The translations under genes and the position numbers were made by a program. Below are positions 1-64,000 of a DNA stretch of 64,000 nt, piece by piece (the first letter of the stretch is position 1; each line of letters starts with the position of its first letter). The DNA lies in contig NC_092578.1 in assembly GCF_037975245.1 (NCBI RefSeq), positions 5,683,001 through 5,747,000 of the forward strand, read 5' to 3'. This stretch comes from Apostichopus japonicus (Eukaryota > Echinodermata > Holothuroidea > Aspidochirotida > Stichopodidae). The notes beneath the pieces are model-generated. The model was not told where the DNA came from. It saw only the letters and a program-made list of their open reading frames with translations, and searched no databases.

Positions 1-522
1 AATGGGCACAAATGTTAAAACTTTGGATATTTTGCAAATAGAGCAAAAGTTCTGCTGATTGGGGGAGCTGTTCATTTCAAAGATCTCTGTCATATAAGCT
101 AAAGATGATGATTGGGTTGTGTCCCCTTTAACTTGATGTCTGAAGTGGTGTCTAACTATTTAAGGCAGCATTTTGCATGACTTTACTGGGCACTAAATTT
201 CTCATAACAATTTTTTTTTCCCCTAGGTTGGTCTAATCTCATGTTTTACTTGAAATAAGGAAACATAAAAAATGTTTCAAAATGATCTGATCTGATTTTT
301 GCATGCGATTGTTATAACATTATGGAAGAGTGTCTGGAAGATCAACTGTATTTGAAGCTGAGACAGAATAACTTATTACTTGTTCATTAACACTCTCTGA
401 GTGAAACACAAATCTAGAAAGTTGTCTTTAGTTGTATCACTGAAATTCCTGGAAGTTCCATCCACACACTATAAGCTTCAATCTTGAAAATTCTCACAAT
501 CCGGAAGAAGCATTTTACTTAC
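1..522. other. GTF3C4 intron, no gene seen
   Basis: AT-rich sequence downstream of the last visible GTF3C4 exon, whose donor lies at 518-522 on the minus strand. I see no exon for the expected C-terminal zinc-binding part, so this is read as intron running off the window. Confidence 0.5.
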
Positions 523-3500
523 CTTCGATCTTCACATTTCGAAGGATTTTACTTAAATGTAAAGCCATCAATACTTCTTCACTTTCCAATACTTTTGTTT
601 CCTAAAATGAGAATTGATTATGGAGATGAATAAAATTCAGTTAATATTTAACGTGAATCCAGAAAAAAAACCTCAGAGAATGTGGAATATTCCATGTCAT
701 TATACAAGCAAATTTGCACAAATTTATCTCTGTAATGCTACTGATCAGACCACGGTGTGAAAGGACGTGTAAAGACCACTATTTCTACCTTGATTGTCAT
801 TCCGGTACAGCATCTACCCTTACTCTCCCACTGTTACACCCTACTAAATGAAACAGGCGAGTAATAGGACTTCAACATTATACCAGGCACGAGACTTTAG
901 GAGGTAGAATGAGGTTGCACAGTCTGCTACAGGGTCCGGTCAGTGACATAATCATACTACCAGGTAACTATAAAAACGATAAAGTCAGATTGACATTTCT
1001 GCTCTAAGGAGGGGGATAAGTGAGGAGCAATGCAAGTAGTCAACACAAATATGGGTAGCTCCCACCCCATCCCCCCTTCCTCGAATGGTCCCCATTTTAA
1101 GTAAAATCTTTTAAACAACATCTGACTACACCAGAACTGAAGAGTGATTACCGATAGGCCCACTGCACTCCCCCACCCTTCGCTAATTGCCTAAATAATC
1201 AGGGGTGGATGCAAAGATTTGACAAAGGTTGGGGTGTGTGGTCCTCGGGTCACTGAAACAGACTCTCATGTAGAGGGGTTTCCCCACGGCAAAAAACATT
1301 TGAGATGTGAAATTGTGCAGTCTAAGGCATATTTTGGCTATAAATTAGGTATATAGTTGAGAGTGTGGTGACCAATTGGCTAAGGCGTCGGACTCGTGAT
1401 CCAAGGATTGCTGGTTCGATTCATACCTAGTTCATTACGTTGTGTCCTGCTCCTTGGGCAAGATGCTTTATCTCACTTGTCTCTCTCCAACCAGGGGTTA
1501 AATGGGTGAGGTACCTGTGAGGTAACTTGTCATTGGGCGCAGTATATAACTGGAGGGATTGTCTCTGGGACAGGTTATCATTGACCAGGGGTAATACAAC
1601 GTCTGTAAAGCGCTTTGAGACCTATCGCTGGTGTAAAGCGCTATATAAAAATCAAATATTAATATTATATTTTGGCTATAAATTAGGAGTATAGTTAGGT
1701 CTATTGGAAAGGATGTTTAAACTAAATAACACCCTTTTTTATGGGTTTGAAAATTGGTGGGGGGGGTGGTGGTGGGGCTTGTACAACGCATACCACCACT
1801 CTGGATCCACACCTGCTAATTAAACATTGGATAATAATTGCTATTTTTTTATTATCCTTGCAAAAACCATTAATGTATGCAATCATAGCAGAGAAAAAAG
1901 TCTTTTACATCAATTTTGGACCTTTATACTCTTAGGCTGCCACTGTAGCAACAAAACACGATCAAATAAGAGCAAAAGACCGAGGGCTTACCATATCCTT
2001 AACTCGATCCTGGTAAACGTCCAATTGTCTCGTTATCTTCGCTACATGGCTGACCTTTGTGACCTGGAAAATGAGTAGGTATCTCTTCAATTGTAGGCGA
2101 TAGAGCGCCCCCTCGGCACCTTCTTCTTCCACCCAGTTTTGGAGGGCCTTGTAAGGTAAGTCAGATGGAATTTCTATGGCAGGATTCTTGATGTGGCAGC
2201 TCCGCAGCCACTCCAGTGAATCACTTTTGAGAAAGAGAGGGACTAGAGACCACCAAAAAACAAGAAAGAAAAAAAAACAGAAGTCAAATGAAAATGCAAT
2301 ACTTGAACTAGGTACTGCTTCATTTATAAGAAGAGGTAAATAAACCATGTGCCCAGTAGATTCACTGAACTTGGCACAGCAATACAAAGAATTTTGTTTA
2401 GTTTTTTTTTTTTTATAGAGGGACTATAGACCACCAAAAAAAGAGGAAAAAGAAGCAGAATGAAAATGAAAATGAAAATGCAAAACTTGAACTAGGTACT
2501 GCTTCATTTATAAGAATAGGTAAATAAACTATGTTCCCAGTAGATTCACTGAACTTGGCACAGCAATACAAAGAATTTTGTTTAGGTTTTTTTTTTATAG
2601 AGGGACTATAGACCACCAAAAAAAGAGGAAAAAGAAGCAGAATGAAAATGAAAATGCAATACTTGAACTAGGTACTGCTTCATTTATAAGAATAGGTAAA
2701 TAAACCATGTTCCCAGTAGATTCACTGAACTTGGCACAGCAATACAAAGTTTTTTTTTTTCCCTGTTACCCAATAGGTGTTATTTCTGGATATCTAGATT
2801 TAACACTTTAACTGTAAACAAAGATTCTAGTTCAATTTCTGTTATCAGCAAACATATCAGCCAAGTAGGGCCTGCACACTATGGAGGCGCAACCCATAAG
2901 CGGCTCTCCAAAAAGATTTCGGGTGGTCACAGCAGTTTTCCAGGCGTGAGCAATTCATATATACTATTCGGAGCTCACCGATGGAGATGGGATTAAGTTA
3001 TTTTTTCTTGTTACCACGGAGTCCATAGTCACACACATTTTTAGAGCATCAATTATGAGGTGTGGGGAGGGGCGGTCTGGTGGGTTGTGGCTCATTCCTC
3101 CTGGAATATCCCGAATTGTGGGGCTAAAAGTTTGCCGAACACTGTAGTAAAGGAAATGTAGCCAGTACGAACTACCGTTAACATGGGAACGACTGCACAT
3201 TCATCTGAACATTTGGAAACATTTTCCCATCAGTTTGGTGAATTGGAATGATTAATCACATTTTTTGACTTTTGGTTACCTTTAAATTTACTGAACATTT
3301 ACTTACCTTTAAAATTTCTTAAACTCTCAAAAGCTGCTTTTTCGCCTTCGCAGACTCGAATCTCAAACTCTTCCCGCCTGCCGTGAAAATATCTGAATGG
3401 ACGAAAAAAAATTAAAAAACAAGAAATATTATAAGGAGGGATGAAGCCAAAGATATTGATGCAACAACAACAACAACAACAGTACAAAATTTAAAAGCAA

Positions 3501-6500
3501 TTAATGAAGACTCATGACATTCTTCACCTCCTTTCATTTCATTTGCAATTTCTTTAAATATATTTTGACATTTTTAAAATATTTCATGAACCAAATGAAC
3601 CTAATCAAAGAGGTGCTTATATGTCCCGATTTGATAGTAACATCAGTAATCAACGAGATTATGCGACATCAGCTTATAATGGTTGACAGAGCCAGGGTGG
3701 GGCATGTGCCCCCCCCACCCCAACTCTGAAAACTTCAAAACTGCCACTTTTATAAATAAACAGTACTTCCTTTGGGCAAACAAAGTGCCCTTTTCCATGT
3801 ATTTAATGGAAAAATTACCTTTTTTTACACATGCCCTCCAGAGTAAAATTAATTGTTGAAAAAATTAAGAACAATTGTAATTAAAAAGGGCCCTTTTGCT
3901 GAAAAACTTTCAAATACTGCAATTTGTGGTATGGAATGCACGGAAGATCCATTTATTTTGATGGGAAGTTTTGATATACATTTTTGGATGCCCTCACAAA
4001 TCAAAGTCACATGTTCCACAGCCCCATCAAAGACTGTGCCCTCACTCTCCCCCCCCCCACCCCTTCTCTCCTCTCCAACCTTACTTCATTTGCCACTAGT
4101 AATCAAATAATTTCATTCGTACAGACTGACTGAGTAAGAGAATAATTTAATGGCAGACTTGAGCAGCAGCTTATCATTTTATGAACTTTGCTTCTCATGA
4201 AATAATGAAAATACGGTTCTGTGTACCAAAAACTTGTCTTATAAATTTGTAAATCTTTGCCATTTTTTCTTTCTTATTATTATTATCATGGTGCATGTTT
4301 TAAATTTTTGCATTCAGGTGGCAAATTTGAACCCCATAATGCATAGAATTTTACTATGTGTTGCCAGATTAGTTATTCCCTGTTTGTGTTTCACTCTTGG
4401 AAATTTAAACTCACACAGTCACAACTCCTACATAGATTCCCGATGGCGATATGTAGCAACCCCGGTGATTTGGACCGATGGCAGGATGCTTCTCGAGAAG
4501 ATTCATACTGACTTTCAGCTCTAGAGAATTTCACAAAACATACTTGTTTGTTAAGGCTTACATTTTGGGTTGAATTTGTCACAATCTGCTGGTATAGGGC
4601 TACATCTGTTACATTTGAGTATGATAAGGGGTACACACCAATATTGCATCAGGAATAAAACAATGTGACATTATCCTTAAGGTAACAAACGTTAACAAAA
4701 AAAACAATTCATATGTAACTAAATTTCACGTTGAGTAACTAAATTTCATGTTAAGTAATTAAATTTCACGTTGCCGACAAACAACAACCAAAAAAAAAAT
4801 TCATATATAACTAAATTTCACGTTGAGTAAATAAATTTCACGTTAAGTTAATTAAATTCAACGGTTAGCATCCAGCTATTTGAGAGCGATCAAATCCTTG
4901 TTTACACATGGATCACCTAATTCGTGTGAGGGCTATCGACATCCTGATTAAACACTAAATGGTTCTCTGTCTGCAAAAAGTTACAACCTAAAGTCAAGTT
5001 TCAATTTTAATGTAGAATCTAACACCAGATGCTATCTCAGGACAACACATCAAGCCTTTGAGACCACAAAGTTATCTTGTTCTTTCTCTCGTAGCATGGA
5101 AGAGAGGAAGGAATGTGCTTAACTTACCGTTATTATCATAGGAGGGTGTAATTTTTACCAGGCTGCCATCACTACAGCAGGACATTACAAATGTACCATT
5201 GGTAGCTACACCTGCAAAGATAGACGAGCACAACCACTGAATGTAACTATTAGTTTTATAACAAGTTAATAACTTTATAAACTGTACTTCTAACCATCAA
5301 AAATTTTAAAAATACTAGGGTCTTGGTTTAATACAATATTGGACATCTACAGCCCATGGGCTATCCAATTCATAGTACCTGAGATATCATGTTTACAATC
5401 TAAGCTTAACATACGTACATATATACATACACACACACATACATACACGCAGACATACATACATACACACAAAATTTGGGCTGAATTGTCTTAGCTTACA
5501 ACCCATAATTTTGCTCCTAATTATGAGTTATGACCATTGTCTGCACAACCTATTACTATTGTCCTTTATGACCGGCAACTGGTGACAGGAATTTCGTTTG
5601 TCCCCTGTTTTACCAGTTGTGGGGCCTTGACAAGAACATTATTCACGGACATGCCAACATGGCCGCATAGGAATCTGATACTGTTAGCAATCGGAACCAA
5701 ATAGGAGAAGTCTCACCAGATGATGGAAATGCATGCAAGCTGTCTTCTATGCATCGGTGAATAACTTTCACATCCTTAGGGGTCGGAATTGAGAGTAAGA
5801 ATACTAAAACATGCTGTCCCTTAGCAACCAGCAGAAAGTAATGAGAATCCTGGAGAGAAGAGAAGTATGAAACACTATTTCTACAAATATTACTACAATG
5901 TATTTTGATAAACATAAAAATTCTTCACAAAATTAACAGTGTGTGTAAGTTTAGCTAAACCCAAACTAATATTTTTAATTGCAAATCTTTATTTCCAAGG
6001 AGAATATAAATTAGGAGGATCTTTGAATGCATGCTTTGGCCTGCTGTGGTCATTCTCCACCACAACCATCTCCACCAATACACACACATGATGAAAGAGT
6101 CTGCTCCTCAATATTGCATTGGTTATTTGCCGACAAAACAGATTAAAGATAAGTCATGAGGCAAAACATCTCCCATATTCCATCTAGAGTTATGTCTAAA
6201 TGTCCATCTTATCCCCTTACATGGCTAGTGATCTTCGATCAGATGCAAGGAAGCAAAGCTAGTGAAGGAAGTTTGCAAAGGATGCTAAAATCCATTTACC
6301 AAGGTCAGCACTGACCTAGGAGCTACTCACACACTTGCCTGATCAATCGTGCAATAGACTGTGCTAAATGTGTCAGAGAAACAGATACCACTAGCCCAGA
6401 AGTATGTGTTTTCGATCCTCCTGCAAGCAGGAACTCGCTAAGAAGCTATCACTGACTTATAAAAGCTGCAAGCTGACTGAAGTCAGTCTCTTAGATTAAC

Positions 6501-9500
6501 ATCCATGAATATGAATTGTCAATTGTCAACAACTCTGTAACTGGACGACATACATTAATCTTGGAGTGACTCGAACCAGTTACCTTATGATTGAAAGGCA
6601 CCGGCGTTAACCACAGAGCTAACACTCCACAGAAGTGACTGGTAGAAGTGACTGCTTTACCCACCAAAGTAAATATTTGAGGGATATAGGCAGCTTGTAA
6701 GTTGTAGCTCTACTTAATTGTTTATATGGTATGTATGCATTTAGTAGAATATACTCACTGAATGTTTCATCCAGCAGAGATTATCAATCATAATATCATC
6801 TTGTTCATCCCAAAGGCTACAGACTTTGCTAGTGGTAGTTTCTGTTTCACCCAAGCAGACCGACCAAAGACCAATCTCTCCGGTGAGACTGCCGACTGCG
6901 AGTAAGCCTTTAATATGATGAAATAAATAAATGGAATAGATTAATATATACTTTCAACGAGTGAAATTACTTCTCAAAGGGTGTGAAGACTTGCGCAAAA
7001 AGAAACGTCTAATGCTGGTAATCTGACCTAGTTTCGAATGAGGTGTAACAGAAGTGTTAGACACAACCATCGATCCCAGAAAATACACACACACAGCTTG
7101 CTACCGTCGGTAATTAGACACTAGTGTACAGTCAGTACATGCAGCTACAGTCAATACCCACAACACAGTGTACATAGCAGCGATGGACATCTCAGGTCCA
7201 GCTAAAGATAACAAGGTATCACGTTTTCATTAATGTCTGCATTTGGTAGCGACACGAACAAAACGTCGCTTGCAAGCAACAGAAAGTTAACTTTTTCAGA
7301 TGGCTGCACGCGGTTTGGGGCGAGTCTTCAATGCCTTTAAAATGTTGATGATTCAAATCGCACATTGATGTTTACTGTGATATTATGGGATGGGACACCA
7401 CGGTAGGTAGAGGGTTCAGAGTACGGATCTTGCCCCGTGTGCGTGATTATTGTATTACACTTCCGATCGCTCCAAATAGAGGATGACCGTTCTATCGGAT
7501 TTACAATGATTTATTCTCTTCTCATTCTTCTTCCAAGTTAAAGGAACAATATCACAATAAAAACTGAAGTTAGATTAAAATCAAACAAAGTTATTGTGAT
7601 AAGTTATTTTGTATCACAATTGTCCACTTTCACCTTCAAAACTTGACACAGGCACCAAAGTCATTTTCTCTTATTGAGGTTCTCAAATTTTTACCCAAAA
7701 TTGCCCCCCAATCGACTCCTGCGGTTTTTTATCAATCAACTTTGTCATTTAGATGCTACAGTTGGCAAAAATTGACAGCTTCCTATTTGAACATAACAGG
7801 ATATCATATATCACCAAATTATACTTCTTTATTAGGTAGGTCAAGGTCACTCTGATTTTAGTTTCATAGGTTGATTCATTTCAGAGATTTGGACACTCAT
7901 AATGTTGCGCTGTATTGTCAAAAATTTGGCATTTTTTCAATTTAACAGATGAAAATAAACTTCCACTGTGCAATATTTACCTTCTGATTTAAAGTCTTGC
8001 TCAGAATCACACCAAGAAATTACTCTAGGCCAATGAAAATCAGTCTCAATTGTGGTTGCTATGGCAACATCTAACCTGCAAAATGCACAATAAATGTTAG
8101 ACTAAAGTTAGGGAGACAAAATATAACAGCATGAAAACAGTTTAATGCATACATTTACATATACAGATTGTAGTTAAAAAGTTTGTCCTGATACTTATAA
8201 GTCATACTTCCAATTTTCAAACTTTTCACACATGCACACAGACAAAACTAATATAAATCATTAAACCAGCTGAATTTACGGTAACACTGACATTATTGAT
8301 ATTATCCTGTGGTCTGCCAATTGAGGTTATATACAGTGTAATGAGAAAAACTTCAAAGAGGCGATAAAAAGCTCTTAACATGTCATTTGATAAGATCAAA
8401 ATGCTGAAATAATATATTGCCAACTGTGTCCAAGTTCTAAAACTAGAAGTAGCTCATAGAAGCAAATGGTTGACTTCCAATGAAAAGCCAGTTGCAATTC
8501 TTTGCAGTTAATCACTTACTCACTGTTGAGTGGTATGTTAACCACCCAAATGATAACACCGCCATCCCGTAGAGCAGTAGCAAGCAAGACTTTCTGGTCT
8601 GACGGTTCAACGGGTGCTTCAGCCTTGTCTTCCTCCAGACCGGTGCCTTCAGTTGCCAAACCTCTGCACATGATATTTGACCACGCCAAAGCTATAGTCC
8701 AAAAAATGTGTTGTGTTTCGTTTAGTTTTTGGGGATTTAATCTCTATCATTATTATTATCAAAAATTATTTTACACATTTTAGGTGATCTATGAAACCTT
8801 AACTTATTTGATCTTAGAGTGGTTTCAGGTTTGAGTTAAAAACCATCAGTTAACAATAAATTGTAACTTTTTTGTTGATGAAAGCCTTGATTAAAAACAT
8901 GTCAACAGCAATCAATGACTGAATATGCTCACAGGTGTATACTATTCGTATAACCAGGTTAAGCATTACTGGTTCATCCAGGAGATCTTTACATCTTTAA
9001 AGCAAGATACATGATATTCACATCTAAAATACCTTCCCCTTCTCCCCTTGACATCCCCACCTCCCCCTGACCGCCCCCAGCCCCCTGCAAAGAGAGTTTA
9101 TCACATGAAAGGAGATTAGGAGACAATAATATGACAAACACTTGATACATCCCTTGTATGAAATGAAAGAAACGAATGGAGAAATAACACAAATACGGAA
9201 GGAACATATTTGAAAAAGATTAGAAAATACGCACTGACAAAAGCCATCGAATACTTCCTTTTCTTGAACTCTTGAAATTTTTCGAGAATTGTTGGAAATT
9301 TTGTCACCTTCCACTCTTTCTTTTTTATCTGCCATAAGACATCAGATAGGTCAACTAACTGTAAAAGAAGAGTAGACATGGGTGAACCTAATATATTCAA
9401 ATGCATAATTTTAAATAGGATTGTAAAAAACTGAAATGACAAAAATCATAAATTGCTATGAACTTTAGAAAGGTTCAAAACTGAAAAGGTAAATCTGGGC

Positions 9501-12500
9501 AAAATTTTTAGTGCTTGATTAATATAGGTATTATATATTCATTCCAACCTAAGCCGAATATCTAATACATTGCACATACTAATTGCTATATGTTAAAGGG
9601 GCTCACTAACCAAACCATAATACTGTACTTCAATAATTCAAAATGACAAAAGGTGTTTGAAAAATGATGGATTCCTAATTTTGACAAAACAGCAATTGAA
9701 GGAAAAACAAACATAAAATTTGTAATTCATAAATAAACCCTTGCATAGAGGACTCTCCACAGAAATAGGATCACAGTTAATTCTTCACTCTTTTCATGTC
9801 TTTTTTTCTCTCACTTTTTCTTCTTTCTACATATCTTTGCCTTTTCTAATTGACATTTTTCTTTCCATCCTCTTAGTATTCATTCTCGTTAGAGAATCTG
9901 TTTTGCACAAGTATAGCAATGGTTGATTCTCCACTACTTCAAATTTGTTATTTTTCTGTTGATTCAATGTCAAACTGTTTATCAAATTGCCTTGTTGTTT
10001 GCAATGCAAAGTGCAAGGAATGGAACAAAATTGTTAAGTGTATGCATAAGCCGGTCAAAGCAACTTACCAGCTTCGTTTCACAGTTTCTCCTTACTATGC
10101 AATAAATCAACAGCTTGTGATCTGACTGTAAGCCTGCAAGCAGACATCTGAGAAAAGAGAGGGGGAAATAAAGGATTCAATGTACAGAAACATGCCATTG
10201 TGCAGTGTGGGAACGGAAGCAGGTCACTTCGCCCAACTGCCATTTCGCCCAACCTTACCATTTCGCCCAACCAGCCTGGTCATTTCGCCCAACCAGCCTG
10301 GTCATTTCGCCCAACCAGCCTGGTCATTTCGCCCAACCAGCCTGGTCATTTCGCCCAACCAGCCTGGTCATTTCGCCCAACCAGCCTGGTCATTTCGCCC
10401 AACCAGCCTGGTCATTTCGCCCAACCAGCCTGGTCATTTTGCCCAACCAGCCTGGTCATTTTGCCCAACCAGCCTGGTCATTTCGACCAACCTTGACTAA
10501 ATATGGTACTTCAAAAGAAACGTTCGGGAATTGTTAACGTTACAGGATACGAACCGAATATTGAGGAAACTTGAGGATGGATCAGTGTGTAAGGGGTTAG
10601 GTTTGATAGTAAACGTTCAAATATTAAGGAATATTATTATCATGGATTAATAAACCACGAACAATAGGCCACAACGATTCCCCTTTGTTTGTATAATAAT
10701 ATAACTTCCATATAATAATAATATAACTACCAATAATACTGTATAACCCAAAATAAATCAAATTGAACTAGTGAAATAGAAACGGTTATATTATTCCACA
10801 CCGATTCCCCTTTGTTTGTATAATAATATAACTTCCATTGTATGCGTAAACGCCTAAAGTAGTGTAATCCTCCCATTATACCCGAAATAACTGCTCAGAC
10901 TCCGATCGATATCGAGTGGACATCACTTTATTTACCTATTACGAAGTAACCTAACCCAAAATAAATCAAATTGAACTAGTGGAATAAAAAAAAGTAATAT
11001 TATTCTGACTGAATATTAGTAAAAATAAGGTTGGGCGAAATGACCAACACGGTTGGGTGAAATGACCATGCTGGTTGGGCGAAATGACTATGATGGTTGG
11101 GCGAAATGACCATGCTGGTTGGGCGAAATGACCAGGCTAGTTGGGCGAAATGAAAACAATCCCTAACTCTTCAATTGTTTTTGGTACTATGATGTTATTA
11201 ATAATAATCCCACAATCATTGATAATAACATATATTTTTGCTAAAAGTTTGACCCATTCCCAGAGATGAAGCGACTGAAAAGAGAAACTTGATGCTCTGG
11301 CTTTTTACGTAGCCACAATCTAGAGGTGCCATACAGATACACGGTGTAATGAAAGATAATGTACCTAGAACAGAAAACCTGTCGACCAAAATCACACCAG
11401 GGAGGACGAAATTAGGCCTAATATGCGGTTAGTCAAAGAAGAAAATGAAACATTGATGTAAATGACATTATATCTGTGGGACACAAAATTTTGAACAGCA
11501 CTGGATTAAACTGTTAGTAGCCCACTTGTTGGAACTTTTTAATCACAAACAAAGCAATGTACAATGATGTGTCAATGTTACAAAGTTAATTGGTTGGAAT
11601 GACACAAATTTACAAACCAATTATGCAGAAGGCAGCTTTAAGGAATATTACCTTCCTTTTTTCTTTTGTTTTAATCTTTCTAGTTATGGTATATTTCACA
11701 CATAATGAAGTAAGTGGTAAGTCTGAATTTTGTTTGCTTTGAACAACAGTATTCAATCATTTTAGTGGTGCATTCAATGCATGCAAAAAAACCCCATTCA
11801 GGTACAGTTTAGTTAGCAGCATAAATCTAAAATTAGGAGTTCTAACCATCAAGGTCAGATCCAGGATTTTAAGAATGGAGGCATTCTGAAGCTTATTTAG
11901 TCTACAAATTAGGTCTGCAAGGTTGTGGGGATAAAAGAAGGAGAGTCTACACAGCCATATCCCATCCTACATCCTCACCAGCTCATCAGGCCATAAAGAG
12001 TGTCCTCATAGATTGAGTATGAATCACTAGCTACCAAGTTGGGCCACAAAGTAGCATTGATTTTGATAACTCTTTGATACGAAAATCCTTACAATGTATG
12101 TCACAAGCTAGTCCAGTTGCATGTCATATAGTAAACAAAATGTTGACACTGTTTTTAATTTTCCAATTTGTTTTTAAGAGTATACAAAACTACTAAGGGT
12201 CCATACATTTGAAAATCAGTCAACACTTGCTCAAAGGCCTTTGTTTGGTTAAAACAAAATCCTGAAGGGTACCTTCGTGATTAATTGCAATCTTATTATT
12301 ATTATTATTAATACATGGTAAGTTTTTAACATTTCCAGCTCTAAAGTGCTGAAAAGATTTCTACTCACCTGTGATGAGGATCACATCCATTTTGTGACCA
12401 GCTGATTCTACAGAAACCTTGTGGATTCACTTTCATACTCGCAGGATCCTTTGGCCATAGTGTGTTGTCAAGGTTCATCAAACCAATTTCTAAATCAATT

Positions 12501-14107
12501 CAAAACGTACCCCGAGATGGTCAAAACAGATTTTGAGAATAATATGAATGTATGCAGTGTGGCCACAGGACACAAATGAAGTGCTTCCTAATTTAATATT
12601 TCTTTACTTAAAGACACTTTCTATGCAAAATGCTGGCATCATTAAAAGCTTTCAAAGTGAAATGATCCCACCATCATTTCCTATCACATCTTGTTACAGT
12701 AGTTCTTTCTTAATTTTGTCAAAATATATTAGCTTTTGTTTTTTTTCTTCATAACAAGTTTTTTGTCATTCTTTTCCTTTCCTTTCCTTTCATCGGCCTA
12801 TGGTCAGGATGTCCAATGACAGGTTGCTGGCTGATGCCTTGTTCACAGTAAAAAGTTTGGGAAGTTATTTACACTAAAAGTGCCAGTTCTCTTTGATAAT
12901 TTCTTTTGTACATATCAGTAATTGCAGGCATATACATACAGCCATGCTAACATTAATGTTGCTTATCAATCTATATGTGGCTCATGTTCATTGTGAGGTA
13001 AACACATGGCAGATACTGCAACAAACACAAATTTTATCAGTCGGCCTACTGCAGACCACTACGGTACATTTTTTTAAATTTTCATCCAGCACTACATCTA
13101 GCAATATACTGTTCTTCCATACCTGGGTGTTTCTGCCTTCCTGGGAACAAATCCTCTCTTTCTATTCCAACATCCAAATCCATTAGTGCCTTTGAAGATG
13201 GTATGCTATAAGTCAGACGTGAAAACTCCTGAGACACTGCATGTGGGTCGCAAGTCACTTCCTGGAAAAGAAGGAATTGAAATTTTGACTTCTCACTTTT
13301 CAATAACACATTGCAAATGTTGTTATAGATGTAATAATTTTGAAGATTCATCTAACCATGAATAAAATTACCAGCTCAAAATATTAAATCATCATTAATT
13401 CACCCTACTACTACTATTACTAAAGCCTGGGTCACATCTGCGCGATTCAACACGCAATTCAACTCGCAATACAATTGAAAGTTGAATCGCGTAGTTAGAC
13501 ACGGGTATCAACTTGTTGCGCAATAAAAGTTGTGCCGTCAATTTGGGTTGATTTGCAATAGAGCAATGTCCTAATCAGCGCAACTTCTCAGAAGCAACTT
13601 TTCTGATTCGCATGATTTTAGTTGCGAGTTGAATCGCGTGTTGAATCGCGCAGATATGACCCGGGCTTAACAGTGTTACACCAGGGAGCTGCTACTCTAA
13701 CGTTAGAGTAGCAGCTCCCTGGTTACACTATAGCCTGCATGGCTGCATATCGCTAGTGTGGCATAACATTTATTAATTTAGGCCTAACAATAAACGCCCG
13801 TCGTATCAATGTGATGCATTGCCTTATTCGCCCGGCAGCCCAGCCAATACGCGCGATCAAATACTACAAGAAGAAACATGGTCAGTCACAGTTTTCGCAA
13901 AACTGGGCTCTACTAGAATGTATAGCATGGTTGTTACCGTTTTCTTTTCCAAATTGTAATAGTTACGGGTATCCATTTGACACTTACTAATATTTTTACT
14001 TCTTCCTTAGTAACAATTGCTATTTGATTAATCTCAGAGCACGAAATACAGTTGTCGTGTAACACGGTTTGAGAGACATCGCTGATCAAAATTGTAGTGA
14101 CCGCCAT
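523..14107 (-). CDS. GTF3C4: General transcription factor 3C subunit 4 (TFIIIC90), 14 exons, 3' end off window
   Basis: Subunit of TFIIIC, which recruits TFIIIB to tRNA and other polymerase III genes in the nucleus; the human protein is also reported to have histone acetyltransferase activity. Exons in coding order: 13988-14107, 13123-13261, 12369-12489, 10069-10147, 9235-9358, 8520-8691, 7981-8075, 6759-6907, 5717-5849, 5128-5211, 4415-4520, 3307-3392, 1992-2242, 523-601. All borders are GT-AG and every junction phase matches, giving 579 residues. Each exon resembles the remembered human protein in order, for example WSQNGCDP, LLAVGSLTGEIGLW, CCSDGSLVKI, YISPSGIYVGVV and ALHLSKILRNVK. These cover the WD-type beta-propeller and the middle helical region; the C-terminal zinc-binding part must lie before base 1. 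The start at 14107 has a good Kozak context (AAACATGG), although in-frame ATGs exist upstream to 14185. A short acidic linker exon between 601 and 1992 could have been missed. Confidence 0.86.
1359..1666 (+). mobile_element. tRNA-derived SINE with long target duplication
   Basis: The head carries a polymerase III A-box-like stretch (TGGCTAAGGCG) and a B box (GGTTCGATTC). A body follows, then a tail with AAGCGCTTTGAGACC and AAGCGCTATATAAA, typical of animal SINEs that share a LINE tail. It is flanked by a near-perfect direct repeat of about 30 bp (1329-1358 and 1667-1696, starting ATATTTTGGCTATAAATTAG). It lies in the GTF3C4 intron between exons 13 and 14. The head is tRNA-like but not a functional tRNA gene. 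Confidence 0.85.
2232..2750. repeat. 181-bp tandem repeat, three copies, overlapping a splice acceptor
   Basis: Three copies begin at about 2232, 2416 and 2598, with a period of 181-182 bp. Each has a purine-rich start, then ACTTGAACTAGGTACTGC, then AGTAGATTCACTGAACTTGG. The first copy contains the 3' splice site of GTF3C4 exon 13 on the minus strand. The other two repeat that acceptor region (minus-strand CTATAG followed by TCCCTC) further into the intron. Confidence 0.85.
4690..4850. repeat. Short tandem repeat of about 20 bp
   Basis: Degenerate copies of TAACTAAATTTCACGTTGAG occur five or more times, in two groups separated by an A-rich spacer. The array sits in the GTF3C4 intron between exons 10 and 11. 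Confidence 0.7.
5416..5472. repeat. Mixed ACAT/AC microsatellite
   Basis: A run of ACATACAT and ACACAC units in the GTF3C4 intron between exons 9 and 10. Low-complexity sequence only. Confidence 0.8.
6409..6640 (-). mobile_element. tRNA-derived SINE, second family, copy 1
   Basis: On the minus strand the head has an A-box-like TAGCTCTGTGGTTAACGCCG and a B box GGTTCGAGTC. The tail ends in GCTTGCAGGAGGATCG. The same sequence, with scattered changes, occurs at 63655-63872 in the same orientation. It lies in the GTF3C4 intron between exons 8 and 9. Confidence 0.8.
7165..7345. mobile_element. Truncated copy of the TTAA-target MITE
   Basis: Shares GTACATAGCAGCGATGGACAT, TAACAAGGTATCACG and the end GGCGAGTCTTCAATGCC with the complete element at 55959-56182, with internal segments rearranged. 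Only one terminal inverted repeat is clear, so this copy is truncated. It lies between exons 7 and 8 of GTF3C4. Confidence 0.65.
10226..11152. mobile_element. Element bounded by inverted 22-bp minisatellite arrays
   Basis: The left side (10226-10495) holds about 11 near-perfect copies of CATTTCGCCCAACCAGCCTG plus two bases. The right side (11029-11150) holds five or six copies of the same unit in the opposite orientation (GGTTGGGCGAAATGACCA). The spacer contains internal direct duplications, for example CCCCTTTGTTTGTATAATAA at about 10680 and 10806, and AAATAAATCAAATTGAAC at about 10750 and 10960. The long ORFs across the left array in all three frames are repeat artefacts. It lies in the GTF3C4 intron between exons 3 and 4. 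Confidence 0.75.
13422..13672. mobile_element. MITE with about 45-bp inverted repeats
   Basis: Left end AGCCTGGGTCACATCTGCGC and right end, on the complement, AAGCCCGGGTCATATCTGCG. Both continue into GATTCAACACGC and AACTCGC. The right edge abuts TTAA and the left edge CTAAAG, which is compatible with a TTAA target. No coding capacity. It lies in GTF3C4 intron 1. Confidence 0.7.
13682..13721. mobile_element. 40-bp perfect palindrome flanked by 7-bp direct repeat
   Basis: CAGGGAGCTGCTACTCTAAC is followed directly by its exact reverse complement with no spacer. The same seven bases, GTTACAC, flank both sides (13675-13681 and 13722-13728). This has the form of a transposon reduced to two fused terminal repeats. 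It lies in GTF3C4 intron 1. Confidence 0.75.
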
Positions 14108-14261
14108 GTTTTGCGTGATGCATTGTGCATATATCTCAACCAATCGCATTGTCTCGTGGACAGGGTTACCAGCGACATGTGACACAAAAACGCTAGATAT
14201 CAGTTTTCACTAATATCTGTTGTTTTCAATCATTTGTTGCACTCACTGATCTACACTAACT

Positions 14262-14916
14262 TACGGAAGCGTAGAAGAGACATTGCATTGACGAGTTACC
14301 AACTTGACAAAACGACAATTATCTGCAAATTGACGAGTTGACGAGATGGTAACGTGACAAAATTCAGAAAATTGACGTTTTGACGAGATAACGGATCTCG
14401 TCAATGCAGCAATTTTCTGCAAATTGACGAGTTGCACACTTACTGCCATCTCGACAAGTTGACAAAATTCAGAAAGTTGACGTTTTGACGAGATAACGGA
14501 TTTTGTCAACTTGTCGAGATGGTAGTAAGTGTGCAACTCGTCAATTTGCAGAACATTGATGCATTGACGAGATCCGATATCTCGTCAAAATGACAATTTT
14601 CTGAATTTTGTCATCTTGTCGAGATGGTAGTAAGTGTGCAACTCGTCAATTTGCAGAAAATTGCTGCATTGACGAGATCCATTAACTCGTCAAAACGTCA
14701 ATTTTCTGAATTTTGTCAACTTGTCGAGATGGTAGTAAGTGTGCAACTCGTCAATTTGCAGAAAAGTGCTGCATTGACGAGATCCGTTATCTCGTCAAAA
14801 CGTCAATTTTCTGAATTTTGTCACGTTACCATCTCGTCAACTCGTCAATTTGCAGATAATTGTCGTTTTGTCAAGTTGGTAACTCGTCAATGCAATGTCT
14901 CTTCTACGCTTCCGTA
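14262..14916. mobile_element. 655-bp foldback element with 6-bp target duplication
   Basis: Begins TACGGAAGCGTAGAAGAGAC and ends with the exact complement; CTAACT flanks both sides (14256-14261 and 14917-14922). Almost the whole element is inverted repeat. The right arm contains about three tandem copies of a roughly 108-bp unit that includes AACTCGTCAATTTGCAGAAA and GATGGTAGTAAGTGTGC; the left arm carries the inverse. Short modules of the type TTGACGAG or CTCGTCAA recur throughout. ORFs on both strands are by-products of this structure. Confidence 0.85.
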
Positions 14917-14922
14917 CTAACT

Positions 14923-16040
14923 GGATAGGCCGCGTGGCGCCGTGTGTGAAGCAGCCGGAAATGACTCAGCGGCCATGTTGGGATATTCAAAACATCACCG
15001 CGCGCACATGCAGTGCATACTATACGTTGCTATGTCGGTCGGTGGCCGAGAAGGTGATGCGAAGAGAGGCCAAGGAAGCAGGCGCGGATCCAGGGGGGGT
15101 GTTGGGGGCGCGCGCCCCCCGGGTAAGGAAAAGAGGAGAGAAAAAAAGAGAAGAAAAAAGGGGAAAAGAGGGAGAAAAAAGAAAAGGAGGAGAGGAAGGA
15201 AGGGAAAAGAAAAAGAAGAAAGAGAGAAAAAGGAGAAAAGGAGGAAGTAGAAGATAAACGCCAAGACCTCGGGAAGAGAAAGAGGAACAGTCATAATTAC
15301 AGCGCTGATCCCTATTATATACACAGGGTAGCCAGTGACAGATCGAAGATTACAGAGGGGACGTGCGCCTCACCCTACCCCTTACACCGACAACTTCATT
15401 TTTAGCTCATACCAGCATGCTGGTGTGAGCTATTGTTACAGTGCGGCGTCTATCACTCTATCCGTCAACAATTGGTAAAACCGCTCCCACTCACACAGTA
15501 TTTAATGGAATTTCATGAAACTTGGACACAAGGACCATTGGGTATAGGGCCATCAGAGATGGTCCGAAATTTGGGGTCAATGGTCACCTGTGGGCCGTAA
15601 TGGGCCATTTTGTGGAAATACGCAAAATGCTTTTTCTCCTACAGATTCCATGGTACAATGTTGAGGGTTTGTCACGATAGTACTATGGAAGTTTTACCTT
15701 CAGGGTGTTCATGAATTTGAGATCAAAGATCAACTAGGGGTCTTTTGTGGCCCGGGCCGCCGCCCTATATTTTCAAATTGCTCCTGTTCGTACAGTGTAT
15801 GGCCAGTAATAATGAAACTTGGTCACAACGTTCCTCGGGATGAGGGTTATGAGGGGTGTTCGGAAAATTGAGGTCAAATGTCATTTAGGGGGTCATCAGG
15901 GGTCATTCTTTGTAATAGTTTCAAATATCTCAATCTCCTCAAGATTTTGATGGATCATATTCAAAGTTGAACTGATGATTGTTGGATTGTGTATGAATAA
16001 GATGATGCCTAATAATTTTTGGTCAAAAGTTAATTAATTA
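14923..16040. other. Intergenic, repeat-like, no gene supported
   Basis: Begins with GC-rich sequence and a palindromic GGGGGCGCGCGCCCCC block (about 15103), then a polypurine tract. From about 15400 comes sequence with recurring phrases such as ATGAAACTTGG and GGTCATTAGGGGTCAT-like stretches, resembling an unclassified dispersed repeat. No ORF here looks coding. Confidence 0.45.
15117..15252 (+). repeat. Polypurine tract of about 135 nt
   Basis: The plus strand is almost only A and G (AAAAGAGGAGAG-type runs). This yields lysine/arginine/glutamate-rich ORFs on plus and phenylalanine/leucine/serine-rich ORFs on minus, all of them composition artefacts. Confidence 0.85.
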
Positions 16041-16043
16041 CAA

Positions 16044-16312
16044 TTAATCCCCATTGTTTAAAAAAATCTGAGCCTTCACCTTTTGCCAAAGCTCCTTTAA
16101 TTTGTCTCCCAGTCTCTGCAGTGTTTGTTTATATTTGTGGTTAAGCTCTGCAGAGGCTGTTAGTGGAATTAAAGCAGGACTGGGAGTTGTTATTAACTGT
16201 TGAATTGTAAGCATGAGAGCCCTATAGCCAATCAGCACTTGCCGATTCTTAGAAGTCTTTGAGCCTGAGGTATGTAGGCAGCCAGCCAAAATTTTGGCAA
16301 GGAGTGCTTCAG
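16044..16312 (-). pseudogene. Unidentified ORF interrupted by a transposon
   Basis: A minus-strand frame of about 90 codons with ordinary protein-like composition (for example SGSKTSKNRQVLIGYRALML and QTLQRLGDKLKELWQ). The 2.7-kb element at 16313-19034 cuts it at its 5' side. Reading across the insertion through the CTTCAG duplication, the same frame continues on the far side for about 25 codons (19035 to about 19110) before a stop. I do not recognise the protein; it may be part of an older element or a decayed exon. Confidence 0.4.
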
Positions 16313-19034
16313 TATGGAACGCGAAAAGGGCAACCATATTTCGTTGTCTAAACTAAGTTTGTTGCAGTCTAAACTAAAGTTGTTGCTGCTGCTTTACCAC
16401 GTTGTTGCTCAAACTCACGTTGTTATTTTAACTTCCGTTGTCTAAACATACGTCGTTGTCTAAACTTACGTTGTTGCTATCGGCGCTGTTCAAAATTGCT
16501 CAACCGCGTAATGTAAACCAGAATGCAAAATGCATTGAGGTTTCGATGACTTCAGTACACTAGAAAGGTGTTAGTATAAGCAGAACTAGCTGTTACTATA
16601 GAAATGGCCCGAACCACCATTTTGATACATTAAATAAACACAGGTCAGTCTACTGTACGTGGCTATACACACCTGCACCAAAAACAATAGGGGGCTTGGA
16701 GGTCCAAGTCCATTTGGAGTCACCAAACGCAAACTTGTGGAAACCTTGTTTTATAAGCTACCGTATCTCCCACAGCCAGCCTATCAGTTAACATGTGCGT
16801 TAGTACAACTCATACGAATAGGAGGCTGCACGGTAAACAACTTTTAAAATGTTATAATGTTATACTTATAGGCTATGCATATACGCTGTGAATGTCGGAA
16901 ATCAAGTACAACGTCGAGTGTCTAGACAAAGTACCAGCATAAAAATACTGCACTTTTAAACTGATTTCATTGAGCCCCTCCAACAATGTGTAGAGATAAT
17001 CTGGGAATGTCGGTAATCAAGTAAAACGAGTGTCAAGACAAAATGCCAGCATAAAATACTGTACTTAAAATTGAATTATTGAACCATTACATGATGTCTG
17101 GATATGTTGTGAATGTCGGCAATCAAGTAAAACGAATGACAGTAATATTACTAAAGACAAATGTTTTCGTCCCGATCGAACACCAATTGCGTTTATTATA
17201 TGACCTATACTTTTACTAGTGTTTATAGTTGAGAAGATGCGATCTTATCACTGCCTGTACTTTGTGAATGCTCTACACAATATATATATGGCGGATGCCA
17301 TCCAGTGCCCTAGCTTCTCTGTTTTACAAGGGCGGCCGTCCGACCTTCATTTCGCCTGCCCTGCCACTCTTTCCTCCTCTCCAACTCCGTATATAGTACC
17401 TCGATGCTTTGACCTGCAGCGATTTCACCAGCTACCCCAACTCTTCAAATATTCCCGCAAGTGTAGTGTGCATATCTCGCTAAATTCCACGCAATTTGTA
17501 TTAGGCCTGTTCAAACTTCGGAGTTTCAACTGCACATGCGCATATCCTGAAAATTTGTGGAGAAAAGATCATATCACCTTACCTACAACACATAGCCTTA
17601 GTCAAAACTCGAGTGTATCTTGGATGATTCGTTTCTTGCATAACATGTTAGCGGGTTTTTTGGTCTAAAATTCTTAACAATGCTGAGCGAGGTTTGTGTA
17701 TATTCCATTTCCAACACAATCCTTTTCGCAAATCGAAACTCCGAACTGGATTGGTGTTACGAATGAACTTGCTTGGCGGGTTTAGTAAACTAGTTCTGTG
17801 AGTCATATTGCCTACGTACTGCAATACTGTGCCCCTCTTGTTACTCACGAAGCGCAGACTACATCCAACCATAGAGCAACTGATCCAACATTTACCCTGG
17901 ATGCTTTTCAGTATTTGGAAACAACCAACTCCACGAAAATTATAGTATTTAAATAACATTTTTACGCAATGTCGAAACTTCCGATGACTACTTTTGACGA
18001 TGAATGACTGCAGTAGTTTATGCACACGAATTAGTGTTGCACCAGAATCATGACTTGAAGCACGTGGTCAAAGGGACCGCAAAACTTTACGCAAGTTTGC
18101 AACGAAGAAATACCTGTGGTATAAATGCACATTTTACATTATCAACTCTCAAAAGGGAGAGAACATAACATACTGTGAGATTTAAAGTCCTTTTCAGTAT
18201 CAGAGATGTTGTGGTAGCTTCCCGCAAAATCCATAGATTGTCTCAACTCATAACTTTCTGTGATAAAACAATTATTCAAATATGACATTAACAATATAAA
18301 TGTAAATAACGTCCTCGGAGTTGTATCAACTATCATGTAAATATCGTTAACAACGTGATTTTGTTCGACAAATCAGGTTGTTAAGGATATTTACATGGCT
18401 GTTGCTACAAATCCGGCATGACATTAACGATTACCCCCCCCCCCCCCCCCCCTTTTCGCGTTACATAGTTAAACCATCATACTTTGCGTTCATTGAGCAC
18501 TGAAGATGCAAGCATGTTTGCAGACAATGGGTAAAGGACTATTAACCAAACAAATCTCGGGAAATTTGAGAAAACATCATTGGCTGTATTTAGCATGAAA
18601 ACCTCTGTAATAGATATGTTGTTAGCACTGCACGGAAGCAACTTGCGGTTGATTGTTATAATTTTTTTGAAAAGAAAGAATGATGTTCGTTCACAATGTG
18701 TTCACAACGGAACTTTAGATAGCAACGAAAGTGTAGACATCAACGTGAGTTTAGACATCAACCGTAAGTTAACTTAGCAACGAAAGTTTTAGACATCAAC
18801 GTGAGTTTAGACATCAACCGTAAGGTTTATAAATCAACGTGAGTTTAGACATTAAGGCGCGTTTAGTCGTCAACGTGACTTTAGACATCAACGTAAGTTT
18901 AGACATCAACGAACAACAGCAACATGGTAAACTAGCTGCAACAGCTTTAGTTTAGACAGCAACAAACTTAGTTTAGGCAACGAAACAAACTTAGTTTAGG
19001 CAACGAAATACGGTTGCCCTTTTCGCGTTCCATA
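16313..19034. mobile_element. 2.7-kb DNA transposon with long reiterated TIRs
   Basis: Ends TATGGAACGCGAAAAGGGCA and its complement; 6-bp direct repeat CTTCAG at 16307-16312 and 19035-19040. The inverted repeats extend about 200 bp and consist of degenerate reiterations of GTTGTTGTCTAAACTTACGT. Inside the left half (16880-17140) are three copies of a roughly 100-bp tandem unit containing GAATGTCGGAAATCAAGTA. Related elements sit in units B and C near 40.5-43.2 and 50.3-52.7 kb. ORFs of 149 and 125 codons inside are not conserved as protein among the copies, so it looks non-autonomous. Confidence 0.8.
18437..18453 (+). repeat. Poly-C run
   Basis: An uninterrupted C run inside the 2.7-kb element. 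Similar C or G runs mark many other elements in the window. Confidence 0.8.
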
Positions 19035-19040
19035 CTTCAG

Positions 19041-19820
19041 GTCTGCTCAGGTAGAGGGGAGAAAGTTTAATAGGGTAGGTCAGTGGTATTGTTTGAGAGA
19101 GTGGGTAAAACAGGATTTAAAGGGGGAAAATAGGAATTATAGCCAGTGGTGTGGCCAGTATTCTGCTAACGGAGGGGGGGGGGGGGTATACCTCATGGGC
19201 CCAAAATTGGTGGAATCTGAAAAATGGCCTGAAATTTGGTGGGCCATAAAGTTTTGTGGGCCCTACATTTTTAAGCTCGAAAAGGTATGAGCTTCTGCAC
19301 CATTGGTGCTCTAGTTGACGTTTCCATTTTTCCTCTCTCACTAATGTATCTATATATATATACTATATATGGTCTAGCATAACGCGTGTGTGTGTGTGTA
19401 TGGACGCCTTGAACAATTGTGCAATGGAAACAACTGTGGCTGGTCTTGAACTCGACCGAGTCGTCGGGGAACATGACGCATTTCGGGAAGGGGCGACCGC
19501 CCCCCCCCCCCCGAGCAAATTTTCTCTATGATATCGCTAGTAATTTAAAAATAGACAATGCTTAGATGCAACTTACAAGGCCTGGTAAGTGTCATTTCCA
19601 GCGATCTGGGAGGCATTTTCGGCCAAAATTTTCTTGTACGCGTCGCGCCAACTCATGGTGGCGCTTCGCTTAGATAGTTTGCCTACAGGCTTCGCCCTTC
19701 CGTTGGCAAAGTACTCGCTACACGCCTGTTCGAATTTGTAAAGCAAAGAGCAGACATCACATAATATCAGTAAGCATGAAAATGCATGTTCAAAAATGAA
19801 CAGCCTCAAAACTGTCTATG
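19041..19820. other. Mobile-element debris between two transposons
   Basis: Contains a G run near 19173, a TA/GT microsatellite near 19350-19400, a C run at 19500-19513 and, at about 19583-19672, the ATTTTCTTGTACG/GCGCTTCGCTTAGATAG cassette found inside the hAT-like elements. A minus-strand ORF starting MSWRDAYKKIL arises from that cassette. Confidence 0.5.
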
Positions 19821-19828
19821 TGTGTAAT

Positions 19829-20311
19829 CAAAGGCGTAGGAGCCCAATTGGATTTGGGGGCTGTAACGACTTGCCCGAAAAATATAACCAAGATTTTTCG
19901 AGCGCTAAGCGCGCGTTCAACATGTTAATGTCAATATCATATAAGCAAGCATAGGTCATTACATCGCATGGTATCGTGTACCGTACGGTCCGTGAAAGTT
20001 GCTCAGTCATCCGCAGGATGCTAATGTAAACAACGAAATGTCTTATGTAGATGGAGAAAAAGCATACAGGTCCAATTATGTCAAAACTCTCTTTTACAGT
20101 AGTAATGGCTAATTAGTCGGCCAAGCTTAGAACTTTATTTTAATTATCAAGGAGATGATTTTTAATTAATTTCCTTTAGATGTAGCTATGTATTGCAATT
20201 TATTTTTCTTTCAGTTTAGGTGCCCGAAAAATTCTCAGCATATTGCCCGAATTTTCAGAAAAAAATATTGGGGGGGGGGGAGGTTGCAGTCCCCCGCCTC
20301 CTACGCCTATG
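19829..20311. mobile_element. hAT-like MITE with near-perfect 8-bp duplication
   Basis: Ends CAAAGGCGTAGGAGCCCAA and CTCCTACGCCTATG. Flanks are TGTGTAAT (19821-19828) and TGTGTAGT (20312-20319), one mismatch. Internal sequence (CTTGCCCGAAAAATATAACC and GGTGCCCGAAAAATTCTCAG) is shared with the element at 24037-24386. The 8-bp duplication and CA...TG ends suggest the hAT superfamily. Confidence 0.75.
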
Positions 20312-20319
20312 TGTGTAGT

Positions 20320-21533
20320 GTTCGGTTTCGGAAATATCTGGTATTTGTTTCATTTCCTTCAACGAAGTTTTATATTAGCCGTTATAACAGGTTTTAATAT
20401 TTGTACACCAATAAATGAACTATGTCTGAATTTTCGAAAATTTCCTGACCAACATTCTTCATCATATTTCCCTCTATTCGTGCAATTTTGACCGGTCTGT
20501 TAGGGGTTCAAGGAGGTTTTTTTTATATTGGTTGTCCATAGATGATTTTTTTTGCAACATTATGGGTATGTTTTGAAGTGAGTTTATTCACGAGAAATAT
20601 ATATATATATATATACAGTACAAAGTGCATCGTTGTAAGGAGGATTGGAAGGGACTCGAGTGAGGCCCGGAGTAGTGGTGTTTGTTTGGGTGTTTGAACA
20701 CCCAAAGCACCCACTTGGCTACGCGCCTGGTTTTGGTTGTTCATGCTTAGGCTTTCTCTTGGATTATTGCGTTGGCAGACAGTGTAGACTTATCTTAGCA
20801 TTAATAAAATATTCCACACTGTTAGCAGAAAACACAATCTCGATATCTGAATTGTTCCTAACTCTTAATATGGTTGATTGCATATAGCCTATATAGATCA
20901 GCTAAACCCTTCTTTGATTCTTCCAGGGAGTTTACCACAGTTGAGTTGTGGTTATTTTATGTCATCCCGCAAGATGCTTCTTTCAAAGCTTTACTTTCTA
21001 ATTATAATATTCTTGCTGATTTATCCTTGAAATGTTATACCGTTGCAGTGCTTGCTTATAGCTGTCAATGTTCTTTATGTTTAGAATTTCATCAAAATGC
21101 AACTGTCTTGTAGAAATATTATTTTATACCGTCAATGTAATAAAGAAAAATCAGCTGAATCGCTACGAGGACATCTTTTTGGCCTTCTGCTGTTGCCAGA
21201 TGCAATCACAAAATATCACCAAATTCGAGAAGAAAAAAATCATTATCTTCTTCAAACAAAATGATATGAGGATGTGGCTTCGAGATGCAGAAAGGTTCCC
21301 TGGTCTCTTCTTTGTTGTCAAGCATTCAATTTAGATCATGGGAATATCACTCTAATACGCCGTTCGTTGAGGAGGTGTTCGGTCATATGAGTGAATATGC
21401 GGAGGCTATTCCATCAAAATATTACGTAGTATGAAAAGGAAAACTGTACATAAAACATAATATAAATCCTCGTGGACTGCTCCAGTGTCGTGTATTGGGA
21501 TTCCATTTTGATTACTGAGGGTTTGAGGTAGGA
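20320..21533. other. Intergenic, no gene supported
   Basis: Contains a short TA run (20597-20614) and, near 20660-20730, a palindromic GGGTGTTTGAACACCC with CTACGCGCCTGG, which looks like one end of a further CAG-type MITE. ORFs of 70-90 codons at 20874-21334 show no recognisable domain. Confidence 0.45.
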
Positions 21534-21541
21534 TCCGTGAT

Positions 21542-22625
21542 CAGTGGCGGCGGAACCGGGGGGGCTTGGGGGGGCTCAGCCCCCCCAATAAAAAAGTTGA
21601 GGGGGCAAATGCATGATAAGCCCCCCAATATTTACCAAGGCTCCGAAACGTGCATCTGCCCATTTTTCAATGCATACTTGTCGATCTGTCCGATGCACAA
21701 GTATACTCTATAGGTGTAATAATTTTAGTAATTGCTGGGGGACCCTCGGCCCGTCCCCTGGCTATAGACCACATTGTCACCCCAACCGCGTCTTCACACC
21801 CCGTGAAAAGTGGAAGCAGTAAGTGTGAGTACCGGTAAGCGTAACACAACTTCGTCTTAGGCCAATGACTTGCCTCATTTCAGCCAGTTCTCCAACATCC
21901 CCTTACTTTTTGGCGGAGCGTCCATATATACAGTCAGGGAGCGGATGCCCCCCCCCCCCCCGACGTACTCAAATGGACTGCTGGCGCCCTTTTCAGCTTT
22001 TCACTACTTTTTACTTATTCGCGATTTTTGACTATTTTATTGCGCTCTCATATACCTATTGACATTTGTCATATGCTGTTGGTGTAATTTTCCGACAAAA
22101 TGGCGACGACACCTATTTATTCTCCGTTTATCTGCAAATTAGCAAGGCCCCGGAAAGGGTCATTTCCTGCAATCTAGGGAGTATCTTTACTCAAAAATTT
22201 TCTGTACGCTCCGCGCCAACCTGTGGTGGCGCTCCGCTTAGATAGTGTCGAAAGCGCCCCTACAGACCATTCTTGCCCTCCCTGACCAATACTCTAGCTC
22301 CGCCACTGCCCTTACTACACTCAAAAACATCTTTGCGAGTACACTACGAGTAAAAGCTACTCTCTTAAAAAACCATCGAATATACAAATTACAATGTTTT
22401 TACAGACTTTTACGTGCAATCTGAGAAATTGCAGGCTTGAGACCCATATTTTAGGGCTAGGTATTCGCAGCATAAAACACTCGGAAAGTGCCGTTTCCGG
22501 CCATCTGGGGGTTTGAAAAACCCAAAATTTTCTTGTACGCTCCGCGCCAACCGATGGTGGCGCTCCGCTTAGATAGTCTCCACACATTAGCCCCCCCCAA
22601 TAATTTTTCCGTTCCGCCGCGCCTG
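21542..22625. mobile_element. hAT-like element, 1084 bp, perfect 8-bp duplication
   Basis: Starts CAGTGGCGGCGGAACCGGGG and ends GTTCCGCCGCGCCTG. TCCGTGAT flanks both sides (21534-21541 and 22626-22633). It carries G and C runs next to the ends and two copies of a roughly 90-bp internal cassette (22150-22245 and 22480-22578) ending GGTGGCGCTCCGCTTAGATA. No transposase ORF, so non-autonomous. Assignment to hAT rests on the duplication length and the CAG...CTG termini. Confidence 0.8.
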
Positions 22626-22699
22626 TCCGTGATTCCTTAAGCACTATGCAGACCTATACTTTTACCTACCAAGGAAGAAGTCCATAAAAGGCTTTACTT

Positions 22700-23190
22700 T
22701 TACGATTATCAAATTTACACAGTTTCCACCAGAATGACCTCGACCAATTTTGATATCATTATTGTTCTGACCAAGGTGATCTGCAATTCTACATACCAAC
22801 TATTTTACTTCAACTAAGCTGAGTTTTCAGAGTTGATGTGCCTAAAATGTTTTCAGACTTTGGCCTCTGTTGACCTCAAGTTGAACATTGACCTCCACCA
22901 AATTTAAAAGGTTTCTTATTCTGATCAAAGAGGATCTACAGGAACCAAGTACAGTATGCAGTTCATCCACCACACAGTTTTGGGAATGTGACCTGTGTTG
23001 ACCTCAGTTGACTTTCGACCCCATCTGTTTCAAAATTTTCTTTAACTCACCTTGGAGGATCAATAAAACATTTATGGACTTCAAACATGATGAAATTTCT
23101 GAGTTATCGTGTTTCAGGGTTCCAGACTGTGGGCCTCTGTTTACCTCAAATGATCTTTGAACTCCACCATTTTAAATAGTTACGTTCATT
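22700..23190. repeat. Degenerate tandem repeat, about 140-bp unit
   Basis: Phrases such as CCTCTGTTGACCTCAA, TTTGAACTCCACCA and a GATCTACAGGA- or GGATCAATAAA-like block recur about three times with strong divergence. No coding signal. Confidence 0.5.
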
Positions 23191-24036
23191 TCTGCAGAAT
23201 GACATTCATAAGCATGTAAGCTTCACATGTTTGAATGATATTTGAGAAGAGGGAATTTTGGTTTTTATTAAATATATGAAACATATTTATTTAACTCTGT
23301 AAGCACCTATAAATGCAGCTACCCCAGATATTTAATTTTTAACGTAGTTTACTCAAGGTTCTCTTGCTCGAATATAAAGTACAAGCTAAAGTTTCAATGA
23401 ACTAAATTTAACCCTTTCAGGACAACAGTGGCGTATGCAATATGGGGGCCTTGGGGGGGGGGGGGGGTATGACCACCACCTCCGATCGTTAGTCGAAATG
23501 GTTCAGTCGGTGGATTTTGCATTCAGCCGAGGAAGAAGGGAACCACTACTACGGATGTATCACTCCCTTTACAACATCACACAAGGTATTATTAGTATAT
23601 CTTCCTTTTCAACCTCACTCAAGGTATTTACTAGTATATCTTTCTTTCAGGACTATTTATATAAACCTGTATTGTCTAAATATACCTCAGAATGCACCAT
23701 TTGACGTCTAAGTTCAACAAAATTATGGAGGATATATAACATTCCATAACATAAGTCACCCTTATTTCGTGGACAATTTACTCCCGGGAGGGTGTTTAAG
23801 TCAGGGCTGGGGCAGCCCCTGTCCCCCCCCCCCACCCGCCCACCACCAGATAGTGAAGTCAGCTTCCTTCCCCTTTCGGGCACTTCTAGTCAAGTTAAGT
23901 GCTTCCATTCTGATTAACTGTTTGTGTATTTTGCGCCGTTTACTCGTTTCTTCCCCCTGTTAAACTTTTTCTTTCAATTAACCATCCTGCAGCTCGATCA
24001 GGCTTTCCGTCGTTTCCAGCAAAGAGTAATCAAAAC

Positions 24037-24386
24037 CATAGGCGTAGGAGCCCAATTTGATTTGGGGGGGGGGGGGGGGCGGTAACGACTTGCCCGAAAA
24101 ATATAACCAACATTTTCGCGCGTTCAACATCCTGAAGTTACAAAGTACATATCATATAGGCATGCATTGGTTATTACATCGCATGCCAACTACATACAAT
24201 CATTTGCAGTGTGGACCCTTCCATATTGGTTAGAACTTTTCGGGAAGTCGTTACAATAATAATGATAATGAAAATATAAGTTAAACCATTGAAAACACAT
24301 TGCAATTTATTTTTCTTTCAGTAGGTGCCCGAAAAATTCTCAGCCCCCCCCCCCAAGCCCCCCCCCCCTCACCTCCTACGCCTATG
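24037..24386. mobile_element. hAT-like MITE with perfect 8-bp duplication
   Basis: Ends CATAGGCGTAGGAGCCCAA and CTCCTACGCCTATG; ATCAAAAC on both sides (24029-24036 and 24387-24394). A G run of about 12 lies near the left end and C runs near the right end. Closely related to 19829-20311. Confidence 0.85.
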
Positions 24387-24394
24387 ATCAAAAC

Positions 24395-25573
24395 TACAGT
24401 ATGAAATGTTTCCCGGAAGGAAAACACTGGCGCTACGGGTACAGAGCCGTATATAGTGGTGGCAAGTGAGTGCAGAAATCTCTCGACCAATCAGAAATCG
24501 TTACGCAGGTGGCCAGACTCACTCTGTATAGGCCTATACGGCTCTATATTTGTCACAGCGATTCTACTCGTATTGCGTTAGGTGCAAGGTTGGCATGTAC
24601 TATACATTTTTGAGCAATCGAATGAGAACTTTATTTCCTTATACGTCATCTGCAGTGCAAAGCAGTTATTTTCGTTATATATATATGCCAATTTTCCTTT
24701 AAATTTAGAGCCAACTATAACGTTACACATATCAACATAATGTTACTATCCTACAAAGCTTCATGTGCATGGACTATTGTATAGGGGTTAACTATTTCTG
24801 TACCAAGCACATATATTTTAACATTTAAAAACATGTTTACTATATAATATTATCAACATATACTAATTTAATAATACCCAAGTACAATTTTAATGTTCCT
24901 TTAATAATTTTATTCTACCTGTTGAATGTTGTTTCCTAACATTGACAAACAGTGCAGACCCGAAGATTTTAGTAACAGTAACTTTCCTGAGAAATGACGG
25001 TCTAGCCGTCGGTGGCCAAAGGAGTCGTACCAACGAAGTCTTCGGCTTTAGAGTACAACGTTAACAACGCAATAACTACTGCCGAATAGATGCACCTTGT
25101 TTATTAACATTACTTCTCCCGAAAGACTAACACTAATGTACTCCTTAGTCACACCAAGTTTTTTTTTGGGGGGGGGGGCGCGCGGGTGCGGAATCAATGT
25201 TGTTTGACCTAATGTTCAGTCCGGCTTTGGCATATAATCCTTACTAGAATAAAATGAACCCTTTAATGACAAATTGAAGGGACAGTAATGTTAAACATAG
25301 TGTCATCATCACCGTAATGTCTTAACTTTGTTTTCATCACTTTGACCCTTGTGAAATATGGAAAAATGTTATATAAAAACGTCAAACGTTGAAATTGAAA
25401 GTTGATATAGGTCTTACCTCTGGGTGATGCCCTTTAATGGATACATTATGGTTGGTTTATATAGTTATAGGACTTCATCAAATTGACATATGTAGCTTCA
25501 CAAGTTTACATGCATGATACATCATTTCAGAGAAGCGGATCTAAATCTGAAATATCTACACTTTATGTGGTTT
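24395..25573. other. Intergenic in unit A; conserved splice-donor-like block near its end
   Basis: AT-rich with a G run at 25150-25159. From about 25370 the sequence matches units B (from about 36205) and C (from about 46945). On the minus strand it contains GGGCATCACCCAGAG followed by GTAAGACC, a possible donor downstream of the sulfotransferase stop codon. No other gene seen. Confidence 0.45.
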
Positions 25574-27504
25574 TTACAGCAGGTGTTTTGACATTTCTAC
25601 ATATCCTGGCATGTAATGGTCAACCATATTTAATATATCTGGATGTAATTCGTCTCGCTTTGGAATCGGTTTTTCAACGGAATGAAATTTTCCGCTTGAA
25701 AGCGCTTTATTGAACATTTGACCTTGAGTAATCTTGTCAAATAAGATATGTTCGAAGCCAGAAGTCCACTTGAAGACGATATCGTCCGAAGCATCCCATG
25801 AAAGGTAAGAATCCTTCCACGGGATCCCGATTTCGGCAAAGAGCTTCGGAAGGATCTTCTCAGGAGCTTTCAGGTATTGATCGCTATCTATCACCGGAGC
25901 TTTATGATCAACGTTTTCACGTACGTGTTTCCATAACTCGAACATTTCATCTGCCTCTGTGTTCATGAGTGAATCATCGGCGACGTCATAAGGAGCGTCA
26001 GCAGGTTTCCCTAGCACCCGTAACATGTGAGCCCGATTGGAAGTCAGATATCGATGGGGATGGCGGATGAGAAAGACGTGTTTGATCGGAACCTAATGAT
26101 AAATGAGATAATAATATAATACATGCGGTCTCTATAATTATCTTTCTAAAGAAAAGTTACACGTTTCATATTCTAACAGCATGTCTGTAGTTCTAATATA
26201 TCTTACCTCACTGGAACACATATTCGTCTAATTTATTCCTCTTTAACGAAAAGGAAACATTAAGAACCTCCGCAATAACAATAAAGGTTTGATAAACTTC
26301 AACCAAATGTTAGCATGAATCGGACAGTAAGGAATCAATACTAATGACTTGGAAGCATTGATCTTCAACCAGTCCACATCAAAATGAAATAATTCAAGCA
26401 TATTGATTACTTTGAAGGAGAATTGGGCTATTTGTACTCAGTGGCGTCGCCAGATATTTCAATCTTGTGTCACGTGCCCCCGCCCCCACCCAAAGGCCAC
26501 CACCTGGCGACGCCACTGTTTTTACTATTACTTGACGGGCATTATTACTATACAGAATTCAGCCCATGAAATAGGAATTACAGAATATGTTAAGGGACCC
26601 CCTTTTTTATATTTTGCATTGGAAATTTACATGCATGTCAGCGATGCATATGTAGTAAGAACATGGAAAGGTCATATTTGGCCATAACTACTTTGCAGTG
26701 ATTATTTTCTTGTAAGTCTCACGAGCTTCCCTACCCGGCCTTCAGAGAATCCGCTTTTTCCGGTTTATCGGAAAGAGAACAAACAGATTTGGCGAGTAAA
26801 GACCTCAAGGAAAGTACTTTTGAAAATTTCTAGCAATTATAGCATGCTACCGTATAATTTGGGGCCTATACTGACTACCTTTAATTATGGGCGCTCCAGC
26901 AACAATCCCAAGTTAACAAGACAGGAGCTCAGGACAAGTCAATTTAAACTAAGAGTTCCTAGTCATTGAAAGAACATATACCACTTCTTTAGCATGGGAA
27001 TTTGAATACAACGTTGCAACTTAAGGAGTGCACAGGACAGCAAACAGCAACGTACTTAATGCATATACGGTACATTCTCCATAACTGTCAGCTAAAATCC
27101 TATTGAGTCAACACCTGCTGAAAGGTCATACCTTCTGTGGCATGAATTCATAATGACCATGTATTGTAAAAGCCATATCCTTGACAAAGATAAATTTCGT
27201 ATTTGGATCTGTGGCCCCTCGCTCCAAACCTGCTTTTGTCGATTCATACCTGTTAAGAGAAAATAAAAGGAAATTATTTCTGATCAATTACGATTCTACA
27301 ATATTTACGCATGAAAACTATACATAGGATTTATGATGAGAAAGTGCACAAGCCCTCCCTGAGTATTTTATCTGGGTGAGATTGTAGACTACTGAAAACC
27401 TTCTTAGGCGATATCTACCACTAAAGTGTAGAAGCCCCCCCCCCCACTCGTTGCCCCCACCTGTAGCGAAATATTTATGACTGGTTGGTTGTTTATGAAA
27501 TTGG

Positions 27505-27541
<37 letters not shown>

Positions 27542-27550
27542 ATGATTTTC

Positions 27551-27591
<41 letters not shown>

Positions 27592-27603
27592 ATGATTTTC
27601 ATT

Positions 27604-27638
<35 letters not shown>

Positions 27639-28162
27639 ATATTCTTATATATTTTCTGATATATATTTGACGATAAGTCCACGTTTACTACAAAGAAAAT
27701 ATTATTTAAAGGTTTAGAATATATTTTCGAAAACTTTACTCCTTATTTTTCAATTATGAGTCATATCTTATTTCTCTAGTTTTCTCTAATGATATCAGTG
27801 GGATGAGTGTTTCTTTCTTTACATATTCTTTTATGATAATTGTTACATTGTCTGCCACCAGAATATCCCGGCTTTGGTCTTCGTTATATTTGTAATACAT
27901 ATACTTACGTAAAGTTTTCTACAGGACGTAAGTTTCCTCTTCTCCCCTCAGGATACAACTCATACAGTTGCTTGCTAAACGATGGCAAATTTGGCCGTTC
28001 GAACAAACAACCGCTTTTAGAGAGGTGGCTTATAACGTATGGTTCATGCCAAACCTCAACGTTATCCACAAAACTCATAAATTTGGTAAAAACCGTGGAA
28101 GCAGAGCGAGGAACCGCCCACAGCATTATCCTTACTGGCTCGTTAGCGTTGATGTCTGCCAT
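25574..28162 (-). CDS. Sulfotransferase-like protein, copy A (3 exons, 296 aa)
   Basis: Predicted to move a sulfonate group from PAPS to an unknown acceptor. Exons: 27909-28162, 27132-27249, 25574-26092, all GT-AG with matching phases. Exon 1 has a PAPS 5'-phosphosulfate loop, [14 protein letters not shown] (PRSAST at residues 18-23). Exon 3 has the 3'-phosphate motif [17 protein letters not shown]134 and S142 keep the eight-residue spacing known for cytosolic SULTs. Later [11 protein letters not shown] resembles the LxxPW...W segment of P-loop sulfotransferases often labelled branched-chain-aminotransferase-like. No signal peptide or membrane segment is visible, so a cytosolic site is inferred. 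The start is the ATG of MADINANEP, directly before the P-loop. Intact. Paralogues B and C follow in tandem with the same exon sizes (254, 118, 519 bp). Confidence 0.85.
26439..26518. mobile_element. 80-bp hAT-like MITE in intron 2 of copy A
   Basis: Ends CAGTGGCGTCGCCAG and CTGGCGACGCCACTG, flanked by TTTGTACT and TTTTTACT (one mismatch). A longer relative occupies the same site in unit B (37289-37629), and unit C has a deletion across it. The insertion therefore predates the A/B split, and copy A has probably lost internal sequence. Confidence 0.8.
27433..27640. repeat. C run and TA microsatellites in intron 1 of copy A
   Basis: A C run at 27436-27445, then three TA blocks (about 27510-27640) separated by copies of GCAATGATTTTCATTTATAT. 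ORFs here are repeat artefacts. Confidence 0.85.
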
Positions 28163-28413
28163 CTCAGATAAGTAGGCGAACCTATATGGGGAACAGAGAA
28201 AACTAACGAGTTTTCTTTTTTTTCATTCAGCATACCCATGGACCAATCTAATTCCATGAAAACGATCCATGAATATGATAAATATGATCTTGGTAGCAAA
28301 CTATTCGAAGTGGATAATTGCAACCTGTACCCTTATGTAGCAGGGAGAAGTGAATCCTGATAGATAATTTTGTTCTATACAGCCAAACATAAACGGAGTA
28401 CTCCGCTTATAGC

Positions 28414-28680
28414 TTGAGTTGAGTTGAGTTGAGTTGACTTGAGTTGACTTGAGTTGAGCTGAGTTGAGTTGAGTTGAGTTGACTTGAGTTGAGTTGACTT
28501 GAGTTGAGTTGAGTTGAGTTGAGTTGAGTTGACTTTACTTTACTTTAGTTTAATTTAGTTTATTTCAGGTTAGTTTACTTCAGGTTAGTTTACTTCAGGT
28601 TAGCTTAGTGAAGTTTAGTTTAGTTTACTTAAGTTTCCTTTAGTTTACTTTAGTTTCCTTTAGTTTACTTTAGTTTTGTT
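28414..28680 (+). repeat. GAGTT pentanucleotide array decaying to TTTAG/TTACTT
   Basis: About 24 GAGTT/GACTT units (28414-28533), followed by degenerate TTTAGTTTACTT-type repeats. Marks the left edge of the unit A specific insertion. Confidence 0.85.
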
Positions 28681-28755
28681 TTTTTTTCCTCCGTTTATTT
28701 CAACTATACATTAATATACAAATATGCAAATAACGTATTCATATAAAAATAGTTA

Positions 28756-30390
28756 AATAATAATAATAATAATTAAAATGTATATAGCGCATAATCAGCA
28801 AAGCTGCTCAAAGCGATTTACAAATGTAAAGCATAAACATAAATAGTAAAAAAAAACAAAATATTAAATATATAGAACCAATAAGGCAAAAAATGTAAAA
28901 GCCAAAAGCAACAATATAAAAACACACCCGTACTAAACGATACTAAAAACTAAGACGCATATAGTCCAAAACAATTTCATAGCACCTGGTATAGTATAAT
29001 AAGACAGTTATTGTAAAAGCCTAAAACAGCCTAAGTAATAAACACCCAATACTAAACGATAACAAATAGAACCCTAAACGTAGTAAATATATACAAAATA
29101 AATTTTAAAAAAAAACAATGTTAACAATTAAGTAGGTAGTTCCAAAGGTAGTTTCTATGCATAATAAAAGTTAGAACATAGTCAATTACACAGTAAAAGC
29201 GAGTCTAAAATAATATGTTTTCCAGGCGTTCCATAATCTGCAGCGCATGGGAGCGCTGACTGAGAAGGCTCTTGCATCTTGTTCTCTTCTCCTTGAGCAA
29301 TTCCTGCGTTGATGACCGTAGGGTTCTGCTATGTTTGTATGGTGTAAGGAGACAAGACAGATAGTAGATGGCTAGACCGTGCAGAGCTTTGCAGGTAAGT
29401 AGGTTAATTTTAAACTTCACTCGAAAATCTATTTTAGCCAATGCAGTGATTCCAGTAGTGGTGTGACATGATCTCTTTTCTTTTTCTTACAAAATATTCG
29501 AGCAGCATTTTTTAACCATTTTCAGCTTGCGAGTTTTAGAGTTGGGGAGTCCAAACAACAGGCTATTTGCATAATCCAGAGGGACGAGATGATATCGTTG
29601 ACCAATGTAGCAGTGGCATCGCGAGTCAGGAATGGGCGGATATGTGATATCTGGCGGAAATGCGAGTAGCACGTCCTATAACAACTCTGTTAATATGGGG
29701 GATCATGCCTAATTCTGATTCTAAAACAGCTCCTATGTTACGGGCTGATACACTTGCAGCAACCCTTGTAGTTCCTATCGTAATTTCTGTGATGTGTGAC
29801 AGAAACTTCTGTGTACTTCTTTTACTGATAATTATAAATTCGGTTTTAGTATCATTCAATTTTAGGTGATTGTCTGTCATCCATTCTCGTATTTCTGAGA
29901 TCGCACTCTCCAGTCGACGTAGCACAGTATCAGAATCCTTTGGATCACATGAAACATGTAACTGTGTGTCGTCAGCATACATGTGTATGTTAATTACGTG
30001 TTTCTCTGCAATTGCGGATAGTGGAGATGTATACAATGGATACATGTATGGGCCCACTACAGAACCCTGGGGAAAGCCTGTCAGTAAGTCCTTACTATAG
30101 CTGAAGACTTGCAATTTATCATTACTGACTGGGTACGTTGTTTCAAATAAGACACAAGCCATTAATGTGCGGTATCTGTGACTGTAATCGATTCAGTAAG
30201 ACGGTGTAGTAAAAGATCTTGATGTATAGTGTCAAACGCTGCACTTTGATCAAGCATCACTATGAACACACAATGATTTCTGTCCAAGGCACATTGTAAG
30301 AACATTGTAAATAACACTGAAGTTGAGCAATACCATGCAGTATAATAAAGACCAACGAGGCGGATAGAAAACAAATAAATATAATAAGAA
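28756..30390 (-). mobile_element. LINE remnant, CR1/L2-like, reverse transcriptase 3' half
   Basis: Minus-strand frames read, in order, VMLDQSAAFDTIHQDLL (about 30290), PQGSVVGP and YADDTQLHV (palm motifs, in the ORF 29626-30162), DNHLKLNDTKTEF, DYANSLLFGLPNSKTRKL (about 29570) and KINLLTCKALHGLAIYYLS (about 29380). This is the usual order of a CR1/L2-type reverse transcriptase. Frame changes and stops between blocks show it is dead. The 3' tail has TATATAGCGC and GCTCAAAGCG before an AATAAT-rich end. Confidence 0.8.
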
Positions 30391-30509
30391 CAATTAGAAG
30401 AAGTACTATAATTTATAGAAAAACTACAAGAATCCCAGACTTACTACAAAAATATAACAACGAATAGCAGCAAAAATATAAGAATTGAGGTTGCGGAAAT
30501 TGCGAAAGT

Positions 30510-31110
30510 ATTAAATATTTGAGATATTTATTAATGAGATGTAAGCATTCTTGAGCTCCTCGAAATTAGTGTTATTCTTTTTATTCTTTTTTGTTATGTC
30601 GAAAAATATAGTTCTCCGTTTTAATGCAAACGTGAACTTATAAATAAATTCATTGTTTTGACGCTTGGTACTGAAAATATAGAACTTAAGATGAAGAATG
30701 AGAAAATTATAAGGGTGACGTTTCTTAATAAAAACCCAAAGAAAAAATCCTCTTTTGTGAAGTGTATATTTATACCAATAACCTTATTGACCACTTCACC
30801 TATAAAAGATGAATGGTTTCAGTTTCAATTTAACAGAATGAACATAACTTGTTGTCAGAGATACCCATGAGGAAAAGGAGTCTGTTGGTTGGAAGAATTC
30901 TAGAATTTCGTCTTAGAAATAGAGTGCCAGGACATACTGTAGATGTTACTCCAATCGTGACAACTGAAACCCCTAAACTCTGCTTTCCATTTGGCCATAG
31001 CAGTTGGCTCCACTGCAATTTTAGTCATGTAGAAATTACGATAAAGATACTGAGAAACAGAACCTGTATAATACAATATGTTATCAAACAAATCAATATT
31101 CAAATTAGTA
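30510..31110 (-). mobile_element. Second LINE remnant, zinc-binding C-terminal region
   Basis: Minus-strand frames include AKWKAEFRGFSCHDWSNIYS, then after a frameshift RNSRILPTNRLLFLMGISDN with CSFC. That pattern matches the zinc-binding tail after the reverse transcriptase in some LINEs (Tx1/L1-like; family uncertain). A lysine-rich frame KRRTIFFDITKKNKKN follows before the stop near 30510. No intact ORF. Confidence 0.55.
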
Positions 31111-31155
31111 ATGTCATTAATGATATACCCACCTTGCTTCCACTGAAGAGGAATA

Positions 31156-31318
31156 AGTTTAGTTTAGTTTAGTTTAGTTTAGTTTAGTTTAGTTTAGTTT
31201 AGTTTAGTTTAGTTTAGTTTAGTTTAGTTTAGTTTAGTTTAGTTTAGCTTAGTTCAGTTCAGTTCAGTTCAGTTCAGTTCAGTTCAGTTCAGTTCAGTTC
31301 AGTTCAGTTCAGTTCAGT
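31156..31318 (+). repeat. (TTTAG)n then (TTCAG)n array
   Basis: About 18 TTTAG units followed, after one transitional TTTAGC unit, by about 14 TTCAG units. The switch is clean and both halves are nearly perfect. Confidence 0.9.
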
Positions 31319-31329
31319 AGTGAAAAGGA

Positions 31330-32300
31330 TCAGGGGGGACACTCAAGTCCCCATCAAGGACCTTTAGGAGAGAAAAAACTGAAGACACACTCTCAGCCCG
31401 ATTACAATGCTTAAAGTGCTTGTCACTGTGCCCATCACTCTATGTAAAAACAATGTGACTAAAACTTGCCAAAAAATCTTTACAGCTGGACCATGAAAAA
31501 AAATCTCACATAGGATGTTCCATTGTAGCAGACAGTTATATGCAGTGGGGGTTAGGGTTATGTGTGTTTGAGCAACGGTCAATACTCCATGAATAAGTTT
31601 CTTGCCAAAAATGGTATCATCTATGTTCAAACAAATCTATCAATGTGCCTAAATTTGCCAAAATCTTCACAGACTTGTGAAAGGTGCAATACACTGGTCC
31701 ACAATAGCAGACAATTTGCACACAGTACATTTCGCATTTCATTCAGGCTTTCAAACAAGATTTATGAAATGTACTGTAACACTATGGTCTGATGTTGTTG
31801 TATCATGTTTTTGTTTTATCTATAAACTATTTCTTAAAGTGAATTCATACTGTGCTATACAGAGGCTATGGTCAATGGTCATGCATGTGTAGGATTGTAT
31901 TCAGTATTGAGTATTGTATTCTTTGAAAAAATTTCATCTTGTATTAGAGCGTTCACCGAGGACCAGTTTTAAGTGCTATATACAGAGGCTATGGTCATGC
32001 ATGTGTAGAATTGTATTCTTTGAAATGTATTGACCTTGTATTAGAGCTTTTAATAAAGACCAGTTTAAATCATTACACATGCTATTACATTATCTATGTT
32101 GTTATTGATAAGAGAGTAAATTTTTATTATATCACATGTTGTAGTGATATGATATCACATGTTGTAGTTATTATAGTATTTGTTATCATATGTTGTAGTT
32201 ACTACTATTTGTAATAAATGTTACCTCCGGAACTTGATTCATTGGTGTTTCTGTTTTTTATCCATTTATTGGTTTGAATGAATTTCATGCCAGAATCATT
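31330..32300. other. Unit A specific insertion, non-coding, with a local duplication
   Basis: No gene seen. A direct duplication of about 100 bp (near 31855-31965 and 31975-32065) shares CAGAGGCTATGGTCA, CATGCATGTGTAG and TTGTATTAGAGC. The phrase TTGCCAAAA followed by TCTTTACAG or TCTTCACAG and a later CAATAGCAGACA or GTAGCAGACA also repeats. Confidence 0.5.
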
Positions 32301-32324
32301 TGTAGACCATGGACAGACTAGTAC

Positions 32325-32740
32325 AGTAGTTAGTCCACTATCTTAGTCGGTTGTTTTACTGACAAGGCCTTACCTTAGTCGGTTATCACTGACTAGAGGC
32401 CTACCTTAGTCGTGGATCACTGACTAGAGGCAGCATCTTAAATTAGTCGGTAGAGGCACCACGCTGACTAGCGCTATGTTAGTCAAATTCTAGTCGATGA
32501 ATGACCGATTAATTTATATTCTAGTTCGTAAATTAGTCGGTGGTCACAAACTAGTCAGGGGAATACAGACTAGTTTGACTGACTAATGCGATTAGTCGGT
32601 GAAGTATTTTACATTAGTCAGTTATATAAGTCCAGCCAGGATTGACTAGGCATAAACTAGTCGGTAATGATGGACTAGCAGTTGCTTAGTCAGTAGAGGC
32701 ACCATCCTGACTAATTTAATATTAGTAGGTATGACCAATT
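32325..32740. repeat. Array of TTAGTCGGT / ACTGACTA modules
   Basis: The motif TTAGTCGGT (or CTAGTCGGT) and its partner ACTGACTAG recur at irregular 20-60-bp spacing, at least six and four times respectively. No fixed repeat unit is visible. A similar array in the opposite orientation lies at 45455-45722. Confidence 0.7.
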
Positions 32741-33269
32741 TAGGTTTTCAGTGTATTAGAGAAAAATGTTATGCCGAATATTAATCCTGCTTTGTGACTT
32801 TTTGAGTTTAAGACAATGACCGCTGGTACAACTACTATTAGCAAACATGAAAAAGTCGGTAAATGATAAATTGTCAATTTTTATGTCATTTGTTATGTCA
32901 TCGTTATGAATGGTACCATCTAATGCGATATCACATCAGTACGACATAGGATAGGCTAGTTTTATACCTCTTGCATGTATAAAACACTTGAGCTGTACAT
33001 ACTGCTGTACATAGCTGTACATACATATTCCTATAGTGTCGAGACATTTCCTTTTGATAGATCAACAGGTCACGCCTGAGTGCGTCATGAAACCACTTGT
33101 ATATCGTATTGCATGTTTCAACAGCGTGGCTAGACAAGAAATATTCCTCACAGCTGGAAACGTATATACAAGGCCTATTTATATAATATTATTAAACTTG
33201 AAAAGAAACTCAAAATATCCAATGTGCATGATCAGCGAATAATTAATCGTATATAGGTATTGAACTAAC

Positions 33270-33381
33270 CTGAATCAGTTTTCGGGAAATTAATACCTTT
33301 AGGAAGATATTTAGGAACACTTCCTGTTACGTGTTCTTGGTTGACACAAAAGTGAAGAGCGCGCATAATGTCCACCTGCAT
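33270..33381 (-). CDS. Conserved exon-like ORF, unit A
   Basis: A 37-codon open frame beginning MQV and containing ALHFCVNQE and PKGINFPKTDSG, ending at a GT donor (CAG then GTTAGT). The same ORF with few substitutions occurs at 44362-44473 and 53875-53986, always upstream, in minus-strand sense, of the sulfotransferase exon 1. It could be a first exon or leader of that gene. Joining it to the acceptor just before MADINANEP in this unit would be out of frame. The product is not recognised. Confidence 0.4.
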
Positions 33382-35409
33382 ATTGTTGTGATTGTTCCGT
33401 ATGCTTTGGTAGACATATATGTGGTGGCGCACTAGGCTATTGAGAACAAAGCTGGATATTATAGAGATATACAGCTACAGCTCTTATCGAAAACATTTCG
33501 TTAAAATCTGCAATGTTTTTTCCGTCGTTTCCAGTAAAGAGAAAAAAATCCTCATTTCCAAACAAAAGTTTGTTTCATGCGTCATTTTGTGTAAATGATG
33601 TCTTGTTTCATAAACTTTCGTCAGTGGTGTAAATCTTTTTTGTTCAAGATTTTCTTGACTTGCATGATGTCACAGGGTCACACACAGTGGTGATTTATTC
33701 AAATAACGTTAAAGATTAGACGTACAAAACGTTTTACTAACTTTTGCTAACTTTGAGATTACTCTTTCAATGCATATCATGGAAGTAATGTAGAGATTTG
33801 TCTAATTGACCTTTGACCACAATTATTCACATGTGTGCACTGGTTTTGTACACGGTTTCTTTAATCTTTGCAACATGTTGCAGTCATAGTTTCATCAGTT
33901 ATTCAGTTCGAATAGGCTATATGAATACATTTATCCATATATGCAGTAGCATTACTTCTCATCCAATAACAAGATACGGAAGAATATGCAACCTTTTAGA
34001 TCGCTACCGAGCCAAAAAAAGTTGGTTCGGCCACGATCCATCGGTCATCACCAAAGATATTTGAGAGAAGAAAAATCCATAGGCCTTTCGTCATGTAATA
34101 GCATGGAACATATTGTGATGCCGTTAGTCATCATATATGTCGCCCTCTATTTGTCGTAGGCTACATTACGTAATAATTAGAGGTCACGTGATGTCTGCTC
34201 ACCAGCTCAGCTGAAGCAGACCTCAAGAATTGTGACCAGTCTTCGCTCCCGATCTGAATCGTTCGGTTCGGTAGTAGCCCTGGCTCCGACCATTGTGGTC
34301 GTACTTGTATCTGTCTTGTATTCGTCTTTTATACACTTTTGTACGTATCGTTATAGGACTCTACTTCGGTATTGAGACCTCGTTTGTGACCATTATCGTT
34401 AAGTGCATGTTTTTCTACCTATATTTGAGGGCTTCGTGCCGATGTATTGTTTGTACCGTGGCTGTTTATAGTAATAGATTGCGAAATCTACACAGCGCTT
34501 GTTCTTTACTCGTTTATCTATGTGTTATATCTTTTGCATGTAATAGCGAGATTTAAGGCTCGTCGTTTACTAACATACAACCATCCAAGCCGCATTTGTT
34601 TCCATACCACCACCAGTCCTCAGCAGGGAATATTTGGACGCCCCAGAATCTTAGACTGAGTTAGCGTTACAATATTGAATTTACTCTGTAAGCTCCTTTA
34701 TGCAGCTGCCATGAAAATAGTCCACAAATACTTAATCCATGCGACGTGCTTAACTCAAGGTTCTCTTGCTCGAATATAAAGAACAAGTTTAAAACTTTGT
34801 ATGAAAGAAATTTACCCTACCAGGACAACAGTGGCGTGTGCAAAGCGGAGACTTGGTGGTGGGCTATGACCACCACCTCCGATCGTCAGTTGGGGGGATA
34901 TGGTTCGGTTGGTGAATTTGCATTCAACCTCACACAAGGAATTTATTAGTATATCTTCCTTATCACGAAATGTATTTATTAATATATCTTTCATTTAGGG
35001 CTACTTATTTAGACCTATAATGTATTGTCTAAAATTCTAAATATACATGTATATTTATACCCCAGGACTCGGGATTTGTTTGTCACTGCACAGTCAGTCC
35101 GCGGCTAGCTACGCGGAAAGTGCTTCCTTCTCTCACACGAATTGCATGGCGTTTCGTGACATCATCGGGTTTCGTATACTGATAGGGTAAAAATAACGAT
35201 GTTTGGAAGGTTTTTGTGCTCAATGCTTAGATGTTAATAATTAATAAAAGTAGAATTTTTTTCGGGAAGACACTTAGTATTCTTTTTATTGTGCTGTTGG
35301 AAGAAAAAAAATATAGTTTGGACTATCACTTTTAAAGGTTAAGGGTACGGGGACAACATCTCAATTAAAAAAACATCCAACCCTTTCGTTTTTTTCCCAA
35401 ACTGTTGAA

Positions 35410-35655
35410 CACATAGGCGTAGGAAGCTTTTCAGAAGTGGGGATGGACGAAACTTATTTATTGATCAGAGTCCGTGGGGAGGTGCTCTAAATGCAAAATG
35501 GTGCAATGGTTGTCACTATTACAGGCGGAAGACCTATATATATTCTAGCATGTCATCCAAATCGGTAAGGGGGCGAAAGGGAGGCTCCCCCGCCATCGAG
35601 AGTAGAGGGGCGGTCGCCCCTCTGCCCCCCCCCTTCCGTACGCCTAAGGCTATGG
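35410..35655. mobile_element. MITE with ATAGGCGTAGGAAG ends (unit B copy)
   Basis: Begins CATAGGCGTAGGAAGC and ends CTTCCGTACGCCTA, with C runs near the right end. The same insertion is at 46161-46391 in unit C, so it predates the B/C duplication. Unit A lacks it. No clear target duplication remains. Confidence 0.65.
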
Positions 35656-36410
35656 AACATTACTGCTCAATCGCCGCATATATGCATTGCTGTGATAAAG
35701 GTTTTAAAGCCTGTTCTTGTTTTTGTTTATTTATTTTTGTTTGCACATAATATGTTCACAATACAAAAAATAACAGGGATCAGAGGCGGATCCAAGGGGG
35801 AGGGGTGGGGTGGTTAACCCCCATGATTTTCGTTCTTTTGTGGTTAATGTTTCTTCATTTTTTAGACCCCCTCCCCCATGACAGCCATTCACTGTCGGGC
35901 GGAAATCTCAAACCCCCACCCCTTGGAGAAATCCTGCATCGATCCCCCCTGAAGATGACATAATAGAAGTAACAAATTGAAAAGAACAAAAAGAGTAACA
36001 GGAGCTATAAACCCATTAGGCTGACAAAATGTCGCCCATTTCCAATGGGCCCTAGAGAAAACAAATTGCAATAAATAAAACACTGATCTGTAAAGGAGTA
36101 TCAAAAGGTCAATTGCCCAATCTCTAGTTTTAAATACGTCGAGCATACTTTATCGAAAATTCGGCTTCCTTGTGGCAAACAAATTTGAGAACATGTTACA
36201 ATGTTATATAAAAACGTTAAACGTTGAAATTGAAAGTTGATATAGGTCTTACCTCTGGGTGATGCCCTTTAATTGACACATTACATGATTGGTTTATACA
36301 GTTATATGACTTCATCAAATTGACATATGTAGCTTCAAAAGTTAACATGCATGGTACATCATTTCAGAGAAGCAGATCTAAATCTGAAATATCTACACTT
36401 TATGTACTTT

Positions 36411-39546
<3,136 letters not shown>

Positions 39547-40170
39547 CTCAGATAAGTAGGCTAACCTATATAGCGAAAGAGATAAAACTAACGGTTTTTC
39601 TTTTTTCATTCAGCATATCCATGTACCAATCCAATTCCATTACCCTCATACCAAGTTCCTCTTCCTCTTTTCCCATTATTCAACCCTCTCTTCTCTCGAA
39701 GAAAGTACTTCATATGAGGCCCTTTTCTTCTTTCGAGACAAAAATTAATTATCTTCAACCACTCGATCGTGACTAAAGCCCAACAAGAAGTGCAATTCTG
39801 TGATACGAAAATACCAAATAAATGTTCATACGCGATTAGCTACAATTTGAGACAACACAAATAGCAATGATTAAGTTTACGTATATATTATGCATTGTAA
39901 TTTAATTCCCAGTTATATTTAATTGATTTCCAACTACAACACAGCAATTTTGGCCTCAGATAAGTTACGTTAACAGAAACTGCACATCGTAATAAATAAA
40001 GAAAAACATAAACAATTGAAGCACATGTGACTCGATGATGTTATTTTTAGTGCATTTGAAAGAACATTAAATCTGATATATCTCCCAATATAATACAAGT
40101 TTCCTTAGCTTTTATTTTCTTGGGGGGTGGCCTAACTTGGGGGGGGTGGCCTAACTTGTCAGCTATACAT

Positions 40171-40393
40171 TGATGGGTAGCGTTTAGCTAGTGAGAACTT
40201 CTATCGAGACTTAGAGACCACATTACTTTGATGATTTAGTGTGAAGGTTTAATAGGTATATGGTACCATAAGGAATAACCTCCAAGGTAGCACATGCCTA
40301 TTAAAAGCCCCATTGACGTACACACTAAATAAATAAAGTAATGTGGCCTCCAAGTCTAGATAGAAGTTCTCACTAGCAAAACGCTACCCATCA
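40171..40393. mobile_element. MITE with about 57-bp inverted repeats
   Basis: Starts TGATGGGTAGCGTTTAGCTA and ends with its imperfect complement (CTAGCAAAACGCTACCCATCA region). Both arms include GAGAACTTCTAT and ACCACATTACTTT or its equivalent. 223 bp, no ORF. Present in unit B only. Confidence 0.8.
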
Positions 40394-40489
40394 CTGGATA
40401 CCTGACAAATTGGCCATTCATGGTAACATCGATTTTTCGTATCATGACCGTGTAGAATTTTTTGCTATGAGAGCCTGAAGTTTTCGTCC

Positions 40490-43195
40490 GTTTATTGTAT
40501 GACCTCATTTTACTAGTGTAGTTGTAAAGATGCGGTCGTATCATTGCATTACTTTGTGAATGCTCTACACAATTATATACGGCAGATGCCATCCAGTGCC
40601 CTAACTTCGCTGTCTTACAAGGCGGCCCGCTCCGCCCCTCATTTCGCCCGATTTCACCGACGATCAACTCTTCAAATATGCCAGTACCTGCAATGTGCAT
40701 ATCTCGCAAAATTCCACGTAGTTGTACATTAACCCTGTTCGAACTTCGGAGATTCAAATGCTTATGCGCAAATCCTGAAAATTTGTGAAGAAACGATCTT
40801 ATCTCCGTACCTACAACCCATAGGCCTAGTCAAAACTGGGGTGTAGCTTGGAAGATTATTTTCTTGCATACCATGTTAGCGGTCCTCTTGGTGTTAAACT
40901 TCGTAAGAATGCTAAGCGAGGTTTGTGTATGTTCCATTTACCCATAATCGCTTTCGCAAATCGAAACTCCGAACTGGATTCGTTTTACGAATGAACTTAC
41001 TTGGATGGTTTAGTAAACTAGTTCAGTGAGTGAATTGCCTACGTTCTTCAACTGTGCCCTTCGTGTTGCTCACGAGGAGCAGACTATATCCAACCATAGA
41101 GCAACTGATCCAACATTTACCCTGGATGCTTCGCAGTATTTGCAAACAACCAGCTCGACGAAAATTGTAGTATGTAAATAACGTTTTTAGCAATGTCGAT
41201 TAAATATCTCAAACTTCAAGAACTACTTTTGACGATGTGTGAAATACAGTAGCTTATACACACGCAGTGGCGTCGTGCCCATTGGGGCCCGGGGGCACAG
41301 CCCCCCCCCCCCGCCCCAAATTTTGTCAAAGGTGTCATGAAATTTTCTCATAATTAAAAAAAAAAGTGTTTTCGAAATCGAAAAGTAGACTAAATAGTCA
41401 ATTGCTCTTTGATGGTCGTTGCGGATTTTCCAAACGTCGCTCGTGCCTACCAGCTAATTCGCACCCTGCCAGTCACTTCCTGCTCATGCGAGGGCAGCTT
41501 TTCGGCGTTAAAGTTTGTTGCGGACGAGCATGTCCCAAGCACTCCTGGGTGACCTGAAGGTGCTGGCCACGCACCCCGACCGCGCGGAAGCGTGCAAGCA
41601 GACTGCCATTGACTCATTTTGGAACTTAACTCAGCGACGTGGAATGAGAACAATGTCAGCAACTGAATTTCTTGTAGGGCCTACGAGAAATGGGGCTTCT
41701 GTTGACTGCTTGGTCAATGGTTGTTAATTGTTGATATTCAGTCAATCGAAACAGTTAAACAATTACTGGTTGATAACTAATGAACCAAATGTGCCATCAA
41801 CGCTGCCATCGTTGAACAATATTATAAATACGTAGTCCCAGAGTAAGTGCAACACGTTACCTTTGCCAAAGTCAGTCTATTTCCATGAAAAAATAATGAC
41901 AATTTTTTTAATTGTTTTCTAAGCCTGTAACAAAGTTCGGAAAGTTACGATAAATGTAGTGAACAGAGATTATGGGACTCCATGTGAACAGTTCGCTAAA
42001 AGGTCCACCAGGATCAATTTTCCTCATGATCTGATAGGTAGTTTCGAAAAAAAGGAATAATAATAATCATTGCAAATACAGTCACAATTAACCTGGAAAA
42101 TAATCACTTCGTTATCGCACGTTTTACCTTAGGTTTCGCTACTTTCGCTTTTTCTGCCCATGTTTTCAAACGGCATAGCTTTTTCTTCACCCAGTCACCA
42201 CTTCTCACGGGCATGGGCGGCGATCATGGATCAGCCAACACAAAAATGTTTCGATTTCTTAAATTGTGGGCGCTTCTGGGAGACGAGGAATTGGTAAACT
42301 GAGGAATTAATGGCGATCACTTCCTTCGAGAATATTTCCAAAAATAAAAAAATGCCGGAAATTTTTATCAATTTTAGCGGTGTTGCTTACTGGCATAAGG
42401 CACGGGTAATGCCGTTTCCTGCAATCTGAGGGGTCTGCCAGACGAAAAGTTTTCTTGAACGCTGCGCGCCAACCTGTGGTGGCGCTCCGCTTAGATAGTC
42501 ATCACCTGCTCACGCCCCCCCCCCCAATTTTTTTTTTCGCACGACGCCCCTGTACACACGAACGTTGCACCAACATCATGACTGAAGCACGTGGTCAAAG
42601 GGACCGCGAAAATTTACGCAAGTTTGCAACGAAGAAATTACTGTGGTATGAACGTACATTTTACATTAGCATTTCTCAATGCGGAAGGAACAAACATATA
42701 CTCTTAGATGAAAAGTCCTTTCCAGTATCAGAGATATTGGCTTCCAACAAAATTCGTAGATTGTCTCAACTCATAACATTTTGTGGTAAAAACAATGATT
42801 CCAATATTACGTTAACAATGTCGTTAACAACGTGATTATGTTCGACAAATCAGGTTGTTGCTATAAATCACATTGCTAACAATATCTACATGGTTGTTGC
42901 TACAAATCGGGACGTTGTTAATGATATTCACATGGTTGTTGCTACAAATCAGGACGTTAACGAATTTTCCCTTTTCGCGTTCCATATTGAAGCCATCATA
43001 TTTTGCGTTCATTGAGCACTGAAGATGCAAGAATGTTTGCAGACAATGTGAGGTTTGACATCAACATAAGTTTATTCGTCAAAGTGAGTTTAGACATCAA
43101 CAAACAACAGCAACATGGTAAAATATCAGCAACAACTTTAGTTAATACAACAACAAACTCGGTTGAAACAACAAAATAATTTGCTCTTTTCGGGA
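40490..43195. mobile_element. Inverted-repeat transposon, unit B copy, left end lost
   Basis: From 40490 it matches the interior of the 16313-19034 element (for example TTTACTAGTGTAGTTGTAAA and GAATGCTCTACACAA). It ends at about 43195 with AACAACAAAATAATTTGCTC and a TIR-like TTTTCGGGATCCATA. The left reiterated arm is missing. A hAT-like element is nested at 41265-42552. ORFs inside (for example on minus at 40356-40757) are not conserved. Confidence 0.7.
41265..42552. mobile_element. hAT-like element, 1288 bp, perfect 8-bp duplication, nested
   Basis: Starts CAGTGGCGTCGTGCCCATTG and ends GCACGACGCCCCTG; TACACACG flanks both sides (41257-41264 and 42553-42560). The unoccupied site is visible in unit C near 51815-51825, with one TACACACG. 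It carries the TTTCCTGCAATCTGAGG to GGTGGCGCTCCGCTTAGATA cassette near its right end. No transposase seen, so non-autonomous. Confidence 0.85.
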
Positions 43196-43600
43196 TCCAT
43201 ATGTTTAAGCCAATAGGAATGCACTGTCAAGACCATTGAGACCATAAATATGGATTGAATTCTAGAAGCATAGGTATTAGGTACTGGCCCATATAATATT
43301 ACAATACGATAGGTATGGTAGGATAAGTGTGTTGTTAAGCAATATAAGAATAGGGAGCACTTAACGAAGGCTATTTATAATTTCTACACCCTTTGACATT
43401 TTATTGGAGATATACTGAATGTGATCCTTGAAAGAGGGATGTTTGTCAATATAAAATCCAAGTAACTTAGCATTTGAACCAGATTATGGCAGCTTAAAGC
43501 TATATGTGTGAATATTGATGCCAAATGTAATCATTTTGCATATTAATCCAGATCGCCCAGATCCTTAATTATTCTGTCCTATTCAAAATGTGCAAAGCTC
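43190..43600 (-). mobile_element. LINE reverse-transcriptase fragment (unit B)
   Basis: Minus-strand reading gives NAKLLGFYIDKHPSFKDHIQ and YISNKMSKGV, then a degraded LILPY-type segment. This is the region after the YADD motif in many LINE reverse transcriptases. A diverged copy lies at 52730-53110. Stops and frameshifts are present. Confidence 0.6.
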
Positions 43601-44361
43601 TACTGTAAAGCACATTAAATCTGATATATTTCCCCAATGTGGTAAAACTTTTATCAGCTCTTTTTTTTGGTGGGGGTGGGGGGATCGTCCACAGGTATGT
43701 ATAATATAATCTTATATCTATGTATAACTTTGACAAAGAACGTGTTTCACGGTTACAAAACTAATCAAAGTGGATGATTGTAACATGTACCCTTATGTAG
43801 CAGAGAGAAGTGAAAATATCAGTGAGAGGTCATTTTGTTCTATACAGCCAAACATACACGGAGTACTCCGTATTTATAGTAACTATTAAACGGGACCATA
43901 TAATGCGATATCCACAACAGTACGCTATAGGCTAGGCTAGTGTTATACCTCTTGCATATATAAAACACGGAACTTTACATACTGTATAACCTTTGTAATA
44001 CACATACACGTAAATTCCTATAGTATTGACAAAAATCCTATTGAAAGATCAACAGGTCAGACCTGTGTATGTGTGTCGTAAAACCACGTATATATCGTAG
44101 TGCCTGTTTCAACAGCGTGGCGAACATGGTGTTATATAGTGCACGCATTTATTATTCCTATTCGTTGCAATTGGCGTATTACCACACTATATAAGACTGT
44201 GTTCAGAAATGTATACAGGTTCAATGACTATAAACGAAATATTCCTCACAGCTGGAAACGTCTATAATATTGATATAATGTTATTAAACTTGAAAAGAAA
44301 CTCAAAATATCCAATGTGCATGATCAGCGAATAATTAATCGTATATAGGTATTGAACTAAC

Positions 44362-44473
44362 CTGAATCAGTTTTCGGGAAATTAATACCTTTATGAAGAT
44401 ATTTAGGAACACTCCCTGTTACGTGTTCTTGGTTGACACAAAAGTGAAGAGCGCCAATCATGTCCACCTGCAT
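44362..44473 (-). CDS. Conserved exon-like ORF, unit B
   Basis: Same 37-codon frame as in unit A, starting MQV, with ALHFCVNQEHV and KGINFPKTDSG, ending at a GTTAGT donor. Substitutions relative to A are few and none breaks the frame. Function unknown. In this unit an AG four bases inside the usual acceptor would let it join the sulfotransferase exon in frame. Confidence 0.4.
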
Positions 44474-45454
44474 ATTGTTGTGATTGTTCGTATGCTTTGG
44501 TAGACATATATGTGGTGGTGCACTAGGCTATTGAGAGCAAAGCTGGATATTATAGAGATATACAGATACAGCTCTCATCAGAAACATTTCGTTAAAATCT
44601 GCAATGTTTATCCGTCGTTTCCAGTAAAGAGAACAAAATCCTCATTTCCAAAAAAAGTTTGTTTCATGCGTCATTTTGTGTAAATGATGTCTTGTTTCAT
44701 AAACTTTCGTCAGTGGTGTAAATCTTTTTTTTGTTCAAGATTTTCTTGACTTGCATGATGTCACAGGGTCACGTAGGTAGGGTCACGAAGTAATGTAGAG
44801 ATTTGTCTAATTTGACCTTTTGACCACAATTATTCACATGTGTTCACTGGGTTTGTACACGGTTTCTTTAATCTTTGCAACATGTTGCAGTCATAGTTTC
44901 ATCAGTTATTCAGTTCGAAAAGGCTATATGAATACATTTATCCATATATATAGTAGCATTACTTTTAGATCGCTACCGAGCCAAGAAAAGTTGGTTCGGC
45001 CACGATATTTGAGAGAAGAAAAATCTCATATAGGCCTTTCGTCATGTAATAGCATGGAACATATTGAATTTACTCTGTAAGCTCCTTTATGCAACTGCTA
45101 TGAAAATAGTCCACAAATACTTAATCCATGCGACGTGCTTAACTCAAGGTTCTCTTTCTCGAATATAAAGAACAAGTTTAAAACTTTGTATGAAAGAAAT
45201 TTAACCCTTCTAGGACAACAGTGGCGTGTGCAAAGCGGAGACTTAGTGGTGGGGTATGACCACCACCTCCGATCGTCAGTTGGGGGGGGGGGGGATATGG
45301 TTCGGTTTTTGGATTTTGCATTCAACCTCACACAAGGTATTTATTAGTATATCTTCCTTATCACAAAATGTATTTATTAATATATCTTTCATCTAGGGCT
45401 ACTTATTTAAACCTATAATGTATTGTCTAAAATTCTAAATATACATGTATAACT

Positions 45455-45722
45455 GAAAACATAAACTAGTCAGTAACGCTACGGAGTAGTGAATAACTAT
45501 TCAGTACACTAGTCAGTCATTACCGACTAACTTAAGTGTGCTAGAGCAGTCACGGCAATTAGTCAGTCAAGACCGACTGGGGAATAATTACGACCGACTA
45601 GTTTTTGGGTACTGACTAACGCCAATAACCTCGACCGACTAGCAAGTCTGGACTGACTAACTTGACCGACTAGCATTTTACACTGACTAAGTAACCGACT
45701 AAGTTAACCGACTAACAACCTT
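45455..45722. repeat. Array of ACCGACTA / ACTAGTCAG modules
   Basis: Inserted relative to unit A, where ATATACATGTAT runs on directly to CCCCAGGACTCGGG. Contains at least eight ACCGACTA-type motifs alternating with ACTGACTA and CTAGTCAG. Orientation is largely opposite to the array at 32325-32740. Confidence 0.7.
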
Positions 45723-46160
45723 TAATAGGTTGCCCACGCCGCGAAGATATATATACCGTCTATGTAAAGGCCTTTATAGTTGCATGCAGCACCCATGTAT
45801 TTCAGCCCCAGGACTCGGGATTTGTTTGTCACTGCACAGTCAGTCCGCAGCTAGCTACGCGGAAAGTGCTTCCTTCTCTTACACGAATTGCATGACGTTT
45901 CGTGACGTCATCGGGTTTCGTATACTGATAGGGTAAAAATAACGATGTTTGGAAGGTTTTTTTTGCTCAATGCTTGGAGGTTAATAATTAATAAAAGTAG
46001 AATTTTTTTCGAGAAGACACTAAATATTCTTTTCAGTGTGCTGTTGGAAGAGAAAAAAATATAGTTTGGACTATCACTTTTAAAGGTTTAGGGCACGGGG
46101 ACAACATCTCAATAAAAGAAAACATCCAACCCTTTCGTTTTTTCCTAAACTGTTGAATAC

Positions 46161-46391
46161 ATAGGCGTAGGAAGCTTTTCAGAAGTGGGGATGGACGAAA
46201 CTTATTTATTGATCAGTGGGGGAGGTGCTCTAAATGCTAAATGGTGCAATGGTTGTCAATATTACAGGCGGAAGTCCTATATATATTCTAGCATGCCAAC
46301 CGAATCGGTAAGGGGGGCGAAAGGGAGGCTCCCCCACCATTTAGAGTAGAGGGGCGGTCGCCCCTCTGCCCCTCCCCCTTCCGTACGCCTA
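46161..46391. mobile_element. MITE with ATAGGCGTAGGAAG ends (unit C copy)
   Basis: Orthologous by position to 35410-35655 in unit B, with the same ends and a few indels. A second shared insertion with CAGAGGCGGATCCAAGGGGG follows at about 46524-46692 (35783-35946 in B). Confidence 0.65.
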
Positions 46392-47153
46392 AGGCTATGG
46401 AACATTACTGCTCAATCGCCGCATATATGCATTGCTGTGATAAAGGTTTTGAAGCCTGCTCTTGTTTTTGTTTTATTTATTTTTGTTTGCACATAATATG
46501 TTCACAACACAAAAATAACAGGGATCAGAGGCGGATCCAAGGGGGAGGGGTGGGGTGGTTAACCCCCATGATTTTCGTTCTTTTGTGGTTAATGTTTCTT
46601 CATTTTTTAGACCCCCTCCCCCATGACAGCCATTCACTGTCGGGCGGAAATCTCAAACCCCCACCCCTTGGAGAAATCCTGCATCGATCCCCCTGAAGAT
46701 GACATAATAGACGTAACAAATTGAAAAGAACAAAGAGAGTAACAGGAGCTATAAACCCATTAGGCTGACAAAATGTCGCCCATTTCCAATGGGCCCTAGA
46801 GAAAACAAATTGCAATAAATAAAACATTGATCTGTAAAGGAGTATCAAAAGGTCAATTGACCCAATCTCTAGTTTTAAATACGTCGAGCATACTCCATCG
46901 AAAATTCGGCTTCCTTGTGGCAAACAAATTCGAGAACATGTTAGAATGTTAGATAAAAACGTCAAACGTTGAAATTGAAAGTTGATATAGGTCTTACCTC
47001 TGGGTGATGCCCTTTAATTGACACATTATGATTGGTTTATACAGTTATATGACTTCATCAAATTGACATATGTAGCTTCACAAGTTTACATGCATGGTAC
47101 ATCATTTCAGAGAAGCAGATCTAAATCTGAAATATCTACACTTTATGTGGTTT

Positions 47154-48648
47154 TTACAGCAGGTGTTTTGACATTTCTACATATCCTGGCATGTAATGGT
47201 CAACCATATCTAATATATCTGGATGTAATTCGTCTCGCTTTGGAATCGGTTTTTCAACGGAATGAAATTTTCCGCTTGAAAACGCTTTCTTGAAAACTTG
47301 ATCTTGAGTCATCTTGTCATATAGGATATGTTCGAAGCCAGAAGTCCACTTGAAGACGATATCATCCGAAGCATCCCATGAAAGGTAAGAATCCTTCCAC
47401 GGGATCCCGATTTCGGCAAAGAGCTTCGGAAGGATCTTCTCAGGAGCTTTCAGGTATTGATCGCTATCTATCACCGGAGCTTTAGGATCAACGTTTTCAC
47501 GTACGTGTTTCCACAACTCGAACATTTCATCTGCCTCTGTTTTCATGAGTAAATCATCGGCGACTTCATAAGGAGCGTCAGCAGGTTTCCCTAGCACCTG
47601 TAACACGTGAGCCCGATTGGAAGTCAGATATCGATGAGGATGGCGGATGACAAAGACGTGTTTGATCGGAACCTAATGATAAATGAGATAATAATATAAC
47701 ATATGTGGTCTCTATAACTATCTTTCTAAAGAAAAGTTACACGTTTCATATACTAACAGCATGTCTATAGTTCTACTATATCTTACCTCACTGGAACACG
47801 TAGTCATCTAATTTATTCCTCTTTAACGAAAAGGAAACATTAAGGACCTCTGCAATAACAATAAAAGTTTGATAGCTTCAACCAAATGTTAGGATGAATT
47901 GAACAGTAAGGAATCAATACTAATGACTTGGAAGCATTGATCTTCAACCAGTCCACTCAAGGAAAGTACTTTTTGAATAACTTCTGGCAATTATAGCATG
48001 CTACCGTATAATTTGGGGCCTATACTGACTACCTTTAATTATGGCCGGGCGCTCCAGCAACAATCCCAAGTTAACCAGACAAGAGCTCAGGACAAGTCAA
48101 CTTGAACTAAGAGTTCCTAGTCATTGAAAGAACATATACCACTTCTTTAGCATGGGAATTTGAATACAACGTTGCAAGGAGTGCACAGGACAGCACATAG
48201 TAACGTACTTAATGCATATACGGTAAATTCTCCATATCTGTCAGCTATAAGCCTATTTAGTCATCACCTTCTGAAAGAACAAGGACATACCTTCTGTGGC
48301 ATGAATTCATAATGACCATGTATTGTAAAAGCCATATCCTTGACAAAGATAAATTTCGTATTTGGATCTTTGGCCCCTCGCTCCAAACCTGCTTTTGTCG
48401 ATTCATACCTGTTAAGAGAATATAAAAGTAAATTATTTCTGATCAATTACGATACTATAATGTTTACGCATGAAAACTATTCATATAGTGCACAAGCTCT
48501 CCCTGAGTATTTTATCTGGGTGAGATTGTAGACTACTGAAAACCTTTTTAGGCGATATCTACCACTATAGTGTAGAAGCCCCCCCCCCCCTCGTTGCCCC
48601 ACCTGTAGCGAAATATTAATGACTGGTTGGTTGTTAATGACATTGGTC

Positions 48649-48700
<52 letters not shown>

Positions 48701-49206
48701 CGATAAGTCCACGTTTACTACAAAAGAAAATATTAATTAAAGGTTTAGAACATATTTATCGAAAACTTTACTTATTTGTCAATTATGAGTCATATCTTAT
48801 TTCTCTAGTTTTCTCTATTAATATAAACATATATAGAATCAGGGGGAGGATTGTTTCTTTCTTCACATTTTCTTTTTTGATAATTGTTACATTGTCTGCC
48901 ACCAGAATATCCCGGCTTTGGTCTCCGTTATATATGTTATACATATACTTACGTAAAGGTTTCTACAGGACGTAAATTTCCTCTTTTCCCCTCAGGATAC
49001 AACTCATACAATTGCTTGCTAAGCGATATCAACTTTGGCCTTTGGGACAACCAACCGTTTTGAAAGAGATGGCTTATAACGTATGGTTCTTGCCAAACTT
49101 CAACGTTATCCACAAAACTCATAAATTTGGTAAAAACCGTGGAAGCAGAGCGAGGAACCGCCCAAAACATTATCCTTACTGGCTCGTTTGCGTTGATGTC
49201 TGCCAT
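47154..49206 (-). CDS. Sulfotransferase-like protein, copy C (3 exons, 296 aa)
   Basis: Exons: 48953-49206, 48291-48408, 47154-47672, identical in size and phase to copies A and B. P-loop WAVPRSAST is intact; the 3'-phosphate motif reads [16 protein letters not shown], keeping R134 and S142. Differences include RIMFWAVP for [15 protein letters not shown] for HMLRVLG and DAPYEVADD for DAPYDVADD. The shortest gene of the three because its introns carry less repeat. An upstream in-frame extension (MGKEEEELSMGVMELDLYMD) reaches 49329 but crosses the expected acceptor, so the MADINANEP start is preferred. Confidence 0.85.
48583..48705. repeat. C run and TA microsatellite in intron 1 of copy C
   Basis: A C run at 48580-48590 and TA/TAAATA blocks at 48650-48702, at the same place as the longer arrays in units A and B. 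Confidence 0.85.
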
Positions 49207-49659
49207 CTCAGATAAGAAGGCTAACCTATATTGCGAAAGAGAGAAAACTAACGATTTTTCATTCAGCATATCCATGTACAAATCCAATTCCATTACCCCC
49301 ATACTAAGTTCCTCTTCCTCTTTTCCCATTATTCAACACGCTCTTCTCTCGAAGAAAGTACTTCATATGAGGCCCTTTTCTTCTTTCGAGATAAAAATTA
49401 ATTATGTTCAACCACTCGTGACTAAAGCTCAACAAGTAATGCAATTCTGTGGTACGAAAATACAAAATAAATGTTCATACGCGATTAGCTACAATTTGAG
49501 ACAACACAAATAATAATGATTAAGTTTACGTATATATTATGCATTGTACTTTATTTCCCAATTATATTTCATTTCCAACTCCAACACAGCAATTTCCGCC
49601 TGAGATAAGTTACGTTTACAGAAAATGCACATTGAAATAGCCCATTGAAATAGTCGTTA

Positions 49660-49870
49660 TAGCCCCCCCCCCCCAATCAAATTATGCTCCTACGCCTGTG
49701 GTGCCGCCGCCAAATATGATTTGGATAAATAATCTCACACATTATTTTCTATTTATAGCCACAAAAAAACTATGCCACCAAATATTGGGGGGGTATTAGA
49801 TACTATATCCCCCCACCTAAAATATTGGGGGACATGTCCCCCCGCCCCCCCCCCCCCCATGATCGCCGCC
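49660..49870. mobile_element. GC-run-rich element fragments
   Basis: C runs at 49664-49675 and 49840-49858, and TGCTCCTACGCCTGTG, CACCAAATATTGGGGGG and ATGATCGCCGCCCATG. These resemble nested ends of the CATAGGCGTAGGAG and CGCCGCC element groups. Boundaries are unclear. Confidence 0.45.
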
Positions 49871-50309
49871 CATGCTGATAATCGCAGGGTACATTGTTGT
49901 GACAAATAAACTTGTTGTATTTTTTGGTAAATTGAATCATTGTAAAGTTACTCCTTGAATTGTAGATGTCTTGAAGAGAGAAGTAAATGATTGGATATTT
50001 TTAAGTATTTGCACAACTTTGTTTGATATAATTTGTATTCAGGTAGTTCATTGGACCAGGTACAATGAGCACATTCATTATTCAGAATGTGGAAGTGTAC
50101 CTACTTCAGTTCTTTTTCTGATTGCTGTTTTATTTTACAAAAACCTTGCTTATGAATTGGTGAATATTGTATTGGATTGTAAAAGAAATGTTATTATCCT
50201 TAATATGGTTACCTATTATCATGTTCTCAACTTGATTAATGTTTATGGTCCAAATAGTATATAAAAGAGAAAGAAAGAAAGGAAGGAATGGACTAACTGC
50301 ATACTATTT

Positions 50310-52727
50310 TGTGGCTCAAACTAAGTTTATTGCTGTCTAACATAATGTTGTTATTGCTGTTTTACCATGTTGCTGTTCAAACTCACGTTGATGTTTAAAC
50401 TTACGTTGTTGTCTAAACTTTCGTTGCTATGTAAAGTTCCGCTGTTGTCTAAACTTACATTGTAGTCATCGGCGCTGTTCAACAATTGATCTCACGAAAT
50501 TCAACAAACATCACCAGCGCACGAGAATGCCTTATACTTACTGCTGTTACTGGCTATTGCCATAGTGGTATTAGCAGACTACACTATAAGTATATAGATA
50601 TTTCTCCATGTACTACAGCCACTTGCTTTTTACTACTTTGGTAAACAGTACTGTATTTAAACTGATTTAATAGACGCGTTACATGATGTGTGCATATACC
50701 GTGAATGTCGGAAATCAAGTTAAACGAGTGTCTGTTACCAGCATAAAAATACTGCACTTTTAACTGATTTAATAGAACCATTACATGATGTGTGCATACG
50801 CTGTGGATGTCGGAAATCAAGTAAAACGAGTGTCTGGACAAAATACTAGCATAAAAATACTGTATTTTAAACTAATTTAATACAACCATTAAATGATGTG
50901 TGCATACGCTGTGAATATCAGAAATCTAGTAAAACAAGTTACTGTAACATTACTAGAGAAAAAAGTTTTCTTCCCGATCGAACACCAATTGCGTTTACTA
51001 TATGACCTCCTTTTACTAGTGTAGTTGTAAAGATGCGGTCGGATCACTGCATGTAATTTGTGAATGCTCTACACAATTATATACGGCAGATGCCTTCCAG
51101 TGCCCTAGCTTCGCTGTCTTACAGGGGCGTCCCGCTCCGCCCCTCAATTCGCCCGCCTTGTCCCTCTTTCAACCGCCCTTGTACTTCCCTCTTCGCCAAC
51201 TCCGTAGTAGCTCCATGCTTTGACCTTCCAGCGATTTCACCAACGACCAACGCTTCTAATATCTCCGTACCTGCAATGTGCATATCTCGCTAAATTCCAC
51301 GTAGTTGTACATTAGGCCTGTTCGAACTTCGGAGTTTCAAATGCGGCCTATGCGCAATGATCTTGAATGATCTTATCTCCGTACCTACAACACATAGGCC
51401 TAGTAGCTTGCCAAGATTTGTTTCTTGCATAACATGTTAGCGGTCCTCTTGGTCTTAAAGTTCGTAAGAAAGCTAAGCGAGGTTTGTGTTTGTTCCATTT
51501 ATCCCACAATTACTTTCGCAAATCGAAACTCCGAACTGGCCTCGTTTACGAATGAACTTACTTGGCTGGTTTAGTAAACTAGTTCAGTGAGTGAATTGCC
51601 TATGTACTTTAATTGTGCCCTTCGTATTGCTCACGAAGCGCAGACTACATCCAACCATAGAGCAACTGATCCAACATTTACCCTGGATGCTTTGCAGTAT
51701 TTGCAAACAACCAGCTCCACTAAAATTTGTAGTATGTAAATAACGTTTTTTAGCAATGTCGATTAAATATCTCAAACTCAAGAACTACTTTTGACGATGT
51801 GTGAAATACAGCAGTTTATACACACGAACGTTGCACCAAAAATCATGACTGAAGCACGTGGTCAAACGGACCGCCTAAATTTACGCAAGTTTGCAACGAA
51901 GAAATTACTGTGGTATTAATGCAGATTTTATATTAGCAATTCTCAATAAGGAGAGAACAAACATATATACTCTTAGATGAAAAGTCCTTTCCAATATCAG
52001 AGATATTGGCTTCCAACAAAATTCGTATATTGTCTCAACTCATAACATTTTGTTTAAAAACAATGATTCCACTATTACGTTAACAATATCGTTAACAACG
52101 TCCTGAGTTCTATCAACTATCACGTAAATATCACATTGCTAACAATATCTACATGGTTGTTGCTACAAATCGGGACGTTGTTAACGATATTCAAATTAAG
52201 AAGTTCACGAATTTTTCCCTTTTCGCGTTCCATAGTTAAACCATCATATTTTGGGTTCATTGAGCACTGAAGATGCAAGAATGTTTGCAGACAATGGGTA
52301 AGGGACTATTAGCCAATGAAATCGCAGGAGATTTGGAAAACCTTCATTGGCTATATTTAGCATAAATATCTCTGTAATAGAAATGTTGTTAGCTCTGCAA
52401 CAGAAGCTGCTTGCGGTTGATTGTTATGATTTTTTTTTAAAGAAAGAATGATTTTCGTTCACAAAGTGTTTTGCTACTACAACGGAACATTAGCAACGAG
52501 AGTGTAGACATTAACGTGAGTTTATACATCAACCATAAGTTTAGATTGCAACGAAGGTTTAGACATCAACGTAAGGTTAGACAACAACAAAAGTTTAGTC
52601 GTCAACGTGTCTTTAGAAATCAACGAACAACAGCAACATGGTAAAATAGCAGCAACAACTTTAGTTAAGACAGCAACAACAAACTCGGTTTAAACAACAA
52701 AATAATTTGCTCTTTTCGCGTTCCATA
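50310..52727. mobile_element. Inverted-repeat transposon, unit C copy
   Basis: Both reiterated arms are present: left about 50310-50480 with GTTGTTGTCTAAAC-type units, right about 52495-52727 ending GCTCTTTTCGCGTTCCATA. Contains three or four tandem copies of the roughly 90-bp GAATGTCGGAAATCAAGT unit (50690-50950). The outermost left end is degraded. No transposase is recognisable. Confidence 0.75.
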
Positions 52728-52729
52728 TG

Positions 52730-53110
52730 CTTTAGCCTATAGGAATGCACTGTCAAGACCATTGAGACCATCGATATAGATTGAATTCTAGAAGCATAGG
52801 TATTAGGTACTGCCCAGTATAATATTACAATACGATAGGTATGGTAGAATAAGTGTGTTGTAAAGCAAAAAGAAGAATAGGTAGCACTTAACGAAGGCTA
52901 TTTACAATTCCTACACCATTTGACATTTTATTGGAGATATACTGAATGCGATCCTTGCAAGAGGGATATTTGTCGATATAAAACCCAAGGAACTTACAAT
53001 TTGAACCAGATTGTGGCAGCTTAAAGCTATATGTGTGAATATTGATGCCAAATGTAATCATTTTACATATTCATCCAGGTCGCCCAGATCCTTAATTATT
53101 CTGTCCTATT
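52730..53110 (-). mobile_element. LINE reverse-transcriptase fragment (unit C)
   Basis: Minus-strand reading gives NCKFLGFYIDKYPSCKDRIQ and YISNKMSNGV, the counterpart of the unit B fragment at 43190-43600. Non-functional. Confidence 0.6.
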
Positions 53111-53874
53111 CAAAATGTGCAAAAGCTTTATAGTGAAGAACATTAAATCTGATATACCTCCCCAATGTGGTAAAACTGTTATCAGCTCTTTTTTTGGGGG
53201 GGGGTGACGGCGTTGGGGGGTCGTCTACAAGTATGTTTAATATAATCTTATATCTATGTATAACTTTGACAAAGAACGTGTTTCACGGTTACAAAACTAA
53301 TCGAAGTAGATGATTGCAACATGCACCCTTATGTAGCAGAGAAAAGTGAAAATATCCTGAGATATCATTTTGCTCAATACAGCCATACATGCACGGATTA
53401 CTCCGTATTGATAGTAACTATTAAACGGAACCATATAATGCGATATCCACAACAGTACGCTATAGGCTAGGCTAGTTTTATACCTCTTGCATGTATAAAA
53501 CACTTGAACTTTACATACTGTAAACCTTTCCGATACAAATACACGTAAATTCCTTTAGTATTGACAAACAACCCAGATCAACAGGTCAGACTTGTATATG
53601 TGTGTCGTAAACCACGCATATATCGTAGTGCCTGTTTCAACAGCGTGGCGAACAATATTGTCATAAAGTGCACGCATTTATTATTCATAATTGTTGCAAC
53701 TCGCGTATTACCATACTATATTAGACTGTGTTCAGAAATGTATAACGAAATATTCCCCACAGCTGGAAACGTCTACAATATATATATAATGTTATATCAC
53801 ATTAAAAAAATCACTCACAATATCCAATGAGCATGATCAGCCAATAATTAATCATATATAGGTATTGAACTAAC

Positions 53875-53986
53875 CTGAATCAGTTTTCGGGAAATTAATA
53901 CCTTTTGGAAGATATTTGGAAACACTCCCTCTTACAAGTTCTTGGTTGACACAAAAGTGAAGAGCGCCAATTATGCCCACTTGCAT
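53875..53986 (-). CDS. Conserved exon-like ORF, unit C
   Basis: Third copy of the 37-codon frame (MQV..., ALHFCVNQELV, KGINFPKTDSG), again ending at GTTAGT. More substitutions than A versus B, yet still open. Function unknown. Confidence 0.4.
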
Positions 53987-54633
53987 ATTTTTGTGATTGT
54001 TCCGTATGCTTTGGTTGATATATATACGGTGGCGCGCTGGGCTATTTAGAACAAAGCTGGATATTATAGAGATATAAAGCTCTATGGAAAACATTATGTA
54101 ACAATCTGCAATGTTTTTCCGTCGTTTCCAGCAAAGAGAAAAAATCTTCATTTCCAAACAACATTTTGTTTCATGCGTCACTTTGTGTAAATGAAGTCTC
54201 GTTTCTTCAACTTTCGTCTGTCGTATAACATCTCTTTTTTCATGATTTCCTCGGCTTGTATGATGTCACACGGTCACTCTTACTCTTTAGTTATAATAGA
54301 GATTTGTCTAATTTGACCATTGCCCTCTGACCTTAGACCTCAATTATTCACATGGGTGCACCGGTTTTGCACACGGGTTTCTTTAATCTTTGCAACATGT
54401 TGCATTCACAGTTTCATCAGTTATTCAGTTCGTATATAAATACATTATTTCAAATGGGTGATAGCATTACTTCTCATCCAATAACACGATGGGGAAGAAT
54501 ATGCAACCTTGAAAATATACAAGCCTAAAAATGTTGGTTTCGGCCACGATCCATCGGTCATTACCAAAGATCTTTGAGAGAGATATTTGAAAATCTGATA
54601 TAGGCCTTTCGTCATGTAATGGTATGGAACATA

Positions 54634-55252
54634 TTTAATTTACTCTGTTAGCTACTTTATGCAGCTACCATGGAGATAATCCACATATATATATATAATC
54701 CCTGCGACGTGTTTAACTCAAGGTTCTCTTGCTCGAATATAAAGAACAAGTTTAAAACTTTGTATGAAGAAATTTAACCCTTCTAGGATAACAGTAGCGT
54801 GTGCAAAGCGGAGACTTGGTGGTGGGGTATGATCACCACCTCCATCGCTTCTCGGCCTTTTGGCTAAGATCATGTGTAGTATCTGTTCCCTTTCGAGGGG
54901 AATGGTGATGCACACCTGACGATGATCACACAGTCACAGTCCCGATGCAAGGGCACTGGGGTTAGAAGCGGATCAGTCGTTCAGTAGTTTGGTTTTCGTG
55001 CCCAGGTTCTTTCCTGGGCGAAATTTTCTTAAAAAGTATGACCACCACCTCCAATCGTCAGTTGGGGGATATGGTTCGGTTGGTGGATTTTGCATTCAAC
55101 CTCACACAAGGTATTAATTAGTATATCTTCCGTATCACAAAATGTATTTATTAATATATCTTTCATTTAGGGCTTCTTATTTAGACCTACTGTATTGTCT
55201 AAAATTCTAAATATACATAAGAATGCACCATTTGACGTCTAAATTAAGAAAT
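54634..55252. repeat. Start of a fourth duplication unit, truncated
   Basis: Repeats the unit start block (CTCTGTTAGCTACTTTATGC, AAGGTTCTCTTGCTCGAATA, ATTCAACCTCACACAAGGT). It ends at AGAATGCACCATTTGACGTC, which matches unit A (about 23688-23710) rather than B or C. No sulfotransferase follows. Confidence 0.75.
54844..55036 (+). mobile_element. U2 snRNA-headed retro-insertion with 16-bp duplication
   Basis: The first 45 bases (54844-54888) match the conserved 5' end of U2 snRNA, including CTTCTCGGCCTTTTGGCTAA and the branch-site recognition segment GTGTAGTATCTGTTC. One change from the usual sequence is noted (ATCATG for ATCAAG). From 54889 it leaves U2 and continues with unrelated sequence containing a hairpin, TGCCCAGGTTCTTTCCTGGGCG, and ends AAAAAG. 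It interrupts the unit start block and is flanked by TATGATCACCACCTCC (54828-54843) and TATGACCACCACCTCC (55037-55052). This marks retrotransposition, either of a U2-headed SINE or of a one-off chimeric RNA. It is not a complete U2 gene. Confidence 0.85.
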
Positions 55253-55958
55253 AGATACTCCGAAGGAGAACCCCGCCAACACCTCTGTATGGGAGACGGC
55301 TTCATTGACAACTGAGCCATGTCCCTCCCTTATAAAATCCTTGATACGCCTCTGACCCTCCCTTAAAGGTTCAGGTCCCCTCTTCACTCAGTTGACGGTT
55401 GAGAAGACCGCCTTCTTCAAACGCTTCACTGCAGAAGCAATCAATGTGGTGCTGTCAAGTTAACTTATCATCAATGTAAACACCTAAGAATTTGGCAACA
55501 TGAAAACATTTGATATAGCTGATGTAGATAATAATCCTCTTGCAGCTTGGTTGACAAGTTACGAGTATAGACTGTTAACTAAAACTAAACTAAAGCTTAA
55601 ATTTTGGCGTAATAGTGGTGTAGAACGTCTTTCGTTCAATGTTTAATGGTAATATGACCGGAAAACGTTTCATAGCTTGTGCATTGATCGTTAATTTACG
55701 CTCACTGCTCGTTCTATGAAATAATTACGTCATGGACGTAAAAATAAAAAAAATACCATAATACCGTAAACTAACATCCAACATTGGTCGTAGAGTTACA
55801 GTTTAATACACTTTTAATTGCTTATCGTTAATTAAGAATAAGCTGTCTTTAACGGTGGGTATATAGTGACGTGATGACCATTATTTAACCCTTTAATGAA
55901 TGTGCAATTACTCTTTTCAACCGTTTTGTATCAATTAGCATACATCGGACACTGTTCA
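55253..55958. other. Intergenic with a LINE fragment
   Basis: On the minus strand at about 55385-55545, HVAKFLGVYIDDKLT and a following HHIDCFCSEAF resemble the post-YADD region of a LINE reverse transcriptase, with a stop between them. The rest is AT-rich with no gene seen. Confidence 0.5.
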
Positions 55959-56182
55959 TTAAAGGCATTGAAGACTCGCCCCAAACCGCGTGCGGCCATC
56001 TGAAAAAAAGTAACTTTCTGTTGCTTGCAAGTGACGTTTTATTCGTGTCAGTGTACATAGCAGCGATGGACATTTCATGTCTAGATAAATGATAACAAGG
56101 TATCACGTTTCATTATTGTCTGCATTTTGTAGCGACAAGAAGAAAACTTACGCCGATTGTGGCGAGTCTTCAATGCCTTTAA
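55959..56182. mobile_element. MITE with TTAA target and 22-bp inverted repeats
   Basis: Starts TTAAAGGCATTGAAGACTCG and ends CGAGTCTTCAATGCCTTTAA. The TTAA on both ends suggests a piggyBac- or Kolobok-type target. 224 bp, no ORF. A truncated relative is at 7165-7345. Confidence 0.8.
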
Positions 56183-56927
56183 TAATAAATATCGAACTAT
56201 CTTCGTTGACAAGCTTTTAAGGTGGGAACTTTGATACAAGTTTGTCAGTTCCCTGGTTGAATTATAATGAGTGCGAATTATTTCTATATAGCATTAATGT
56301 ATAAAGTTCTGCATACACCGTTCAATGTTTAGCATAATAAATATCCTGACTATATGTACTGACTATATACAGTTTGAATCTGGTGATAGTGATCATCCGG
56401 CAAGCAGCCTTTGGACATTGACCTGGATTGTAAGCGTATTATCGTCGGAATGAACTGGATAATATCCGTCACTGGCTGACTGGGAGAAAAAAAAACATAT
56501 TGTTGTATAAGTAAATAATAAGCATTTTGCAATAACCAATAAGGTGGATTCCATTACGTCACTTTCTTAATAGAGCCCCAAAGGATAGCATATGACTAAT
56601 GATGACTCAATGAACTATGATATATGATTGCTGACGCAATTTGAAATGCCGCATGGTTATAAAATGTTATATTACATTTACACAGCAGGAAATTAATAGA
56701 AAATAAACTTGTCGAGGAATAAAAATGGTGACCCGAAGATTCTTTTATCGTCCTCTTGATTGGTGATTTTAGTTCATAAGTTGATATAGTGTAGCATATG
56801 GTGGTATATATATATACTTGGAGGTGGTTGTAACGCTTTGTAAACGGTTTTGTGTAGGACACACTGTGTCACTTGTTGTTTCCAGGCTTAATAGGCGAAG
56901 CTGTTTCGAGAAACAAGCAAATTAAAG
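56183..56927. other. Upstream region of the NERD-helicase gene
   Basis: AT-rich, no gene seen. A TATATATATA run lies at 56806-56815, about 115 bp before the predicted start codon. I see no convincing TATA box or initiator to assign as a promoter. Confidence 0.4.
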
Positions 56928-57212
56928 ATGGACGGTGAAGACTATGGGGGCAAAGATCTTACTTCAATCTTCAAAGGTAAGAAGATGTAACGATTGATAT
57001 AGCCAAGTATAGGCCTATGTAGTGATCTATAGAGAAACTTTGACATAGGCTACATATATTCACTGCGATAAACGCTACCTATTATTGCATGGTAAGCTCG
57101 GATGATATTTGTTCTGTCATCTAACTTCATCCATTATCTTAACAAAACAGATGATGGTTTACATATAATCGGAATGTTCAATTAAACAATTGTAAGTAGT
57201 ACTATAGTGTAG

Positions 57213-57285
<73 letters not shown>

Positions 57286-57586
57286 TATATATATATATAT
57301 ATATGAGAAAGTATGACTACGAATAGTACTGTACAAAGTCAATGTGCAACGGGAAATCACTTTCATATTCCTATAAAAGTAAGCCTAGTTGTATGTTTCG
57401 TGTAGCTCTATATAGTTTCCGGTAAAGTAATGTTGTTAAGTATAGTTATTTTAGTTAATATTGGCTATTACCATTTGTGGCTCGTACGAATTCGTTTTTT
57501 TAAAATACGCTAGTAATGTGTCCGGCATGCATGATTGCTTTTGATTGAAACTCATTTGGTTTAGTTCCATTTTAGGTTATTTTTGT

Positions 57587-57623
<37 letters not shown>

Positions 57624-60600
57624 TCTGTTCCAATGGCGGTGGAGGGGAGCAGTCATTCTGTACACTGTCACAATGATATTGTCCTCAAATTGATACTATT
57701 TGAACTTATGGTTGCTGTGAATCCTTTCAGATCAAGTCATACCTAAATCAGATTGATTTGAAATTAAGAATGCCCATGTATTACACGGTACATTATCCCG
57801 TTTCCGTTTTGCACATCAGGTCGCTGTGCTGACATTACCAACATATACATTCCTAAATGTCGGTTTTCGAGGAACGATAATGCAGCAAGTGAAGGGGTTT
57901 GTGGTTCTGCTGAAAAGCCTACGAGAGGCGATGATCGTAGGGTTAGTACCAGCAAAGACGAAACCCGTAATAATCGAAACAGCAAAACAAAGAAATCAAA
58001 AGAAATCGACGTGGACCAGTACAAAGTTGAATTGCTGGAAACATATTTTCAATACTACAGTAACTTGTGGTCAACATCCCAAAGAGAAGTGAGTTTTTTC
58101 ATTTAATATTTGAAGAATGCTATGTCCATGGGTAAGTCGGCTTCCCAGTCCAGACAATAATTATGTGACTAAATATGATTCTATAACTGTTAATAAGAAA
58201 AAGCCAAACATGGTCTTCCAACTTTATATGTACAGTGAGTACACGTGTATTACCCTTTAATACCGTATTGTCCTTTGAAAAGCAATTTGCACTTTGGCCA
58301 GTCTAAAATGTTTTGATGTCGCAATATTCTCTGAAATGGGCAAAACAGTTACCAAATGTTGTTTATAATATCTGCATGCATAATTTTGTAAGAGCTTAGC
58401 CTGGGCAGTTCAATTTCTGTTGGCAGAAATGTCAATAAGCGTTAATACCTAAAGGTTGGAGTCGTATATATTCCTGCTTAGTTGTACGGTTGTCCATATA
58501 TAGGCCTACGGCCAGGGCGGACTGAGTCTTAAAATCGGCCCGGGCATATTTCACCTAGACCGGCCCATTATTCATTGATATGTTACTTACATAGATTGCC
58601 GTCCTGTGGGGGTGTAAGGAGAGGGGTGTCCCCCTCCCCATTGAGATTTTGTTGAAGTTAAGGAATGACTAGATGCAAAATGGTGCTATATTTCTCAATT
58701 GTGTAGGTTACAAAATCATTTAAAAAAAGGCCCAATATAATTTTCCAGAATCAACACTTGATTAAACTGAGAAAAGTTTAAAACGTAAACAAAACTAGAC
58801 AAAAATATATGTTTAAAACTGGATTTTTCTTCAAGCGTTTTGTGACAATATGCTTGAAAAAAGGGGGAAAGGGTATATAGTCCCCTACACACACTGTTGT
58901 CGCCCTATTCAATTAGTGTGGGGATCTATTTCGCGAAATCGGTCAACCGGGGAAAAATACTCAAAGTCGTCGACTATTACATTCGTTTAATTTGATAAAC
59001 AAATACCCTACTGTATGTGGGTCATTTTTATTCATACATAATCTCTCAGGACTTAGCTATTAATCTAATCTAATCTAATCTAATAAGATTTTACAATTTT
59101 TTACTTCGTTTTCTGGAGGACGAGGTGCAGATTAATAAAATTTGTATTCTCTGCTAATGTTATGTATATATCAGAATGCATTGGTCACCGTACTTGTATA
59201 TATTGTCGTAAAAATATATGCACGGACGGGTTGCCAATAGCACGTTCTTTTGTTACGAATTAACAGACTAACTAACGTGGTGATTTCATGAGCTGATTCC
59301 CACAGTTAAGAATTAATTTCTACACAGCCCGTCTGTATTCTATTAACTGCTGTGAACATGGACTGTAATTTTTACCAGGCTCCCCATCCCACCGGCCCAA
59401 TTGCCCGTGTGGCCAGTCCGCCACTACCTACGGCTGTCCATGAGTTTTCAACTTTCTTTTTCAATTAACACAAACAAAGGATGAAGAATCCGGGGACTCT
59501 GCAGATGACTCGGGAGAAGACGCTTCACTCGGCTCTGACTTTCCAACTATGAGAGATGTTAGTAAGTAGACCTGTGTTGTTTTCGGAATTGTTTATGTTA
59601 AGTTGCGTTCATCATGATAGCCTGTATTTAAATTGTAAATACTTCTTTTTAGTAGTAACGTGAGTCGGATATTCAGCATCGGTAGTTGTGTCAATAAAGT
59701 ATAGTACATTAATTTAACAGAGGCTTCTATAGCTGGGCTGGGGACATAATGTGTCAATGTATTTAAGTTGTACCGACAAAATTGCTTATGTGAATAATAT
59801 GCTCGTTTAAATATCGCTTCTAAAGTACCACAAATTATCATTTACAAATTCCACAGAACAAAAACAAAGGGATTTCAACAAAGCGGTAAAAAGGGAAGTA
59901 AATGAGGTAAGTGTTAAAGTATCAAAGAAGCTATATCTTATGATTGTCTACACAAAGGTTTGTTAATCTCGTTTCTGTCTCCTTTCTAAGAAGAAATTAA
60001 ACGGGCAAGTTTTCAGCACAGGAAGGTTTTAAATGAATAACAATAACTATAGAACATATTCGCCAGGATCTTAAAAGCTGATTATGTGTAAATATTTCTT
60101 AATGATATAAATAGACATTATAGGTAATTTCAAATCATTGTTGTAATCATTAACCTTCGAGTAGGATAAACTAGATGAAGTTCCTCTATTTTCGTAAAAT
60201 AAATGGTGTTTATATGGGTTATTATTATCGCATTCATTCTTATTTTTTTACCGTTGCACCTACACAGGATGTCCTATGTATGTTAACAGTAATAACGACA
60301 CAAACTTGTTCAAAATATAAACCTGGCCGAAAATGTTTTTCCACAGAATACCTGTATCTTTTACGACACAGTTGAGATATACGGTGATAAGCTTCCAGAG
60401 TTGAAAAGCGGTACGGATGAAAGTGATTATAGCAAACCTAATTTTATAGTGAAAGTTCAACTAGGTCCCAAAAAAGTTCCCCGAATAATGCTATGGTCTG
60501 AGGCGACACAGGGTTACCTAAATAAATTTTATCCGTATGACGGAGTATTTCGGATTCCAGCAGGCTTTGTAGGTGTGGACACACCAACGAAGAAAAATGT

Positions 60601-63220
60601 TGCCGAAGAGACAAGTATTGAGGAACCTGAACCAGTTGAACAAAGCGGAAACGACACGAGTGCAGGAACTAATGGTGTCCAAGAAGAATCTCGAAGAGGT
60701 AATGGTACGTGGGAAACAACTATTGAACACCTAACACTTCGGACCGACGAGGAATTGAAAGAAAGGAAAAGAAAGGGATTTTGCAACAAACGAAGGGGAG
60801 ACATTGCTCAGGAAGAAGTTCTTAAAAAATTTGAGGAGTGGGGGCGAGATCGTGAGCTGAACATGTTCATGTTCGGTGGATATGAGTATAAATCTTTCTT
60901 AGCTAACCTCACACCAAGACCCAAACACTTAGCTAGAAGAATAAAAGGTGTGTTTGATATTTTAATCATTTGCCAACAAATTGGGCTTATCATAGTTGAA
61001 GTTAAGAGTACGTTCATAAAGGATGCTACAATGGAAATCCATGAGAACCGGACAGCGCCAAACGACGTTTCACAAAAACTGCAGAATACACTTGATCAAT
61101 TGATGAAAGGGTGGAAGCAGTTAATGAAAGGAAACTTTATTGCGAGAGAAATGAACCGCGACTTAAGTTTTGTGAAGCATATTCCAGCAAGCGCGTTTCT
61201 TGTAGTCCCTAACATTTCCAAATCAGGTTTGGATAACATTAAAATATGTCAGCATCACCGCAGGTACATCGTGTGTAGAGATGATCTTTCTCTAATTCAC
61301 GGCTGGCTAGACAACCACTTTCCGTGTCTCCGTCGAAGGGATTGTCATAACGTTCTAACAAAAGATCAATACAGGACCTTAGTGTCTCGGTTTGTGGGCC
61401 CAGTTTCTGCAGTTGTTGTAGAGACCGAGACAATACAAAGTACAAATAATAAAATGACATTCTTGAACCCTGAACAAGAACGTATCGTTTGTAGTAAGTC
61501 AAAACATGCCCTCATATTTGATGATTACGGTACTGGTAAGAGTTTAGTTCTAATGCAAAAGGCTTTATCCTTATGTAAACCTTCATTTACCAACAATGAA
61601 TGTATAAGAGCCCATATCATATCTTGTGCTGACGTGTCCAATTTAAAGTTTTGGTATGGTCTGAGAGCATCGCATCAAGCCAAAGCACTGAAATCCCTCA
61701 TTGGAGAGAAACAACAAGCAGAGCATGTGATTTGCTATGGTTCTTTTCTCGAGTTTTATACCAAAGTATTGGGAACAAATGACGGTCGTGTGAATTTTGA
61801 TGTTGACATGGTAATTAAAGCATTAAGCACTTTAGTGACAGGACAACGGAAAGACAAAGAATCAAAGTTCAAAGAGAATAATGAACATCATTTCTTTTTT
61901 GATGAATTTCCTATTCAGCCTTTAAAGAATGATGGATTACACAAATTGTACGGTTTTTGGGATGATTTAAATGAAAAGATTTTGCGAGATCAACAAAAAA
62001 ACATGTTGAGAGAACCGTGCTATCTGTGGTTAAGTGTAGCAACTCATTCAGTCGGCGTCCCGCCGGACGAAAGTCCTTCCAAAATACTAAAAAATGTGCT
62101 TCACTCACTGCCAGAACGTCTCCGTTACTGTTACCTAAATAAAGTCATGAGAGTACCTGGTACCTTATATAATATGATCAGAAAAATTGAGACATTCATT
62201 GGTAAAGGACATGGTGGATATTCAGATCTTGGCCATAGTGTCCGTGGTATAATGCCAAGGTTGTATAGGTTACCACAACGTCAGTGTGAAGACGACGAAA
62301 CCCTCGGTTGTGAGTGCATATGCAGTAGACAGAGACTAACAAAGGTTCTCAAACAAATAATAGATTCATTAGATGAGGTAGAAGGTACTCCTAAGCTACA
62401 GATAACATTGATATTGTATTACGTCATGTCAAGTAATATGTTTGAGAGAATCCGACAGTTATTAGAAGATGTTTGCAATGGCTTGTCAATTAAGTTAGAG
62501 TGGGACACGATACAATATCATATGAAGGACAAAATGAAGAACAGATTCACGGATGGTCTGACAGGTTCAAAAGATGGACCGACAATGGTCGGCAATGAAA
62601 CATGCGAAAATCATTTAGAGAAGACAAACATGCAGGCAGATCTGTCCGTTCATACTACCATTGGTGGTAACAAAGGTATCTCATGTAGTCAGACCAATAA
62701 TGATGATCTAGTCGGTTGTCAACAAGTAATATCGGGAATGCTTCAAAATCTCCACATTGCTGGTGATGGAAATACAGAGGTAGATAAAACTGTGTCCTCA
62801 AGCTGTCAGAATACAGATGTCAAATGTAAGGAAGCATCTTCCCGGACCTTACAAGTAGTCGATCAGCGAACATTCGCGGGCTGTGAAACATCGGTTTTAA
62901 TATTCCTCGACCCGTTTGAGATGCGGCATTGGTATCGTAGAGGAGATAGAACGGGCTCAGGATACCACAGTCTTATCTTTACAAGATGCACAGGCCACTT
63001 CATTTTAATAACCTGGCCAAAAGACGAAGCCGGGTTGATGTGGGAGAAACATCTTGAAGAATACGGAGAGGAGGTAAGCAGAAGCGATGCAACCGATAGC
63101 TACAAGTATGGGAGATTTCAGTACATTGCTGGTGGTCGGAAGGCACATTTTGAAAGTCCAAAGACTTGCCTCGATATGCTCCTTGAAACTAAATGTATTC
63201 ACAATGTTCAAATTGAATAA
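56928..63220 (+). CDS. NERD nuclease-like / superfamily-1 helicase-like protein (5 exons, 1107 aa)
   Basis: Exons: 56928-56976, 57820-58088, 59480-59561, 59857-59906, 60347-63220; all GT-AG, all phases match. Residues 1-150 are charged and low in complexity. Residues about 300-400 look like a NERD (nuclease-related) domain: [15 protein letters not shown], then [20 protein letters not shown] with D354 and E368-V-K370 as the PD-(D/E)xK-like core. Residues about 521-560 carry [10 protein letters not shown] and FDDYGTGKS (Walker A, K548); HHFFFDEF is Walker B (D669, E670). Near the C-terminus [13 protein letters not shown] and [17 protein letters not shown] match the late SF1 helicase motifs. Substrate and role are unknown. 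NERD-helicase fusions include the bacterial anti-phage Nhi proteins, which suggests but does not prove an immune role. A Ser/Asn/Thr-rich, likely disordered insert covers about residues 890-980. No membrane segment. The start is the first ATG in a short first exon (AAAGATGG context). Confidence 0.82.
57216..57304. repeat. TA microsatellite in intron 1 of the NERD-helicase gene
   Basis: About 44 TA units with one interruption. A second shorter TA array lies at 57588-57620. Confidence 0.9.
58513..59426. mobile_element. hAT-like element, 914 bp, perfect 8-bp duplication
   Basis: Starts CAGGGCGGACTGAGTC and ends GGCCAGTCCGCCACTA; CCTACGGC flanks both sides (58505-58512 and 59427-59434). The next internal sequence is also inverted (CGGCCCGGGCA against TGCCCGTGTGGCC). 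No transposase. It lies in intron 2 of the NERD-helicase gene. Confidence 0.8.
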
Positions 63221-63651
63221 CTTGACAAGTCGACATACTTTAACATTGTATTTACCGTATTTAGAATAATGCAATATCAACACAGATTGATATTAAAACT
63301 CAATGAAAGGTTAGTCACAATCCATGCTCTCCATGCTTTAGTCAAGCAGGATTAATTCTGGTGAACTGTCGATACCATTCGATATTTATTTCTCAAATCT
63401 ATATATACTTATGACTTATTTCATTTTCTGGCTAGGCCAGTTTCAACTCACATAACCATGTTTAAATTGTTCGAATTTGATTGTTTCATGTTATTATTGG
63501 AAAGTGAGAAATTGTCAGGGTGACAAATCGAGGAAGGTATAATGTTAATTTGATCAATTGTCATGTTATTTTTAGCAATACTATGAAAAGAAAATAGGTG
63601 TCCAAATGCATGCAACATCTTTATGTATGTATATATGTATGTATATTAGAT
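63221..63651. other. Downstream of the NERD-helicase gene, probable 3' UTR and intergenic
   Basis: AT-rich with no further gene. Several AATAAT and AATATT strings follow the stop codon, but I see no exact AATAAA close enough to call a poly(A) signal with confidence. Confidence 0.4.
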
Positions 63652-63654
63652 CCT

Positions 63655-63872
63655 CCTGCAAGCAGGAACTCGCGAAGAAGCCTCATTGGCTTATCAAAGC
63701 CGCAAGCTGACCAAAGTCAGTCTCTTACATTCATATTTACTGTCCATGATTATGAATTGTCAATTGTCAACAACTCTGTAACTGGACGACATACATTAAT
63801 TTTGGAGTGACTCAAACTCAGGACCTTATGATTGAAAGGCACCGGCGTTAACCACTGGGGTAACACTCCTAC
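63655..63872 (-). mobile_element. tRNA-derived SINE, second family, copy 2
   Basis: Same family and orientation as 6409-6640. A-box region TTAACGCCGGTGCC on the minus strand; the B box is altered (CTGAGTTTGAGTC) compared with GGTTCGAGTC in copy 1. Shares the CAATTGTCAACAACTCTGTA and AAAGTCAGTCTCTTA body. Confidence 0.8.
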
Positions 63873-64000
63873 TATTTAATCTTTCTATCTACTCTTTATA
63901 TCTTCTCTTTAAGGAACATATTCATTTCATTTTCATTCATTTCATTTATTTGTTTCTCCTCAATATACAGGTTTAACAGTTAATAGTTACTTACATAAAT
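63873..64000. other. End of window, low complexity
   Basis: ATTTCATTT-rich sequence with no feature. Confidence 0.5.

Follow-up and report, generated by a model that had tools for sequence, protein, structure and literature searches.

Sequence comparisons confirm a real spliced animal gene in Apostichopus japonicus, whose last exon is predicted to encode a NERD-like nuclease domain and, after it, a UvrD-like SF1 helicase domain of divergent sequence. The gene lies in a 64,000-nucleotide stretch of NC_092578.1 (positions 5,683,001 to 5,747,000; hereafter the window) and belongs to a multigene family, largely in tandem, whose predicted proteins display this domain order, active-site-type residues in both domains and collinear homology to prokaryotic proteins. 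We propose, with a probability of about 0.5, that it encodes a UvrD-like SF1 ATP-driven nucleic-acid translocase with an N-terminal NERD nuclease, which most likely serves to restrict or sense foreign nucleic acid in the cytosol or nucleus.

The reading frame at 60296-63217 (+) is open from stop to stop over 974 codons, and from the AG acceptor before 60347 exon 5 contributes 957 codons plus the stop. Joined to four upstream exons (Table 1), with GT/AG at all junctions, it yields a protein of 1107 residues; this five-exon structure is a prediction from sequence. It reproduces the 1107-residue numbering used in an earlier, sequence-only reading of this DNA, and the peptides quoted there are found in the exon-5 translation. 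The long open stretch described in that reading is also present, although its length of 939 codons was slightly low. In both C1 copies all four upstream exons are kept, splice sites included, at 93-98% identity, although the exon-2 donor of copy L009 is GTGATT instead of GTGAGT. The C1 copies also have in common with the window gene its introns and ~550 bp 5' of exon 1 (~90% identity). In L021, L024 and L025, inspection of open frames suggests that the N-terminal region sits on a separate exon. Judged by the same motifs being kept in 20 uninterrupted members, the exon-5 coding frame exceeds chance. When the 198 substitutions between the window gene and L009 were placed randomly on one lineage in simulation, a mean of 8.3 stops arose and 0 of 2000 runs were free of stops.

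Table 1. Predicted exons, domains and conserved motifs of the window gene (positions within the window; counts refer to the uninterrupted family members).
Feature	Position	Strand	Evidence
Exon 1 (predicted, start ATG)	56928..56976	+	GT donor; 97% identical including flanks in two C1 copies
Exon 2 (predicted)	57820..58088	+	AG acceptor, GT donor; 94-96% identical in C1 copies
Exon 3 (predicted)	59480..59561	+	AG/GT; 96-98% identical in C1 copies
Exon 4 (predicted)	59857..59906	+	AG/GT; 93-95% identical in C1 copies
Exon 5 (predicted, with stop): N-terminal region, NERD-like nuclease domain, SF1-like helicase domain	60347..63220	+	Open frame; 20 uninterrupted members, window copy included
N-terminal region (Cys near start; Y....F...YRvP pattern)	60347..60571	+	Alignment A1; recognisable in many paralogs
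NERD-like PD-(D/E)xK nuclease domain	60767..61381	+	PF08378 matched by 9/20 family slices (E up to 1); 95% in shuffle-controlled profile-profile comparison
Catalytic-type Asp, exon residue 204	60956..60958	+	20/20
E-V-K, the (E/Q)xK signature, exon residues 218-220	60998..61006	+	Position 218: E 7, Q 12, K 1 of 20; Lys 220 19/20
Conserved Gln 258 of NERD domain	61118..61120	+	19/20
UvrD-like SF1 helicase/NTPase domain (divergent)	61445..63217	+	Family profile comparisons
Q-motif Gln 377	61475..61477	+	20/20
Walker A, DDYGTGKS	61520..61543	+	G, T, G, K each 20/20
Walker B, FFFDEFP	61892..61912	+	Asp 19/20, Glu 20/20
Motif IV-like, Arg 602	62132..62158	+	20/20; aligned with YRSP of prokaryotic NERD-helicases
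Cys cluster between motifs IV and V	62279..62329	+	Cys 647, Cys 659 in 20/20; Cys 657 in 19/20
Motif V-like, GCE	62870..62896	+	Gly 845, Glu 847 each 19/20; aligned with KGNE of prokaryotic NERD-helicases
Motif VI-like, Arg 880	62978..63025	+	Arg 19/20; named by position and inspection; outside hhalign alignment

The catalytic-type residues of the NERD domain are retained in nearly all of the 20 uninterrupted members (Asp 20/20, Lys 19/20, Glu or Gln 19/20, downstream Gln 19/20); we take D ... (E/Q)xK with a downstream Gln to be the NERD catalytic motif. In Pfam, NERD (PF08378) was matched by nine of the 20 NERD slices with E values of up to 1, the best being 3e-4, while the window slice (E 0.16, 12.9 bits) fell under the 22.1-bit cut-off. 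Nine other Pfam families were matched by these slices, among them HSDR_N, HSDR_N_2 and UPF0102, which are PD-(D/E)xK nucleases as well. A PF08378 search of the whole genome returned one other place and no member of the window gene's family. AlphaFold, run on the NERD region by itself and together with three archaeal relatives, yielded low-confidence models (mean pLDDT 35.5 and 43.8), and a sequence search of the PDB with this region gave no convincing relative, its single match being chance-like.

Across the helicase half, the Q motif, Walker A, Walker B, the arginines of motifs IV and VI and the Glu of motif V are each present in at least 19 of the 20 members, with SF1 names that we assign by position. 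In family alignment A1, visual inspection does not reveal motifs Ia and III, and the cysteine cluster between motifs IV and V is a possible zinc site. Pfam UvrD-helicase matched three of 20 members (best 8e-4), at least two of them under cut-off.

By itself, the window protein has no significant match in Pfam, NCBIfam or the PDB. Most of the family profile, in contrast, can be aligned with NERD-helicases, which illustrates how such families stay hidden. Against 11 archaeal and bacterial NERD/UvrD helicases, hhalign gave a probability of 96.4% (E 1.4e-9) over 485 columns that are collinear through the NERD Asp, Walker A, Walker B, motif IV and motif V. The NERD slice alone reached 95.4% and the helicase slice alone 32.3% (E 4.8e-4); 40 shuffles of each half gave at most 0.3% (NERD) and 0.6% (helicase). 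The reference protein L032 stands above the Pfam NERD cut-off, and profile-profile comparison with a protein above that cut-off reached 95-96%. With a four-sequence archaeal profile, the helicase slice scored 17%, over Walker A only, and no signal came from short slices of its middle and C-terminal parts. These controlled comparisons support the architecture that the sequence-only reading had proposed, in which a single spliced animal gene combines NERD with SF1, and bear out the likeness to prokaryotic NERD-helicases that it had suggested.

Searches with single paralogs point in the same direction for one protein: in L019, the PADLOC 'NERD+UvrD' model C3a187 matches from the NERD core through Walker A (E 1.5e-5), and among eight plasmid records found by tblastn Haloarcula supplies the three best by E value (0.02-0.03), two of them annotated 'nuclease-related domain-containing DEAD/DEAH box helicase' and matched over 168-403. 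L019 was the one plasmid query of three to recover a NERD-helicase; the window protein gave weak matches in plasmids (13 records) and in phages, and L028 one weak plasmid record, none of these being a NERD-helicase. Viral contigs held no match for the window protein and no relatives detectable with the family alignment or an archaeal alignment. The family profile returned 13 PDB sequences at E up to 10, all weak (mS29, PcrA, SMUBP-2 and others; E 0.04 or worse). Matches to PDLC01081 'C3a166' (E about 0.05) were treated as noise.

Within the same 671.6-Mb genome, the family occupies 26 places on 10 contigs; 20 members are uninterrupted, with the NERD-to-motif-VI stretch in one open frame, and five of the 26 places look broken, short or split. 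Manual grouping of the search results puts 21 of the 26 copies in clusters. Other branches share 19-28% identity with the window protein (alignment A1), and recent copies are diverging fast (dN/dS 0.28-0.74 in nine pairs); within the window's own trio dN/dS is near 0.7, which could also mean relaxed constraint. Repeats are present near family copies, no upstream coding domain common to different branches was found, and the upstream matches between branches look like repeats. One member, L027, no longer carries the Lys of the NERD domain, the Asp of Walker B or the Arg of motif VI, losses from which we judge that some family members are probably inactive. Upstream of L027 are two tandem ORFs homologous to each other; one contains a GS turn, and one is weakly ACT-like by Pfam (0.049). 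Used as a query against the genome, the second ORF recovered this pair alone. The TRADD-N paper PMC8195603 describes TRADD-N by a conserved tiny-Ser turn and ACT likeness, and the domain pair upstream of L027 may be TRADD-N-like.

As we envisage it, the motor would load onto single-stranded or replication-type intermediates and track along them using ATP, and the metal-dependent NERD domain would cut the tracked nucleic acid. For this gene, we infer nuclease and ATPase activity, substrate, polarity and a defence role; for the family, an immune role is plausible, because it has prokaryotic relatives, its copies are in tandem and diverge fast, and one paralog lies downstream of the possibly TRADD-N-like pair. 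Prokaryotic anti-phage proteins are increasingly found to be roots of eukaryotic immunity, and echinoderms, to our knowledge, lack vertebrate-type adaptive immunity. This largely tandem animal NERD-helicase family, which common profiles overlook, would be a concrete candidate for cell-autonomous nucleic-acid immunity in echinoderms. More tentatively, echinoderms and perhaps other marine invertebrates may have captured a NERD-helicase from prokaryotes in the form of a coding unit with few or no introns and turned it into a fast-turnover, cell-autonomous antiviral nuclease-helicase family, with at least one member (L027) joined to tandem TRADD-N-like adaptors as a signalling nucleic-acid sensor, a scenario that we consider possible rather than probable.

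UvrD-like motors frequently serve in repair, and the conserved active-site residues would suit an ordinary genome-maintenance nuclease-helicase, active in DNA repair, recombination or meiosis and multiplied in this lineage. We think this unlikely, as 26 dispersed and tandem places, five of them broken, short or split, would be unusual for a housekeeping enzyme, and so would deep divergence between branches coupled with fast recent divergence. Distinctly unlikely, in our view, is a pseudo-enzyme or ATP-dependent sensor that keeps its NERD domain mainly for binding and signals via fused or associated adaptor domains. Gln stands in place of Glu in 12 of 20 members and L027, without several catalytic residues, has its ORF pair upstream, but the NERD Asp and Lys are kept in 20 and 19 members, QxK is present in active Mrr-type nucleases, and fusion of the two ORFs to L027 is hypothetical, the second of them matching nothing beyond this pair genome-wide. 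We hold it very unlikely that the coding region is part of, or was spread by, a mobile element and that the family is element-derived: the many copies over 10 contigs, the single open frame and the nearby repeats would fit, yet most copies are clustered, the gene has predicted upstream exons, the introns and upstream ~550 bp common to the window gene and the C1 copies resemble segmental duplication, and visual inspection of nearby open frames of at least 110 codons showed no transposase or integrase. Bacterial contamination or a chance open frame we reject, since, although the nearest named relatives are prokaryotic in a comparison made without an animal database, predicted introns are kept in the copies, nine family-bearing contigs are each 19-37 Mb long, the family occupies 26 places, its motifs are conserved, and the frame is stop-free despite the 198 substitutions.

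In the literature searched, with most subscription journals outside it, we found no published animal NERD-helicase family; the available portions of PMC8195603 do not mention 'NERD', and those of PMC13228809 mention neither 'NERD' nor 'helicase'.

Among known systems, Schlafens are animal proteins in which a nuclease-type domain is joined to an SF1-type helicase. Three of 20 members gave weak SLFN-g3_helicase matches (best 0.019), whereas the AlbA-type Schlafen nuclease core appeared neither in the full Pfam tables of nine members or of the NERD slices nor among 25 of the 44 Pfam families listed for members, and the 13 PDB sequences included no Schlafen chain. Gabija GajB has a UvrD-like SF1 domain in common with the family, and paralog L023 matches GajB models (E 6e-6), but according to PMC10952713 GajB differs as a UvrD-like helicase promoting a separate nuclease, GajA. 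Helicases with a DUF2290 neighbour (L050, L052, L053, L054), as in the Helicase+DUF2290 anti-phage system, align in the same profile. Nhi (nuclease-helicase immunity) of Staphylococcus epidermidis, like the family, pairs a nuclease with a helicase within a single protein; the PADLOC Nhi model was matched by 10 of 20 members (E up to 1, best 9e-6), but full-length homology was not found and the five located matches cover the Walker A region only, so the link to Nhi drawn in the sequence-only reading holds weakly. Passages of PMC10732053 describe Nhi as activated by phage SSB, and passages of PMC10952713 list NERD in Mokosh type I and Nhi-like systems. With archaeal and bacterial NERD-UvrD helicases (e.g. 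Haloarcula hispanica WP_014030751.1), the family shares 16-21% identity; its motifs Ia and III are divergent, and the alignment neither extends to its N-terminal Cys/YRvP region nor contains a counterpart of its Cys cluster. Both nevertheless have the same order, NERD then UvrD-like SF1, and the family is an animal version of an already known prokaryotic NERD-helicase type.

We conclude with high confidence (a probability of about 0.9) that the window protein has the architecture described in the sequence-only reading, a NERD nuclease-like domain joined to an SF1 helicase, and this claim is borne out by motif conservation in 20 family members and by profile comparisons. Searches with the window protein alone returned no Pfam family (E up to 10), no NCBIfam family and no PDB chain, with a weak PADLOC match in one region (table); on these single-protein results alone the claim would stay unproven. 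The underlying open frame is genuine. Its last exon, beginning at a TTTTTCCACAG acceptor, encodes 957 residues, and four upstream exons, all bounded by GT/AG, give a predicted protein of 1107 residues, the length reported earlier. Exon residue numbers equal full-protein numbers minus 150.

A search of the window's own genome (G000; 671,581,487 bases, 35 contigs, with the window at C18:5683001-5747000) gave 35 matches grouped into 22 places. Diverged members as queries added two places on C18 and two on C7, and L029 as query found no further places. These counts are lower bounds and put the family at at least 26 places on 10 contigs, 21 of the 26 being clustered: C1 (2), C2 (3), C6 (3), C7 (3), C9 (2+2), C13 (2), C15 (2) and C18 (2). 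A single uninterrupted frame crosses the region in 20 of the 22 first-found places, the frame being broken in L018 and split over two frames in L026. Both later C7 places contain stops or are split, and both later C18 places have open frames at the match (344 and 852 codons). Recent groups are well supported in the family tree, and deep branches are long and uncertain. Recent copies differ with dN/dS of 0.28-0.74 (Nei-Gojobori, nine pairs), and the window with 0.72-0.74 from its C1 copies. Within this trio, pN/pS, from small counts, is 0.93-1.43 in the N-terminal and first helicase regions, 0.39-0.81 in NERD, and 0.30-0.63 in motifs III-IV and V-VI.

In the NERD domain, Asp 204 is present in all 20 aligned members and Lys 220 and Gln 258 in 19 each; position 218 is Glu (7, including the window) or Gln (12) in 19. 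In hhalign comparisons the family NERD slice scored 95.9% with the NERD portion of a set of four archaeal proteins (40 column-shuffles, at most 0.9%) and 95.4% with a broader set of 11 prokaryotic proteins (shuffles at most 0.3%). The archaeal reference L032 lies above the Pfam NERD cut-off (27.5 bits against 22.1). Nine of the 20 member slices match Pfam NERD at E up to 1 (best 3e-4); the window slice covers the catalytic core at 0.16 and 12.9 bits, under the cut-off. Nine further Pfam families were matched, including HSDR_N, HSDR_N_2 and UPF0102, which are PD-(D/E)xK nucleases; the remaining families look like noise. Two slices matched the PADLOC model 'Viperin-associated NERD' (best 1.6e-4), with scattered matches to other models. 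PF08378 itself recovered no family member in the genome, its sole match being an unrelated animal exon at L030 (table) to which the 20 members gave no clear tblastn match.

The SF1 ATPase residues are conserved: all 20 members have Gln 377, GTGK 395-398, Glu 520 and Arg 602, and 19 of 20 have each of Asp 519, Glu 847 and Arg 880. No motif Ia or III can be recognised. Between motifs IV and V, Cys 647 and Cys 659 (20/20) and Cys 657 (19/20) form a cluster that may be a zinc site. Among the matches listed for individual members (Pfam, E up to 1; 25 of 44 families), AAA_22 appeared in 8 of 20, UvrD-helicase in 3 (best 8e-4), and SLFN-g3_helicase in 3 (best 0.019), and further P-loop families were matched as well; the UvrD score was under the Pfam cut-off in both members viewed in full. 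By hhalign, the helicase slice reached 32.3% (E 4.8e-4; 40 shuffles, at most 0.6%) against the 11 prokaryotic proteins and 17%, over Walker A only, against the first four-sequence archaeal profile, with which short mid and C-terminal slices gave no signal.

Elsewhere in the window, three sulfotransferase-like frames are a tandem gene array; two score above the Pfam Sulfotransfer_5 cut-off and one under it. The U2 match, the only one in the window at the Rfam gathering threshold, is possibly a pseudogene.

Coordinates of features in the window and at two further loci
Location	Strand	Feature	Detail
10132-10534	+	minisatellite	reads as HFAQPAWSFRPTSLVISPNQPG repeats; three frames open
25577-26092, 36414-36929, 47157-47672	-	sulfotransferase-like open frames	similar; ~11 kb spacing
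29629-30192	-	reverse-transcriptase fragment	RVT_1, 2e-12
54844-54920	+	U2 spliceosomal RNA match	77 bases; 52.6 bits (gathering 46)
56375 to window end		shared with C1 copies	~90% identical, introns included, gaps present
60296-63217		open frame	
60737-61390		HEC-02B match	PADLOC, weak (0.0016)
L027 409-1047	as paralog	first upstream ORF	GS turn; no Pfam match
L027 1895-2389	as paralog	second upstream ORF	GI at that point; weak Pfam ACT_5 match (0.049)
L030 1435-1899 (G000:C19:27749040-27749282)		canonical NERD exon	above Pfam cut-off

As to function, no single interpretation fares better than a part in defence, which we infer at roughly even odds. Upstream of the paralog L027 lie two mutually homologous ORFs (1e-14; 38% identity), and a genome search with the second found only this pair. 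One study describes TRADD-N domains as having a conserved tiny-Ser turn and a likeness to ACT, and as expanded in echinoderms (PMC8195603). The L027 ORFs may be TRADD-N-like, a mere lead that no profile confirmed. Some 4 kb ahead of the main exon, the paralogs L014 and L016 have in common a short ORF segment (VKDLQAKLVIRDNAIKKYYVELNHLWEAVRRRSQV), which may be an upstream exon encoding a coiled coil. The five located matches to Nhi, the bacterial anti-phage nuclease-helicase named earlier, are confined to Walker A and lend no support to membership of Nhi. Four plasmid-borne UvrD-like helicases (L050, L052, L053 and L054) are each directly followed by a DUF2290 gene, a pairing that PMC10952713 names as an anti-phage system.

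Against 11 prokaryotic NERD/UvrD helicases the whole family profile aligned at 96.4% over 485 columns, with Walker A and Walker B in register, motif IV YRSP opposite the family's MRVP, and motif V KGNE opposite GCE. PADLOC model C3a187, 'NERD+UvrD', matched the paralog L019 from the NERD core to Walker A (residues 169-398, 1.5e-5). A tblastn search of 72,556 plasmid records found no NERD-helicase with the window protein or the paralog L028; with L019 it matched eight records, the three lowest E-values (0.02-0.03, over 168-403) belonging to Haloarcula; the annotation reads 'nuclease-related domain-containing DEAD/DEAH box helicase' in two of these three and 'hypothetical protein' in the third. 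The Haloarcula protein matched L019 directly at 4e-9 (E for one pair) and the family by hhalign at 96.7%. The NERD-helicase, a known prokaryotic kind, is here in a new animal form.
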